A stretch of DNA of 64,000 nt from an uncultured Pseudodesulfovibrio sp. (lineage in GTDB: Bacteria; Desulfobacterota; Desulfovibrionia; Desulfovibrionales; Desulfovibrionaceae), in assembly GCF_963664965.1 (NCBI RefSeq), contig NZ_OY761823.1, positions 2,250,001-2,314,000 of the forward strand, read 5' to 3'. Of this stretch, positions 1-64,000 are shown piece after piece. Every line of letters begins with the position of its first letter. Positions within the stretch are counted from its first letter, which is position 1. The position numbers were made by a program, and so were the translations under genes. The notes under the pieces were generated by a model. It had not been told where the DNA came from and searched no databases. It was given only the letters and a program-made list of their open reading frames with translations.

Positions 1-1030
<1,030 letters not shown>

Positions 1031-1095
1031 CAAATTATGGAATTCTCTCTTCTCCCTGTTGACTATATATTCCGAACCCTAAGGTTCACCAAATT

Positions 1096-1212
1096 TTCTT
1101 GGTGCCCAAGGAGGAGGGGGTACACCCGGTCCCATTCCGAACCCGGTAGTTAAGCCCTCCATCGCCGATGATACTGCATGGTAGCGTGTGGGAAAGTAGG
1201 TCGGTGCCAAGT
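1096..1212 (+). rRNA. rrf: 5S ribosomal RNA
   Basis: The roughly 117-nt element begins and ends with complementary arms (cttggtgcc at 1098-1106 and ggtgccaag at 1203-1211) that form the 5S terminal helix. It contains the conserved cccattccgaacccgg core. It lies about 65 bp after the 23S end and just before an intrinsic terminator, as expected for the end of an rrn operon. Ends are estimated from the terminal helix. Confidence 0.95.
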
Positions 1213-1223
1213 AAAATCTCGAA

Positions 1224-1256
1224 AAGCCCTCAGTCGTATGACTGAGGGCTTTTTTC
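1224..1256 (+). terminator. rrn operon intrinsic terminator
   Basis: A perfect 11-bp stem (agccctcagtc / gactgagggct, 1225-1235 with 1240-1250) with a 4-nt loop is followed by a T run. It closes the rRNA operon directly after the 5S gene. Confidence 0.95.
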
Positions 1257-1280
1257 GTTTTTCCCCGGCACCGACCTAAT

Positions 1281-1345
1281 GGCCGGCTAGGGATAGCGGC
1301 GCATCTGTATGTCCAGACGGCCGGCTTGGGATAGCGGCGCATCTG
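1281..1345. repeat. Tandem 27-bp direct repeat pair
   Basis: Two 27-bp copies at 1281-1307 and 1319-1345 differ at one base, with an 11-bp spacer. Each starts ggccggct and ends gcggcgcatctg. They lie in the gene-free gap between the rRNA operon and the first protein gene. No function is recognised. Confidence 0.8.
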
Positions 1346-1421
1346 CACATTTTTCGGGTGGCGCTCAATCCTCACCGTAGCGTTGCTACGCCTCCGGTTG
1401 CCCACCCCCCGAGAAAATGCA
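1344..1421. repeat. Long imperfect inverted repeat with nested hairpin
   Basis: An arm tgcacatttttcgggtgg (1344-1361) faces ccaccccccgagaaaatgca (1402-1421), pairing imperfectly. The centre holds a clean small hairpin gtagc-gtt-gctac (1377-1389). The whole could fold as one long stem-loop. It resembles a dispersed intergenic palindromic element or a small non-autonomous mobile element, but only one copy is in this window. Confidence 0.5.
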
Positions 1422-1460
1422 CATCTGCACCCCTCTCCCAAGCCTCGTTTAGTGCTACGG

Positions 1461-1575
1461 CTCGCCTCGCTTCGCTCTGCATTCGCGAGGGCAGGGAAAG
1501 GTGGAGTATGGGGCGTGAGCTGAGAGAGTTGCCGGTTTCTTGGAGACTGCTCGCCTCGCTGCGCTCTGCATTCGC
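1461..1575. repeat. 26-bp direct repeat pair
   Basis: Copies at 1461-1486 and 1550-1575 differ by a single base; each reads ctcgcctcgct/t then cgctctgcattcgc. The second copy runs into the palindrome at 1577-1602. Apart from these repeats the 1257-1818 gap shows no supportable gene; the reading frames there are biased by the GC-rich repeats. Confidence 0.75.
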
Positions 1576-1576
1576 T

Positions 1577-1602
1577 CGCCGATGTGCCGGGGCACATCGG
1601 CG
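1577..1602. repeat. Perfect 12-bp-arm palindrome
   Basis: cgccgatgtgcc (1577-1588) and ggcacatcggcg (1591-1602) are perfect reverse complements separated by 2 bases. No T run follows, so it is not an ordinary terminator. It looks like part of a repetitive extragenic palindrome together with the flanking 26-bp repeat. Confidence 0.75.
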
Positions 1603-1818
1603 CGGGGTGGGTACTCATGTTGGGGGCGCGGGGTGCCGGCGCGGGTTGTCGGCGCGTCATGCTATGTGTGGGGTTCAAGTCTGGCTGAGCAGCTGAGTGT
1701 TAATTGCCGGATCGACTGTGTTGTCTTGACGTCTGCGGTCTGCGTGATCACGGCACTTGCTAGCGGGTAGAGCAAACTGAAGGGGGGGCTTGTAACAGGC
1801 TTGGTTGTAAGGTGGGTA

Positions 1819-2643
1819 CTACTTTATGATTTGAGCCAGGGAGCTCTCTGCTGCCCAGAGAGCTTCGTCAATTTGTTTTGCATCTGTGACGATAAAGTGT
1901 CGCTGCATTTTGTTGATGCTTTTTTGTGCCGGATCTCTTTGGCGAAAATTCTCAAGAATCTTGAGATACCTGTCGACTCCGAATTGATTCATTTTTCTGC
2001 GGATATCGCCGATGATTTCCAGTGCTATTTTTTGAAAGCGACTATCCAAGTATATTTCTTCCCAGTTGAGTTTATCTGTGTGTGGATTTTTATTGCGGAA
2101 TTCCTTGAGTAGATCATTCACGAGAATTTTTCGTTTTTTATGAGATTCATTGTCTTTTCCAAAAAGAACGGAAGAGGATTCGAGTTGATCAATCTCGGGA
2201 ATTGATCCGCGTACACTGATAAGGAAATAGCGCATGAGTGGGCGAGGAATAATTCCTTGAGTAAATTTTTTGCGCGCAGTGTCATCCTGCACAGAGTTGT
2301 CCGGCCATATCATTCTTTTTTTTGGGGATTTGATGAAGCAAAATTCAACGAGTATGCGACCAATGGGATCGATTCCGCGGTTTTCTTTGGCATCGAAAGA
2401 GGTGGTGTGAGGAGTGGGGGGAGTCTTACTCGTGGTTAAGTTTTTTTTCTTATTGAACTTTATGATTGCCTGTTTGAGGGCGTGATCTGTTGTTACTTTT
2501 TCTATGCCTGCATCAAGCAAGGTCTGGCGGAGTATTTTGGTAAATAATTTTAGCTGATTGACAGTCATTTTTGTGTCTTGTTCTTTGTTGATGTTTTCTA
2601 GTGAAGGTTGAATGGATTTCAATCCTACTACAGAGTTGTGCAT
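1819..2643 (-). CDS. Hypothetical protein, AT-rich gene
   Basis: A 274-residue protein with no family that I recognise. It is soluble-looking, highly charged and lysine-rich, with no signal peptide or membrane segment. The N-terminal half has a basic stretch (FNKKKNL) and a TPPTPHT linker; the C-terminal half looks helical and charged. The ATG at 2643 is chosen over a GTG immediately upstream; an in-frame Met at 2568 is an alternative. Base composition is visibly more AT-rich than the housekeeping genes further on, suggesting acquired DNA. It stands alone, divergent from the TetR gene. It is probably real, because the frame is long in AT-rich DNA. Confidence 0.6.
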   Translation of the reverse strand: MHNSVVGLKSIQPSLENINKEQDTKMTVNQLKLFTKILRQTLLDAGIEKVTTDHALKQAIIKFNKKKNLTTSKTPPTPHTTSFDAKENRGIDPIGRILVEFCFIKSPKKRMIWPDNSVQDDTARKKFTQGIIPRPLMRYFLISVRGSIPEIDQLESSSVLFGKDNESHKKRKILVNDLLKEFRNKNPHTDKLNWEEIYLDSRFQKIALEIIGDIRRKMNQFGVDRYLKILENFRQRDPAQKSINKMQRHFIVTDAKQIDEALWAAESSLAQIIK

Positions 2644-2755
2644 CACCCAACAAAGCTCGAAAGGTTATAATGTTATCATATGAGCACAGACTTGGTGGAG
2701 CGTATGCTGTACCTGTTTGTGTCGAAGTGTTGCGCTGGCGTAGAAGGAGGGACTC

Positions 2756-3394
2756 ATGGCAAAACTGAGAGTGTTACCCAAGGTTGTTCCCATTCGTAAC
2801 AAGGAACAAACAAAAGCCAGACTCATAGAAGCTGTAGGACGGGTGATGGCTGACGTAGGTTTCCAGCGCTTGGGAGTAAATTTGGTTGCGCGTGAGGCGG
2901 GTGTCGATAAGAAGTTGATATATAGATATTTTAATGGGTTGCCCAAATTGGTGGCCGCATTTGGACAGACCATTGATTTTTGGCCGGATGCAGCTGAATT
3001 GCTTGGCTCAGATGCGGAGACCATTCGACATATGCCTCCCGACAAGCTTTTGGCACTGTTTTTCAAGAGGTATTTGCGGGCAATCTTAAATAGGCCAATG
3101 ACTCTGGAAATCCTTGCATGGGAAGCTCTGGAAAGGAATGAGCTGACAATCGGACTCGAAGAGGTTCGAGTGAGAACTGCGTTGGAGTTTTTTGAATTGA
3201 TGGAAACGGACCCTACTGATGAAGTCGATTTAACGGCTTTGGTTCTTATCATGGCCGGGGCAATGAACTTTCTCGCGGTGCGCTCTCGAATACATAAAAC
3301 TCTCGGTGGTGTGGATTTGCAAAGCAAGGAAGGGTGGCAGCGTATCGACAGAACCGTGGAGCAGTTGATGAGTGGAGTTCTTGGTGATGGGTGA
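2756..3394 (+). CDS. TetR/AcrR family transcriptional regulator
   Basis: 212 residues. The N-terminal helix-turn-helix (about residues 18-65: TKARLIEAVGRVMADVGFQ, then LVAREAGVDKKLIYRYF) matches the TetR DNA-binding domain, including the typical YRYF ending of the recognition helix. The remainder is a helical ligand/dimer domain that I cannot assign to a ligand. The start is supported by an AAGGAGGG site 4 nt upstream. No transporter or enzyme lies next to it, so its target is unclear; the divergent hypothetical gene or itself are the nearest candidates. It shares a bidirectional terminator with the convergent MucR gene. Confidence 0.88.
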   Translation: MAKLRVLPKVVPIRNKEQTKARLIEAVGRVMADVGFQRLGVNLVAREAGVDKKLIYRYFNGLPKLVAAFGQTIDFWPDAAELLGSDAETIRHMPPDKLLALFFKRYLRAILNRPMTLEILAWEALERNELTIGLEEVRVRTALEFFELMETDPTDEVDLTALVLIMAGAMNFLAVRSRIHKTLGGVDLQSKEGWQRIDRTVEQLMSGVLGDG

Positions 3395-3401
3395 ATGTAA
3401 A

Positions 3402-3430
3402 GAAGGCTCGGAGCAGTGCCCCGAGCCTTC
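3402..3430. terminator. Bidirectional terminator between tetR-type and mucR-type genes
   Basis: A 10-bp perfect stem, gaaggctcgg (3402-3411) with ccgagccttc (3421-3430), lies between the convergent stop codons. T-rich sequence follows on the plus side, and A-rich sequence precedes it for the minus strand only weakly. Confidence 0.65.
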
Positions 3431-3435
3431 ATGTT

Positions 3436-3828
3436 TCATTTCTTTTTGCCGCGTTTGGTCCAGAGTTTCATCTCTTTCATTTTTTTGCGTCGCTCTCTTT
3501 GCAGGGATTTACATACAAGTGGCAGCTTTTTCTTGTATCCAAATTTTTCCCGATATTCATCGGCTGTAAGACCATGGCTTGCGAGGTGTTTTTTCGTGAG
3601 AATTTTGAACGATTTTCCACAAACACAACAGAGGACTGTTTTTTCTCGAATCGCTTTTTTGGGGTCGACTGCATACTTTTCTTCCGTTTCGAGACTTCCA
3701 CCTTCGGCAATGGCCTTGATGCCGGATGCCAGTTTCTGAACCATTGAAGTGATTTCATCTTCTGTCATTGTTCTTACACTGGCTTGTGCTTTGACAATTT
3801 CCAGGGCTTCCTTCAGATAATCGTCCAT
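3436..3828 (-). CDS. Ros/MucR family zinc-finger transcriptional regulator
   Basis: 130 residues. The C-terminal half carries the Ros/MucR zinc finger: CCVCGKSF, then KKHLASHGL, giving Cys-x2-Cys and His-x3-His ligands, followed by TADEYREKFGY and a basic tail rich in Lys/Arg. The N-terminal ~50 residues are helical, as in the oligomerising region of MucR proteins. Family members bind AT-rich DNA and act as pleiotropic, nucleoid-like repressors. The very AT-rich 330-bp region upstream may be its own target (inference). Several MucR paralogues per genome are usual in desulfovibrios. Confidence 0.88.
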   Translation of the reverse strand: MDDYLKEALEIVKAQASVRTMTEDEITSMVQKLASGIKAIAEGGSLETEEKYAVDPKKAIREKTVLCCVCGKSFKILTKKHLASHGLTADEYREKFGYKKKLPLVCKSLQRERRKKMKEMKLWTKRGKKK

Positions 3829-4161
3829 ATTGTCCCTCTCATTAAGATGGTTGAAGTTCTGTTAGGTGGTGCTGCACATTTAGGATAGAACTTTGGTTAT
3901 ACATGATCACCAACGAGTTTCTATGTCCAATTGCTTTGCTCCGAACACTCTGGATATTACATAATCCCATTTCGACGGCATTATAGCATATATAAAAGTG
4001 CGTTTGTCAATATGGCAAACATTAGTTTTATTATTGTATAAAAAAGTTTTTAAACGAATTGCTGTCAGTGAAAGCGATTTGCTTGCTTATCGGCATAGTG
4101 TGAAGTATGGTTTCCAAATCTTTGTCATGAGTATTTTTTATAGAACGTACGGGGAAATGAT
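3829..4161. other. AT-rich divergent intergenic region with a dyad
   Basis: About 330 bp between the MucR gene (minus) and a membrane protein gene (plus), with no convincing gene. It is strongly AT-rich. A dyad, gtttgtc-aatat-ggcaaac (4002-4020; 7 pairs including one G-T), stands out as a possible operator. No clear -35/-10 pair could be fixed. Confidence 0.45.
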
Positions 4162-4632
4162 ATGAGTGCGAATGAAGGTAAAGTGCATAGGTTGGAGCCT
4201 GTTAGGCAGCCGAACGTAGCGGAGGAAGTCGTGGAGCAGGAGACAGTTGAGGAGAAGAGCGGAGCTTCTGCCACGGGCGTTGCCGAAGCTCAGAAAGACA
4301 TGAGTAAGGTGGCGATGATCGTTTCCTTGCTGGCCGTCTTGCTTCTGGTTATTTTCTTTTTTGGAATGAATCGCAATATTGCAGGACTTACTCAAGAGGT
4401 TCAGAGCCTTGGGGTCTTGCGTGAAGACGTTGCCAACCTGGACCAGCGGATGCTTCAGATGAAGCAGGATGTGCCTGTTCAGATGAAACGCATGCTTGCT
4501 CATGACATTGTCAATGAAATGGCCATGAAAGCTTTTTATTTGAATGATTCCCTTGAGGACGAGGCTTTGCGTGCAAAAATGCAGCAGGTTATGCAGGGTC
4601 TCAAGGAGATTCGAGAGGGGCTTGAAAAGTAA
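4162..4632 (+). CDS. Conserved membrane-anchored coiled-coil protein, function unknown
   Basis: 156 residues. An acidic N-terminal stretch (residues 1-48) precedes one transmembrane segment (about 50-69, VAMIVSLLAVLLLVIFFFGM). A predicted coiled coil follows (about 72-155; repeated QEVQSL, LDQRMLQMKQDV, MQQVMQGLKEI). Topology is probably N-terminus inside with the coiled coil in the periplasm, but it could be reversed. No family recognised. It is monocistronic, with a strong terminator after it. Confidence 0.7.
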   Translation: MSANEGKVHRLEPVRQPNVAEEVVEQETVEEKSGASATGVAEAQKDMSKVAMIVSLLAVLLLVIFFFGMNRNIAGLTQEVQSLGVLREDVANLDQRMLQMKQDVPVQMKRMLAHDIVNEMAMKAFYLNDSLEDEALRAKMQQVMQGLKEIREGLEK

Positions 4633-4656
4633 TTCATCCGTTCGGATTTGATTTTC

Positions 4657-4692
4657 AAAAGGGATGGCGATTTTATCGCCATCCCTTTTTTT
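4657..4692 (+). terminator. Intrinsic terminator
   Basis: A 14-bp perfect stem, aaaagggatggcga (4657-4670) with tcgccatccctttt (4676-4689), has a 5-nt loop and a T run. It ends the membrane-protein transcript. Confidence 0.93.
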
Positions 4693-4728
4693 GTTTGTTG
4701 GGTTGTTCATCGTTGTTCATTTTTGGCC

Positions 4729-4757
4729 TTGACAGTATTGATTTTTGCAATTATAAA
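4729..4757 (+). promoter_or_regulatory. Sigma-70-type promoter for the MerR-like gene, with flanking gttgttcat motifs
   Basis: TTGACA (4729-4734) and TATAAA (4752-4757) are spaced by exactly 17 bp, near consensus. Two direct copies of gttgttcat (4702-4710, 4712-4720) sit upstream and an inverted copy atgaacaac (4771-4779) sits downstream. These could be an autoregulatory operator (inference). Transcription would begin near 4764, which disfavours the ATG at 4771 and favours the ATG at 4795 as start. Confidence 0.75.
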
Positions 4758-4794
4758 CAATTGAAGATCAATGAACAACAGTCGGGTGAGATGT

Positions 4795-5691
4795 ATGAAC
4801 AGAAAATTTATCAGTTTGCGAGAAGTCGGCAGGCAGTTGGAGATACCTCCCTCTACTGTTGTCTACTACAAAGATAAATTTACAAAATATATCCCATCTG
4901 TCGGTGGTGGCGGACGGCGTCGCCGGTATCCAATCGAGGTTTTGGAGATATTCAGGAGGATTCGAGAGATGTTCAATGACAATTGGTCAACGGAACAGAT
5001 TGAGAGAGAATTAGCTCTTAAATTCAGTATGTTGATGGATGATCAACAGTATGATCAATCAAATGAACAGCGTTCGGGTGGCGGTGGTTCTCCTGAGTTT
5101 GTTCAGGGGTTGGGGGATGTGCTTTCGAAGATGTCTGACGTGCTGGACAGTCAGTCTCTGTTTCGGAGTGAAATTCGTTCGTTGCGTGATGAGGTCGCTG
5201 AGTTGCGTCGGGAGCGGGATGAGCTTGAAAGGAAGGCTTCTGAGCGTGCTGAGTCATTGGAGAAGCAGGTTGCCGAGTTGAAGCGAAAGGTTGCTGGCGG
5301 TCAAGGTGGTGATATTGATTTTCCGCCTGCCGAGTTCTTGGCCAGTCCGCTCGTGATATGTTCGGATGGTGAATATTTGGGTGTGCAAGGGAAGGGGCGC
5401 AAGCATTTTTCATTAAAAGATTTTGTTCATCTCATTGAGCGGAAGATGTCTTCATCTCTGGTTGTTGAGACTTCTTGGAAGAGGCAGAACGGGCATTGGG
5501 TTTTGGTGGTCCGCACTGACGATTCTTCCAAGGGGCGAGAGCAGAATATCGTTCTTGTCGCGAAAAAAACGGTTACGCCGAGCAAGAACGTTGTGACCGA
5601 AATAATCCGCTTGAATATCGACGGCAATGACGCGCCGGATGCTTTGCTGCTTACGCTGTTCAGGCAGTTGAAGTCTGTTTTTAACGGCTAG
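4795..5691 (+). CDS. MerR-like HTH regulator with long coiled coil
   Basis: 298 residues from the ATG at 4795, which has GGGTGAG just upstream and a sensible leader from the promoter at 4729-4757; a start at 4771 would add 8 residues. Residues 1-75 look like a MerR-type winged helix (ISLREVGRQLEIPPSTVVYY, then RRRRYPIEVLEIFRRIREM). A basic patch RRRRY would contact DNA. Residues about 115-185 form a heptad-rich coiled coil (LRDEVAELRRERDELERK). The C-terminal ~110 residues form an unassigned alpha/beta domain. The effector is unknown. The gene is monocistronic. Confidence 0.72.
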   Translation: MNRKFISLREVGRQLEIPPSTVVYYKDKFTKYIPSVGGGGRRRRYPIEVLEIFRRIREMFNDNWSTEQIERELALKFSMLMDDQQYDQSNEQRSGGGGSPEFVQGLGDVLSKMSDVLDSQSLFRSEIRSLRDEVAELRRERDELERKASERAESLEKQVAELKRKVAGGQGGDIDFPPAEFLASPLVICSDGEYLGVQGKGRKHFSLKDFVHLIERKMSSSLVVETSWKRQNGHWVLVVRTDDSSKGREQNIVLVAKKTVTPSKNVVTEIIRLNIDGNDAPDALLLTLFRQLKSVFNG

Positions 5692-5727
5692 TATATTTTT
5701 TTATTTAATCTAACTCTAGAAAAACTC

Positions 5728-5756
5728 TTGATTCATTTGCTTGTTTCGCTTATATA
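5728..5756 (+). promoter_or_regulatory. Sigma-70-type promoter
   Basis: TTGATT (5728-5733), 17-bp spacer, TATATA (5751-5756), about 50 bp before the ATG of the 142-residue protein gene. Good spacing and two 4-5/6 hexamers. Confidence 0.6.
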
Positions 5757-5805
5757 GCTACTGCTAAATGGACTAAAGTTTCGCCGGTTTGATGGAGGAG
5801 ACGGT

Positions 5806-6234
5806 ATGCCCCAGGTTGCTGCTAGAATTACTCATGATCAGGAAAAGTGGCTCAAGGACTATTTTAAGACCAAGAGCGCTGGTGCAGAATTTATCCTGCC
5901 TTGGGCCGTGGATGTCTTTTTCAAGTCCATTCGCAATGTCTCCAGTGATTTTTCCGTTGCTGAACTCAAGACAATTCTTGAATCCCATAAAGATGTGAAG
6001 CTCCTTCCGAATCAGTCCAAGCAGGCATATCTGATGTTGCGGGTTGAAGAAGCGTGTGAAGAGCACAGTGTGCATATTCAGCATGGGGCGAGCAAGAGCA
6101 ATCTGGAAGTCAAGTTGCGTCGTTTGACCGATTTGCAGGCCACGGCCTTGATGATCTGGGCGACGGCCTACTGGGTCAGTAAGGCCTGGAACGGCGTTTC
6201 GGTCGAAGATTACGTCAAGCTTTCCTGCGGTTAG
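5806..6234 (+). CDS. Conserved hypothetical protein (142 aa)
   Basis: A 142-residue soluble, largely helical protein with no motif that I can name. The start is well supported by GGAGGAGAC upstream. Conserved-looking features include a WLKDYF segment near the N terminus and the C-terminal LTDLQATALMIWATAYW stretch, which is aromatic-rich and amphipathic. It is followed by hairpins before thiD, so it may share a transcript with thiD by read-through. No function assigned. Confidence 0.65.
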   Translation: MPQVAARITHDQEKWLKDYFKTKSAGAEFILPWAVDVFFKSIRNVSSDFSVAELKTILESHKDVKLLPNQSKQAYLMLRVEEACEEHSVHIQHGASKSNLEVKLRRLTDLQATALMIWATAYWVSKAWNGVSVEDYVKLSCG

Positions 6235-6244
6235 TAAAACCGTT

Positions 6245-6263
6245 GCGGGGTGGCCCGCTTTTT
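6245..6263 (+). terminator. Short hairpin with T run
   Basis: gcggg (6245-6249) pairs with cccgc (6254-6258), followed by five T. This weak terminator-like element comes just after the 142-residue protein gene. Confidence 0.5.
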
Positions 6264-6274
6264 ATATTTTGTTG

Positions 6275-6326
6275 CGATTATTTCGTGCAGGTGGTAGCGC
6301 CTGCCGATAATCGTTTTTTTTATTTT
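6275..6326 (+). terminator. Terminator-like hairpin abutting the thiD ribosome-binding site (possible attenuator)
   Basis: The outer stem CGATTAT (6275-6281) pairs with ATAATCG (6307-6313); the inner stem GCAGG (6287-6291) pairs with CCTGC (6300-6304). A run of seven T (6314-6320) follows. The thiD ribosome-binding site GGAG starts at 6328, leaving no room for a promoter between. The gene therefore seems to depend on read-through. No TPP-riboswitch core (CTGAGA) is present. Confidence 0.65.
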
Positions 6327-6340
6327 TGGAGATATGCGGT

Positions 6341-7717
6341 ATGAACAAGCTTCCCTGTGTTTTGACGATTGCCGGGTCCGACTCCGGTGGCGGGGCAGGT
6401 ATTCAGGCGGACCTCAAGGCTATAACCATGCTTGGCGGGTACGGTGCAAGTGTCATTACTGCGCTGACGGCGCAGAATACCAAGGCCGTAACGGGCATTC
6501 ATGCGCCCTCTGCGAAGTTTGTCGCACAGCAACTCCGGACAGTGCTTGATGACATTGAGGTTTCCGCAGCCAAGACCGGTATGCTTTTTTCCGCTTCCAT
6601 CATCAAGGCGCTGGCCCCGATCCTGAGCCATAAAAAGTTTCCGTTGGTGGTCGATCCTGTTTGCGTGGCCACGTCCGGGGCCAAGTTGCTCAAGGACGAT
6701 GCAGTCGAGGCCATGGTTCAGCTTATCTTTCCCTGTGCGGATCTTTTGACGCCGAATATTCCCGAAGCAGAGTTGTTTACGGGAGTGAAGATTCAGGATC
6801 GTGACGATGTTTTCAAAGCCGCACGGATTTTACTTGAAATGGGGCCGAAGGCCGTTCTGATCAAGGGAGGGCATTCGGATTCCTTTGCCGTGACAGATTG
6901 GTATTTCACCAAGGGCGCCGATCCAATCCCCTTCATGCAGCAGCGTGTGGATACGAACTGCACGCATGGGACAGGCTGTACACTTTCTGCCGCCATAGCG
7001 ACAGGGCTGGGGCAGGGGATTGAAATGGGGGCGGCTATCATGCGGGCTCAGGAATATCTCAATCTGGCTCTTCGGGCCGGTTATCCGCTCGGTGAGGGCG
7101 GGGGACCGCCGAACCATCTGGCTCCCTTGCTCAAGGAGCGTGAGCGGGGTGCCGTTCTTGCCGAGCTTGATCGATTCGGTCGTCGTCTCGTGGGGATGTC
7201 TGGTGTGAAAGCTTTGTTGCCGCGGGTAGGTATTAATGTCGCGGCATCTCTGCCGTGGGCGGCGGAGCTGGATGACGTGGCAGGTTTTTCCGGTGGAATT
7301 ATCGGGACTCGCCGGGGTGATGTCCTGCTGGCGGGATATCCGGAGTTCGGCGCGTCTGTGTATACGGCTTCGACATTGCTTGCCGTGAAGCGGTTGCGTC
7401 CTGATATCGGCTGCGCCTTGACGTTGGGGCTTGGGGCAGGAGTCAAGCAGGCTCTTGAGATGGCTGGTTTTGAGATTGCCTGGGTCGATCGTGATCGTCG
7501 CCCCGAGTATATTATTGATGAAGATGGACGATTTGAGGAGTGGGCCGTATTCGAGGCTCTTCGCGATCATTCGGCTCCGGAAACGGTTCGCGCCATTGGT
7601 GATCCGGGGGGAGTGGGGAGAGAGTCGCTTGTGCGTCTTTTGGCGAAAGATATGTCAAGTTTGCAGGCTGCATTGTGTCGGATTTTGGATTGTATTCATG
7701 CCGATAATGACGTTTAA
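6341..7717 (+). CDS. thiD: Hydroxymethylpyrimidine (phosphate) kinase fused to ThiN-type thiamine-phosphate synthase
   Basis: 458 residues. Residues 1-260 are a ThiD ribokinase-fold kinase: GSDSGGGAGIQADLK near residue 11 binds the pyrimidine, and GTGCTLSAAIATGL is the anion-hole/catalytic motif. It phosphorylates HMP and HMP-P for thiamine synthesis. Residues about 275-440 match the ThiN domain, which joins HMP-PP to thiazole phosphate in organisms lacking ThiE. The fusion therefore does two successive steps. The ATG at 6341 is used, with GGAG 9 nt upstream; the frame is open to a TTG at 6326. The hairpin right before the gene suggests transcriptional attenuation. Confidence 0.9.
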   Translation: MNKLPCVLTIAGSDSGGGAGIQADLKAITMLGGYGASVITALTAQNTKAVTGIHAPSAKFVAQQLRTVLDDIEVSAAKTGMLFSASIIKALAPILSHKKFPLVVDPVCVATSGAKLLKDDAVEAMVQLIFPCADLLTPNIPEAELFTGVKIQDRDDVFKAARILLEMGPKAVLIKGGHSDSFAVTDWYFTKGADPIPFMQQRVDTNCTHGTGCTLSAAIATGLGQGIEMGAAIMRAQEYLNLALRAGYPLGEGGGPPNHLAPLLKERERGAVLAELDRFGRRLVGMSGVKALLPRVGINVAASLPWAAELDDVAGFSGGIIGTRRGDVLLAGYPEFGASVYTASTLLAVKRLRPDIGCALTLGLGAGVKQALEMAGFEIAWVDRDRRPEYIIDEDGRFEEWAVFEALRDHSAPETVRAIGDPGGVGRESLVRLLAKDMSSLQAALCRILDCIHADNDV

Positions 7718-7760
7718 GCCTTCTATTTTCGCTTTTCGGTGCTTTGAGCGTGCCGGAAGG

Positions 7761-7790
7761 TTGACATATTCACAGGAGCTTGCTTAATAA
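7761..7790 (+). promoter_or_regulatory. Promoter of the tRNA-Leu/tig unit
   Basis: Consensus TTGACA (7761-7766), 17-18 bp, then TTAATA/TAATAA (7784-7790). It lies just ahead of the tRNA, which starts at 7804, as expected for a tRNA promoter. Confidence 0.7.
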
Positions 7791-7803
7791 GCACGTTCTT
7801 TTT

Positions 7804-7888
7804 GCGGGCGTGGCGGAATTGGTAAACGCGCCAGATTTAGGATCTGGTACCTCGCGGTTTGGGGGTTCGAGTCCCTCCGCCCGCACCA
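7804..7888 (+). tRNA. tRNA-Leu (anticodon UAG)
   Basis: 85 nt including an encoded CCA. The acceptor arm gcgggcg pairs with cgcccgc. The anticodon arm ccaga-TTTAGGA-tctgg places TAG at the anticodon, decoding CUA leucine codons. The long variable arm after it and the ggttcgagtcc T-arm fit a class II leucine tRNA. It sits only 50 bp before tig and is probably cotranscribed and processed from it. Confidence 0.96.
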
Positions 7889-7938
7889 GATTGCAGTTAT
7901 ATTACGCGCCGGGAGGCGTTTTAGGAGGATATGTCGCG

Positions 7939-9417
7939 ATGGAATACAATGTTGAAGAAATTTCACCGGTAAAACGGAAAATTATTGTTGAAGTGCCGGC
8001 CGAAGAGGTCAACGCAGCTCTTACAACTACGATTGCCCTGTATCGCATGCAGGCAGACGTCAAAGGTTTTCGTAAGGGCAAGGTGCCTTCTTCCGTGGTT
8101 GAGTCCAAGTACCGCAAGCAGGTTTACGGCGAAGCCACTACCGATCTGATCAACTACCAGATCAATGAAATCATGAGCGGTCTCAGCATCCAGCCCATGT
8201 CCCGCATCGACGTTGATGCCGAAGAGCTGGTTCGTGACGAAGACTTCAAGTACGCCATCGAATTCGAAGTCGCTCCGAAACTCGACCTTCCCAAGTACAA
8301 GGGCCTTTCCGTTGAGGAAGTCAAGGCCGTTGTCAGCGATGAGGAAGTCGCTGAAGTCGAGAGCCGCATTCTGGAGAATAACGCAGAAGTCAAGGTTATC
8401 GAAGATGTTCGTCCTGCCAAGGACGGCGAAGTCGCTACCGTGACCTTCGGTGCCTATCAGGACGACAAGATCGTTGAAGGCATCAAGGCGGAGAACTTTG
8501 ATCTGGTGCTCGGTCAGGGACAGGCTCTTCCCGAGTTTGAAGAGATGGTCAAAGGCCTGACTACCGGTGAGTCCGGTGAGACCGATGTGACCTTCCCCGA
8601 AGATTTCATCAACGAGAATCTGGCTGGCCAGACCGTGACCATGAAAGCCAAGCTGCATGCCGTCAAGGAACGCATCACTCCCGAAATGAGTGATGAAGTT
8701 GCCAAGAAGGCCGGTTTCAGCGATGTCGAGACCATGCGTAAGGGCATCACCGAATCCTACATGTCCCAGCGCAAGCAGATGAACAAGTCTGCTGCCCAGA
8801 GCCAGCTGCTGTCTTCCATCATTGAAGGCATCACCGAGTTCCCGCTTCCTCCGGCCATGGTTGAAGACCGCATTGACCGCCTGATTCAGGATCTCGAATA
8901 CAAGCTGGATCGTCAGGGCAAGGGCCTTCAGTCTCTCGGCAAGACTCCGCAGCAGATGCGCGATGAGTTCAAGCCCGAGGCCGAAGCTACCGTCAAGTCC
9001 GAGATTTTCCTGCTGGCCGTTGCTGCTGAAGAAGGCCTCGAGATTTCCCCCGAGGAGATCGAGTCCACTCTGACCCAGCTCGCCATGCAGACCCGTCAGC
9101 CGCTGCACGAACTCAAGAAGTACTACGAGGACAACAACCTTATCGTACCTCTGAAGGATCGCCTGCTGTGTGACAAGGCTTCCGAACTGATCTACGACGC
9201 CGCAGAGGTCAAGGAGATCGAGGGACCGTCCGAAGGCAAGAAGGCTCCGGCCGAGAAAGCCGCTGCAAAGGGCGCTGCTCCGGAATTCGCCAACAAGGCG
9301 GAGGCTGTTGAGTGGGCCGTTGCCAATCTCGGCATCAAGGAATCCACTGCCAAGAGCTATTCTCTGGCAAAGATTCAGGAGCGCGCCGAGAAATTCTTGG
9401 CTGAGAAGGAAGCTTAA
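7939..9417 (+). CDS. tig: Trigger factor (ribosome-associated chaperone and prolyl isomerase)
   Basis: 492 residues. The N-terminal domain carries the ribosome-binding signature GFRKGKVP (about residue 45). An FKBP-like PPIase domain follows (about 150-240), then the helical C-terminal chaperone domain to about residue 429. It shields nascent chains at the ribosome exit. The start at 7939 has TTAGGAGGA upstream; longer readings run back through the tRNA and are wrong. Odd: the family is usually ~430-450 residues, and this one has an extra ~63-residue tail. The tail has an Ala/Lys-rich linker and a small helical module ending KFLAEKEA. It heads the tig-clpP-clpX-lon block. Confidence 0.95.
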   Translation: MEYNVEEISPVKRKIIVEVPAEEVNAALTTTIALYRMQADVKGFRKGKVPSSVVESKYRKQVYGEATTDLINYQINEIMSGLSIQPMSRIDVDAEELVRDEDFKYAIEFEVAPKLDLPKYKGLSVEEVKAVVSDEEVAEVESRILENNAEVKVIEDVRPAKDGEVATVTFGAYQDDKIVEGIKAENFDLVLGQGQALPEFEEMVKGLTTGESGETDVTFPEDFINENLAGQTVTMKAKLHAVKERITPEMSDEVAKKAGFSDVETMRKGITESYMSQRKQMNKSAAQSQLLSSIIEGITEFPLPPAMVEDRIDRLIQDLEYKLDRQGKGLQSLGKTPQQMRDEFKPEAEATVKSEIFLLAVAAEEGLEISPEEIESTLTQLAMQTRQPLHELKKYYEDNNLIVPLKDRLLCDKASELIYDAAEVKEIEGPSEGKKAPAEKAAAKGAAPEFANKAEAVEWAVANLGIKESTAKSYSLAKIQERAEKFLAEKEA

Positions 9418-9448
9418 TAGCATTTCCTGATCTGCATTGAATGACATA

Positions 9449-9486
9449 CGGCGGTCCGGATATTTTCCGGGCCGCCGTTTTTTTGT
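9449..9486 (+). terminator. Intrinsic terminator after tig
   Basis: 12-bp stem (9449-9460 with 9466-9477, one G-T pair) and a run of eight T. Confidence 0.92.
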
Positions 9487-9496
9487 TTTCCGCCTC

Positions 9497-9524
9497 TTGA
9501 CCGAATCTGTTTCGTGCCTATTTA
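9497..9524 (+). promoter_or_regulatory. Candidate clpP promoter
   Basis: TTGACC (9497-9502), 16-bp spacer, TATTTA (9519-9524), after the tig terminator. This would leave a leader of about 170 nt before clpP. No clear heat-shock sigma-32 pattern was found. Confidence 0.4.
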
Positions 9525-9698
9525 ATGACACTTGAGCGGGAAGTTTCTCCTTGTCCTTCAATGGGAAATGCCGCATACTGCAAGATACCTGATATATAGC
9601 GGAATCGAATGCCGTAACACCTTTGAATATCAATGGTGTGGGGTAATGTTTTCGAATCCGTCGACCGATAAACTGCAAAAGCTTTCAAGGAGACGTTC

Positions 9699-10322
9699 AT
9701 GGTCGCCATTCCGATGGTCATTGAAACGACCGGTCGCACTGAACGTGCGTACGACATTTATTCCCGCCTTCTCAAAGACCGGATCATTCTGCTCGGCAGC
9801 GCCATCGACGATCACGTCGCAAGCCTGATTTGTGCCCAGTTGCTTTTCCTGGAGTCCGAGGATCCTGAAAAAGAAATCTATATGTATATCAACTCTCCGG
9901 GGGGCGTGATCTCTGCCGGTATGGCGATATATGATACTATGCAATATATTTCCGCGCCTGTGGCCACCCTGTGCATGGGGCAGGCCGCCAGTATGGGCGC
10001 ATTCCTGCTGAGCGCAGGGGAACCCGGCATGCGTTATGCGCTGCCGCACAGCCGCATCATGATTCACCAGCCTTTGGGCGGTGCTCAGGGGCAGGCCACG
10101 GATATTCAGATTCAGGCACGGGAAATCCTGCGCTTGAAGGATGAACTGAATGAGATCCTTGCCGGTAACACCGGCCAGAAGCTGGAGAAAATCCAGGAAG
10201 ATACAGAAAGAGATTATTTCATGACCTCGAAAGAGGCCTTGGATTACGGCCTCATTGATAAAGTCATGCGCTCTCGTGAGGACGCCATCCAGAAGGATGA
10301 AAAGGATAAGAAAGGTAAGTAA
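9699..10322 (+). CDS. clpP: ATP-dependent Clp protease proteolytic subunit
   Basis: 207 residues, the usual ClpP length. Catalytic Ser98 lies in [11 protein letters not shown] and His123 in MIHQPLGG; the remaining triad Asp lies in the C-terminal third. It assembles into the double-heptamer chamber fed by ClpX, encoded 2 nt downstream, and by ClpA, encoded at 38858. AAGGAG precedes the ATG by 6 nt. The C-terminal tail is lysine-rich (KDEKDKKGK). Confidence 0.97.
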
Positions 10323-10324
10323 TT

Positions 10325-11578
10325 ATGGCTGAGACCAAAAATAGTTCCTCTGACCTGAGTTGTTCCTTCTGCGGCAAGACGCAGGTGGACGTTCAGCGTC
10401 TTATTGCTGGGCCGGATGTTTACATCTGTGACGAATGCGTCAGCCTGTGCAACGATATCATGGCTCAGGAGACCATCAGCGAGGAGTTCGAAGATGGTCG
10501 TCTGCTGCCGCCGCAGGAGATCAAGGCCCTGCTCGATGAATACGTGATCGGACAGGAACAGGCCAAGAAGATTCTGTCTGTGGCCGTCCACAATCACTAC
10601 AAGCGTGTTTTCTATGCCGCTGCCAATTCCGGCCCTGACGAAGTGGAGATCGACAAGAGCAATATTCTGCTTATCGGTCCTACCGGTTCCGGTAAAACCC
10701 TGCTTGCCCAGACCCTCGCACGCGTGCTCAAGGTGCCGTTTGCCATTGCCGACGCCACCACGTTGACTGAAGCTGGATATGTTGGCGAAGATGTTGAAAA
10801 TATCCTCGTGCAGCTGCTTCAGAATGCTGACTACGACATCGATTCTGCCAGCCGGGGAATCATTTACATTGATGAGATCGACAAAGTCGCCCGCAAGGGA
10901 GACAGCCCGTCCATCACGCGTGACGTTTCTGGCGAAGGTGTGCAGCAGGCCCTGCTCAAGATCATCGAGGGCACGGAAGCCAACATTCCGCCCAAAGGTG
11001 GGCGCAAGCACCCGCAGCAGGAGTTCATCCGCATGGATACTTCGAACATCCTGTTCATCCTTGGCGGAGCGTTCATCGGTCTGGACAAGATTGTTCAGCA
11101 GCGCAAGACCGGCTCCGGAATGGGCTTTGGTGCAAAGGTCGAGGCCAAGAAGGAAATGGATCTTGGCGAACTGTTCGCTCTTTCCGAGCCGATGGATCTC
11201 ATCAAATTCGGTCTCATTCCCGAGTTTGTCGGCCGTATCCCCGTGCAGACCGCGCTTGAGGAGCTGACCGAGGAAGACCTTGTCCGCATCTTGCAGGAGC
11301 CGAAAAATGCGTTGGTGAAGCAGTATAAAAAGCTTTTCGAGCTGGACAAGGTTGAGTTGCGTTTTACTGACAACGCAATGACTGCCATTGCCAGACAGGC
11401 CATCGAACGCAAGACCGGAGCGCGTGGTTTGCGAAATGTTCTTGAGAAAACCATGCTTGAAATCATGTACAAGCTGCCGTCCATGGAAGGCGTTCGCGAG
11501 TGCGTGATCAATCAGGCTGTTGTTGACAAGGGCATGGAGCCGCTGCTGCTCTATCATCAGGAAGTGAAGTCCGCATAG
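10325..11578 (+). CDS. clpX: ATP-dependent Clp protease ATPase subunit ClpX
   Basis: 417 residues. The N-terminal zinc-binding domain has Cys13, Cys16, Cys35 and Cys38. It is followed by the AAA+ module with Walker A GPTGSGKT, the pore loop GYVGEDV and Walker [10 protein letters not shown], and by the sensor-2 region GARGLR. It unfolds tagged substrates for ClpP. The gene follows clpP after a 2-nt gap and must be cotranscribed with it. Confidence 0.97.
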
Positions 11579-11654
11579 GTTGTTAAAAATATTCAAATTG
11601 TTTGTTGCTTGGAGAGTGATGAGCATGAACATTTTTATTGACCTGAAACGTATG

Positions 11655-11675
11655 GGGTCGATTGACAATCGGCCC
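11655..11675. other. Hairpin in the clpX-lon intergenic region
   Basis: GGGTCGATT (11655-11663) pairs with AATCGGCCC (11667-11675) around a 3-nt loop, with one G-T pair. No T run follows, so it is not a standard terminator. It may be an operator or mRNA structure upstream of lon. The 177-bp gap shows no strong promoter. Confidence 0.4.
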
Positions 11676-11755
11676 TGTGAACTTACTTCCAGATAACGAA
11701 GGCAACCATCCGTATCACGGGTGTAGCCATATATTGCAACCTCTCGGAGGAATCC

Positions 11756-14221
11756 ATGCCGACCTTTGGATTTGACGGCAAGAAGTCCCCTGAAGCCTTG
11801 ACGCTTCCCATGATGTCCCTTCGGGAAGTCGTCATGTTTCCCCGTTCCATAGTCCCCTTGTTTGTTGGCCGTGAGGCTTCCATCAAGGCGATCGAGACTG
11901 CTGTTGCCGATTATGGCAAACAGATCTTTCTGGTGACACAGAAAACGCCTGAGAAAGAGCATCCTGAAGCCGACGATCTGTATGAAGTCGGAACGATCAG
12001 CAAGATCCTTCAGATGCTTCGACTGCCGGACGGCACCATCAAGGTGCTGTTTGAAGGTGTGTCACGAGCCACATGGGACCCGGAAGCGAGCTCGCTGAAT
12101 TATGAAAGCGAGGACGGGGATGAATTCCCCCGGGCCAAGGCGACAGTGATCCCTGAAACAGATGAAGCCACCGCTGAAGCCAAGGCGCTTGTACGTGCCG
12201 TGCATGAGGCTTTGGACGAGTTCGGAAAGGTCAATAAGAAGGTCGCGCCCGAGGCGATTCTGGCCATGTCCACCATCAAGGAACCGGGGCAGTTGGCTGA
12301 TCAGGTCATGCCGCATCTCAAGATCGATTTTGCCCGCAAGCAGGATATTCTTGAAGAGCTTGACCCGTCTCGCCGTCTTGAACGTGTCTATGAACTGCTG
12401 CTTGGTGAGATCGAAATTGTCTCCATTGAAAAGCGGGTCAAGGGACGCGTCAAGGACCAGATGGAAAAGAACCAGCGTGAGTACTATCTCAACGAGCAGG
12501 TCAAGGCCATCAACAAGGAGATGGGACGCGAGGACGACCCGCAGGCCGAGGCAAGAGAACTGGAAGAGCAGCTTGATGCCAAGCCCATGAGCGACGAGAA
12601 TCGCGAGCGTGTTCGCAAGGAAATCAAGAAGATGCGGACCATGCAGCCCAGCAGTGCCGAGTACACGGTTGTCCGCAACTATATTGACTGGGTGCTTGAT
12701 CTGCCGTGGGATAACCTCAAGGACGACAAGGACGTTGATATTATCGAGGCCCGCAAGATTCTCGATGAAGATCATTTCGGTCTGGAGAAGCCCAAGGAGC
12801 GTATCCTTGAGTATCTGGCCGTTCAGACGCTTGTCGAGACCATGAAGGGACCCATTCTCTGTTTCGTCGGTCCTCCCGGTGTCGGAAAGACATCCATCGC
12901 CCGGTCCATTGCCCGGTCCATGGATCGCGAATTCCTTCGTCTGTCTCTTGGCGGTGTACGGGATGAAGCTGAAATTCGTGGGCACAGGCGTACGTATGTC
13001 GGCGCCATGCCCGGTAAGATCATTCAGTCCCTCAAGCGGGTTGAGTTCAACAATCCGGTCGTCTGTCTGGACGAAGTGGACAAGATGAGTGCCGATTTCC
13101 GGGGTGATCCTTCGGCGGCTCTTCTTGAAGTGCTCGACCCGGAACAGAACTACGCCTTCAACGATCATTACCTTGATCTCGATTACGATCTTTCCAAGGT
13201 CTTTTTCATTACGACTGCCAACAGTCTGGATGGAATCCCGCTGCCGTTGCAGGACCGTATGGAAATCATCCGCCTGCCCGGTTATCTCGAAACCGAAAAG
13301 GTTGTCATCGGTCGGGATTTCCTGCTGCCCAAGCAGATTGAGCAGCATGGCCTCAAGCCTGAGAACATGAAGTTTTCGGAAAACGCCATTCTCGATGTGG
13401 TCCGCTATTACACCAAGGAAGCCGGTGTGCGTAACCTTGAGCGTGAACTCGCATCCATTTGCCGCAAGTCCGCCATGAAGATCGTGGAAGAGAAGGATCG
13501 TGACAAAGTCCTTCATATCACCAAGCAGTCACTTGAAAAGCTGCTCGGTGTGACCAAGTTCAGCTATGGCGAACGTGAGGAAGAGGCGCAGGTCGGTGTT
13601 GTCAACGGTCTCGCATGGACGCAGCTCGGCGGTGAAATGCTGCTGGTCGAAGTTGCCCTCATGCCCGGTAAGGGCAAGGTCGAGATAACCGGCAAGCTCG
13701 GTGACGTCATGCAGGAATCCGCTCGTGCGGCTGTTTCCTACATCCGTTCCCGCTCCGATCTGCTGGGCCTCAAGCCGGACTTCTACAAGATGGTGGACAT
13801 TCATATCCACGTGCCGGCGGGTGCTACCCCCAAGGACGGTCCCAGTGCGGGGATCACGCTGACAACGGCGTTGACTTCCGCGCTGTTGAACATCCCGGTG
13901 CGTCATGACATCGCCATGACGGGCGAGATCACCCTGCGTGGACGTGTGCTGCCCATCGGCGGCCTGCGCGAAAAACTGCTGGCTGCCCATCGCGGTCTGA
14001 TCAAGACGGTTCTTATTCCCGCTGAGAATGAGAAGGATCTCAAGGAAGTCCCCAAGGATATCCTCAAGGATCTGGAAGTCATTCCGGTCAAGACCATGGA
14101 TCAAGTCATCGACAGAGCCCTTGAGGGTGGCACCGAAACTGTTTGGTGCAAGCAGCATGGCGAACCGCCGGTTGCCAATGAACTGCTCAAGGAAGATCAG
14201 CAGAAACCTGCACGTCAGTAG
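11756..14221 (+). CDS. lon: ATP-dependent protease Lon (LonA type)
   Basis: 821 residues with the full LonA order. The substrate-binding N domain covers about 15-210, with coiled-coil/helical segments to about 320. The AAA+ ATPase has GPPGVGKTS near residue 372. The C-terminal protease domain has the catalytic serine at Ser697 in KDGPSAG and its lysine partner about 43 residues later. It degrades misfolded and regulatory proteins in the cytoplasm. The start is supported by CGGAGGA. It lies after clpX but with its own 177-bp upstream gap. Confidence 0.97.
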
Positions 14222-14243
14222 ACATGTACTCATGTAAATTCAA

Positions 14244-14276
14244 GGGTCGGACGGTTTTGCCGTTCGGCCCTTTTTT
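14244..14276 (+). terminator. Intrinsic terminator after lon
   Basis: An 11-bp stem (14244-14254 with 14260-14270, G-T pairs included) is followed by six T. Confidence 0.88.
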
Positions 14277-14294
14277 ATGGTATGGATCACAGAT

Positions 14295-14711
14295 ATGATT
14301 AAGATTTCCAAAAAGATACTTGAGACTTTGGAGGCTGCGGCAAAGCGCGTATCGCGCAATGCGTATGCCCCGTACAGTCGTTTTCAGGTTGGGGCTGCGC
14401 TTTTGGCCGAAGACGGCGAGATATACGTTGGGTGCAATGTGGAAAACGCATCGTTCGGTTTGACCAATTGTGCCGAGCGATCCGCTCTTTTTACGGCGGT
14501 TGCGGACGGGCGTGGACGGGGCGATTTTACCGCCTTGATGCTCTACACGCCGGGGGACAAATGCAATCCGCCGTGTGGGGCTTGTCGTCAGGTTTTGAGT
14601 GAGTTTTTCCGGCCGGAGTCGCTGGTGTATTCGTCGTGTGACACTGGAGAGGTCGTGGCGTGGCCCATGAGTGAACTGCTGCCGGACGCCTTTGAATTTT
14701 CAACGCCGTGA
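14295..14711 (+). CDS. cdd: Cytidine deaminase
   Basis: 138 residues, the size of tetrameric cytidine deaminases. The zinc ligands Cys59 (in NCAER), Cys94 and Cys97 (in PPCGACRQ) and the catalytic Glu61 are present. It converts cytidine/deoxycytidine to uridine/deoxyuridine for salvage. A start at 14277 would overlap the lon terminator, so the ATG at 14295 is preferred. The next gene is a pyrimidine nucleoside phosphorylase, which uses the deaminated product. Confidence 0.93.
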   Translation: MIKISKKILETLEAAAKRVSRNAYAPYSRFQVGAALLAEDGEIYVGCNVENASFGLTNCAERSALFTAVADGRGRGDFTALMLYTPGDKCNPPCGACRQVLSEFFRPESLVYSSCDTGEVVAWPMSELLPDAFEFSTP

Positions 14712-14722
14712 CGGAGGATCGG

Positions 14723-16039
14723 ATGCTGCCCCAGGAGATCATACGAAACAAGCGCGACGGGCATATTCTCAGTGAACAGGAGATTTGCTTTTTCGTAGAG
14801 GGAATGACGGATGGCAGCATTTCCGAGGGGCAGGTGGCCGCGTTCGGCATGGCTGTGTTTTTCAACGGCATGAATTCGGACGAATCCGCTGCCTTGACCC
14901 GAGCTATGACGCGCTCCGGTGACGTTTTGTCGTGGAATTTGGACGGTCCGGTGCTGGATAAGCATTCCACCGGCGGAGTGGGGGATTTGGTGAGCTTGGT
15001 GCTCGGTCCGATGATAGCGGCGTGCGGTGGGTATGTTCCCATGATTTCCGGGCGCGGTCTCGGGCATACCGGTGGAACGCTCGACAAGCTCGAGTCCATT
15101 CCCGGTTATAATGCTTTTCCTGATAATGCCATTTTTCAGCGAACCGTGCGTGATGCCGGTGTTGCGATCATCGGTCAGACCGGCAACCTTGCTCCGGCAG
15201 ACGGGCGGTTTTATGCCGTCCGTGACGTCACGGCCACGGTTGAGTCCATTCCGTTGATCACTGCATCCATTCTTTCCAAGAAGCTGGCAGCCGGATTGGA
15301 CGGTCTGGTCATGGACGTCAAGACCGGTAGCGGGGCGTTCATGGCATCCCGCGAACAGTCAAAGGCATTGGCGCAGAGTCTGGTTTCCGTGGGCAACCGT
15401 GCGGGGGTGCGAACATCTGCCGTGGTAACGTCCATGGATGAACCGCTGGCTTCGTGTGCCGGAAATGCGATTGAGGTGCGCGAGGCCATGCGTTACCTGA
15501 CCGGCGAGCACAGGGATTCACGCCTTCATGCAGTGGTCATGGCCTTGTGTGTTGAGATGTTGATGCAGGGCGGCTTGGCTCATGATGAGAAGGCTGCGGA
15601 AGGGCGGTTGTCCGAGGTGCTTGAAAGCGGCAAAGCTGCGGAGCGGTTTGGGCGCATGACGGCGTTACTGGGCGGTCCGGCTGATTTTGTGCAGCGGTAT
15701 GATGAGTATCTGCCAAAGGCGCCGAGTTGTCAGGAAGTTCTTTCCCCGAAAAGCGGATATGTCTCAGCATGGGATACACGCAGGCTCGGGCTGGCCGTGG
15801 TCGGCATGGGCGGTGGGCGAACACGCGCGGATCAATCCATTGATCCGACTGTCGGGCTGACGCATATTGCGCGTGTCGGACAACGCGTTGAGCAGGGCGA
15901 CCTTTTGGCGGTTCTTCACTGCGCTGATGAGGCTGCCACCCGACAGGCTCGGGAAATGGTGCTTGATGCCGTTTCGATTGCGCCATCTGCGCCGGACGTT
16001 GGGGTTGCCGTGTGTTTTCGGGTGAATGATGGCAGTTGA
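14723..16039 (+). CDS. deoA: Thymidine / pyrimidine-nucleoside phosphorylase
   Basis: 438 residues from the ATG at 14723, preceded by GGAGGA; a GTG at 14708 is also in frame but overlaps cdd. Family motifs are clear: DKHSTGGVGD (phosphate binding) and SGRGLGHTGGTLDKLES (the signature). The C-terminal domain carries KSGYVSAWDTR. It phosphorolyses thymidine or deoxyuridine to base and deoxyribose-1-phosphate. Together with cdd it forms a two-gene pyrimidine salvage unit. Confidence 0.94.
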   Translation: MLPQEIIRNKRDGHILSEQEICFFVEGMTDGSISEGQVAAFGMAVFFNGMNSDESAALTRAMTRSGDVLSWNLDGPVLDKHSTGGVGDLVSLVLGPMIAACGGYVPMISGRGLGHTGGTLDKLESIPGYNAFPDNAIFQRTVRDAGVAIIGQTGNLAPADGRFYAVRDVTATVESIPLITASILSKKLAAGLDGLVMDVKTGSGAFMASREQSKALAQSLVSVGNRAGVRTSAVVTSMDEPLASCAGNAIEVREAMRYLTGEHRDSRLHAVVMALCVEMLMQGGLAHDEKAAEGRLSEVLESGKAAERFGRMTALLGGPADFVQRYDEYLPKAPSCQEVLSPKSGYVSAWDTRRLGLAVVGMGGGRTRADQSIDPTVGLTHIARVGQRVEQGDLLAVLHCADEAATRQAREMVLDAVSIAPSAPDVGVAVCFRVNDGS

Positions 16040-16059
16040 CGGCGTTACATTATGAATGA

Positions 16060-16097
16060 AAAAGGCTCCCTTGTTTTTGGCAAGGGAGCCTTTTCTT
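16060..16097. terminator. Bidirectional terminator between deoA and the M23 peptidase gene
   Basis: A 13-bp stem, aaaggctcccttg (16061-16073) with caagggagccttt (16081-16093), has T runs on both strands. It separates two convergent genes. Confidence 0.9.
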
Positions 16098-17425
16098 TAT
16101 TCCATTTTGGAAGTGACGTTGTTTCGTATCCAGCTTTTGTCCCACCATTCGACGGGTTGTACCGGGGTCCCGCCCAGTATCACGCCGTAGTGGAGATGGT
16201 CGCCGCCGGCAAGGCCGGTGACGCCTGTATGGCCGACGATGTCGCCTCTTCTGACGACGTCGCCCTTGTTCACTCCGATTGAACTGAGATGGGCATAGAG
16301 CGTCTGGAGGCCCAGGCCGTGGTCGATAACCACGACGTTGCCGTAGATGCCGAGGAAGTCGGCGTAAACGATCTTGCCGTCATTGCCGGCGGGAACCGGA
16401 GCATGCTTGAGGCTGGCGAGATCAAGGCCGAGGTGGGTCTGGTGATCAACTTTTTTGCCGTTGTACATGTAGTCGCGTGCATCGGCGAATCCGGCGCGGT
16501 TGGCTGCGTTAGGCAGTCTTTTGAAGGTGCCGTTCCACAGCATGACCGGGCTTGTGTCCTTGCTGAATTCCAGCAGTTGTGCCCGGTTCTGCTTTCGAAT
16601 CTGGTTGTTGATGAAGAGATATTGCTCAAGAGGGCTTTTCTGGTTGGGTACGGAATTCTGGAATTCCGGCACGGTGCGCTCCATGAAGCGGTCGGACAGG
16701 TTGATTTTGTCCCTGCGGAAGCGGCGGGCATTGGTGTGGTAGTTGAAAAAGCGTTTGACACTGTTGCCGGCCTTGTCCTTCGCCTCAATGAACGGTTTGA
16801 AGTCGTTTATGGAGACGTCCCACGGGTGGGCGAACATGCAGTAGTAAATGTATTTGCCGTTGCCTCCGGGCTGGAGATGGCCGGGGAAAAAGCGGTCGCC
16901 CACGCGAATGCCGGTGTCTTCGACGGGTTCCGACAGGGCGTAGACCATGAATCCGGCACCGCCCTGATTCAGGTTGTTGGTGTGGCTTTGGACATAGATG
17001 CGCGGCGGAGTTGCGTCATAGGTGTAGCTCTTTTGCGCCTTGGACACACCGGCTTCGCCAAATGGGTACAGGGAAGCATCCGTCGCAGTGACATCGATGG
17101 AGAAGCTACCTTCCTTGACCAGCCCTTTTTCCATGGAAACGATTTCCTGTGTTTCCATGACGCCGCCGGGGAATGTCTTGGCGACGAGCGGGATGCGTTT
17201 GTCACCCTGAACAGCGACAACTTCAATGCTTTTGAGTCCGCTACTTGGATCGGCAACGCTGATTGTCAGTTGTGATCCTTTGCCAATGTCGGACGAATCC
17301 GGCGTAATGGCGATGGTGGGGGGCGTTGTATCCTTGAAAATCAGAAAGGCTCCGGCTCCCAGAGCCAGAAGGATAATGACCGTTGCAAGTATGAGGGGAA
17401 ATCCCTTGCTTTTTTCTTTTTTCAT
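16097..17425 (-). CDS. M23/LytM-type peptidoglycan metallopeptidase, membrane-anchored
   Basis: 442 residues. A single N-terminal membrane anchor spans about 10-31 (FPLILATVIILLALGAGAFL). A ~270-residue periplasmic region follows, probably beta-rich, with repeated TPPTIAITPDSS-like and DATPPRIYV segments. The C-terminal LytM domain has HLGLD (zinc ligands His and Asp) and HLHYG. All catalytic ligands appear intact, so it is likely an active endopeptidase and not an EnvC/NlpD-type activator. The ATG at 17425 is used (a TTG precedes it). It is not obviously in an operon. Confidence 0.88.
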   Translation of the reverse strand: MKKEKSKGFPLILATVIILLALGAGAFLIFKDTTPPTIAITPDSSDIGKGSQLTISVADPSSGLKSIEVVAVQGDKRIPLVAKTFPGGVMETQEIVSMEKGLVKEGSFSIDVTATDASLYPFGEAGVSKAQKSYTYDATPPRIYVQSHTNNLNQGGAGFMVYALSEPVEDTGIRVGDRFFPGHLQPGGNGKYIYYCMFAHPWDVSINDFKPFIEAKDKAGNSVKRFFNYHTNARRFRRDKINLSDRFMERTVPEFQNSVPNQKSPLEQYLFINNQIRKQNRAQLLEFSKDTSPVMLWNGTFKRLPNAANRAGFADARDYMYNGKKVDHQTHLGLDLASLKHAPVPAGNDGKIVYADFLGIYGNVVVIDHGLGLQTLYAHLSSIGVNKGDVVRRGDIVGHTGVTGLAGGDHLHYGVILGGTPVQPVEWWDKSWIRNNVTSKME

Positions 17426-17561
17426 CAAACTATTCGTCTCTTTTTGTCGGGTGACGTTTGTTAATTTAAATCTAGACTATTTCTATACTTATAAGAACGA
17501 AGAGACAAGGCCTTCTGGAAAAAAGGAGATTTTCTCCATAACTATTTGATTTGGAAAAGGA

Positions 17562-17585
17562 AAAGCCGTGCGATTGCACGGCTTT
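17562..17585 (-). terminator. Intrinsic terminator after the CBS-domain gene (minus strand)
   Basis: A 10-bp perfect stem, aaagccgtgc (17562-17571) with gcacggcttt (17576-17585), has a 4-nt loop. On the minus strand it is followed by T-rich sequence. Nothing else is seen in the 17429-17610 gap. Confidence 0.8.
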
Positions 17586-17610
17586 GAAATTTTAACGGAC
17601 AAGCGGAAGA

Positions 17611-18042
17611 TTAGGCTTTTTCGTCAAGAGCATCCATCAGGGTGATTGTCAGGCGCAAGAAGTCTGCCTCTGTCAAAATGCCTGCAAGTTCGCCGTCATG
17701 AACGACCGGTAGGCAGCCGTATTTGTGATTCAGGAGTATTTGCGCCGCATCTTTGAGTGACATTTCATCTTCAACCGAAGTGATGTCGGTACGCATGATT
17801 TCATGAATGGGAATTCCGGAATCGATTTCCTTCTGCGTTTCGGGATCAAGCTCGGCAAGGCGGGAGATGGTGGCGCCCAGAATGTCACGATGTGTGACCA
17901 GTCCGGAAAAAACGTTGTCTACCGTGACGATGGGGATGTGGCGTATGCGTTGAAGGTCCATGAGTGATCGTGCGTTATGCAGTGAGTCATTCTCCTTGAG
18001 AGAGAAGACCGGGGATGTCATGAGATCTTTGACCTTCATCAT
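17611..18042 (-). CDS. Two-CBS-domain protein
   Basis: 143 residues, almost entirely a CBS (Bateman) pair. The first repeat is about 4-62 ([12 protein letters not shown] ... HIPIVTVDN) and the second about 80-138 ([15 protein letters not shown] ... [20 protein letters not shown]). Such modules bind adenine nucleotides and report energy state, usually acting on a partner protein. No effector domain is present here. The ATG at 18042 has GGAGGC 6 nt upstream. It is monocistronic, so the partner cannot be read from context. Confidence 0.88.
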
Positions 18043-18218
18043 TATGTTGCCTCCATTATTTATATATTTCAATTTTGTATCAAAGAAAGCACAGTGTCAA
18101 GACGGTGTATGAAATTATATGCTTATATAAGCGTTTGGTTGACTTTGGAGTGATAATCTGTTCAGCATCCCGCAGGTGTTTTTTTAGTGGTATGATAGTA
18201 GAATTTGCAGGAGTCTGC

Positions 18219-18860
18219 ATGGTTGATCCGGTAAGGTCCAGAGAGCGCATGGTGCGCGAACAGATTGAAGCACGAGGCGTGTCCGATCCGGCAGTGTTGG
18301 ATGCGATGCGCTCCTTGCCGAGACATCTCTTCGTGGAAGAGGCCCTCGCTTACAAGGCTTATTCGGACGGTCCCTTGCCCATAGGTGAAGGGCAGACCAT
18401 TTCCCAGCCGTACATCGTGGCACTCATGTCGGAACTTCTGGAGGTCGAACCCGGGATGAAGGTGCTCGAAATCGGCACTGGGTCCGGATATCAGGCCGCA
18501 GTGCTCGCAAAGATCGGCGCAGAAGTGTATACGGTCGAGCGGATAAAGAAGCTTTTCTTCACGGCGCGCAAGCGATTCATGGATATGCGTATGTTTTCGG
18601 TCAAGCTCAAGCTCGACGACGGGACAATGGGATGGCCGGATGAAGCGCCGTTTGACAGAATTATTGTCACTGCCGGAGGGCCCGAAGTTCCGGAACCTCT
18701 CATCGAGCAGCTTGCCGATCCCGGAAGAATGCTTATACCTGTTGGCGACTCGAAGCGATTGCAGACTCTCATGCTCATAGAAAAAAAAGACGGCGAAGTC
18801 ATACGCACCGACAAGGGCGGCGTGGCTTTTGTCGATCTTGTTGGAAGACACGGCTGGTAA
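18219..18860 (+). CDS. pcm: Protein-L-isoaspartate O-methyltransferase
   Basis: 213 residues. It has the PCMT hallmarks: isoaspartyl-region [13 protein letters not shown], AdoMet motif [17 protein letters not shown] and motif [16 protein letters not shown]. It methylates L-isoaspartyl residues to start repair of aged proteins. AGGAG 5 nt before the ATG at 18219 fixes the start; the frame is open 144 nt further but without conserved residues. It is the first gene of a tight plus-strand run. Confidence 0.94.
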
Positions 18861-18869
18861 ATACTCAAT

Positions 18870-19847
18870 ATGTCTAAAGGTAATATCTCGTTTTCTCAGG
18901 CTTTCATGGAAAGTCCCGGTCCGCGTAGTCTCAAGAGCGGCGGCCTGCTGTGGGCAAAAGGTTTTTGCATGGGGGCTGCCGATATTATTCCCGGCGTTTC
19001 CGGTGGAACCATTGCCTTTATTACCGGTATTTACAGTCAGCTCGTTGATGCCATCCGTTCGTTTGATCTGGATTTTGCCAAGCGGCTTTGTCTATTCGAC
19101 CTGACCGGCGCGCTTGCCGGGACGCATCTTCGATTTCTCGCCTGCCTGCTGTTCGGCATATTGACGGCAGTGGTCAGTATGGCGCGTGTGATGAATTACA
19201 TGCTGCATTCGCATCCTGTCGAAATCTGGTCGCTTTTTTTTGGGCTGATCGGGGCCTCGATATATGTCGTCGGACGGGAAATTTCATCATTCAATGCAGC
19301 CAATCTGCTGTGCATCATGGCGGGAGCTGCGGGTAGCTATTTGCTGGTAGGCATGATTCCTGTGACAACGCCGGAGACGCTGACATTTGTTTTTCTGTGC
19401 GGATCCATTGCCATCTGTGCCATGATTCTGCCGGGAATCAGTGGTGCCTTCCTGCTTCTGATGCTCGGAAAGTATGAATATATCACCCGAACTCTGAAAA
19501 ATCCTTTTGTTACGGAAAATCTTGTGGTCATCGGGGTGTTTGCTGCCGGTGCGGCCGTTGGCATCATTGTCTTTTCCCGTGTCCTGCATTACCTTCTGCA
19601 TCGGTGGCATGCGGCCACCATCAGCGTTCTGACCGGATTCATGATCGGGGCGTTGCGAAAGGTCTGGCCGTGGAAGGATGTGCTTGAGACGGTCACCATT
19701 CGAGGAAAGGTGCATGTTCTGCGTGAGATGAATGTACTTCCTTCCGGTTTTGACAGTGAAGTTTTTCTGGCGATCGGTCTGGCTGTTGCCGGTGCGGTTG
19801 CCGTGTTGATGCTGGACAGGTTGTCCGGCAGTGTGAAAAAGGTATGA
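18870..19847 (+). CDS. DUF368 membrane protein (PopT-like polyprenyl-phosphate translocase)
   Basis: 325 residues with eight or more hydrophobic segments. The DUF368 signature is duplicated: MGAADIIPGVSGGTIAFITG near residue 35 and ICAMILPGISGAFLLLMLGK near residue 180, forming two inverted pseudo-repeats. Members of this family were shown to recycle undecaprenyl phosphate across the inner membrane, supporting cell-wall and O-antigen synthesis. Assignment to that role here is by family only. It begins 9 nt after pcm. Confidence 0.85.
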   Translation: MSKGNISFSQAFMESPGPRSLKSGGLLWAKGFCMGAADIIPGVSGGTIAFITGIYSQLVDAIRSFDLDFAKRLCLFDLTGALAGTHLRFLACLLFGILTAVVSMARVMNYMLHSHPVEIWSLFFGLIGASIYVVGREISSFNAANLLCIMAGAAGSYLLVGMIPVTTPETLTFVFLCGSIAICAMILPGISGAFLLLMLGKYEYITRTLKNPFVTENLVVIGVFAAGAAVGIIVFSRVLHYLLHRWHAATISVLTGFMIGALRKVWPWKDVLETVTIRGKVHVLREMNVLPSGFDSEVFLAIGLAVAGAVAVLMLDRLSGSVKKV

Positions 19848-19892
19848 TGCGGTCCTTGAAACGGCCGTACAAAACAATAGCGAGTAAGAAAA

Positions 19893-20780
19893 ATGAGTGA
19901 TTGCAGTTCCGGCTCCTGCGGGGGCGGCGGAAACGGTCAGGCAAGTGCCAAGATGCAGATCCAGGATGAGATGATCAAGTCCACCCTGGGGAAGATCAAA
20001 CATAAACTTTTCATCATGAGCGGCAAGGGCGGCGTGGGCAAGAGCTCCGTGTCCGTCAACGTAGCCGCAGCTTTGGCTGCCAAGGGGTTCAAGGTGGGCA
20101 TTCTGGATGTCGATATCCATGGCCCCAGTGTCCCGACCCTGCTCGGCATTTCCGGTCTCATGGATACGGACCGCGGTTCCCTGATGGTTCCTATGGAATA
20201 CAACGAGAATCTGCATGTCGTTTCCATGGAGTCACTGCTCAAGGATCCCGATCAGGCTGTTCTGTGGCGTGGCCCCATGAAGACGTCCGCCATTCGCCAG
20301 TTCGTGTCCGACGTTCAGTGGGGCGAGCTTGATTTCCTCGTTGTCGATTCCCCGCCCGGTACCGGTGATGAACCCATGACCGTACTGAAGACAGTGCCCG
20401 AAGCTCTGTGTGTCGTGGTGACCACCCCGCAGGAAGTTTCTCTGTCCGATGTGCGTAAGTCCATCAATTTCCTTCAGTATGCCCAGGCCAATGTCCTTGG
20501 CGTCGTGGAGAACATGAGTGGTTTGGTTTGTCCGCATTGCCATGAGTCCATTGACCTGTTCAAGAAGGGCGGAGGCAAGGAAACGGCAGAAAAATACGGC
20601 CTGAACTTCCTTGGTGCCATCCCGCTTGATCCGGCTACTGTTGTCGCTGGTGACCTCGGCACTCCTGTGGTACTGCTTGAGGAGGAATCGTTCGCCAAGA
20701 AGGCTTTCCTTGAATTGGCAGAGACTATTGCGGATGCAGCCGAGCAGAGCTTTGAGGCCGCTTCCACCACCCATGCCTAG
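19893..20780 (+). CDS. Mrp/NBP35-type P-loop ATPase, Fe-S cluster carrier
   Basis: 295 residues. The deviant Walker A GKGGVGKSSVSVNVAAALA lies near residue 48, with DVDIHGPS and DSPPGTGDE following. A C-terminal CPHC motif would bind the bridging Fe-S cluster, and the N-terminal DCSSGSCGGGG adds two more cysteines, as in NBP35-like variants. It is probably a cytoplasmic scaffold delivering 4Fe-4S clusters to apo-enzymes. It is followed by pgsA after 9 nt. Confidence 0.92.
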   Translation: MSDCSSGSCGGGGNGQASAKMQIQDEMIKSTLGKIKHKLFIMSGKGGVGKSSVSVNVAAALAAKGFKVGILDVDIHGPSVPTLLGISGLMDTDRGSLMVPMEYNENLHVVSMESLLKDPDQAVLWRGPMKTSAIRQFVSDVQWGELDFLVVDSPPGTGDEPMTVLKTVPEALCVVVTTPQEVSLSDVRKSINFLQYAQANVLGVVENMSGLVCPHCHESIDLFKKGGGKETAEKYGLNFLGAIPLDPATVVAGDLGTPVVLLEEESFAKKAFLELAETIADAAEQSFEAASTTHA

Positions 20781-20789
20781 GCTGGAGAA

Positions 20790-21374
20790 ATGAACAAAGA
20801 AATATTCAATTTGCCCAACTGTCTGACCATGGCGCGCATATTGGCGGCACCGATTATCGTGTTCCTCCTGTATGTCGAGATGTGGTTTCAGTTCAAGATT
20901 GGCGCGTACTGTGCGTTCGGCGTGTTCTTTTTGGCTTCGGTCACGGATTACCTCGACGGCAAGATTGCGCGCAAGACTGGTGTCATTACCAATCTGGGCA
21001 AATTCCTTGACCCGCTTGCCGACAAGCTGCTTATCGGTTCAGTGTTGATCATGTTGGTCCGGCTCGGCCCCGAATGGCGGGTGCCGGCCTGGATCGTAAT
21101 TATCATCATCTGCCGGGAGCTGGCTGTTACCGGCATGCGGGCTATTGCCGCCGAGATGGGGGAAGTCGTCGCGGCCGATAAGTTCGGCAAGGCCAAGACC
21201 CTGATTCAGAGTCTGGCTACGGGCTTTTTGGTCTTTCACTATCCTTTCTTCGGAGTGGATGTACGTCCGATTGGTCAGGTCTTGTTGTGGCTGGCTCTGG
21301 CGTTGACGGTTTTCTCCGGCGGGAATTATCTGTACAATTTCTATAAAAAGTGGTTAAATTCCGAAGAGAATTGA
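20790..21374 (+). CDS. pgsA: CDP-diacylglycerol-glycerol-3-phosphate phosphatidyltransferase
   Basis: 194 residues, a polytopic membrane protein. The CDP-alcohol phosphotransferase signature is intact as DGKIARKTGVITNLGKFLD followed by PLADK, giving the four metal-binding aspartates. It makes phosphatidylglycerol phosphate, the first step to PG and cardiolipin. A cardiolipin synthase lies elsewhere in the window (49956-51401). NLPNCLTMARI at the start is typical of PgsA. Confidence 0.93.
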   Translation: MNKEIFNLPNCLTMARILAAPIIVFLLYVEMWFQFKIGAYCAFGVFFLASVTDYLDGKIARKTGVITNLGKFLDPLADKLLIGSVLIMLVRLGPEWRVPAWIVIIIICRELAVTGMRAIAAEMGEVVAADKFGKAKTLIQSLATGFLVFHYPFFGVDVRPIGQVLLWLALALTVFSGGNYLYNFYKKWLNSEEN

Positions 21375-21394
21375 ACAGTAAGGCGGTTATCAGC

Positions 21395-21673
21395 ATGCCC
21401 GAATCCAGTTCCGTGAACCACCTCGTACGTATTACCAACTGTCTCCAGACTATTCTTGAGCTGGAGCCGCAGTTGGAGAAACTTGAGCATGGCAATTCGC
21501 TTTTGGACGAGTTCGCCGTGCTCAAATCGTTTCTCGAAAAAATCGACAAGGTGGATTTGAGCGAAGCTGATGTCGAACGTATTGAAACCGCTACAGTGAA
21601 TTTTCTCAAGGAATTGCAGGCTCCTCTTGCTCAGGCAAAGGCGCGTGCGAAAAAGAAACGCAGGCTTCAGTAA
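21395..21673 (+). CDS. Small conserved hypothetical protein
   Basis: 92 residues from the ATG at 21395, with AAGGCGG upstream; the frame stays open into pgsA but without a good start. It is helical and acidic, with a basic C-terminal tail (KARAKKKRRLQ). No domain recognised. It lies between pgsA and the ftsB-like gene with short gaps, so it is in the same operon. Possible envelope or division link by context only. Confidence 0.65.
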   Translation: MPESSSVNHLVRITNCLQTILELEPQLEKLEHGNSLLDEFAVLKSFLEKIDKVDLSEADVERIETATVNFLKELQAPLAQAKARAKKKRRLQ

Positions 21674-21676
21674 GAT

Positions 21677-22000
21677 ATGCATGGACGCGTTCTACTCGTC
21701 GCTCTGTTGCTCTTCATCAACCTGTTCCTTTTGTTCAGGCTGATTTGGAGTGATCAGGGCGTTTTTGCGTATCTCGAGTTGAAGAACCGCTATGAGGTGT
21801 TGCAGTCGAAAATTGATTCGGTTGACGAACAGAGTCTGGACTTGAGTCAGGAAATCCGACGGCTCAAATCCGATAAGGCGTATCAGGAGAAAGTCGTTCG
21901 TGAACGAATGAATTTTGTCAAAAAGGACGAAATATTATACATTTTCCCGGATGAAACCACCAACGACCGCGGAGACGGAAGTAATGAGCAAGAAAATTGA
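21677..22000 (+). CDS. ftsB: FtsB/DivIC-type septum formation initiator
   Basis: 107 residues: one N-terminal transmembrane helix (about 4-24), then a leucine-zipper coiled coil (YEVLQSKIDSVDEQSLDLSQEI), then the conserved VVRERMNFVKKDEILYIFP ending typical of FtsB/DivIC. It would bridge FtsQ and FtsL in the divisome. The following gene overlaps its end by 17 nt. Identity of the family is good; FtsB against other DivIC-like proteins is less certain. Confidence 0.8.
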   Translation: MHGRVLLVALLLFINLFLLFRLIWSDQGVFAYLELKNRYEVLQSKIDSVDEQSLDLSQEIRRLKSDKAYQEKVVRERMNFVKKDEILYIFPDETTNDRGDGSNEQEN

Positions 22001-22781
22001 GTGGTATCAAGAAGTTCTCTCTCTGGAACCCGGATCAAGGGTTTTCTTTCCTCTGGCGAAGCTGTTTGTTGAAAACGGTATGCCGGAGGATGCGGTTATC
22101 ACTCTATGCAGGGGGCTGGACAGGCATCCTGACTATCTTGAAGCCCGCATGCTTCTTGTCGAGCTCCTGACGGAGCTGGGCCGTGAAAATGAAGTTCATG
22201 ACCATCTCGAACGGGTTATCAATCCGTTGCGTGATTATTCGGCTTTCTGGCGAGGGTGGGCAAGGAGCCTGCCGCCGGAACAGCGGGATCTTGCCGTTTT
22301 CCTGATGCTGGTGTCGGCGAATCTTTCTGGTGACACGATCAAGTGGACGGACGTTGTCTTCGAAGGTATCAGCACGTTGGCTGATCGTTTGGTGGGAGCG
22401 CCTTTGCCTCCGCCAGCCGACTGTCCGCCTCCGTCCTATCTTCCGTCCGTGGAAGCCGTGCCCGAAGAAGAGTTCGACAGGGAAGAGAGCGAAGTGGCCA
22501 AGCCGCGCAGCGGATCATTTCGCACCAAGACCATGGCCGACCTGCTTGCGTCTCAGGGCGACATTGACGGCGCACTGGAAATTTATCGGGAATTGGTGCA
22601 TTCCTCCGTGTCCGACGAACGGCGCACCGAGCTTGAAGGGCGTATCGCGGAACTGGAAGGCAGGCAGGGGGATGTAGAAGCTCCTTGTCAGGAAGATGCA
22701 TTCAGTGCTCATGCCAAGAATCGTCTTATCAGCACGTTGGAGACTCTGGCGTCTCGTTTTGAAGCCAGAATCCAGAACTAG
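21984..22781 (+). CDS. Tetratricopeptide-repeat-like protein
   Basis: 265 residues from the ATG at 21984, overlapping the ftsB-like gene by 17 nt. The N-terminal ~60 residues look like TPR helices (FFPLAKLFVENGMPEDAVITLCRG), and a C-terminal repeat reads MADLLASQGDIDGALEIYRELV. Between them is a Pro-rich linker (PPPADCPPPSYLPS). It has no signal peptide. It is probably a cytoplasmic scaffold protein; the partner is unknown, perhaps the FtsB-like protein by coupling. Confidence 0.75.
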   Translation: MSKKIEWYQEVLSLEPGSRVFFPLAKLFVENGMPEDAVITLCRGLDRHPDYLEARMLLVELLTELGRENEVHDHLERVINPLRDYSAFWRGWARSLPPEQRDLAVFLMLVSANLSGDTIKWTDVVFEGISTLADRLVGAPLPPPADCPPPSYLPSVEAVPEEEFDREESEVAKPRSGSFRTKTMADLLASQGDIDGALEIYRELVHSSVSDERRTELEGRIAELEGRQGDVEAPCQEDAFSAHAKNRLISTLETLASRFEARIQN

Positions 22782-22826
22782 CAACCGATCGGCGGCAGCG
22801 GGAAATCCTGCTGTCTGCTGCACAAT

Positions 22827-23633
22827 ATGTACATAAAAAATATGAAATTCGCTTCATTGGTAATGTTGGTCATGATCTTGCTGTCCACTGGGTGCAGTGC
22901 GTGGCGATCGACCTCGAAATACGCCAAGGAATCCTGGAAGACCACCAAGGACTATATTGATCCGCCGCCACAGATTGATACGGATAGCTATCAGTTTGAG
23001 AATCCGAACCTTGAGAAGTTGGCGAAATTGTTTACTCCGGTGGACGGTCCGTTGACTTCCCTGGCCCGATTCGTGGATGACAAGGACACTCTGCCCGGGG
23101 TTGACTGGCTTGATCTCCTGATGACCCGTTTCCCGTGGGTTCATCGTGTTCTCGTGACCGATGAAGAGGGAACCATCATCTTCATGCAGCCGGAGATTCC
23201 GGTTAAGAAGATTGAGAAACCTCTCGTGTTTGAGGGGGTTTGGCGTGATATTCAGCTTTTGACCGTGGTGGACTATTCCGACCTCGGACCGGAGCTCTAT
23301 ATTGGTCGTCCGTACTTCGAGGATGTGGACTTCAGGGGGATCATCGGTGTTGGATTTGATCCGAGAGCACTGCTGAGCCTGAGCCCTGATCCCAAGGAAT
23401 TGATGATCATTCATCCGGGTGGCGGCGTGTGGGCGCGCGGCGCTGATGTTGATGAAGAAGCCATTCTGGCGGTTCCCTGGAATGAAATCCTCGAGGATGA
23501 GGTGCAGGGACAGATCAAGATAGGTGATAAATATTATACTTGGCTTGCTCGATACGTTGGGGACGATCATTATGTATATGCCACGGAAAGCGTGGACCCC
23601 AAGGCGACAGGCTCTTCGTGGTGGCCATTTTAA
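22827..23633 (+). CDS. Predicted lipoprotein of unknown function
   Basis: 268 residues. The N-terminal lipoprotein signal ends in the lipobox LSTGC with Cys23, so it is probably lipid-anchored in the envelope. The mature part has an alpha/beta region (about 80-235) with VLVTDEEGTIIFMQPEIPV and YIGRPYFED. That resembles a PAS/Cache-like fold in outline, but I cannot assign it. It ends SSWWPF. A start at 22842 (MKFASL) is equally possible. It sits between the TPR gene and fbp. Confidence 0.75.
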   Translation: MYIKNMKFASLVMLVMILLSTGCSAWRSTSKYAKESWKTTKDYIDPPPQIDTDSYQFENPNLEKLAKLFTPVDGPLTSLARFVDDKDTLPGVDWLDLLMTRFPWVHRVLVTDEEGTIIFMQPEIPVKKIEKPLVFEGVWRDIQLLTVVDYSDLGPELYIGRPYFEDVDFRGIIGVGFDPRALLSLSPDPKELMIIHPGGGVWARGADVDEEAILAVPWNEILEDEVQGQIKIGDKYYTWLARYVGDDHYVYATESVDPKATGSSWWPF

Positions 23634-23678
23634 AGTTGGCTGTTGAATTTAATGCAAATACGGGCAAAGGAAGTAACG

Positions 23679-24710
23679 ATGCCGCAACAGGTTACGGTTA
23701 CTGAACATATTCTTCTGCACCAGAAAATGGTGCCGGGTGCGACTGGACAGTTTACTCGGTTGTTTAACGAGATTGTCTTGTCTGCCAAAATCATATCTCG
23801 CGCGGTCAACAAGGCCGGACTTGTCGATGTTCTCGGGTTTACCGGCGATGTCAATGTGCAGGGCGAGGAAGTCAAGAAGCTTGACGAATACGCCAACCGG
23901 ATTCTTATTCATCGTTTGGCACGATCCGGCGTGTTGTGCGCCATGGCGTCGGAAGAAAACGCCGATATCATTGAAGTCCCCGAGTCTCTGCCACGGGGTG
24001 ATTACGTCATTATCTTCGATCCGCTGGATGGTTCGTCCAATATTGATGTCAACGTCAATATCGGAACGATTTTTTCCATCTTCAAGCGTAAAAGTGACCC
24101 GGATGCCGCGCTCATGTCCGGTGATGTCCTGCAAAAAGGGTCGGAACAGGTCGCGGCGGGGTATATCCTGTATGGTTCTTCAACCATGCTTGTTTTCTCG
24201 TCCGGTGATGGTGTGCACGGATTCACCATGGACCCCAGTGTCGGTGAATTCATTCTGTCACACCCCAATATCCGTATCCCGGAGCAGGGCAAGATTTACT
24301 CTGTCAACGAAGGGTATGAACGGTATTGGGACCGGGCTACGAAAAAGGCGCTGTCCTATTTCAAATCGCCCAAGAATGCGCTCCGCAAGCCTTACAGCGG
24401 CCGGTACATAGGCTCTCTGGTTGCGGATTTTCACCGCAATCTGCTCTATGGTGGAATTTTCATGTATCCCGCTGACCTGCGTGATCCCAAGAAGCCCACT
24501 GGCAAGCTGCGTCTGACCTGCGAGTGCAATCCCATGGCCTACATCGTAGAGCAGGCCGGTGGCATGGCGACAGACGGGTTGAACCGGATTCTCGACATCG
24601 AGCCGGATCATCTGCATCAGCGCGTTCCTTTCTTCTGCGGTTCCTACAATGACGTGGAGAAAGTCCGTGAATTGTTCGCGACTGAGGCCCGGAGAAAGAA
24701 GAATAAATAA
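23679..24710 (+). CDS. fbp: Class I fructose-1,6-bisphosphatase
   Basis: 343 residues. The class I metal/phosphate motif [12 protein letters not shown] is intact, and the [21 protein letters not shown] substrate region is recognisable. It hydrolyses fructose-1,6-bisphosphate for gluconeogenesis. AAAGGAAG sits 5 nt before the ATG at 23679; a longer frame from 23643 lacks support. Its stop overlaps the tsaD start in TAATG, so the two are translationally coupled. Confidence 0.95.
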
Positions 24711-25801
24711 TGCTCACTCTCGGTATTGAGACCTCCTGTGACGAGACCGCCGTGGCCCTTGTGGACAACGGGCGGTTGCTCGGTGAAAAACTCGCTACGC
24801 AGATTGATGTGCATGCGCTGTTTGGCGGTGTGGTGCCAGAGATTGCGTCGCGTGAGCATCTTCGCGTGCTGCCTCGTCTCTTCAGTGAATTGCTGGATGA
24901 GACCGGGGTGAAGCCCGATGAGATCGAAAACATTGCCGTGGCGCGTGGTCCCGGGTTGCTCGGCAGCCTTCTGGTCGGTGTCAGCTTTGCCAAGGGGTTG
25001 TGTCTGTCCACGAATGCCCGTCTTGTCGGGGTGAACCATTTATGGGCGCATCTTCTTGCCCCGGGGCTGGAGCAGGAATTGGTTTTCCCTGCCATAGGCC
25101 TGCTTGTGTCAGGTGGACATACCCACACCTACCTCATCAAGTCGCCTGTTGAATTCGAATTGCTGGGCCGGACTCTGGACGACGCTGCCGGAGAAGCATT
25201 TGACAAGGTCGCGAAAGTCCTGAATTTCCCGTATCCTGGCGGTCGTTACATTGACCAGCTGTCACAGGAGTCCGAGCCGGATACCAAACTGTTTCCGCGT
25301 GCTTTCATTGAAAATCAGAGCCTTGATTTCAGTTTCAGCGGCGTCAAGACGGCGGTTGCCAATTACGTGGCCTCGCATCCTGAGCTTGTGTTTGATGAGA
25401 TGGCGGATGCCGCTGCCATCAACGCCTTGTCCGGTGATCGTCGTGAAGCGTTGAGCCGTGTGTGTGCGTCATTCAACTGGAGTGTGGCTGACACATTGCG
25501 TATCAAGGTTGAGCGTGCCCTCAAGAAAGCGGACGGGGTGAAGAGCCTCATTGTCGCTGGCGGTGTGGCCGCAAACAGCATGGTACGCGAGTATATGGGA
25601 CGGGTGGCCGCTGAGAACAATCTGACGTTGACGTTGCCCGGACTTTCGCTGTGTACCGACAACGGTGCCATGATCGCGTACGCCGGTTGGCTGTTCGGCA
25701 GTTCCGGCTACTCTCATGACTTGGCTTTGGAGGCCATACCGCGAGGAAGAGTGGTACCGCTTGATTGGACAGTAAACGGTGACAAAAGTGCGAATGAATG
25801 A
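24710..25801 (+). CDS. tsaD: tRNA N6-threonylcarbamoyladenosine transferase subunit TsaD
   Basis: 363 residues, ASKHA fold. It starts with [17 protein letters not shown]. The metal-binding VNHLWAH and the late [13 protein letters not shown] and [12 protein letters not shown] motifs are present. With TsaB/C/E it makes t6A37 in ANN-decoding tRNAs. The start overlaps the fbp stop by one base. Confidence 0.96.
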
Positions 25802-25819
25802 TATTTTCCTGAGTGCTTC

Positions 25820-25848
25820 TTGACAGTACAGTATGTGGGTTCTATTTT
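25820..25848 (+). promoter_or_regulatory. Sigma-70-type promoter of the trxA unit
   Basis: TTGACA (25820-25825), 17-bp spacer, TATTTT (25843-25848), about 100 bp upstream of the trxA start. Confidence 0.65.
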
Positions 25849-25945
25849 AAGATAATTGTTTGAACACATGTCGCATTCGAGTCAATCGAACGCGCCTGAG
25901 CCTGATAATCAGTTGCCCGGATTCCGGGAAAAAAAGGAGAAATCT

Positions 25946-26266
25946 ATGGCGAATCAGATCACTGACGGTAATTTTGAGCAGGAAGTGCTCCAGAGCGATG
26001 TCCCTGTCCTTATTGATTTCTGGGCTCCCTGGTGCGGTCCCTGTCGTGCGATGGGTCCGGTTATCGACGAGCTTGCAGAAGAGTACGACGGTCAGGTGAA
26101 AATCGTGAAAATGAACGTCGATGAAAATTCTGCCACTCCCGGCAAATACGGTATCCGTGCCATTCCTACCCTGATTCTTTTCAAGGGCGGAGAAGTCGTG
26201 GACCAGAGCACCGGCGCTGTCTCCAAGAGCAGCATCAAGGAAATGATTACCAAGAAGGCACTGTAA
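25946..26266 (+). CDS. trxA: Thioredoxin
   Basis: 106 residues with the canonical active site WCGPC (Cys30, Cys33) and the cis-proline segment [11 protein letters not shown]. It reduces protein disulfides in the cytoplasm. AAGGAG 6 nt upstream fixes the ATG at 25946. It is followed after 3 nt by its reductase. Confidence 0.96.
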
Positions 26267-26269
26267 TAA

Positions 26270-27190
26270 ATGAAATCTTATGACGCCGTAGTCATAGGGG
26301 GCGGCCCGGCAGGAATGACGGCTGCCCTTTATCTTTTGCGGTCGGGTGTAAAGACCGCCATGATTGAGAAGCTGTCTCCGGGCGGCCAGGTACTCATGAC
26401 GAGTGAGATAGAAAACTATCCCGGATTTCCCAAGGGACTTCAGGGATGGGAACTTGCGGATAAATTTTCGGCTCACCTCGAGAATTATTCACTGGACCGT
26501 ATCAGCGACGAAGTACGTGATATCGAGTTCGGTTCGTCTGTTCATACGATCATGGTCGGAGATGAAGCAGTCCAGACCAAGTCTATTATTCTGGCTACCG
26601 GTTCCCGGTACCGCAAGCTCGGTATTCCGGGTGAAGAGCGGTTGCTTGGACGCGGAGTATCCTACTGCGCGCTGTGTGACGGCAATTTCTTTCGGGATCG
26701 GGATGTGGCCGTTATCGGCGGCGGCAACTCGGCCCTTGAAGAGGCGTTGTATCTTGCTCGCTTGGTGAACAAGGTTTATCTGATTCATCGTCGTCAGGAT
26801 TTCCGCGGACTTGCCTGTTATCAGGACAAGTGCTTCACTCACGAGAAAATCGAGGTCATCCGTAACACCGTTGTGGATGAGATTCAGGGAGCTGATGATC
26901 TTGAATCTCTGGCTTTGCGTAATGTCGAAAGCGGAGAAACGAGTGAACTCAAGGTTGACGGTACGTTTATCTTTGTAGGGTTTGAACCCATCATGGATTT
27001 TGTTTCCGACAAGGTGGAGCAGGACCGTAACGGCATCATTACCGATGTTGAAATGCGGACCAACGTTCCCGGTGTTTTTGCTGCTGGCGACATCCGTTCC
27101 AAGATGTGTCGTCAGGTTGCATCTGCCGTCGGTGACGGTGCGACTGCCGCCAATTCTGCATTCACCTATCTTGAACAGCTCGACGCTTAG
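26270..27190 (+). CDS. trxB: Thioredoxin reductase
   Basis: 306 residues. FAD motif VIGGGPAGMTAALYLL, redox-active CALC, NAD(P)H motif VIGGGNSALEEALYLA, and the NADPH-phosphate pocket HRRQDFRG are all present, as is the C-terminal GVFAAGDIR. The disulfide is CALC where CATC is commonest. With trxA it forms a complete thioredoxin pair. The intact HRR motif favours NADPH, although some desulfovibrios carry atypical reductases. Confidence 0.94.
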   Translation: MKSYDAVVIGGGPAGMTAALYLLRSGVKTAMIEKLSPGGQVLMTSEIENYPGFPKGLQGWELADKFSAHLENYSLDRISDEVRDIEFGSSVHTIMVGDEAVQTKSIILATGSRYRKLGIPGEERLLGRGVSYCALCDGNFFRDRDVAVIGGGNSALEEALYLARLVNKVYLIHRRQDFRGLACYQDKCFTHEKIEVIRNTVVDEIQGADDLESLALRNVESGETSELKVDGTFIFVGFEPIMDFVSDKVEQDRNGIITDVEMRTNVPGVFAAGDIRSKMCRQVASAVGDGATAANSAFTYLEQLDA

Positions 27191-27198
27191 GAGTCCGT

Positions 27199-27927
27199 AT
27201 GCGGTCACCTTTCGTCCTTGCTGCCTTTGTTGCCCTTTGGCTGGCATCCGGCTGCGCTCTGATCGACAGGTATTTCCTGCCACCGCCGGAAGATACGGCC
27301 GAGGAGTTGTATGAGGCCGGTATGGATGCCATGGGCGAGAAGGAATATTACGATGCTCAAGGGTATTTCAACAAGCTCAAGGATCGTTTCCCCTTCAGCC
27401 CGTTCGCGCTCAAGGCGGAACTGGCTCTTGGTGATGCCTATTTCCTTGACGGTGATTATCTCTTGGCTCTTGACGCATACAAGGAATTCGAGGCGTTGCA
27501 TCCCAGCAGCGAGGAGATTCCCTATATTCTTTTTCAGATCGGGAATACGAACTATCACATGTTCGAATCCATTGACCGGAGGCAGGAGAATATCAAGGAA
27601 GGCCTTGAATACTTCTACCGTCTGGAAGAGACATATCCGAACTCCCAATATGCAGATGGTGCGCGGGATCTGATTGTCAAAAGCCGTAGAATTCTCGCGG
27701 AACACGAAGTGTACATGGCGGATTTCTTCTGGCGGACAGAACAATATGGTCCCGCATGGCATCGATATCAGTATGTGGTCGAGAATTTTTCCGACGTACC
27801 TGATTTGCGTGACTATGCTCGTAAGCGGGCAGAGTATTCGTATTTCGAGTACCAGAAGACATTGTCGGAAGATGAACGCCAACGCATTCAGGGTAGCTGG
27901 AAGCTGTGGCTCAAAAAATGGTTGTAA
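27199..27927 (+). CDS. bamD: BamD-like outer-membrane assembly lipoprotein
   Basis: 242 residues. The signal peptide ends in lipobox LASGC (Cys19). Five TPR-like repeats follow, starting AEELYEAGMDAMGEKEYYDAQGYF and KAELALGDAYFLDGDYLLALDAY, matching BamD length and layout. It would work with BamA inserting outer-membrane proteins, confirming a diderm envelope. It starts 8 nt after trxB. Confidence 0.88.
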   Translation: MRSPFVLAAFVALWLASGCALIDRYFLPPPEDTAEELYEAGMDAMGEKEYYDAQGYFNKLKDRFPFSPFALKAELALGDAYFLDGDYLLALDAYKEFEALHPSSEEIPYILFQIGNTNYHMFESIDRRQENIKEGLEYFYRLEETYPNSQYADGARDLIVKSRRILAEHEVYMADFFWRTEQYGPAWHRYQYVVENFSDVPDLRDYARKRAEYSYFEYQKTLSEDERQRIQGSWKLWLKKWL

Positions 27928-27935
27928 ATCAAACA

Positions 27936-27959
27936 AGCGGTCTTCGGGCCGCTTTTTTT
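27936..27959 (+). terminator. Intrinsic terminator after bamD
   Basis: 7-bp stem agcggtc/ggccgct (27936-27942 with 27947-27953) on a TTCG tetraloop, followed by a T run. Confidence 0.85.
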
Positions 27960-27963
27960 GCCT

Positions 27964-28845
27964 ATGACGCAGACATCGTTTTCATTTCCCGATTGGATAG
28001 ATGAGTTCGTCCCGGATGACGAGGTCTTTGCCAGTGCCTACGAAAGCATCCCGGATGCACACCGGGCATTGCTGAAGACCGGTATCGCCCGTTTGTACGA
28101 TTGGTACGGACCGAACAAGGTCGACGGTTCCGAAGTCGCTCGCCACTGGGCAAGCGGCCTTCGTTCCAAGACTGTTACCGATCTTGCCGATTTTTCAATA
28201 CTTCTTTTTGATGACAGTCTATTGTCGTCTGCCCGGGTGCTTGCGACTCTGGTTCCTGCCATCGCCTGCGGTGTACGCAATGTCCTTGCCGTTCGGGTCG
28301 ATGGTAAATCTCCATGGCCCAAGTCGGTTCTGACCGGATTGGAACTCGCTGGACAGGAGTTGGTTGCGGAAATGTCGGAAACGCAGGCAAGGCGGCTTCT
28401 TGGTGAACTGCGTGATTCCGGCACGACCGGCGCTGTTACCGTGCTCGGACCAAAGGCGGCCAGCGTACAGACGGCAGAGTTGCAGGCTGCTTCGCGGCTT
28501 TCTTTCTGGCGTCCCCGTTTTACGCGCACAGCCGCAATATGGATGGAAGACGAGTCGACATTTGATCTTGAGGCCTTGGCCTTTGTTCATCCTGACATTG
28601 CGTTTAGCGTGTTTGGAATGAAGGTGCCGTTGCCGATGGATAACTTTTCTTACGAAGGCGACTCTTTTGAGTCGTTTATCGAGGCCATTGGCGACGTGGT
28701 TTATGTCCCGGCTGATCGTATAGATCAGGCCCTTGCGAAGGCGAGACTGGTTCTCGGACCGGGACAGGAAGGCTGTTGGCTCTGGCCTGATCTGCACCCT
28801 GCACATTTTCAACATCACAGCATATCCTGGACCATCGGAGACTGA
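27964..28845 (+). CDS. Hypothetical protein with faint histidinol-dehydrogenase-like region
   Basis: 293 residues, no signal or membrane segment. The middle part (about 95-175; [19 protein letters not shown]) is reminiscent of the segment in histidinol dehydrogenases where NAD binds, but the HisD zinc and catalytic residues are not visible. I treat it as an unassigned protein. The ATG at 27964 comes right after the bamD terminator, so its promoter is unclear. Its stop is 1 nt before the EF-G-like GTG start, indicating coupling with that gene. Confidence 0.7.
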
Positions 28846-28846
28846 C

Positions 28847-30898
28847 GTGAGCAAGTCCAATGCCCCCTCGGCGAAGATTCTCGGCAATCTTCGCAATATC
28901 GGAATTATCGCGCATATTGACGCCGGAAAGACGACTTTAACTGAACGTATTCTTTATTATTCCGGGAAAATTCATCGTATCGGCGAGGTTCATGAAGGGA
29001 CCGCAACCATGGATTACATGCCGGAGGAGCAGGAGCGGGGTATCACGATTACCTCTGCGGTTACTTCGTGCAGTTGGTCGCCATGCATGATCAACATCAT
29101 CGACACCCCCGGCCATGTGGATTTCACTATTGAGGTCGAGCGGTCTTTGCGGGTGCTTGACGGTGCGGTCGGTGTTTTCTGTGGGGTGAGCGGCGTTGAA
29201 CCTCAGTCCGAGACGGTCTGGCGGCAGAGCGAGACCTATTCTGTCCCGAAGTTGGCTTTTGTCAACAAGATGGATCGGTTGGGTGCGGATTTTGAAAAGG
29301 TCGTGGAATCCATCAGCTCCAAGCTTGGTGCCAATCCGCTTCCCATCCAGTATCCTCAGGGCGAGGGTGATGAATTCAGGGGAGTGTACGACCTTGTTGA
29401 AATGAAACGCCTTGAATTTGATCCGAAAACAGATGGTGAAGAGTTCGCGGCCCATGATCTGAACGAGTCGGAGCTTGAACTCCTGTCGCCATGGCGGGAA
29501 AGGCTTATTGAGACCGCCTCTGACGAGGACGAGGAAATACTGGATTTGTATTTGTCTGGTGAAGAGATCCCGGCAGACAGGATTCGTGCCGCCATACGTA
29601 TCGCGACTCTAGCACGAAAGGTTGTTCCAGTGCTTGTCGGGTCCGCGCTCAGGAATATCGGCGTGCAGCCCGTCATGGATGCAGTTTGCGATTACCTGCC
29701 GAGTCCGCTTGAGGTGCCGACGGCTGTTGGTGTGGAACCGGAAAGCAAAAGCAAGATTTCGTATGAGGTTTCTCATAAGGAACCTCTCTCCGCTCTGGTT
29801 TTCAAGGTTGCCATGGATTCTGGTCGGAAGTTGGCAATGATGCGGATTTATTCGGGGAAATTGAGCGGTGGAGACACTGTCTATAATATCACGCAGGGCC
29901 AGAATGAGCGGGTGGCGCGGCTATTCAGGTTGCATGCCGGACGCAAGGAGAAACTTGATACGGCGTACGCAGGGGATATGGTCGCGGCGGCAGGCATGAA
30001 GTTCGCTCGCACCGGCGACACGCTGTGCGAGCGTGAGACGCCGATTCTTCTTGAACAGATCGCTGACTACAAGCCTGTGATTTCACTTGCTATTGAGCCT
30101 CGAAATTCAGAGGAGGCCGAGAAACTGGATGAGGTCCTTGAAAAGTATCTGATGGAGGACCCGACCCTTGAGTTGAAGCGGGATGAAGATACCGGGCAGA
30201 TTATCCTGTCCGGCATGGGAGAACTGCATCTTGAGGTCATCCTGGAGCGCCTGAAGCGTGAGTACAAGCTTGAGCCGAGAGCTGGCAGGCCGCAGGTGGT
30301 TTATCAGGAAACTATTGGTGCCAAGGGGGCCGGTCAGGCCGAGTTCAATCGGGAACTTGGCGATGACGTGCATTTTGGCAGTGTCCGGTTGACCGTAGAG
30401 CCGATGAGTCGCGGAGAAGGGCGAAAGATTTCTTTCGAAGTGGACCCGGAAGTGTGGCCGGCAGCGTGGCTGGAAGCTGTTGAGGATGGGATATCTGACG
30501 GACTCCAAAGTGGAGTGGTCAAAGGATATCCCGTGCAGGACGTGCGCGTGCGCGTGCTGGAGCTTGACCGTAGGGACGGGGAATCCAGTCCTGTCGGCTA
30601 CCGTATGGCGTCGGCAATGGCGTTGAAGGATGCTCTTGGTAAGGCGGATTCCTGCTTGATGGAACCGATCATGTGGGTGGAGATAGGGGTTCCCGAAGAT
30701 TTTGTTGGCGAGGTTGTGGGGTTGCTCGGTTCCAAGGGAGCCAAGATAGAGAATATGCTGGACCGGTCCGGTCAGAAAGTTGTACAGGGGCTTGCCCCGC
30801 TTGGGAAACTCTTTGGTTTTTCCACGGAACTGCGTTCGGCGACTCAGGGGCGCGCCGGTTTTGTCATGAAATTTTCCCGGTTTGATGTTTTGGAGTAG
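28847..30898 (+). CDS. fusA: Elongation factor G paralogue (EF-G2-like)
   Basis: 683 residues with all five EF-G domains. The G-domain has [17 protein letters not shown] and NKMD. Domain II follows, then domain III ([17 protein letters not shown]), domain IV and a C-terminal domain V. The tip loop of domain IV deviates: where standard EF-G has HDVDSS, this has RDGESS at 576-581, so the catalytic His is Arg576. This, and its location away from rpsL/rpsG/tuf, points to a second EF-G possibly specialised in ribosome recycling or stress. The start is GTG at 28847 with GGAG 6 nt before. Confidence 0.88.
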
Positions 30899-30901
30899 CA
30901 T

Positions 30902-31438
30902 GTGACTGACCTCAGCCGACATACCCCGGCCAAAAAAATATTACGGAAGAAGACAGACAGGTGGACCGGTAGCAAGCGTTGGCTGAGATATTGGTATCTT
31001 CGCCTGATGCGGCAGAACTCGTCGCCTCGAAATCTTGCTGCCGCCATGGCTCTTGGCATGTTTATCGGGGCCATGCCCATCATTCCGTTTCAGTCTGTCG
31101 TGGTGATTGCTTTGGCCTTTGTCTTTCGGGTCAACAAACTCGCAGCATGGCTTGCGACGTGTTATTCCAATGCGGCAACCATGGTTCCTTTCTACTATTT
31201 TCTTTATAAGATCGGCATAGTTGTCACACCTTTTCACAATGTCCAGTTCGATCCCAGCCAGCTTGAGATGGAACAGCTCATTCACGCCGGATGGGAAGTG
31301 TTCGTGGTCATGTTTGCAGGCGGGCTGGCTTTTGGAGTCCCAGCTACGGTTGTGACCTATTTCCTGTCTCTTTTCCTTATTCGACGTTATCGGCAGCGTC
31401 GAGCCTTGCGCCTTTTGAGGCGGCGGACCGGTGCTTGA
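30902..31438 (+). CDS. DUF2062 membrane protein
   Basis: 178 residues. A basic N-terminal segment (KKILRKKTDRW) precedes three or so transmembrane segments. The DUF2062 core is SSPRNLAAAMALGMFIGAMP and the following hydrophobic stretch. Function unknown; relatives are often found near glycosyl or envelope genes. The GTG start at 30902 lies 3 nt after the EF-G-like gene, so the two are cotranscribed. Confidence 0.82.
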   Translation: MTDLSRHTPAKKILRKKTDRWTGSKRWLRYWYLRLMRQNSSPRNLAAAMALGMFIGAMPIIPFQSVVVIALAFVFRVNKLAAWLATCYSNAATMVPFYYFLYKIGIVVTPFHNVQFDPSQLEMEQLIHAGWEVFVVMFAGGLAFGVPATVVTYFLSLFLIRRYRQRRALRLLRRRTGA

Positions 31439-31601
31439 GCATCTGTTTTCCCTGTCAGATTAAAGGCATTATTTTTTCTACCTATTTTTTGTCTCACAAT
31501 TGCCTTTTTCAAGGATACCGCGTACTCATGTCGTGGTAAGCTATGTATTTTATTGAAATTGGTCTGAAGTGAACAAGTTATTCCGACAATGGAGAGTAGA
31601 A

Positions 31602-33614
31602 ATGCCCGGTGGTGCCCGTGTCTCGATTGTTTTTGCTGGTTTTTTCTTGTGTTGTGCTTTTGCCGTCTCTTCTTTTCTGGGTGGGTGGTTTGCCTTTGGG
31701 GTTGCTGCCGGAATTTCCATCATCCTGATTATCGGCTTGGTTTTCATGCAGGGTCGAGTTGAAGCTGCACAGCGGACGCTTGTGGATGAAATGAAGTCCG
31801 AGTTGGCTGAGACCCAGCGGGAAAAAGTGTATTTTTCCAGTGCGATCAGGGAAGTCGGGAATCCGGTTCTTGTCTGTGACCGGGAAGGGCGCATTGTTTC
31901 GGCTACGCAGTCGCTGTTGTCCTTTTTGAAAAAGCCGGCGGATCAGGTGGTCGGGCAAAAAGTCAGTAAGGCCTTCTACGGTACGGAAAGAAAATCCATC
32001 GCTGAACAGGTGCTTGCAACGCATCGTGAACTTGAAGATACCGTTGAACTGAGTTTGTGGGACGGCAGAAAGGCGTCGGTTCGGTTGTTTGCCAATCCCG
32101 TATATGATGAATCCGGTGATGTTTCAGGGGTGGTGACTTCGTATATTTCCCTTGATGAAATGCTGGCGCAGCAGCGTGAAATTGAAAGTCAGCGGGAACG
32201 TATGGCGCAGGCCGGTAGTCAGATAAGTGAACTGGCTGAGCATGTCGCTTCAGCTACGGAGTTGCTGTCGGCTGCGGCTGATGATCAGGCGCAGGGAGCG
32301 CAGAAGCAGCGCGGCCAGACTTCTTCCGTAGCCACCGCCATGGAAGAGATGACCGCCACGGTTATCGAAGTTGCCCAGAACGCCGCCGGGACCAGTGATG
32401 CTGCTGATGTTGCGTATAATTCCGCATCAGAGGGCGTGTCCATGGTGACCAAGGCCGTTGCCGCCATTAACGAGGTCGCCGAATCTGCTGAACAGCTTGG
32501 ACGTGAAGTCGGAGAACTGGATGATCAGGCCGGAGAAATCGGCCGGATCATCAGTGTAATCAACGATATTGCCGATCAGACCAATCTACTGGCTTTGAAT
32601 GCGGCTATTGAAGCCGCCCGCGCAGGTGAAGCGGGGCGCGGCTTTGCTGTTGTCGCCGATGAAGTCAGGAAGCTGGCGGAGAAGACTGTTACCGCGACGC
32701 GTGAAGTAGAGGAAGCTATCGGGACCATTCAGGACCGTTCGCAGCATGCCTCTCGTTCCATGCGGCAGACCGAAGTTCAGGTTCAGGAGAGTACGGAGCT
32801 TTCCAATCAGGCCGGTGAAGCATTGCAGCAGATTATGGAAAGCATCAAGGACATGGTCGGCAGGGTTTCCCAGATAGCCACGGCTGCCGAGCAGCAGTCC
32901 TCAGCCGCCGAAGAGATCAACAAGAGTATTGAGGAGATTGCGGACATTGCCAGTGATGCCGACGAAGCTGCTGGACAGGCGGCCAGCGCCACTCGTGATC
33001 TGGCTGGCTTGGCTCAGGATCTTTTGAATGTGTCCAAAGAGTTCAGGGATGGTGACGGGGAGGTTCGCCTACGCGAATCCACTGGGGAGATGAAAGGAAT
33101 CCTTCCCAAGCTGACACAGGGATTTGTGCAGCAGAAATATGGTGATGCTGTCTATGATGGCATGCAGAATGATTTGGGGAATCCGGTCTTTTTGCCCACG
33201 GAAAGTTATCCCGATCAGGTGCTCATGCAGATGGCTGAATCCGTGTCGTCTTCGGTGGGTATTTCCATCCGAAATTTCTTCCTTGAACTCGGACGTTTTA
33301 CGGTCGGGCGCTTTAACGAAATGTACCCAGCTCATTTCAAGAATGAGAGCTTGAAAGAGTTTTATCTCCGCATGAACGAAGTGCATGCACAGCTTACCAA
33401 GGATCATCCCGGTATTCATCCACCTAATTTTACCTATGAGGACAAGGGAGATGATCTGTTTATGAATTATCGATCAAGCCGGGGATTATTTGACTATTTC
33501 GAGGGTATTCTCCTTGGAGCAGCGGAATTCAAGGGCGAAGCCGTAACTGTCAAAGTGAAGCCTTTTGATGAGACCACGGCCCGGGCGGAAATTGTTTTCC
33601 ACGGCAAGGTTTGA
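31602..33614 (+). CDS. Methyl-accepting chemotaxis protein with PAS and C-terminal H-NOX haem domain
   Basis: 670 residues from the ATG at 31602, with GGAGAG 6 nt upstream; the frame is open to a GTG at 31569. Two adjacent membrane segments (about 8-48) leave almost no periplasmic part. A PAS domain covers about 77-180 and the MCP signalling coiled coil about 200-490, with tip [21 protein letters not shown] full H-NOX domain covers 497-670. It keeps proximal haem ligand His595 (NEVHAQLTK), the Y-x-S-x-R motif at Tyr623/Ser625/Arg627 and a distal-pocket Tyr632. Predicted gas (O2 or NO) sensor signalling to CheA, encoded immediately downstream. Confidence 0.9.
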
Positions 33615-33749
33615 TGACTCTTTCGATGAAAATGTAATTTATAATGGGCTACTGATACGTTTTTTTGTGATATTGCAGGCAAGGAGAAGGAGTTCGTGTT
33701 GACTCCTGATACCATACGGAATGAAGAGTGCCAGTTAGGAGCATGATGA

Positions 33750-35966
33750 ATGTCGGACGATCTCAATAGACAGATATTCAAGGAAGAAGCTTACGACCTT
33801 CTGGGAGAGTTGGAAGGTGCGCTCCTTGAGCTTGAGGAAAATCCTGATGATATGGATGTGGTGAACCAGATATTCAGAGCCCTGCATACCATCAAGGGCT
33901 CTGGGGCCATGTTCGGGTTTGAAGATATAGCGGAATTTACCCATGAGGTTGAGACCGTTTTCGATATGGTCAGAAATGGCAATCTTCCGGTTTCACAGAC
34001 GTTGTGCAATCTGGCCCTCAAATCGCGGGATTACATCAGGAGCATGCTCGACAGCACTGATGATGCCAATGTGGTTGACCCTGAAGAAATGCAGGAAATT
34101 CTTGTCGGATTGCAGGCGCTTGCTTCGGGTGAATCAGAGGATGCGACGGAAGAAGCTGCAACCGAGGATCCGGTTGTTGAAGAGGAAACCGAGCTGCTTG
34201 AGGAAGAAACTGAACAAGCTGCCGAAGAGGAAGTAGCTGACGTTGCAGAAGGGCATAATTATCAGATCGTGCTGACAGCAAAGCCGGGTATGGAAGTTGA
34301 TGAATCCATGCTTGAGTCCCTTTTTGACGAGTTGGTGAAGCTCGGTGAGTTTCAGGTCGTTTCGCGTCCTGAAGGCGTCAGTGAAACGGAGGCTGCTCAG
34401 TGGAAGCTGAGTCTTGTTTCCGAAATTGATCATGACAATGTGCGTGATGTTTTCTTCTTTGCCGATGCGGACCTTGATGTGAAAGTCACTGAAGAGGGAG
34501 AAGAGCCGGTAGTTGATGATGTCCCGCCAGCCGAACCTGTTGCAGTGGAGCCTGCAACCGATCCGGCTCCCAAGAGAGTGTCATCTGCGAGTACCGGACT
34601 TTCGGAAGAGCCTTCGCCCAAGCTGGGTGAGATTCTTGTAGAGAGCGGCGAGGTCTCCGAAAAGGATATTCAGGAGGCTCTGAAAAAGCAGAAGCCGCTT
34701 GGGCAGATTTTGGCCGAGGAAGGCAAGATTGCTCCGGACAAGATTGAAAAGGCTGTAAAAAGGCAGTCCAAGGTCAAGGAGCAGGAAGCCACAAAGCGTC
34801 GGCAGGAAGCGTTGTCGAGTATCCGCGTTGCAGCGGACAAGCTGGATTATCTGGTTGATCTCGTCGGCGAATTGGTGATTGTTCAGGCTCAGATTACGCA
34901 GGTTGTCAGTGAGCGGAGCGATCCAGCCATGACGGCTCTTGCCGAAGAGCTTGAGCGACTCAGTGACGAATTGCGGGATTCGACACTCGGCATTCGCATG
35001 CTGCCTATCGGGACCTCTTTCAGTAAATTCAGAAGATTGGTTCGTGACCTCTCCGGTGAGCTCGGCAAGGAAATCGGCCTGTCCACCAGCGGTGAAGATA
35101 CGGAGCTCGACAAGACGGTTATTGAACGGCTTGGCGATCCGTTGGTTCACTTGCTCAGAAACAGCATTGACCACGGTATTGAACAGCCCGACGAACGCGA
35201 GGCCAATGGCAAGCCGCGGCAGGGCATGATTCTTCTCGCGGCCGAACACTCCGGTGGCGAAGTGCTGATTCGTATCACTGATGATGGCCGGGGCATGGCA
35301 GCGGAAGCCATTCGAGAGAAGGCCATAGAGCGTGGTCTGATCTCCAAGGATTCCGAAAAGACTGAAAAAGAATTATTGAAACTCATTTTCGAGCCGGGAT
35401 TTTCCACGGCCAAGGAAGTGACCAGCGTTTCCGGACGCGGTGTCGGCATGGATGTGGTCAAGCGGGCCATTGATTCCCTGCGTGGTACTATTGATATAGA
35501 CAGTTTCCCCGGGAAGGGAACGACTATTACCATCCGCTTGCCGCTGACATTGGCGATCATTGATGGCTTGCAGGTTCAGGTTGCTGACGGTTTTTATGTC
35601 ATTCCGCTCTCACTGGTCGAGGAGTGCGTCGAATTGGCGAACGATGACGTTGATGATGAAAGCGGACAACGAATTCTTCACCTGCGCGGAGAGATTGTCC
35701 CTTATATTCATTTACGGGATTGGTTCGGTATTGAAGGAGACAGCCCGCCCATTGAGCAAATCGTCATTACAGGCGTGGAAGGCAGCCGAATCGGTATTGT
35801 CGTCGATACTGTTATTGGAGAGCATCAGACTGTTATCAAGAGCCTGAGCCGTGTATACAAGGATGTGGAAGGACTTTCAGGAGCAACAATCAAGGGAGAC
35901 GGTTCCATCGCTCTCATTCTCGATGTGCCGAGTCTTGTGCGTCGAGTTGTTGCTGAATCCAAGTAG
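33750..35966 (+). CDS. cheA: Chemotaxis histidine kinase CheA
   Basis: 738 residues. The Hpt domain carries phospho-acceptor His46 (LHTIKGSGAMFGF). A long acidic linker and a small alpha/beta domain (about 170-255) occupy the P2 position. Two LGEILVESGEVS / LGQILAEEGKIA repeats (about 290-345) resemble the N-domain motif of GspE/PilB ATPases. Dimerisation and ATPase domains follow (HLLRNSIDHGIE, DDGRGM, GRGVGMDVV), then a C-terminal CheW domain (about 600-738). There is no receiver domain. It likely serves the neighbouring H-NOX receptor; CheW, CheY and CheR are not in the window. Confidence 0.94.
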   Translation: MSDDLNRQIFKEEAYDLLGELEGALLELEENPDDMDVVNQIFRALHTIKGSGAMFGFEDIAEFTHEVETVFDMVRNGNLPVSQTLCNLALKSRDYIRSMLDSTDDANVVDPEEMQEILVGLQALASGESEDATEEAATEDPVVEEETELLEEETEQAAEEEVADVAEGHNYQIVLTAKPGMEVDESMLESLFDELVKLGEFQVVSRPEGVSETEAAQWKLSLVSEIDHDNVRDVFFFADADLDVKVTEEGEEPVVDDVPPAEPVAVEPATDPAPKRVSSASTGLSEEPSPKLGEILVESGEVSEKDIQEALKKQKPLGQILAEEGKIAPDKIEKAVKRQSKVKEQEATKRRQEALSSIRVAADKLDYLVDLVGELVIVQAQITQVVSERSDPAMTALAEELERLSDELRDSTLGIRMLPIGTSFSKFRRLVRDLSGELGKEIGLSTSGEDTELDKTVIERLGDPLVHLLRNSIDHGIEQPDEREANGKPRQGMILLAAEHSGGEVLIRITDDGRGMAAEAIREKAIERGLISKDSEKTEKELLKLIFEPGFSTAKEVTSVSGRGVGMDVVKRAIDSLRGTIDIDSFPGKGTTITIRLPLTLAIIDGLQVQVADGFYVIPLSLVEECVELANDDVDDESGQRILHLRGEIVPYIHLRDWFGIEGDSPPIEQIVITGVEGSRIGIVVDTVIGEHQTVIKSLSRVYKDVEGLSGATIKGDGSIALILDVPSLVRRVVAESK

Positions 35967-36004
35967 TCGTCGAGTTGTGTTTATTTGAGTGAGGCATGAT
36001 TGGT

Positions 36005-37069
36005 ATGAAAAAGATTCGTGTACTGATAGTTGATGACTCGGCGGTAGTTCGCCAGACTCTTGAGGATATCCTCTCTTCCGATCCGGGAATCGAGGTCATT
36101 GGAACTGCGGTGGATCCCTATGTCGCGGCCGAGCGCATGAAAAAGGAAGTGCCGGATGTCATCACCCTCGACATTGAAATGCCTCGCATGGATGGCATTA
36201 CCTTTTTGCAAAAGTTGATGAAACAGCATCCCATTCCGGTCGTCATCTGTTCCTCTGTCGCGGAGCAGGGAACGGCGAATGCTCTCAAGGCTCTTGAGTA
36301 TGGTGCTGTTGAGATTATCAGCAAGCCGAAAATTGGTACAAAGAAATTTCTTGAGGAGTCGAGAATTCGGCTTATCGACAAGGTCAAGGCGGCTGCCATG
36401 GTCCGTGCGAAGCCTTTGAAAACGGTCGCACCCATCAAGGTTAGCCCAAAACTGGATGCAGATGCGGTGATTCCCATGGGTAAACCTCAGTCATTGACAA
36501 CTACGGAGAAGATTTGTCTCGTAGGTGCTTCTACCGGTGGAACTGAAGCCCTGCGGGTTTTTCTTGAATCTCAGCCTCCTAATTGCCCGCCCATTGCCAT
36601 TGTTCAGCATATGCCAGAGCATTTTACGGCGGCGTTTGCCAACCGGCTTAATTCTATTTGTCGGATCAACATCAAGGAAGCGCGGGATGGCGATTCCATG
36701 TTGCGTGGACAGGCGCTTATTGCTCCCGGTGACAAGCATATGCTGCTCAAGCGAAGTGGTGCCAGATATTATGTCGAGGTAAAGGCTGGGCCTTTGGTTT
36801 CCCGGCATAGGCCGTCGGTGGATGTATTGTTCCGCTCAGGTGCGCGGTATGGTGGTGGCAACGTGGTTGCCGCGATTATGACCGGCATGGGTGATGACGG
36901 GGCCAAGGGCATGAAGGAATTGCACGAGGTCGGAGCGTACACCATTGCACAGGATGAAAAGACCTGCGTCGTTTTCGGTATGCCGCAGGAAGCCATCAAG
37001 CTGGGCGGTGTACAAAAAGTCATGCCGTTGCAGGGAATCGCCGGAGAAATTGTCCGCGCCTGCGGATAG
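36005..37069 (+). CDS. cheB: Chemotaxis response regulator protein-glutamate methylesterase
   Basis: 354 residues. The receiver domain has DD at 10-11 and phospho-acceptor Asp56 ([11 protein letters not shown]). After a linker comes the methylesterase domain with the Ser ([10 protein letters not shown]), His (QHMPEHFT) and Asp ([12 protein letters not shown]) triad. It removes methyl groups from receptors, giving adaptation. A start at 35996 is also possible. It follows cheA with a 38-nt gap. Confidence 0.95.
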
Positions 37070-37072
37070 GCA

Positions 37073-37423
37073 TCAGGAAAGTTTCTGTTTTCCACCGTGC
37101 CGGTAGGCGATGACGTCTACCGGCTCTTTCGTAATCATGCCTTCTTTCAGCATTCCATCGAGTGTTTCAAGAAGGACTTCCAGTCTTTCCGGATGTTCGA
37201 CGATTTCAACAACTATCGGCATGTCTTCGGATAAACGGAGAATCTTGTTCGTGTGGATGCGGCTGTTTGCGCCGAAGCCGCTCATTCCGCGGAAAACCGT
37301 GGCTCCAGCCAGCCCGAGTTTGCGGCTCTGTTCAACAATGACATCTGCCAATGGACGGCCTTTGTGTTTGTCGTCTTCGCCGATATAGATTCTGATTCGT
37401 TCGGCTTTTTCGAGTAATTTCAT
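37073..37423 (-). CDS. DUF190 protein
   Basis: 116 residues, ferredoxin-like/PII-like fold family DUF190 with the typical AERIRIYIGEDDKHKGRPLA opening and ATVFRGMSGFG motif. Such genes are regularly found beside crcB, as here. The role is presumed accessory or regulatory to the fluoride channel but unproven. The ATG at 37423 is used; the longer frame overlaps crcB. Confidence 0.88.
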   Translation of the reverse strand: MKLLEKAERIRIYIGEDDKHKGRPLADVIVEQSRKLGLAGATVFRGMSGFGANSRIHTNKILRLSEDMPIVVEIVEHPERLEVLLETLDGMLKEGMITKEPVDVIAYRHGGKQKLS

Positions 37424-37439
37424 GTTGATACCTCGATTT

Positions 37440-37817
37440 TTAAAGCAGGCGGCCAAGGGCTATGCCAGCCAATACAAAGACAAGTCCGAGAATGCTTTGA
37501 CCGACGACGTTGGCCAACGCGATCAGCATCTGGCCATACTTGACCAGTTCGGCAGTCTCGAACATGTATGTGGAGAAAGTCGTGAATGCGCCCATGAATC
37601 CCGTGAGCACAAGCAAACGGACTTCGCTGCCCGGGAGCAGACGGTTTTCGAAGAAGCCCCATACGGCGCCGAAAAGCAGACAGCCGAGCAGGTTGACTGT
37701 CATGGTTCCCAGCGGGAAAGAGCCTCCTGCCAAGCGCTGGGCTACCCCTGAGAGCCAGTAGCGGGAAAGGGTGCCGGCAGCGCCGCCGAGTGAAAGATAG
37801 AGAATTTTAATAAACAT
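37440..37817 (-). CDS. crcB: Fluoride ion channel CrcB/Fluc
   Basis: 125 residues, four transmembrane helices. GGAAGTLSRYW at the start, TMTVNLLGCLLFG (pore Asn) and GFMGAFTTFSTY (the Phe-rich pore and Na+ site) are all intact. It expels fluoride from the cytoplasm as a dimer. No fluoride riboswitch was recognised in the 45 bp upstream. Confidence 0.94.
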   Translation of the reverse strand: MFIKILYLSLGGAAGTLSRYWLSGVAQRLAGGSFPLGTMTVNLLGCLLFGAVWGFFENRLLPGSEVRLLVLTGFMGAFTTFSTYMFETAELVKYGQMLIALANVVGQSILGLVFVLAGIALGRLL

Positions 37818-37862
37818 TGCGTGATCCTTGCCGCTTCATAGCAATTTGATAGGAGAAAGCCA

Positions 37863-38459
37863 ATGACTCTGGAATGTGAACTGAAATATCTGGATGCCGA
37901 TCTTGCGAAGTTGAGTGACAGGCTCAAGGCTGCGGGCGGTGAATGTCTTGGCCGCTATTTCGAATCGAATATCGTGTTTGATTTACCGGACAGGTCTCTC
38001 AAGGAGGCCGGCGTCCTTTTACGCCTCAGGGAGAAACAGGGCAAGGCTGTTCTGACGGTCAAGCGTCCGCCTGAAAAACCGATTCCATCTGCTTTGAAGG
38101 TGTTTGAAGAGATCGAGAGCGGGGTGGATGATTTTGATGCCGTCAAGGGAGCGCTTGAAGTCCTCGGATTTGTAGTTGCTTTTTCTTATGAAAAGGTTCG
38201 TGAGAAATGGCGTTTCATGGAGTGTGCGGTCTGTCTGGATCATCTTCCCTTTGGAAATTATGCAGAAATTGAAGGTGCTGAAGCAACCGTGCCGGTTTGC
38301 GCTGTCAAGCTGGGGCTGGACTCGAATGCGACCACGAAGAAAACATATCATGCCCTGAACATTGAATATCGATCCGAAAAAGGCTTGCCTCCGGATGAAA
38401 GTTTTGTTTTCAGCGAAGATGAAAAGCATCGGATTCAGAATGATTTGGAGAAAGAATGA
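37863..38459 (+). CDS. CYTH-domain protein (class IV adenylate cyclase/thiamine-triphosphatase-like)
   Basis: 198 residues. The CYTH tunnel residues are visible: ECELKY (the ExExK motif), LRLR, TVKRP, FEEIES, EKVREKW, CLDHLPFGNYAEIEG and TTKKTYHAL. Family members bind a triphosphate with divalent metal and include CyaB adenylate cyclases, triphosphatases and tripolyphosphatases. Substrate cannot be decided from sequence. AGGAGAAAGCCA precedes the start. Divergent from crcB. Confidence 0.85.
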   Translation: MTLECELKYLDADLAKLSDRLKAAGGECLGRYFESNIVFDLPDRSLKEAGVLLRLREKQGKAVLTVKRPPEKPIPSALKVFEEIESGVDDFDAVKGALEVLGFVVAFSYEKVREKWRFMECAVCLDHLPFGNYAEIEGAEATVPVCAVKLGLDSNATTKKTYHALNIEYRSEKGLPPDESFVFSEDEKHRIQNDLEKE

Positions 38460-38539
38460 ATTCGTGACTCGACAGGCGGTTAAAAGGAATTTATATTGAT
38501 GTATAGGCATTAAAAGAGGAACGTTGGAGAAAAACACGT

Positions 38540-38854
38540 ATGAGCGACCCTGTTACCGGCGACCGGTATGATTCCGAACTTCTTGACGAACAGGAAGTCA
38601 GAGAACCTCGGAAATATAAGGTCTTGCTGCATAATGACGATTATACAACCATGGACTTTGTGGTTGAGGTGTTGGTGCGTATCTTTCGCAAGACAGAGGC
38701 GCAGGCCACCGCGATCATGCTGTCCGTGCACAACCAGGGGTACGGTGTCTGCGGTGTTTACACTGCGGAAGTGGCTGAGACGAAAGTCGACTTGGTACAC
38801 CGTCTGGCAAAAAGCGCGGGTTTCCCGCTCAAGTGCAGCATGGAAGGTGAATAA
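38540..38854 (+). CDS. clpS: ATP-dependent Clp protease adaptor ClpS
   Basis: 104 residues. The ClpS core KYKVLLHNDDYTTMDFVVEVL contains the conserved HNDDYT that reads N-terminal bulky residues. ATAIMLSVHNQGYGVCGVYT follows. It delivers N-degron substrates to ClpA, encoded 3 nt downstream. Confidence 0.96.
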   Translation: MSDPVTGDRYDSELLDEQEVREPRKYKVLLHNDDYTTMDFVVEVLVRIFRKTEAQATAIMLSVHNQGYGVCGVYTAEVAETKVDLVHRLAKSAGFPLKCSMEGE

Positions 38855-38857
38855 TTT

Positions 38858-41182
38858 ATGACGATGCTCAGTAAGGAACTTGAAAGCGCGCTTACTGCCG
38901 CTGTCAACGAAGTGAAGCGTCGGAACCATGAATTTCTGACGCTCGAACATCTCCTGTATGCCATTTCCGTTGAGGAGCAGGGCGAGGAGATTCTTGAGGC
39001 TTGCGGAGCTGAAATGGAAAAGCTTCGTGACCAGCTTGGGCGGTTCTTTGTGGAAAACATGGAAGCCCTGCCCGAGGGAACCGAGACCGAAGTTATTCAG
39101 ACTCTCGGCGTACGGCGGGTGTTGCAGCGTGCCGTCTGGCAGAAGAAAGCATCCGGCAAGAACATTGTCGAGGTTGGTGATGTCCTCGCCGCCATGTTTG
39201 ATGAGGAAGACTCCTACGCAGTCTATTTCCTGCGTACGCATGATGTCTCCCGTCTCGATATCCTTGAGTTCATTTCGCATGGGATGTCCACCGGCGAAGA
39301 CTGGGCCGATCTCGGAGGGGCGGACCACATGTCCAAGCCCGATCCGTTTGACAGTAAGCCCGGTGAAAAGAAAAGCCCGCTGGAGGAATACACGGTCAAT
39401 CTGACCGACCGTGCTGCCGAAGGTCTCATTGATCCGCTTATCGGGCGTGGTGCAGAGCTTGAGCGGACCGTGCAGGTCCTGTCCCGCCGTCGCAAGAATA
39501 ATCCGATTTTTGTCGGTGATCCCGGTGTCGGCAAGACCGCCATGGCCGAGGGGCTGGCGCTGATGATCGTCGAAGGCAATGTGCCCAAGGAATTCATCAA
39601 TGCCGAGGTCTATTCTCTCGACATGGGATCTCTGCTTGCCGGGACCAAGTACCGCGGTGATTTCGAGGCACGTCTCAAGGGCGTGCTGGCTGAGCTGAAA
39701 CTGAACAGGGATGCCATCCTGTTTGTGGACGAAATTCATACCATCGTCGGCGCAGGTTCTGTGAGCGGCGGGAGCATGGATGCGTCCAATATTCTCAAGC
39801 CGTTGTTGCAGTCCGGTGAAATTCGGTGCATCGGTTCTACCACTTTTGAAGAATACAAGAATCATTTTGAGAAGGACCGGGCGTTGTCGCGTCGGTTCCA
39901 GAAGATTGAAATCAGTGAACCTTCCGTGGAGGAGACCATTGCCATCCTCAAGGGGCTCAAGCCGCATTATGAGGAATTCCACGGTGTGAGTTATACGCAT
40001 TTTGCCTTGAAGGCGGCTGCGGAATTGTCCGAGCGGCATATCACGGACCGCTATCTTCCGGACAAGGCCATTGACGTGATGGACGAGGCCGGTGCGCTGT
40101 ACAAGCTCTCTGGCAGGTCGCGGAAGGGAGACCGCATCAAGGTCGGTGACATGGAAAAGGTCGTGGCCCGCATGGCCCGCATCCCGGCCCGCCGTCTGAC
40201 GGTTTCCGACCGGGCGCGTTTGCAGAATCTGGAAGACGAGCTCAAGAGCGTTGTTTTCGGCCAGGACGAGGCCGTGCAGGCTTTGGCCCAATCCATCAAG
40301 CGTTCCCGTGCGGGAATGCGGCAGGTGGGACGTCCTGTGGGCAGCTTCCTGCTGACCGGCCCGACCGGTGTCGGCAAGACCGAATTGGCCCGACAGTTGG
40401 CACAGGTGCTGGGTATCGGCTTCCTTCGGTTTGATATGAGTGAATACATGGAAAAGCACGCCGTCGCCCGTCTTATCGGTGCGCCTCCCGGTTACGTGGG
40501 GTTTGATCAGGGCGGTTTGCTGACCGAAGGTGTTCGCAAGAAGCCGCATTGCGTGGTGCTCTTTGATGAAATTGAAAAAGCGCATCCCGATGTCTTCAAT
40601 ATCCTCCTTCAGGTGATGGACTATGCCACGCTTACCGACAACAACGGGCGCAAGGCGGATTTCCGTCATGTCATCCTGCTCATGACTTCCAATGCCGGAG
40701 CGCGTGAAATGGCCAAGGGCGCAATCGGGTTCCAGCGCGATGAGGCGTCTGACCGTCAGGGCGGTGCCTTGAAGGCGCTTGAGAAGCTGTTCAGTCCGGA
40801 ATTCCGAAACCGTCTGGATTCCATCGTGACATTCAAGTCACTCGAACAATCGGTCATGGAACTGATTGTGGACAAGTTCATCAAGGAGTTGAATGACCAG
40901 TTGCAGGATCGCCGAGTGGTGGTCGTGCTGACGGACAAGGCCCGCGCTCGTCTGGCGGAACTCGGTCATGATCCGGCCATGGGCGCACGTCCCATGGGAC
41001 GGGTGCTCCAGACCGAGATCAAGGATCAGATCGCGGATGAACTGTTGTTCGGTGAACTCATGAAGGGCGGCGTGGTTACGGTTGATCTGGCTGGAAAGAG
41101 CCGGAAGGGCAAGAAGGTGCCGATTGTCAGTGAGTCCGGTGAGTTTACCTTTGCATTCGATACCGTTGGGAAAAAACAGTAG
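38858..41182 (+). CDS. clpA: ATP-dependent Clp protease ATPase subunit ClpA
   Basis: 774 residues. The Clp N-domain (about 1-145) is followed by two AAA+ modules with Walker A GDPGVGKTAMAEG and GPTGVGKTELARQ; there is no long ClpB-type middle coiled coil. Pore motifs GTKYRGDFE and GYVGFDQGG are present. It unfolds substrates for ClpP. An alternative start is at 38864. The clpS-clpA order is standard, and aat follows. Confidence 0.96.
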   Translation: MTMLSKELESALTAAVNEVKRRNHEFLTLEHLLYAISVEEQGEEILEACGAEMEKLRDQLGRFFVENMEALPEGTETEVIQTLGVRRVLQRAVWQKKASGKNIVEVGDVLAAMFDEEDSYAVYFLRTHDVSRLDILEFISHGMSTGEDWADLGGADHMSKPDPFDSKPGEKKSPLEEYTVNLTDRAAEGLIDPLIGRGAELERTVQVLSRRRKNNPIFVGDPGVGKTAMAEGLALMIVEGNVPKEFINAEVYSLDMGSLLAGTKYRGDFEARLKGVLAELKLNRDAILFVDEIHTIVGAGSVSGGSMDASNILKPLLQSGEIRCIGSTTFEEYKNHFEKDRALSRRFQKIEISEPSVEETIAILKGLKPHYEEFHGVSYTHFALKAAAELSERHITDRYLPDKAIDVMDEAGALYKLSGRSRKGDRIKVGDMEKVVARMARIPARRLTVSDRARLQNLEDELKSVVFGQDEAVQALAQSIKRSRAGMRQVGRPVGSFLLTGPTGVGKTELARQLAQVLGIGFLRFDMSEYMEKHAVARLIGAPPGYVGFDQGGLLTEGVRKKPHCVVLFDEIEKAHPDVFNILLQVMDYATLTDNNGRKADFRHVILLMTSNAGAREMAKGAIGFQRDEASDRQGGALKALEKLFSPEFRNRLDSIVTFKSLEQSVMELIVDKFIKELNDQLQDRRVVVVLTDKARARLAELGHDPAMGARPMGRVLQTEIKDQIADELLFGELMKGGVVTVDLAGKSRKGKKVPIVSESGEFTFAFDTVGKKQ

Positions 41183-41192
41183 TATTAATAAC

Positions 41193-41212
41193 GAGGCGGC
41201 GAGAGCCGCCTC
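41193..41212 (+). other. Hairpin between clpA and aat without a T run
   Basis: gaggcggc (41193-41200) pairs perfectly with gccgcctc (41205-41212) around GAGA. No run of T follows. It may stabilise mRNA or act as a processing or partial termination site between clpA and aat. Confidence 0.6.
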
Positions 41213-41230
41213 ATTCATTGAGACATCTGA

Positions 41231-41923
41231 ATGACCATTTACAGGCTTTTTGATGATCCCATATTTCCGGACCCGGAAGAGGCTGATCCGGACGGGCTAC
41301 TTGCAGTCGGTGGTGATCTTTCGCCACAGCGTCTGCTGACGGCCTATGCCAACGGTATTTTCCCCTGGTATTCGGAAGATTCACCGATTCTGTGGTGGTC
41401 AACCAATCCTCGACTCATTTTGCTGCCCGAAGAATTTCACATGCCGCGCAGTCTGCGCCGTGTGCTGAAGCGCGGGACCTTTTCCTTTACGCTGGATAAT
41501 GACTTTGAAGGAGTTGTCCGGGGTTGCGCCCATGCCTGTCGTCCTGAGCAGGAGGGGACGTGGATCGTTCAAGACATGTTTGAGGCCTACACCCTGTTGC
41601 ATGAATTGGGCTACGCCCATAGTGTCGAGGCGTGGAAGGATGACAAGCTGGTCGGTGGACTCTATGGCGTTTCTCTCGGTTCCGTGTTCTTTGGTGAGTC
41701 CATGTTTTATTGCGAGCCGGACGCGTCCAAGGCGGCATTTGCCGTGCTGGTTCAGCAGTTGGCTCAATGGAACTTTTCTTTGATCGATTGCCAGCAGACC
41801 ACGAACCACCTGCTGCGTTTCGGAGCGCGTGAGGTTCCTCGATTCAGATTTCTTGCCATGCTGCGTGAAGCCATGAATGTCCCGACCAGGGAAGGCCGTT
41901 GGGAATTTGATTTGCAGGCGTAA
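41231..41923 (+). CDS. aat: Leucyl/phenylalanyl-tRNA-protein transferase
   Basis: 230 residues. Family motifs include PDGLLAVGGDLSPQRLLTAY, GIFPWY, WWSTNPR and ESMFYCEPDASKAAF. It adds Leu or Phe to N-terminal Lys/Arg, creating N-degrons that ClpS/ClpA recognise, so the three adjacent genes form the tag-and-degrade pathway. It converges with the cytochrome gene; only 2 bp lie between. Confidence 0.95.
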   Translation: MTIYRLFDDPIFPDPEEADPDGLLAVGGDLSPQRLLTAYANGIFPWYSEDSPILWWSTNPRLILLPEEFHMPRSLRRVLKRGTFSFTLDNDFEGVVRGCAHACRPEQEGTWIVQDMFEAYTLLHELGYAHSVEAWKDDKLVGGLYGVSLGSVFFGESMFYCEPDASKAAFAVLVQQLAQWNFSLIDCQQTTNHLLRFGAREVPRFRFLAMLREAMNVPTREGRWEFDLQA

Positions 41924-41925
41924 TC

Positions 41926-42453
41926 CTATTTCCTGACTGTATCGAGGTGGGTCAGATAACCGGCAAGATCCCGGAGCGCCTTGTCATCTAAACGCCATCT
42001 CGGCATACAGTAATCCATTTCGTCATCTCTTGAATTGATACCGCTTTGCAGAGCTATCTTGAGAGTTTTCAGAGTATAGGCCGGGTGTGTGCCGTCTTGT
42101 CTTTGAGTAAAGTGGTAGCCGTCACCGACAAGATAGCGGTAGCTGATGGGAGGGGTGGCGATGAAGCAGAATTCGGGTTCAATGCCGCCCAGCCCCTTGG
42201 AGCCGTGGCATGTCTCACAGCCGCCACCTTCGGAGTGTATCCAATGCGGACCGCCCTGAATCGGGACGCGGACACCGTTTTCGAATTTGCCGGTTTTGAA
42301 TATGGCTCTGCCGTTGGGTAGAGAAGCCTCGGCAAGGGATGTTTTTCCCCAAAAGTCGTGACCACCTGCGATGACCATGACTCCTGTGGTAAGAGTGGCA
42401 AACAGGCCGAACAGACCCACCTTGAAAAGAGATGGAATTCTGTTTCGGCGCAT
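41926..42453 (-). CDS. Membrane-anchored monohaem c-type cytochrome
   Basis: 175 residues. One N-terminal membrane anchor or uncleaved signal (about 10-31) is followed by a single haem-binding site CETCH (about 79-83). A C-terminal YCMPRW probably gives the Met ligand, and the final helix LRDLAGYLTHL is typical of small class I cytochrome c domains. It is periplasmic; the electron partner is unknown. It follows a small hypothetical gene with a 5-nt gap. Confidence 0.85.
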   Translation of the reverse strand: MRRNRIPSLFKVGLFGLFATLTTGVMVIAGGHDFWGKTSLAEASLPNGRAIFKTGKFENGVRVPIQGGPHWIHSEGGGCETCHGSKGLGGIEPEFCFIATPPISYRYLVGDGYHFTQRQDGTHPAYTLKTLKIALQSGINSRDDEMDYCMPRWRLDDKALRDLAGYLTHLDTVRK

Positions 42454-42458
42454 GATTG

Positions 42459-42923
42459 CTATTCCTGTACTATGGGCAGATGCTGGCTCAGATCGTAGAG
42501 ACCCCTGAGGGGGATATCCAGACTGTAGCTCGGAATTTTTTCAAATTCTATGAACCCGACATTTTTACCGGCTTCCAGTTGCGACAGCCCCGGCATTCCT
42601 TCAGGAACCGGAAAGGAGAGCGGGCGGGAACGGATGGCTGTAAGCCTTGTGGAATACTGTTCTTTCAGGTAGCTTACAATTCGGTCACGTTCTGTTTCCG
42701 TGAAGGCTTCCATGACGACGCGACGGCTGTCGTTGTCCGAGGAATCCGACGATGACAAAAGGGCTGTCCAGTTTTCGTCTTTTTCATCTTCGGCGGTCCA
42801 AGCTCCTCGGAAGAGGTGAACTTCGACGTCGCGACGGCCCTTGAAGCTCTTGATGACCATGGACAGCGTGTGGGCGTATTGTGTGGGGGCAGGGGAATCT
42901 GAGTTGATGATGTCAATGTCCAT
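42459..42923 (-). CDS. Hypothetical protein, cotranscribed with cytochrome c
   Basis: 154 residues, soluble, no signal peptide. Recognisable only as conserved-looking: an RRDVEVHLFRGAWTAEDE strand-helix region and ETERDRIVSYLKEQYS. No family assigned. It is directly upstream of the cytochrome gene on the minus strand and divergent from uvrB. The cytoplasmic location makes a direct redox role with the periplasmic cytochrome unlikely. Confidence 0.65.
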   Translation of the reverse strand: MDIDIINSDSPAPTQYAHTLSMVIKSFKGRRDVEVHLFRGAWTAEDEKDENWTALLSSSDSSDNDSRRVVMEAFTETERDRIVSYLKEQYSTRLTAIRSRPLSFPVPEGMPGLSQLEAGKNVGFIEFEKIPSYSLDIPLRGLYDLSQHLPIVQE

Positions 42924-42998
42924 TTGTTTTCTCCAGTCGATCTATGAAAATGATAATTAATTGTTACGTCCTTTGACAAATTTTCTCAAGCGAACAGA

Positions 42999-45014
42999 AT
43001 GCCGAATTTCAAACTTGTCAGCGAATTTACTCCCAAGGGGGACCAGCCGGAAGCGATCCGTCAGCTTGTTTCCGGTCTTCAACAGGGAATGCGGGATCAG
43101 GTGCTCCTCGGCGCCACGGGTACGGGTAAGACGTTTACCATGGCCAACGTGGTGGCGGAACTCAATCGCCCCGCTCTGGTCCTTGCACCCAACAAGACGC
43201 TTGCCGCCCAGCTGTATACGGAATTCAGGGGGCTGTTCCCGGATAATGCCGTAGAATATTTTGTCAGTTATTATGACTACTATCAGCCGGAAGCCTACCT
43301 TCCTCACTCCGATGTTTATATCGAAAAGGATTCGTCCATAAACGATGATATCGACAAATTGCGTCATGCCGCTACCCATGCGCTGTTGACGCGGTCCGAT
43401 GTCCTTATCGTGGCTTCGGTGTCATGTATTTATGGTCTTGGATCACCGGAATTCTATGCCAAGATGGTCATCCCCGTTGAAGAGGGGCAGACCATGTCCA
43501 TGGAATCCCTGCTCGGTCGTCTGGTAGAGGTTCATTATGAACGCAACGATTATGATTTTCACCGTGGAACATTTCGTGTGCGCGGGGATGTCGTTGAAAT
43601 CATTCCGGCCTACAGTCGGGAAAAGGCCCTGCGTATCGAGTTTTTCGGTGACGAGATCGACTCCATAACCGAGACCGATCCGCTGACCGGCGAGGTGCGG
43701 GACCGTCTTCGGAAAACAGTTATTTATCCCGGCAGCCACTTTGTTTCGGACAGGGACAATCTTGATCGTGCGATAAATGACATTCGCGATGAATTGCAGG
43801 TGCGGTTGGCTGAGTTGAAGCAGGCCAATAAACTTGTCGAGGCCCAGCGGCTTGAACAGAAGTCGATGTACGATCTCGAAATCATTGAAGAGCTTGGCTA
43901 TTGCAGCGGCATTGAAAACTATTCGCGTCATCTGGACGGCCGGGTCGAAGGGGAGCCGCCTGCGACGCTGCTGGATTATTTCCCTGACGATTTCATTTTG
44001 TTCGTGGACGAATCGCACATCGCCCTGCCTCAGGTGGGCGGCATGTACAATGGAGACAGGTCCCGCAAGACCACGCTGGTCGATTTCGGTTTCCGCCTGC
44101 CGTCCGCCCTTGATAACCGCCCGCTCAATTACGAAGAATTTCAGGAGCGCGTGAAACAGGCCGTGTATGTTTCCGCGACGCCGGGACCATTGGAAATGGA
44201 CCTCGCACAGGGTGTCGTTGTTGAGCAGATTATTCGTCCTACCGGGCTGCTTGATCCCAAGGTCGAAGTGCGAAAAACACACGGACAGATTGACGATTTG
44301 CTTGCAGAGTGTAAGAAAAGACAAGCAAGGGATGAAAGGGTTCTGGTCACCACGCTGACCAAGCGGATGGCCGAGGATTTGAACGACTATTTGAATTCGA
44401 TGGGTGTGCCGTCCCGATATCTGCATTCCGACATAGATACACTGGAGCGGATGGCGATCATCCAGGCCTTGCGGGCCGGAGAGTTTTTTGTGCTTGTCGG
44501 CATCAACCTGCTTCGTGAGGGGCTTGATATTCCTGAAGTTTCCATGGTTGCGATTTTGGATGCGGACAAGGAAGGCTTTTTGCGGTCCAATCGATCGCTC
44601 ATACAGACATTCGGACGCGCCGCGCGTAACGCGGACGGCAGGGTTGTGTTGTATGCGGACAAGGTGACGGCCTCCATGGCCAGTGCCATGGAAGAGACGG
44701 CCCGACGGCGTGAAAAACAGCTTGGTTACAATACCGAGCATGATATTACGCCGACCACCATTCGCAAGAAAGTGGATAATCTGTTCGGTGATCTCGGTGG
44801 TGGTGATTCAAAGAGCGCCAAAGCCGGGGGCAGTGTTGCCATGGCTGCCGAGGATGGCGGTGGGTATGGCTCGGACCCGAAGAAGTTGAGAACAGTCGTC
44901 AATCGTTTGGAGAAAGAGATGCGTAATGCCGCCAAGGAGCTTGAATTTGAGCGGGCAGCAGAACTCAGGGATCGCATCGCACTCCTGCGTGAACGTATTT
45001 TGGAGTTGGGGTAG
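42999..45014 (+). CDS. uvrB: Excinuclease ABC subunit B
   Basis: 671 residues, full length. Walker [11 protein letters not shown], the damage-probing beta-hairpin [10 protein letters not shown], helicase motifs [13 protein letters not shown] and QTFGRAARN, and the C-terminal UVR domain ([14 protein letters not shown]) are all present. It verifies DNA lesions in nucleotide excision repair. uvrA and uvrC are not in the window. It is followed after 3 nt by a channel gene. Confidence 0.97.
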
Positions 45015-45017
45015 CCT

Positions 45018-48105
<3,088 letters not shown>

Positions 48106-48134
48106 ATATTCACCATTTTACAAGGAGAGGCGGT

Positions 48135-48914
48135 ATGGCTACCGATGTTGTCATCCTCGGCGCGAAAGGCCGCATGGGTAATACTTTGGTCAACATGGCT
48201 CTGGCGGATGAAGAATTGAACCTTGTGGGCGCATGTGAACGCAAGGGGAATGTCGCAGGCATCGATCATGAAGGGTGTGTTGCTTCCGATTGTCTTGAAG
48301 AACTGCTGCCGCAGGTTCCCGGTGCGGTGATTGTTGATTTTACTTCGCCCGAGTCTTCGGTCGCCATGGCAGAGATTGCAGCCAAGCACGGTAATCCGGC
48401 GGTTATCGGTACAACCGGCCTCAACAACGAGCAGCAGGCCGAGCTGGCTGAATCCGCCAAGCAGGTTCCGCTGTTTTGGGCCCCCAATATGTCCGTTGGC
48501 GTCAATGTCCTGCTCAAGGTCCTTCCCGCGCTCGTACAGGCGCTTGGACCTGATTACGATATGGAAATGGTCGAGACGCATCACAAGATGAAGAAGGATT
48601 CTCCGAGCGGCACGGCCCTGAAATTGGCGCAGTGTCTGGCCGAGGCCCGAGGCTGGGAATATGACGATGTGAAAAAGCATTGCCGTGACGGCATCATAGG
48701 TGAGCGGCCCAAAGAGGAAATCGGCGTGCAGACTTTGCGCGGCGGTGATGTTGTCGGTGACCACACCATGTACTTTTTCGGTCCCGGCGAGCGCATTGAA
48801 GTTACGCACCGTGCCCATTCGCGCGAGACATTCGCTTCCGGCGCGCTCCGCGCAGCCAAGTGGCTGTCACAGCAAAAACCCGGCAAGCTCTACGCCATGG
48901 CTGACATTTTCTAA
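48135..48914 (+). CDS. dapB: 4-hydroxy-tetrahydrodipicolinate reductase
   Basis: 259 residues. N-terminal NAD(P) site [15 protein letters not shown]; catalytic [17 protein letters not shown] with the His-His and Lys; C-terminal [18 protein letters not shown]. It makes tetrahydrodipicolinate for lysine and meso-diaminopimelate. AAGGAGAGG precedes the ATG. Confidence 0.96.
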
Positions 48915-48965
48915 ATTCCTGTCGTGTCTCCGTGAATGTGCACGGTTGCGTATATAGGTTTTCGT

Positions 48966-48997
48966 AAAAGTCCTGAAATGAGAGTTTCAGGGCTTTT
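48966..48997 (+). terminator. Hairpin after dapB
   Basis: 13-bp stem aaaagtcctgaaa (48966-48978) with tttcagggctttt (48985-48997), one G-T pair, with a U-rich 3' arm. Probable dapB terminator. Confidence 0.75.
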
Positions 48998-49065
48998 CAT
49001 TTGAATAGAATGCTTTTGATAATGATCTATGGTTGATAATCCTTTTTTGACGTTGTCTTTTTCGA

Positions 49066-49102
49066 ATTCAGAGAGGCTTTTTGCCTGTCTGAATGATTTT
49101 TT
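49066..49102 (+). terminator. Second intrinsic terminator in the dapB-SBP gap
   Basis: Stem attcagagaggc (49066-49077) with gcctgtctgaat (49083-49094), one mismatch, followed by TTTTTT (49097-49102). No gene ends just before it, so it could close a short RNA or be a back-up dapB terminator. A small palindrome atgctgtcagcat lies at 49117-49129. Confidence 0.7.
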
Positions 49103-49174
49103 CGGCACACCATGTTATGCTGTCAGCATGGTTCTGTATTACCTGAATGCCTTGAGAATATGTCAGAGGTAAGC

Positions 49175-49924
49175 ATGAAACTCATATGTAGTGTTGTGCT
49201 CTTTGCCGTGATGAGTATCGTCAGTGTTTCCGAGGTTCGTTCCGAGGAGATGAAAGACGTGTATTCTTGCGGCATTGCTCAAGGTTATCCGCCGTATCAG
49301 TTTCAGAATGATGCTGGGGAACCTGTCGGTCTGGACGTTGATGTCCTGAAGCTTGTGTTCGAGAAAATGAATAAGAAAGTGATTTTTCGGCAAGACAAAT
49401 GGAATAATATTGTGGCCAACCTGTGTTATGGCGATCTCGACTGTGTCGGAGGGATGGAGGTGAACCAGACACGTAGATCCTGTTTTGATTTTACCACCCC
49501 ATATTATAGTAGAAGAATTACGGTGTTCGTGTTGGCAGACAACAATGACATTCAGAATATCCAGGATTTGAAATGGCAAACAATAGCGGGTGACAGGCAT
49601 TCATTTGTAGAACAGCTTTTCAAGAAACAAGGGCTGATGAAACAGATACGTATTTTTCAGACCAAAAGTAAGGATGAGTCCATGCGCCTGCTGAAGGAAG
49701 GAACGGTTGCCGCCGTTATCGCGCCTCGGGCTGTCGGCTCGTACTTGGCCAAAAAGTATGAAATAAACGTGAGGATGTTGGAATATTCCGATCAGGGATC
49801 CCCTGTCGCCCTTGCTGTGAAAAAGGGGAACGATGCGTTGCTCCAGCAACTTGAATCAGCCCTGATGGAACTAGAACAGGATGGGAAGTTGAACGTGATT
49901 TTCAAGAAGTGGGGCATTCAGTAG
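49175..49924 (+). CDS. Periplasmic solute-binding protein, SBP_bac_3 family (orphan)
   Basis: 249 residues from the ATG at 49175 with AGAGG upstream. The signal peptide (about 1-22, ending VRSEE) precedes a two-lobed amino-acid-binding-type domain (GYPPYQFQNDAGEPVGLDVD, then FDFTTPYYSRRITVFV). Such proteins deliver polar amino acids to ABC importers, but no permease or ATPase gene is adjacent. Extra cysteines (C in YSCG, NLCYGDLDC, RRSCF) suggest one or two disulfides. It may instead feed a sensor. Confidence 0.82.
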   Translation: MKLICSVVLFAVMSIVSVSEVRSEEMKDVYSCGIAQGYPPYQFQNDAGEPVGLDVDVLKLVFEKMNKKVIFRQDKWNNIVANLCYGDLDCVGGMEVNQTRRSCFDFTTPYYSRRITVFVLADNNDIQNIQDLKWQTIAGDRHSFVEQLFKKQGLMKQIRIFQTKSKDESMRLLKEGTVAAVIAPRAVGSYLAKKYEINVRMLEYSDQGSPVALAVKKGNDALLQQLESALMELEQDGKLNVIFKKWGIQ

Positions 49925-49955
49925 GGATCGATCTTTCTTGCAGATGTATTTTGTT

Positions 49956-51401
49956 TCAAAGAATCGGTGAAAGCAGGCGAGCTAACTGTATGCCGGTTTG
50001 GTAGACGACATTCTTGCGATTGAATTCGTTGATGTCTGTTTCAATGCAGTTGGTAAAATCATCAAGAAACATGCGTTCGATTTCAGTGCAGAACGGTTGA
50101 TTGTCCACCAGCATAGTGATCTCGAAGTTGAGGCGGAATGACCTGTTGTCGAGGTTGGCAGTGCCGACGCCGGCAAGTTGATCGTCCGCCAGAAATACTT
50201 TCTGATGGAGAAATCCTTCATTGTAGCGATAGATGCGAATGCCGTGCAGTTTCAGTTCATTGAGGCAGGCGAATCCGGCAAGGTAGACGAGCAGGTGGTC
50301 CGGGTTGCGAGGCAGCATGATGCGGACGTCCACGCCGCGCATTGCTGCCAGTTGCAGTGCCTTGCGAACCGGGCTGTCAGGTACGAAGTAGGGGCTTGCG
50401 ATCCAGAAACGCTTCTGAGCCGTATTGATGGCGCGGATGAACATGAGTGAGCAGGATTCGAGTTCGTCCGCAGGACCGGATGCGAAGGCCATGACTTGTG
50501 CATCGCCTGCGGGCATGGGAACGGATGTGTCGAGTTCGTAGAGTTTTCGTGTTGCCCAGTACCAGTCTTTTGCAAAGCTCGTTCGTATTCCCACTACGGC
50601 AGGACCGGTGATATGTAGGTGTGTGTCCCGCCAGTCGGTGAAACGGTCCGTAATGCCGAGATATTCGTTGCCCACGTTATGACCGCCGACGAATGCTGTG
50701 TACCCGTCGATTACGACGATCTTCCGGTGATTCCTGAAATTGAGCTGGAAACGGTTGCCGCGGCCTCGGGTTGTGTGGAAGGGCTGTGCCTGGATTCCCT
50801 CGTCTCGCATTTCCTGCCAATACGCTGCCGGAGTGGCATGGCAGCCGACTTCGTCATAGAGAAAGTGGATGCGTATCCCTTCTTTTGCCTTGGTGATTAG
50901 TAGGTTCTTGAGGCGTTGCCCGAGGTCGTCATCGTGTACGATGAAGAATTGAACAAGCAGGTATCGTTCGGCTTTTGCGATGGCTTTGAAGATTGCATCG
51001 AACGTAGCCTTGCCATTGATGAGCAGTTGCAGGTCATTGCCACCCAGAAACGGGGTCTCGGAAAGTGTTTCAAAGGTCCTGTGCGGTACCTTGGATTGGT
51101 TGTCCGGGTTGTTTGCGCTTACCGTGAAAACAGGGCGTTTGTCACCGATGAGTTCCTTGAAGCGTTCTTCTCCTGAACGCATGGCATCGATATAGCCGTG
51201 AAATTTGCTGCGTCCGAAAACCCAGAACAGGGGGAGGGTTACCAGTGGGAAGGTGACAAGCGAGATGGCCCAGGCAATTGCCCCCTGCGGAGTGCGGGTG
51301 TGGCGAATGGCTGAGATGGCAGCAAAGATTGCAGTGATTTCAACTACTGTATAGAAAAGGCTGAAGAGGCCGATCATTATCTGAAAGTCCAACGATTCCA
51401 T
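49956..51401 (-). CDS. cls: Cardiolipin synthase (PLD superfamily)
   Basis: 481 residues. Two N-terminal transmembrane helices (about 10-60) are followed by two HKD motifs: HRKIVVIDGYTAFVGGHN and HQKVFLADDQLAGVGTANLD. It condenses two phosphatidylglycerol molecules into cardiolipin at the inner membrane. It complements pgsA at 20790 in the PG branch. It is monocistronic and divergent from the MATE gene. Confidence 0.94.
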   Translation of the reverse strand: MESLDFQIMIGLFSLFYTVVEITAIFAAISAIRHTRTPQGAIAWAISLVTFPLVTLPLFWVFGRSKFHGYIDAMRSGEERFKELIGDKRPVFTVSANNPDNQSKVPHRTFETLSETPFLGGNDLQLLINGKATFDAIFKAIAKAERYLLVQFFIVHDDDLGQRLKNLLITKAKEGIRIHFLYDEVGCHATPAAYWQEMRDEGIQAQPFHTTRGRGNRFQLNFRNHRKIVVIDGYTAFVGGHNVGNEYLGITDRFTDWRDTHLHITGPAVVGIRTSFAKDWYWATRKLYELDTSVPMPAGDAQVMAFASGPADELESCSLMFIRAINTAQKRFWIASPYFVPDSPVRKALQLAAMRGVDVRIMLPRNPDHLLVYLAGFACLNELKLHGIRIYRYNEGFLHQKVFLADDQLAGVGTANLDNRSFRLNFEITMLVDNQPFCTEIERMFLDDFTNCIETDINEFNRKNVVYQTGIQLARLLSPIL

Positions 51402-51500
51402 ACGCCTTTGCTAGCATGGATTTGGATAAAGTGGAACAGCCTGTATTGACTCATTTGATAATTGTGATTTCTCAATGCTGCACCGTAAGGAAGTTAAACT

Positions 51501-52859
51501 GTGAAGAGCGTACATGTCGGCAGCCCGGATGAGCATCCGTTTTTGACTGCACCCAACAAAACATTGATACAGCTTGCCGTACCTGTGCTTTTTGCATTGG
51601 TTGCGGAACCGTTGACCGGCTTGGCTGATACCGCATTTGTGGCGCGTTTGCCCGGTTCGGAGCCGGTTGCGGCGCTTGGCATAGGGACCGTTGCCTTTTC
51701 TTCCATTTTCTGGGCGTTTTCCTTTCTTGGCATAGGGACTCAGACTGAAGTTGCACAGGCTGTTGGGCGGGGAGCGCATGGTCATGCCGTCAAGGTGGTG
51801 TCGCTTGCAGCCTTGCTCGCGGCGTGCATTGGATGCGCGCTTATGCTTTTGGCGTATCCCGCGCTTGATATGATTTCCGGGGTACTGGGGGCACAAGGGA
51901 ACGTTGGCATTCTGGCCCGGGAATATATGCTGTATCGCCTTCTCGGAGCACCTGCCGTGCTGGTTGTCGTTGCCTGCTTCGGCGCATTCCGTGGCGTGCA
52001 GGACATGCGTACTCCGCTGTATGTTGCGGTCGGTATCAACGTGTTGAATGTGATTCTTGATTGGTTGCTGATTTTTGGTTGCGGACCGTTCCCGGCCATG
52101 GGGGTTGGTGGTGCGGCGATAGCCAGTTCGATCAGTCAATGGTGCGGAGCCATATGGGCCTTGTTTGTCGTTTCACGGCGTCTTGGCCTGACAGTTCATG
52201 TGCACGGTGCCGGATTGGCAAAGCTGATGAAGATCGGTGGCGACCTGTTCATGCGAACAGGCATGGTGTTGCTTTTTCTCGGATTATGTACGCGGTATGC
52301 CAATCAGGCTGGGGCAGATGAAGGGGCCGCTTATCAGGCTATTCGGCAGTTCTTCATATTTTCCGCGTTGTTTCTTGATGCGTTTGCCGTGACTGGCCAG
52401 AGTCTGGTTGGCTATTTCCTTGGCGCAGGGGCTGTGCCGCATGCCCGACGGGTGGCGGCTGTCGTATGCGGGTGGAGCATCGGAACAGGCGTATGCATGT
52501 GTATTGCCATGCTGCTCGGCGAACAGGGGGTTGTCTGGCTGCTTGTCCCGCCGACTGCTCATGAAGTGTTCGGTCCGGCTTGGCTGGTGGTGGCATTGAC
52601 CCAACCAATTGGCTCCCTGTCTTTTGCAACTGACGGCATCCATTGGGGGACAGGGGATTTTCGCTATTTGCGGAATGTCATGTTCATTGCCGTCGGCATC
52701 AGTTTTGGCCTCCTTGTATGGATGGCGAAACTTGAGCCGGGGCCGATGCTTGTCGTTATTTGGTGTGTAACCGCTTTGTGGACGTTTATTCGTGCCGGGT
52801 TTGGGCTGGCGCGAGTCTGGCCGGGGATCGGGGATGCTCCGCTTGCGCTACGGACGTGA
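51501..52859 (+). CDS. MATE family efflux transporter
   Basis: 452 residues, about twelve transmembrane helices. The start PNKTLIQLAVPVLFALVAEPLTGLADTAFVARL is typical of the DinF-like MATE branch. The GTG start at 51501 has AAGGAAG 7 nt upstream. It exports cationic or other small molecules using Na+ or H+; the substrate cannot be inferred. Confidence 0.9.
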   Translation: MKSVHVGSPDEHPFLTAPNKTLIQLAVPVLFALVAEPLTGLADTAFVARLPGSEPVAALGIGTVAFSSIFWAFSFLGIGTQTEVAQAVGRGAHGHAVKVVSLAALLAACIGCALMLLAYPALDMISGVLGAQGNVGILAREYMLYRLLGAPAVLVVVACFGAFRGVQDMRTPLYVAVGINVLNVILDWLLIFGCGPFPAMGVGGAAIASSISQWCGAIWALFVVSRRLGLTVHVHGAGLAKLMKIGGDLFMRTGMVLLFLGLCTRYANQAGADEGAAYQAIRQFFIFSALFLDAFAVTGQSLVGYFLGAGAVPHARRVAAVVCGWSIGTGVCMCIAMLLGEQGVVWLLVPPTAHEVFGPAWLVVALTQPIGSLSFATDGIHWGTGDFRYLRNVMFIAVGISFGLLVWMAKLEPGPMLVVIWCVTALWTFIRAGFGLARVWPGIGDAPLALRT

Positions 52860-52897
52860 AAAATCCCCTCCATCTGATTCGGAAGGGGATTGCGGTT
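52858..52897. terminator. Bidirectional terminator between MATE and Hpt genes
   Basis: aatcccctcc (52862-52871) pairs with ggaaggggatt (52881-52891) with one bulge; T runs flank both sides. Confidence 0.78.
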
Positions 52898-52904
52898 TTT
52901 GGGG

Positions 52905-53252
52905 CTAGTGGTCGGCCAGATAGTTGAACATGAAAGCGTAGGCGTGGCGCATTTCCTTTTCCAGTTCTCCAAGATGCGACTGGGCTGCGCTTAAATCCTC
53001 CGCTTTCGAGGCATTTTCCAATTCAAGGCAGCAATCGCGTACCCGCTCGACTCCCATGGTGGCCGCTCCCCCTTTCAGGGCATGAGCGAGGTGGCGCAGG
53101 CGTTCAACGTCCTGCGACTTGAGGGCATCCTTTATTTCCTGAATGCGTTTTGGTTCCTGCGAAATGAACACCGTGAACATCCGCTTGAGAAACGGTTGCT
53201 TGGTAGCCATTGAAGCTAGGAATTTGCTGTCTATTACTTCTTTATCCGCCAT
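52905..53252 (-). CDS. Stand-alone histidine phosphotransfer (Hpt) domain protein
   Basis: 115 residues. A four-helix Hpt domain with phospho-acceptor His57 in HLAHALKGGAATMG. It relays phosphate between receiver domains in a multistep phosphorelay. No kinase or regulator is adjacent, so partners are unknown. The divergent gene encodes a solute-binding protein. Confidence 0.88.
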   Translation of the reverse strand: MADKEVIDSKFLASMATKQPFLKRMFTVFISQEPKRIQEIKDALKSQDVERLRHLAHALKGGAATMGVERVRDCCLELENASKAEDLSAAQSHLGELEKEMRHAYAFMFNYLADH

Positions 53253-53437
53253 GTTTTCCCCTCAGTTGTGGTTTGCTTGAGCACAACCACATCAGTCCTC
53301 TTATACGGTGCTGGACGTTTTTGGGCAATACTTTTTAGATAAAAGTCTTCACGTTTATGCGTGAACGATAAAGAAGAAAATTCTTTTGGGGAGTTCTTTC
53401 CAATCAAGATAAAATTGATTATCACCGGGCAAAACTG

Positions 53438-54217
53438 ATGGGGTACTTGTTTTTGGGGAGGCCGGTTTTCGTGATTCGGATTTGGTTTTATGCAATTGTC
53501 ATGTTTTTTGTTTTTTCAGTCTCGGCGCAGGCGGCGAAAACAACGTTGACGTATGCTCTTTTTTCGCGTGGGTGGCCGCCTTTGGAAATGATGACGAACG
53601 GGGAACCGCATGGTTTGGTCGTTGATATATTGAAAGAAGTGTTGCCCGATGATGTTGAACTTGCCGTTACCCCGATGCCGGCACCTCGCAGGTCGCTGTA
53701 TTCTGCCGATGGGGGTGTGTATGTCCGTCTTGAAGCTCGTGAGTGGATGAGGACAGAGTTCGATTATTGGTGGAGTGACCCCGTCTTGCCAATGGTAACC
53801 AGCCTTTGCTCTCCGATTGATCGTCCTTTGGAGTATGAAGGCCTTCATAGCCTTGAAGGGAAAACCATCGGGTGCATCAGGAATTATTCCTATCCGTTCA
53901 TTGAAGGGTTGTTTCAGTCGGGCAAGGCGACGCGTTATGACGTCAACAGCGATCAGGTACAGTTGCGAATGCTGAAGGCCAAGCGGGTTGATGCTGCGGT
54001 TATTGATCGAATCAGCGCCGGATGGATTGTTCGGAATATGAAAGATGTCAGCATGTCGGATTTTTATGTTGAGCCGAAACCGCTTGGTGCCGTGAGTTTG
54101 CGTTTTGCCTTCAATAGGGTGCCGGGGTGGGAAAAGACACTGCCTGAAATAAATAGGAAGTTGAGACAGATTAAGAAAAACGGGACGCTTGAGCGTCTAT
54201 TGCGGAAATACAAGTAG
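53438..54217 (+). CDS. Periplasmic solute-binding-like protein (orphan)
   Basis: 259 residues. A signal peptide (about 10-32, ending SAQAA) precedes an SBP_bac_3-like fold (LFSRGWPPLEMMTNGEPHGLVV, then VDAAVIDRISAGWIV and a C-terminal IKKNGTLERLLRKY). The lobe II entry LEGKTIGCIRNYSYP fits the family. No transporter genes are beside it. It is more divergent than the one at 49175. Possibly a chemosensory or signalling ligand-binding protein. Confidence 0.78.
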   Translation: MGYLFLGRPVFVIRIWFYAIVMFFVFSVSAQAAKTTLTYALFSRGWPPLEMMTNGEPHGLVVDILKEVLPDDVELAVTPMPAPRRSLYSADGGVYVRLEAREWMRTEFDYWWSDPVLPMVTSLCSPIDRPLEYEGLHSLEGKTIGCIRNYSYPFIEGLFQSGKATRYDVNSDQVQLRMLKAKRVDAAVIDRISAGWIVRNMKDVSMSDFYVEPKPLGAVSLRFAFNRVPGWEKTLPEINRKLRQIKKNGTLERLLRKYK

Positions 54218-54221
54218 ATAT

Positions 54222-54259
54222 AAAAAAAGGGGGGAGCTCAATGGCTCCCCCCTTTTTTT
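54222..54259. terminator. Strong bidirectional terminator
   Basis: A perfect 16-bp stem (54222-54237 with 54244-54259), with A7 and T7 ends and a 6-nt loop, works for the convergent SBP (plus) and ACT (minus) genes. Confidence 0.95.
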
Positions 54260-54277
54260 ATTGGCTGTGAATGCAGC

Positions 54278-54709
54278 TTACATCGAGTACAGCTTGTCGC
54301 CGGGGATGATGTTGATGCCGTTTTTCTGGAGCAGTTCGATACCCTGATCCGTGCGGTCGAACCGGAATATCAGCACTGCGCTGTCGCCGCTCTGCTGCAC
54401 GAAAGCGTACATGTATTCCACGTTGATACCGGCATTCTGGAGCATTTCCAGAATGTTGTGCAGCCCGCCCGGATCGTCGGAGACTTCCACTGCCACGACC
54501 GAAGTGCGACCTACGGTGAAACCGTTGTCCTTGAGCTTGGTCTTGGCGGTATCAAAGTCGGATACGATGAGGCGCAGGATGCCGAAGTCGGAAGTGTCGG
54601 CAAGGGACAGGGCCCGAATGTTGACACCTGCTTCGCTCAGGAGGCGGGTGACCTCGGCCAGACGGCCTGCGCGGTTTTCCAGAAATATGGAGAGCTGATT
54701 GACTTTCAT
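54278..54709 (-). CDS. Tandem ACT-domain protein
   Basis: 143 residues forming two ACT domains (about 3-68, [20 protein letters not shown]; about 72-140, [20 protein letters not shown]). Such domains bind amino acids; proteins of this type accompany phenylacetate-CoA ligase in anaerobes and archaea. It probably senses an aromatic amino acid. It is in an operon with paaK, 24 nt downstream of it, behind the Phe-type attenuator at 56081-56211. Confidence 0.9.
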
Positions 54710-54733
54710 TGTATTCTCCTCGCGTTTCGCGGG

Positions 54734-56038
54734 TTAACCTTCTTTCCTCTTGTCAATGATGCGCTTGGCCTTGCCGACGGAGCGTTCAATCTCCTTGGGG
54801 TTGACGAGCTTCACCTTGGCCGTGACACCGAGGAATTCCTTGATGTTCTTCATTACCTTCGTTTCAACGCGTTGTAAATTCTTAATCTCATCCGAGAAGA
54901 TGGATTCGTTGACTTCCACCTGTATTTCCAGCGTGTCGAGGTTGCCCTGACGGTCCACGATGAGCTGATAATGCGGGGTCAGTCCTTCGGTTTCGATCAG
55001 GATGGATTCGATCTGGGACGGGAATACGTTGACGCCGCGAATGATGAGCATGTCGTCGCTGCGTCCGGTAACACGCTGCATGCGGGCGGTCGTGCGACCA
55101 CATTTGCAGGGCGTCGTGTTCAAGGTCGTCAGATCTCGAGTGCGGTAGCGGATAAGCGGAATGCCTTCCTTGGTCAGCGTGGTGAAGACCAGTTCTCCTT
55201 CTTCTCCCTTTGCTACAGGTTCGCCGGAAACCGGATCAATGGTTTCGGCGAGGAAGTGGTCTTCTTGAATGTGCAGGCCGTCCTGGGCCTCGGCACATTC
55301 AATGGCGACTCCCGGTCCCATGACTTCGGAAAGACCGTAAATGTCGATGGCGGTGATGCCGAGTTTCCTTTCGATTTCACTACGCATCTCATTGGTCCAT
55401 GGTTCTGCGCCGAAGATGCCGATACGCAGGGGAAGCTCTCGAATGTCAATGCCCATTTCTTCGCCGGTCTCAGCAAGGAAGAGGGCGTAGGACGGGGTGC
55501 AGCAGATGACATCCGGGGCGAAATCCTTGAGCAGTGTGACCTGCCTGCGGGTGGCACCGCCGGAGATAGGGACCACGGTCGCTCCGAGTGCTTCCGCACC
55601 GTAATGAGCGCCGAGGCCGCCGGTGAACAGACCGTAGCCGTATGCATTGTGCACAGTATCGCTGGAATTGGCTCCGGCAGCCATGTAGGCACGGGCCATG
55701 AGTTGTCCCCAGTTTTCGATGTCGCGCTTGGTATATCCGACGACTGTGGCCTTGCCTGTGGTGCCGGAGGAGGAATGGATGCGGACGATTTGATCTTTGG
55801 GTACTGCGAAGAGGCCGAAGGGATACTGGTCGCGCAGGTCCTGTTTCTGAGTGAAAGGCAACAGGGAAATATCCTTGAGGCTTTTGATGTCTGCCGGCTT
55901 GATCCCTTTTTCATCGAATTTTTTCTTGTAGAAAGGCACAGTGGCGTACACCCGGTCACAAAGGGCCTGAAGACGCTTCAGCTGGAGTTTTTCCAGATCT
56001 TCCCTTGGCAGGGTTTCGTTGTGCACGTCGTAAATCAT
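54734..56038 (-). CDS. paaK: Phenylacetate-CoA ligase
   Basis: 434 residues, adenylate-forming enzyme of the PaaK group. ATP motif [17 protein letters not shown], then [23 protein letters not shown] and the C-terminal [20 protein letters not shown] are intact. It makes aryl-acetyl-CoA from phenylacetate, ATP and CoA. In anaerobes this pairs with indolepyruvate:ferredoxin oxidoreductase, which can run towards phenylpyruvate. GGAGG lies 9 nt before the ATG. The upstream leader carries a Phe-rich peptide and terminator, implying control by Phe supply (inference). Confidence 0.93.
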
Positions 56039-56080
56039 CCTTTCATCCTCCTTGAAGGGCTATGATTGACCAGTGGATTG

Positions 56081-56170
56081 CAAAATAAAAAAACCACGGT
56101 CTCGGAAGCCCGTGGTTTCGTCTGTTTTTCTTCTACCAATGCTATGCCACGAGCTTCCTATTGAAAGCTC
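56081..56170 (-). promoter_or_regulatory. Phenylalanine-type transcription attenuator upstream of paaK
   Basis: Read on the minus strand. Segment 1 GAGCTTT (56170-56164) can pair with AAGCTC inside segment 2. Segment 2 GGAAGCTCGTGG (56158-56147) can pair over 12 bp, one G-T, with segment 3 CCACGGGCTTCC (56115-56104). Segment 3 within AAACCACGG (56118-56110) also pairs with segment 4 CCGTGGTTT (56099-56091) to form a terminator. Segment 1 lies within the last codons of a Phe-rich short frame. The three mutually exclusive pairings match the classical trp/phe attenuator design. Confidence 0.8.
56087..56118 (-). terminator. Intrinsic terminator in the paaK leader
   Basis: 9-bp stem AAACCACGG/CCGTGGTTT with a 10-nt loop, followed on the minus strand by seven T, A, four T. 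It lies about 50 nt before the paaK start with no minus-strand gene upstream, which argues for a regulatory role. Confidence 0.88.
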
Positions 56171-56211
56171 ATAAAAAAGAAAAAGCTGTGCATGGTAAGG
56201 TTTTTTTGCAT
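56158..56211 (-). CDS. Candidate Phe-rich leader peptide of the paaK operon
   Basis: A 17-codon frame reading MQKNLTMHSFFFFMSFQ then TAG, or 11 codons if it starts at the internal ATG at 56193. Four consecutive Phe codons lie at 56184-56173 and a fifth at 56166-56164. The stop overlaps the first base of segment 2 of the attenuator. Weak point: no clear Shine-Dalgarno is seen before either ATG. A poor TTGACG (56247-56242)/TGCAAT pair would start transcription almost at the first ATG, so a leaderless start is possible. Confidence 0.65.
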   Translation of the reverse strand: MQKNLTMHSFFFFMSFQ

Positions 56212-56290
56212 AACGGGAAGATTGCACAATGTTTTTTGTGGCGTCAAGCGGTTTGTCTCGCGGAAAGCTGTTCGAATACAGCGAGTCGCT

Positions 56291-56319
56291 TTGCAATCTC
56301 AGGCAAAGTCCATTACATA
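56291..56319 (+). promoter_or_regulatory. Sigma-70-type promoter of the nitroreductase gene
   Basis: TTGCAA (56291-56296), 17-bp spacer, TACATA (56314-56319), about 30 bp ahead of the ATG at 56351. Confidence 0.55.
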
Positions 56320-56350
56320 ATACAAGGTTCGTATGATCCGGGAGGCGAAT

Positions 56351-56947
56351 ATGAATTTCAGGGAACTGGTGAAATCCAGCCGCTCACGGCGCAGGTTTGA
56401 TGAATCCCGTCCGGTGAGTGTTAATGTGTTGAGCGATTTGGTCGACCTCGCTCGTTTTGTCCCTTCGGGGATGAACTTGCAGCCGCTCAAATATATTGTG
56501 ACGGCAGATCGTGCACAGTGTGCAGATATTTTCCCGCTGCTCGGTTGGGCCGGTTATCTCAATGAGTGGCCCGGGCCAAAAGAAGGGGAACGTCCTACAG
56601 GGTATATCGTGGTTTTGCTCGATAGAACCGTAGCAAAATCTGCTGGTTGTGATCACGGTATCGCGGCACAGACCATAATGCTCGGTGCGGCTGAAAAAGG
56701 TCTGGGCGGATGTATTGTCGGTACCGTAAATAGAAAGAAGCTTGCCAAGCTATTGGATATTTCGGACGATTTTGAAGTGCTTTTCGTGCTGGCTCTCGGG
56801 GTGCCGATCGAGGAAGTGGTGCTTGAATCGCTTCCCTCTGACGGAAAAATCAAGTATTGGCGCGACTCGGACGGGAAACATCATGTCCCGAAACGAAGTC
56901 TGGATGAACTGATTGTCGCCCGCCATCCCGGCGGTGTCGAAGAATAA
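56351..56947 (+). CDS. Nitroreductase family protein
   Basis: 198 residues from the ATG at 56351 with GGAGG 5 nt upstream. FMN-binding nitroreductase features: ELVKSSRSRRRFDESRPVS at the N terminus, ARFVPSGMNLQPLKYIV and the GAAEKGLGGCIVG segment. It is probably an FMN-dependent NAD(P)H oxidoreductase, substrate unknown. It is followed by rsfS after 7 nt. Confidence 0.9.
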   Translation: MNFRELVKSSRSRRRFDESRPVSVNVLSDLVDLARFVPSGMNLQPLKYIVTADRAQCADIFPLLGWAGYLNEWPGPKEGERPTGYIVVLLDRTVAKSAGCDHGIAAQTIMLGAAEKGLGGCIVGTVNRKKLAKLLDISDDFEVLFVLALGVPIEEVVLESLPSDGKIKYWRDSDGKHHVPKRSLDELIVARHPGGVEE

Positions 56948-56954
56948 AGGATAT

Positions 56955-57338
56955 ATGAGCAGGATAATGAACAGGAAAAAAACACACGTTGAAATGCCCG
57001 CTGAGGAAAAAGCGCTTCTGGTCGCTGGCTGGCTGGATGCCAAGCAGGGCGAAGACATAGTTATCATGGATGTGGCCGGATTGAGTTCGGTGACGGATAT
57101 CACCATCGTGGTCTCGGCCCGTGGTGCCAAGCATGCCAAGGCGCTTGCCGAGCACATTCTGGATCAGGCCGCTGAAAAGAATGTAGAATTTCTGACAATG
57201 GAAGGACATAAGACAGGCGAATGGGTTCTCGTTGACCTGAATGATGTCCTGATTCACGTCTTTCAGACCGAGCTTCGGGAGTTTTACAATATCGAAGGCA
57301 TGTGGGCCGAAGCCCGCAGGATTGAATTTGCGAACTAG
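56955..57338 (+). CDS. rsfS: Ribosomal silencing factor RsfS
   Basis: 127 residues. The RsfS/Iojap core includes GEDIVIMDVAGLSSVTDITIVVSA, then WVLVDLNDVLIHVF and REFYNIEGMWAEARRI. It binds uL14 on the 50S subunit and blocks subunit joining when nutrients are low. AAGG lies 4 nt before the ATG at 56955; 56967 is an alternative. gpmI follows. Confidence 0.94.
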   Translation: MSRIMNRKKTHVEMPAEEKALLVAGWLDAKQGEDIVIMDVAGLSSVTDITIVVSARGAKHAKALAEHILDQAAEKNVEFLTMEGHKTGEWVLVDLNDVLIHVFQTELREFYNIEGMWAEARRIEFAN

Positions 57339-57353
57339 TTCTTGGAGATGACG

Positions 57354-58883
57354 ATGGCCGAACCGAAGAAAACGCTTCTGTTGATTCTTGACGGCTGGGG
57401 TATTGCCCCGGATGGCGCGGGCAACTGCGTTCGCAATGCAGCGACTCCGCACCTCGACAGTCTGCTTGCCGAATACCCGAACACGCGTCTTGCGTGCTCT
57501 GGTCGGTCTGTGGGACTGCCGGACGGATTCATGGGCAACTCGGAAGTCGGTCACATGAACATTGGTGGCGGGCGTGTCATTTATCAGGACATGACCCGTA
57601 TCGACATTTCCATTGAGGACAAGTCCTTTTTTGATAATGCCGCACTCAGTGAGTTGATTGCCAAGACCAAGGCCGGAAGCGGACGCCTGCATTTGATGGG
57701 CCTTGTTTCCGACGGCGGTGTACACAGTCATCAGAACCATATTTACGCATTGCTGGAAATGGCGAAACGCGGAGGCGTCAAGGACGTGTTCGTGCATGTC
57801 TTTCTTGATGGCCGCGATACGCCGCCCACAAGCGGTCTTGGCTATACCCGTCAACTGATGGACAAGATGGACGAACTCGGTGTCGGTACTGTCGCCACCG
57901 TCAGCGGACGCTACTGGGCCATGGACCGTGATAAGCGTTTCGAGCGTGTCGAGGTCGCGTACAAGGCGTTGGTGGACGGTGAAGGCGTTGCTATGCCTGA
58001 CCCGCTGTCCGGTATTCAGGCCTCGTATGACGCGGGTGAGAATGACGAGTTCGTCAAGCCCGGTGTCATCGACGGCGTGGACGGCAGGATCGGTGATGAT
58101 GACGGTTTGTTCTTTTTCAATTTCCGGGCAGACCGCGCCCGGGAAATCAGCCAGTCCATTTTTGATGCCGGATTTACCGAGTTTCAGCGGAAAGCCATGC
58201 CGAATCTCGCCGGGTTCACGACCATGACGCAATATGAAGGCTCCTTTCCGCTTCCCAATGCCTTTCCTCCGGAAAGCTACGTCGGCACACTCGGCGAAGT
58301 GGTGTCCGGACAGGGGATGAAGCAGTTGCGGATTGCCGAGACCGAAAAGTACGCGCATGTCACCTACTTCCTCAATTGCGGGCGCGAAGAGCCGTTTGAC
58401 GGCGAGGACAGGGTAATGATTCCGTCTCCGCGTGAAGTGGCTACCTACGATGAAAAACCGCAGATGAGTGCGGATGAAGTGGCTGATACGCTTGTTTCGA
58501 AAATCAGTGAGTATGATCTGTGTGTATGCAATCTGGCTAACCTCGATATGGTGGGGCATACCGGCATTATCGAGGCGGCGGAAAAGGCATGTGTTACCGT
58601 TGATGCCTGCGTCGGCAGGATCATCGATAAGATGCTTGAAGAGGGCGGACGCGTTCTGCTGACCGCAGACCATGGCAATGCTGAGCAGATGATAGCCGAA
58701 GACGGCAGTCCGCATACCGCGCACTCCACGAATCCGGTGCCGCTTGTGTACATTGAAAAGGGGAATGAGGACGCTGTGCTCGAAGAGGGCATTCTCGGCG
58801 ATATCGCTCCGACAATTCTTGCCCTGTGGGGCATTGAACAGCCCGCCGTCATGACGGGTAAGAATCTCATAAGGAAAGCATAA
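57354..58883 (+). CDS. gpmI: 2,3-bisphosphoglycerate-independent phosphoglycerate mutase
   Basis: 509 residues. DGWG at the N terminus supplies the first metal Asp and Ser63 in MGNSEVGHMNIG is the phospho-acceptor. FLDGRDTPP, VSGRYWAMDRD, FFNFRADRAR and the C-terminal ADHGNAEQM metal motif are intact. It interconverts 3- and 2-phosphoglycerate using Mn2+. The ATG at 57354, with TTGGAG 6 nt upstream, is chosen over the ATG at 57348. Confidence 0.96.
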   Translation: MAEPKKTLLLILDGWGIAPDGAGNCVRNAATPHLDSLLAEYPNTRLACSGRSVGLPDGFMGNSEVGHMNIGGGRVIYQDMTRIDISIEDKSFFDNAALSELIAKTKAGSGRLHLMGLVSDGGVHSHQNHIYALLEMAKRGGVKDVFVHVFLDGRDTPPTSGLGYTRQLMDKMDELGVGTVATVSGRYWAMDRDKRFERVEVAYKALVDGEGVAMPDPLSGIQASYDAGENDEFVKPGVIDGVDGRIGDDDGLFFFNFRADRAREISQSIFDAGFTEFQRKAMPNLAGFTTMTQYEGSFPLPNAFPPESYVGTLGEVVSGQGMKQLRIAETEKYAHVTYFLNCGREEPFDGEDRVMIPSPREVATYDEKPQMSADEVADTLVSKISEYDLCVCNLANLDMVGHTGIIEAAEKACVTVDACVGRIIDKMLEEGGRVLLTADHGNAEQMIAEDGSPHTAHSTNPVPLVYIEKGNEDAVLEEGILGDIAPTILALWGIEQPAVMTGKNLIRKA

Positions 58884-58885
58884 AA

Positions 58886-59128
58886 ATGGCTGATTCGAAG
58901 AAGCCGCTGACTCCGGTCAAGCCTGCGGGCATGGAACTCATTTTTCTTTATCCGTGTCCTCATTGCAGTCGCGAAGTACCGCTTATTGCCCCATCGCGTC
59001 CGGCCATGGCCCAGTGCGATGCCTGCCGTGAGAACTTTCCTATTGTCCCGGTCGATGACCGGACCATTCGTTATATGAAAACCATCCTCGCAGGTGGAAA
59101 GGCTGCTATTGATCCGGATTTTCTCTAG
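58886..59128 (+). CDS. Small zinc-ribbon protein
   Basis: 80 residues with CPHC (about 24-27) and CDAC (about 44-47), a four-cysteine zinc ribbon, and no other domain. Starts 2 nt after gpmI, so it is cotranscribed with it. Role unknown. Confidence 0.75.
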   Translation: MADSKKPLTPVKPAGMELIFLYPCPHCSREVPLIAPSRPAMAQCDACRENFPIVPVDDRTIRYMKTILAGGKAAIDPDFL

Positions 59129-59147
59129 ACTCGAAATAGTTCATTAT

Positions 59148-59196
59148 AAAACGGCCTGTTGGTGAGAAGCGTCTCATCAACAGGCCGTTTTTTTTA
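59148..59196 (+). terminator. Intrinsic terminator after the rsfS-gpmI unit
   Basis: A stem of about 20 bp, aaacggcctgttggtgaga with tctcatcaacaggccgttt (one G-T), has a 4-nt loop and eight T following. Confidence 0.95.
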
Positions 59197-59296
59197 TTGA
59201 GAAATTTGAGCTTTTTTCTAGAAAATCGGTATCTATCTGTTGTCTTTGGTTTTTTATCCACATTGTTCGACAAGCGTTCTTTGATTGATTCTCTTT

Positions 59297-59310
59297 GGCT
59301 TCATGTTTGC
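59297..59310 (+). promoter_or_regulatory. Candidate sigma-54 promoter of the second chemoreceptor gene
   Basis: TTGGCTTCATGTTTGC places GG at 59297-59298 and GC at 59309-59310 with the required 10-bp interval, and TTTGC matches the -12 element. About 50 bp before the ATG. Confidence 0.4.
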
Positions 59311-59359
59311 TTTATGCTTTGCCGTTTTTAAATTTGATAATGCAAGGGGATAAAGAGAC

Positions 59360-61084
59360 ATGAGAGATGGAGAAAGTAGGTATTCATTTGTAAAAACAAC
59401 TGTTTCAGCGATGTTTTTTTTACAATTAATAGAAGCCGTTCCCTGTTACGCCGCTGATGGAGATATAACAAATCTGTCGGCAGAAGTTGTGCAGCTTCAG
59501 TGGACGATTGCCGGTCTCGCCGTATTGGCCGTAGTCGGTGTGCTGATGGGGGTGCTGATTGGTCGGCATTATATCTTGCGGAAAAACGAGGTGTTATCAG
59601 AAGCATTATCCCGGTTGGCTGTTGGCGACGCTGATGTTGAACTGCCTGTGTCAGGGAATGACATTATTGGCAAAATGGTGGGCGATTTGCACCAAATTGT
59701 CAGCTACATAGGTGAGTTGAAGGGAGAATTGGCGGAAAGCAGAATGAATGCCCGTACCGCCAAGGAGAGTGCAGGAAAAGCGTTGAGTCAGGCTGCACAT
59801 GCACGAGAGCAGGGAGAGGCCGCCCGTTGTCAGGGATTGCTGTCCGCTGCGGAAAATCTGGATGTATCGGTTCAGGCGATCCGGGGACAGGCCGAACGGC
59901 TGGGGCATTCATCTGCAAAGGCGCGGGAAGGGGCAGATGCCCAGCAGCAGTACATTGCGAGTGCTGCATCGGCCATGGAAGAAATGAATGCCGGTGTTTC
60001 CGAAACCGCTGACAATGCCGAAGCGGCTGCCTCGGATGCGAACCGAGCCATGGAGTATGCCCGAAGCGGTGCGGACGCGGTAGCCCGGACAGTGTCATCC
60101 ATCAGCTCCGTGTCCGGCAATTCTCAGGCGCTTGCCGAGCAGGTTGCCGGTCTCGGTGTTCAGGCGGAGGGCGTCGGTAAGATCATGGGAGTCATTTCGG
60201 ATATCGCGGATCAGACGAACCTGCTTGCCCTGAACGCGGCTATTGAGGCCGCGCGTGCCGGAGATGCCGGACGGGGGTTTGCCGTTGTCGCGGATGAGGT
60301 CCGTAAACTGGCCGAGAAGACCATGGATGCGACCCGTGATGTCGGTCACGCAATTGACGGCATTCAGGAGCAGGTCAGCCAGACCATTGAAGGAGTGCAG
60401 GCCATGACCGGCCTTGCGGATGAAGCGGCTGAATTGGCTGATGAGTCCGGGCGGGCGCTGGAGGAGATCGTATCTTTTGCCGGGACCAGTGCCGAGCGCA
60501 TTCATTCGATTGCGTCAGCGGTTGCCCAGCAGTCGGTCGCAAGTGAAGAGGTAACCCGGACAATTACGGAAGTGCATTCCATTTCGCAGCAGACGGGCGA
60601 AGGAATGGGAGAAGCAACGGATGCTGTTGCCGGTCTGGCCGAACGCGTGGGCGATCTGTCGACGCTGACAGGCATGTTTCGACTGGTCGGCAACGGCAGC
60701 GTGCAAGAGGTCATAGGCGATCTTGCCTCGAAAGCGGATGTCCAGTCGTGTGACAGGGGACGTCAGGAACATGCGGTGAGGCAGGTTCTCAGGCAGAACG
60801 ATTATCTGGAGCTGTTGTATATCACGGATCACATGGGAACGCAGACCACCAGCAATTTGGGTGGAAAGGTTGCCGATTACGCGGAAGACAGGGCTGCATT
60901 TGGAGCGCAGTGGGCATCCCGGCCCTGGTTTGTGGGGGCCATGGAAAACCGGACTTTTTACATATCCGATGTCTATGTTTCCTCGGCTTCCGGGGAAAAG
61001 TGCATCACTGTGTCCAGTCCGTTTTTCAATGGTGACGGTGGCGTGAAAGGCGTGATTGCGGCAGATGTCCGTGTCGCCGTTTAG
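59360..61084 (+). CDS. Methyl-accepting chemotaxis protein with C-terminal Cache-like domain
   Basis: 574 residues. A signal-like hydrophobic N terminus (about 10-31, ending CYAADG), a short periplasmic stretch, then a transmembrane helix (about 48-72). A HAMP-like linker ([19 protein letters not shown]) follows, then the MCP signalling domain (about 130-460; tip [20 protein letters not shown]). The last ~105 residues read as a Cache/PDC-type sensor ([45 protein letters not shown]). Its C-terminal place makes it cytoplasmic, unusual for Cache. No che genes adjacent. Confidence 0.88.
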
Positions 61085-62007
61085 CGCTGTGCCGAGGTGG
61101 AAGCCGTGGCCTCTTTTTTGCCTTTGTATTGCATCAGCGCGTTGCCTGCGATGATGAATGCGAGGCCTGCCACTGTGGCGGGAAGAATCTCTTCGCCCAC
61201 AAGAAAGTGAATGAAGATGAGCGACAGGAACGGCGAGAGGAAAATGAGGTTCGCGACACGCGCGGTACCGCCTCCGTCGGGGCGGGCTGCGTACTTCATG
61301 GCTGTTAGCCAGAGGGCGAAGGTGATGCCCATTTCGAAAAAACCCACGTATGCCGCGCCCAGCATTCCCGGTGTGCTGAATGAAGGCAGTTCGGAAAAGG
61401 TGAGGGTCGCGATAAGAATCAACGGGAACCCGAACAGAAAGTTCAGGAAAAGGCCCGCCGTGGGGTCGATTGTGCTGCGGGTGTTGAATATCCAGTAGAG
61501 CGCCCAGATGATCGTGCTGCCGAGTGCAAGGGCCACGCCTGTGGGGTTGGAAAACTCAAGGGCGAGGAGATTGCCGTGGGTGGAAATGACGACCACGCCG
61601 AAATAACTGACGAGAATGGCGGCGAGATCCTTGAGGGACATCTTCTGACCAAGGAGCGGAACGGAAAGCAGGGAAAGCGTGATGGCCCATGTGTAGTTGA
61701 GCGGTTGTGCCTCCTGCGCCGGGAGCAGGTCATAGGCTCGGAAGAGAATGACGTAATAGAGAAACGGATTGAGCGCACCGAGCAGAACGCAGCGCAGCAG
61801 TTCACGGCGGGTGACGCGTTTGAGTTCGCTGGTTTTTCCCTGAAAAGCCAGAATCCCGGACAACGCGACAAGTGAAGCCGCACAGGCACAAAGCAACAAT
61901 TGTAGTGGATCGAGATGGCGCAGGGATATTTTGAAGGCCGAAGCCACGGTGGACCAGATGCCCACCGTGGCAAGGCCGTAAAGGAGCGCTTTCTTGCGGT
62001 TGGTCAC
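61081..62007 (-). CDS. EamA/DMT family transporter
   Basis: 308 residues, ten predicted transmembrane helices in two EamA halves (starting [21 protein letters not shown] and [18 protein letters not shown]). Drug/metabolite exporter superfamily; substrate unknown. The GTG at 62007 begins 1 nt after the stop of the LOG gene, so the two form an operon; the longer frame runs back into that gene and is rejected. It ends inside the last codons of the convergent MCP gene (4-bp overlap). Confidence 0.85.
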
Positions 62008-62008
62008 G

Positions 62009-62668
62009 TTAAATGATGACGTGCTTTTTGATGTAAGCCACTGCTTCCGCCGTGTCGTCTGTGACGATAAACAGGTCGAGGTCCTCTTCCTTGCAGAAGC
62101 CGTTTGAGACCATCTGATCCTTGATCCAGTCGATGAGGCCTGCCCAGAATTCGGTTCCGAAAAGGACGATGGGGAAGGGCTTGATGCGGTGCGTCTGGAT
62201 GAGCACGAGCGCTTCGGCCAGTTCATCGAGAGTGCCGTATCCTCCGGGCAGGGCCACGTAGGCAAGGGCGTATTTGATAAACATCAGCTTGCGGATAAAG
62301 AAGTATCGGAAATCACTGCGGATGTTCATGTACGGGTTGTTGTGCTGTTCCATGGGCAGGTGGATGTGCAGGCCGATGGATTCGCCCCCGTTTTCGAACG
62401 CGCCCTTGTTGCCTGCTTCCATCAGGCCCGGGCCGCCGCCCGTGATAACCGAGAATCCGGCCTCGGACAGTTCCTTGGACAGCTGTACTGTCTTTTCGTA
62501 GAGCGGATCCTCCGGTTTGACGCGGGCTGAACCGAACATGGACACGGCAGGACCGATTTCCGACAGGTTTTCGAATCCATCCACTATTTCGGACATGATT
62601 TTGAAAAGCCGCCAGGATTCCTGCATGGAAAGATCATCAATGAGGTATTGTTTCGAGCGGTGTATCAT
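62009..62668 (-). CDS. LOG family protein (TIGR00730-type, putative cytokinin riboside 5'-monophosphate phosphoribohydrolase)
   Basis: 219 residues. The LOG signature GGGPGLMEAGNKGA and PGGYGTLDELAE are intact. The family cleaves ribose-5-phosphate from nucleotide monophosphates. The bacterial role is often purine-monophosphate turnover. AAGGAGACCAC precedes the ATG. Cotranscribed with the EamA transporter. Confidence 0.9.
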   Translation of the reverse strand: MIHRSKQYLIDDLSMQESWRLFKIMSEIVDGFENLSEIGPAVSMFGSARVKPEDPLYEKTVQLSKELSEAGFSVITGGGPGLMEAGNKGAFENGGESIGLHIHLPMEQHNNPYMNIRSDFRYFFIRKLMFIKYALAYVALPGGYGTLDELAEALVLIQTHRIKPFPIVLFGTEFWAGLIDWIKDQMVSNGFCKEEDLDLFIVTDDTAEAVAYIKKHVII

Positions 62669-62763
62669 GTGGTCTCCTTGTGCTGAATGTATCGTGTGAG
62701 GAATGTGGGTGGTTGCCTGATTTTCGATAATAAGGCATGTAATCCTCTGGAGCGCGACGCTCG

Positions 62764-62791
62764 TTGCACTCCTGTGTAACTTTCTTAATAC
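62764..62791 (+). promoter_or_regulatory. Candidate promoter of the metallo-hydrolase gene
   Basis: TTGCAC (62764-62769), 16-bp spacer, TAATAC (62786-62791). A small hairpin gagcg-cga-cgctc (62750-62762) lies just upstream. Confidence 0.4.
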
Positions 62792-62862
62792 ACCGATTTT
62801 TTCTCTTTCGGAAGCGGATATTTTTGACCTGTACCGAAGGATAATCCCTCGCGAGGAAATTG

Positions 62863-64000
62863 ATGAAGATTACATTTATGGGCGCGGCCCGGACTGTCAG
62901 TGGCTCCTGTTACATTATCGAATGCGCCGGGAAAAGGTTTGCCGTGGATTGCGGCCTGCATCAGGGTAACAAGGAAATAGAGAAACGAAATTGGAATTTT
63001 GATGATTATGACGCGAAACATCTTGATTTCATTCTCATAACACACGCCCACATTGATCACAGCGGCCTTTTGCCCGCCATCGTTTCCAAGGGATTCAGAA
63101 ACCCGATCTACTGTACAGCGCCGACTCGGGACCTGATGGAAATCATGCTTCTCGACAGTGCACATATTCAAGAAATGGAAGCCGAATGGAGCAACCGCAA
63201 GCGCATGCGAACAGGCATCCAGACCGTTCGTGCGCTTTACAGCATAGCGGACGCGGAAAACACGATTCCTCTTCTGGCAACCGTAGAGTATGACAAGGTT
63301 TTCGAGCCTGCCCCCGGTCTGCGTATTAAGTACAAGAATGCGGGGCATATTCTCGGTTCCGCTTTTATCGAGATAGAATACCAACAGGACGGCAAGACCA
63401 CCCGCGCCGTTTTTTCCGGTGATCTGGGACGCCCGGAACAGTTGATTGTGGAAGACCCGGACGACATGGAATACGCGGACTACGTTTTTATCGAGTCCAC
63501 TTACGGCAACCGCAATCATCCAGACGAAGAGCATAGCCTCGACGAACTGGCAAAGGCTATCGACTACAGTTACGGAAACGGAGAAAAGGTCGTTATTCCG
63601 GCTTTTGCCGTGGAACGTTCCCAGCAGATCATCTACTCGTTGTTCCTTTTGAAAAAGCAGGGACGTCTGCCTGCGGACATGCCGGTCTATCTTGACAGTC
63701 CTCTTGCCATCCGGGCGACGGAGATTTTCAGGAAGCATCCGGAATTCTATGACGAGCAGACGCAGACATTCATTGAAAACGGCGAGCATCCGCTTGATCT
63801 GCCCAATCTGCATTTTACCGAGTCCCGGGAACAGTCGCAGGCAATCAACGAGACCAAGGGACCGGCCATCGTCATCTCCGCCAGCGGCATGGCAAATGCC
63901 GGACGTATCAAGCATCACCTGCGGCACAATTTGTGGAGACCCGGAGCCAGTGTCATTTTCGTAGGCTGGCAGGGGGTCGGTACGCCGGGACGGAAGATTC
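62863..64000 (+). CDS. MBL-fold/beta-CASP RNA metallo-hydrolase, 3' end outside window
   Basis: 379 codons are present and the frame is still open at the window end. It opens MKITFMGAARTVSGSCY. THAHIDHSG is the metallo-beta-lactamase zinc motif; FSGDLGRPEQ and ESTYGNRNH are later motifs. The beta-CASP insertion includes IPAFAVERSQQIIYSLF and the late ISASGMANAGRIKHHL motif. Relatives are RNA endo/exonucleases (YsiA/CPSF73-like). GAGGA lies upstream of the ATG. A long opposite-strand frame (62785-63927) is its shadow. Confidence 0.92.
   Translation, partial: MKITFMGAARTVSGSCYIIECAGKRFAVDCGLHQGNKEIEKRNWNFDDYDAKHLDFILITHAHIDHSGLLPAIVSKGFRNPIYCTAPTRDLMEIMLLDSAHIQEMEAEWSNRKRMRTGIQTVRALYSIADAENTIPLLATVEYDKVFEPAPGLRIKYKNAGHILGSAFIEIEYQQDGKTTRAVFSGDLGRPEQLIVEDPDDMEYADYVFIESTYGNRNHPDEEHSLDELAKAIDYSYGNGEKVVIPAFAVERSQQIIYSLFLLKKQGRLPADMPVYLDSPLAIRATEIFRKHPEFYDEQTQTFIENGEHPLDLPNLHFTESREQSQAINETKGPAIVISASGMANAGRIKHHLRHNLWRPGASVIFVGWQGVGTPGRKI

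Follow-up and report, generated by a model that had tools for sequence, protein, structure and literature searches.

Phe leader attenuators of enterobacteria control pheA and pheST, and the aryl acid route of phenylacetate assimilation is a pathway of methanogens. The direction in which paaK-ACT-ior modules run in anaerobes is usually guessed. For trpL of Sinorhizobium meliloti (rnTrpL/peTrpL), the accessible text of PMC7298713 places the 5' end of the attenuator RNA at the ATG of the leader ORF. A putative attenuator, taken from Merino's database, is listed for the aroA'-aroB'-pheA-aroF-tyrA-trp supraoperon of Desulfovibrio vulgaris in Table 7 of PMC1173090, and the accessible part of PMC5343134 adds nothing further on Desulfovibrio attenuators. 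Synthesis of Phe from phenylacetate in the rumen is mentioned in the available portion of PMC7356843. Among the titles and starts of abstracts listed in our search of the open literature (open-licence PMC articles only), none describes paaK as the target of an attenuator; the kind of attenuator itself is known.

We analyzed a 64,000-nucleotide stretch (hereafter ‘the window’) of a Pseudodesulfovibrio genome of 3.87 Mb, designated G000. On its minus strand, a leader sits between a divergent upstream gene and a gene for a phenylacetate-CoA ligase, paaK, which is followed by a gene for an ACT-domain protein (paaK-ACT; Table 1). Under our folding model, this leader is a genuine, conserved and genus-wide Phe attenuator, predicted to be leaderless. 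The reading that we favor, with a probability of roughly 85%, is that of a ribosome-mediated transcription attenuator that senses charged tRNA-Phe on a leaderless transcript, with paaK-ACT most likely serving biosynthesis.

Table 1. Leader, promoter and gene features at the paaK-ACT locus (positions are those of the window).
Feature	Position	Strand	Basis or observation
-35 element, TTGACG	56242..56247	(-)	TTGAC 35–37 bases before the ATG in 31/31 genus leaders and in L298
-10 element, CAATCT	56219..56224	(-)	Poor sigma-70 match but conserved (GGCAaTcT); consensus of 29 promoters
Leader ORF, MQKNLTMHSFFFFMSFQ + TAG	56158..56211	(-)	Read from sequence; frame conserved; predicted leaderless
Segment 1, ATGAGCTTTC (codons M S F)	56163..56172	(-)	Partner of segment 2
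Segment 2, GGAAGCTCGTGG	56147..56158	(-)	1:2 and 2:3 pairings
Segment 3 in the 2:3 antiterminator form, CCACGGGCTTCC	56104..56115	(-)	-24.1 kcal/mol; 89.5% of cells paired
3:4 terminator hairpin	56091..56118	(-)	Folding; hairpin and T run in 31/31 genus leaders
T7 tract of terminator	56087..56093	(-)	Sequence
Shine-Dalgarno of paaK, AAGGAGG	56047..56053	(-)	Sequence
paaK, phenylacetate-CoA ligase, 434 aa	54734..56038	(-)	TIGR02155 630.4 bits; PDB 2y27 E 2.5e-154
ACT-domain pair protein (ACT_8), 143 aa	54278..54709	(-)	PF19571 E 9.2e-29

The initial annotation had described a short frame with a run of Phe codons and a TAG stop, and its coordinates are borne out by the sequence: the frame opens with an ATG at 56211, contains a second, nested in-frame ATG at 56193 and closes with the TAG at 56160-56158. 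The leader ORF is short and rich in the codons of the regulated amino acid, with Phe accounting for 5 of the 17 residues of its peptide (codons 10–13 and 16). The three pairings that had been claimed for the RNA are all present as well, namely a 1:2 helix (56170-56164 with 56157-56151), a 2:3 helix of 12 pairs, one of them G-U (56158-56147 with 56115-56104), and a 3:4 helix followed by the T7 tract (56118-56110 with 56099-56091). A consensus scan reported no terminator-like site on the minus strand; the loop of this terminator is longer than that scan allows.

PaaK matches the whole TIGR02155 profile at a score short of the equivalog cut-off of 646.3 bits, and the name paaK is used here to denote a close relative. 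The paaK and ACT genes are 24 bases apart. An ACT gene adjoins paaK in 70 of 110 loci from the family, and the 38 loci that lack it include none from genera g1, g7, g13 and g28.

Those 110 loci, all with upstream DNA, were drawn from 149 family genomes, and a further 80 loci came from named contigs. A covariance model trained on 14 leaders matched 35 of the 36 genus genomes (the one that it missed, G157, is 81% complete); at least 14 of the matched genomes contain a training sequence, leaving 17 of the 31 leaders read as the independent part. We examined loci for 32 of the 35 matched genomes (G153, G158 and G167 were left out), one of which, L298, was read separately (MKKLFSLHAFFFTSPY, spacing 36) and stands outside the counts of frame, Phe codons and promoter spacing in 31 leaders. 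In all 32 loci the leader is followed by paaK, at a distance of 151–189 bases for 29 of the 31 placed leaders and of 150 and 199 bases for the other two. The frame, the promoter spacing and the terminator (hairpin and T run) are found in every one of the 31 leaders checked. Codon 10 specifies Phe in 29 of them (17 with TTC and 12 with TTT) and Ser in the other two, and 23 of the 31 distinct leaders contain at least three Phe in codons 8–14. The leader of G091 has a single Phe (MHNPCNRHDFWSTSLR), and those of G072, G004, G046, G152, G163 and G171 have one to three. A test based on third-base changes inside the Phe runs was discarded as circular, and a second match of the model in the window's genome, at 369114 (E 0.02), was rejected as a terminator-like stretch after an unrelated gene.

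Outside the genus, Phe leaders at the same spacing precede paaK in five of eight loci of g7 (for example MFNHDFFTFFFFFFFKTEI), all three of g13 and two of three of g28, with loci that share identical last 150 bases counted once in this survey. In g29 the TTGAC is kept, with an ATG at that spacing in five of eight loci and no run of three Phe. The TTGAC of g9, g25 and g41 (17 loci) lies 65–86 bases before paaK, which leaves no room behind it for such a leader. Beyond g7, g13 and g28, a Phe leader before paaK was not recognized in the other genera sampled, where control of paaK may therefore be different. Phe-rich frames that lack this promoter spacing also occur in a few AT-rich genera (L189, L193). 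By eye, the leader frame also seems to survive at two g7 loci (L025, L026) with ATC or ATT in place of the ATG and without a clear terminator; these leaders have probably decayed.

We compared the predicted helices with chance. A 150-nt stretch of the leader region folds at -40.6 kcal/mol (z -3.21; none of 200 shuffles was as low), and the 2:3 duplex of the window, at -24.1 kcal/mol against -9.4±2.2 in shuffles, was equaled by none of 500. On both strands of the 64 kb, the leader (listed from its two ATGs) is the sole ATG frame of 8–40 codons that contains FFF. In an alignment of 14 leaders (A2), the 2:3 helix is paired in 89.5% of cells, as compared to at most 47.2% when slid, and the 1:2 and 3:4 helices together in 92.4%, as compared to at most 48.0%. 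Two leaders, L012 and L014, deviate in their frame and in segment 2 and were for this reason omitted from A2; both were kept in a shuffle test of 26 leaders, and their genomes in the frame and Phe-codon counts. Few pairs have changed on both sides, and shuffles often match the count (199 of 500 in the case of 2:3, 111 of 500 in that of 1:2 plus 3:4). The covariation score was seldom matched (10 and 3 of 500, respectively), and covariation beyond pairing is modest.

Across the 26 leaders, the 2:3 duplex was matched by at most 18 of 500 shuffles in 17, while nine do not clearly beat their shuffles. Those nine comprise four genus members and all of the g13 and g28 leaders that were fetched. Mutually exclusive antiterminator and terminator structures are predicted strongly in the window and weakly in 9 of 26 leaders. 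Within the genus, the expectation that relatives would conserve both the Phe codons and the alternative helices was borne out; three other genera have Phe leaders at the same spacing, and none was recognized in the rest of the genera sampled. Where the duplex is weakest among genus members (G072, G171, G004 and G152), codons 8–14 include just one or two Phe, as if sensor and antiterminator were decaying together; the association between few Phe codons and a weak duplex (Fisher p 0.026, Mann-Whitney p 0.22, in 31 distinct leaders uncorrected for kinship) is suggestive only.

We modeled the effect of a translating ribosome by freeing the RNA from base 41, 44, 47 or 50 onward when codon 10, 11, 12 or 13, respectively, occupies the A site. 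In RNA made before segment 4, a stall at codons 10–13 allows all 12 bases of segment 3 to pair upstream (-20.3 kcal/mol), as compared to 7 of 12 with the ribosome at codon 16 (-8.4) and 6 of 12 with the ribosome at the stop codon (-3.7). When no ribosome is present, segments 1 and 2 fold into a long hairpin and segment 3 has no upstream partner (-23.0). In this footprint and folding model, the position of the ribosome at the control codons or at the stop selects the state, and the two states differ in the manner that had been proposed. The initial annotation had also supposed that the stalled ribosome covers segment 1 and thereby permits 2:3 to form. The 2:3 helix does form in the fold; the earliest stall, however, leaves most of segment 1 free, and covering it is therefore not essential in this calculation. 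For one other leader (L035), the upstream pairing of segment 3 is the same in either of the two ribosome states. At full length and at equilibrium, the terminator of the window dominates whatever the state of the ribosome (P(3:4) 0.90–0.91), and antitermination must therefore be kinetic and decided during transcription. The choice is likewise made during transcription in the classical attenuation model.

The position of the promoter bears on how the leader might be translated. TTGAC precedes the ATG by 36 bases in 29 of the 31 genus leaders, by 35 in one and by 37 in one, and by 35–38 in ten leaders from three other genera; the consensus of the 29 promoters with an offset of 36 is AAcCcCTTGACGc.a...gGaACATGGGGCAaTcTt.Cg.cTATG. 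The leader ATG lies approximately 7 bases downstream of the -10 element, and we predict from this arrangement that transcription should begin at the ATG, making the leader leaderless. The lack of a visible Shine-Dalgarno had been regarded as the weak point of the attenuator reading. The fixed spacing puts the start codon where the transcript should begin and so would explain that absence. The nested ATG at 56193 is not a general feature of genus leaders. A consensus scan of the minus strand of the window returned no sigma-70-like promoter.

The switch might operate as follows. RNA polymerase, judging from the promoter spacing, would initiate on the A of the leader ATG or immediately beside it, and a ribosome, needing no Shine-Dalgarno, would bind the AUG at the 5' terminus and then meet Phe codons 10–13 and 16. 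If Phe-tRNA were scarce, the ribosome would stall on codons 10–13 and break the 5' part of the 1:2 hairpin; segment 2, thus freed, would pair with segment 3 while segment 4 was still to be transcribed, and polymerase would enter paaK-ACT. If Phe-tRNA were plentiful, a ribosome at the stop codon would mask the greater part of segment 2, and the 3:4 terminator would form. With no ribosome, the long 1:2 hairpin would also favor termination. Conservation in the genus and the predicted helices both support the original proposal that paaK-ACT is turned on when charged tRNA-Phe is scarce, presumably through read-through of the terminator. PaaK would then make phenylacetyl-CoA from phenylacetate, reductive carboxylation by the only IorA-type oxidoreductase that the genome encodes would give phenylpyruvate, and transamination would yield Phe, which the ACT protein may sense.

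Weak matches of the covariance model pointed to further leaders upstream of genes for ADH synthase (TIGR01949), the first enzyme of the alternative shikimate route, with which de novo aromatic synthesis begins. Two of the copies in G000 are preceded, each at a spacing of 37, by leaders predicted to be leaderless: a Phe leader, MMHNISARFFFFFSFFRNACGIGVH, before the copy at 2850642, and MNITTTLPAYFSNFYFGYWFTRACGSGECAL before the copy that heads the aromatic/trp operon (1745880). Their terminators fold at -26.9 and -27.8 and their antiterminator duplexes, as values without a shuffle control, at -19.2 and -22.8. No such leader was found upstream of the third copy (L247). At the first of these loci (L320, G000:C1:2849800-2858000), where the ADH synthase is at 843, the Phe leader lies approximately 174 bases ahead of it and has a strong terminator; among frames of at least 150 aa, there is no close gene behind that synthase. 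In the second (L321, G000:C1:1731500-1748000), the leader upstream of 14381 (minus strand) is a mixed Phe/Tyr/Trp one, and the part of its peptide that reads RACGSG coincides with an RNA segment that pairs in the antiterminator. The genus gave 57 ADH-synthase matches, of which 30 were examined (one, L243, is badly placed); the leader is mixed aromatic in 19 of these, Phe in 7 and neither in 4.

Similar frames precede other biosynthetic genes. In 13 of 14 genus genomes (L255-L268), a TrpB2-like gene has a conserved frame like MKTPISYTYFCGRGWRNVKRPDS, with leaderless spacing, approximately 264–296 bases upstream; no TrpB2 above the cut-off was found in G000. A Trp-rich leader with leaderless spacing and a terminator (MKKITCNCFWWCWRHSK) is present near position 620 of L224 (G013:C11:146200-149000), where the next gene is TrpB2-like by eye, and in a small-genome genus the leader MNNTMHNQATFNSFYFSYYYGESACGYGYCV and a terminator precede an ADH-synthase-like gene (L220, G039:C1:2058700-2061500). 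Approximately 215 bases before ilvB2 is a Val-rich frame (L333-L343; for example MLRVENSISIIPASLTVAGVCVVVDVVVGGVHRDAP), and in seven of the nine loci read AAAGGAA stands before its ATG with about 6–10 bases between; this Shine-Dalgarno-like site suggests that not every such frame in this genus is leaderless. We found no leaderless frame upstream of leuA (11 loci), and only one doubtful GTG frame upstream of ilvB1 (1 of 11 loci).

All 21 genus genomes gave a single IorA match (20 above the cut-off), which in G000 is unlinked to paaK. No aromatic leader was found in the 450 bases before that match at any of 20 loci, and the second enzyme of the presumed route is therefore not co-controlled in this way. 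In distant relatives, 9 of the 21 loci examined (of 80) have iorB as the upstream neighbor of paaK, at 12–24 bases in five and at 30–166 in four.

Three other explanations deserve consideration. In one, the hairpin would simply be a terminator holding transcription at a low and constant level, and the short frame would be incidental. The four genus members that keep promoter and terminator alongside a weak 2:3 duplex and few Phe codons are what it would predict; yet the 2:3 duplex of the window is unmatched among its 500 shuffles, Phe occupies codon 10 in 29 of 31 leaders, and the leader is the only FFF frame of its size in 64 kb, all of which make this explanation very improbable. We also regard as decidedly unlikely a conventional leader, transcribed from further upstream and translated from a weak or remote site or from the nested ATG at 56193. 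Against it stand the offset of 35–37 in 31 of 31 genus leaders (and of 35–38 in the ten from three genera) and the nested ATG, which is not a general feature of the leaders; the poor -10 element, the promoter scan and the AAAGGAA of the ilvB2 frame in the same genus would all agree with it.

A third possibility retains the same attenuator and assigns paaK-ACT to the breakdown of phenylacetate or Phe. PaaK is best known as the first enzyme of phenylacetate degradation, and IOR enzymes run oxidatively in peptide-fermenting archaea. However, a switch opened by Phe starvation suits supply, the usual role of ACT domains is amino acid sensing, and the Phe leaders detected elsewhere in the genome precede ADH synthase; breakdown therefore appears rather unlikely. 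The biosynthetic role that had been suggested for paaK-ACT, in contrast, gains support from those same ADH-synthase leaders and from iorB upstream of paaK in distant relatives. In these sulfate reducers the module most likely leads from phenylacetate through phenylacetyl-CoA and phenylpyruvate to Phe, and a Phe switch of the same kind as that at the de novo entry point would be genetic evidence for it. More tentatively, and with somewhat less than even confidence, we suggest that leaderless attenuators might govern a three-operon aromatic regulon (Phe/Tyr/Trp for the aromatic/trp operon, and Phe for both the second ADH synthase and paaK-ACT), dividing Phe supply between de novo synthesis and the salvage of environmental phenylacetate, and that the leaderless leader RNAs, once released, may work in trans like that of S. 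meliloti.

Attenuation on leaderless transcripts can be put to the test in a compact system at this locus, for which the ilvB2 frame with its Shine-Dalgarno-like site provides an internal contrast. It shares with the enterobacterial Phe leaders a Phe-codon leader, mutually exclusive helices and an intrinsic terminator before the operon, and differs from them in having no Shine-Dalgarno and in its target, a phenylacetate-CoA ligase with an ACT protein. The window leader scores below the 55-bit gathering score of the Rfam Phe_leader family (RF01859; 18.2 bits, E 1.3), and at gathering score Rfam had no match in the paaK leader, L320 or L321. The aryl acid route likewise combines an aryl-CoA ligase with IOR, and the available portion of PMC7356843 describes no attenuation for it. 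The D. vulgaris supraoperon is of the same operon kind as that behind the L321 leader; the term ‘leader peptide’ is absent from PMC1173090, the accessible text of which names neither a leaderless start nor paaK. The S. meliloti trpL attenuator senses Trp rather than Phe, belongs to an alphaproteobacterium and yields an RNA and a peptide that act in trans; an ATG at the RNA 5' end is stated for trpL and predicted for the paaK leader.
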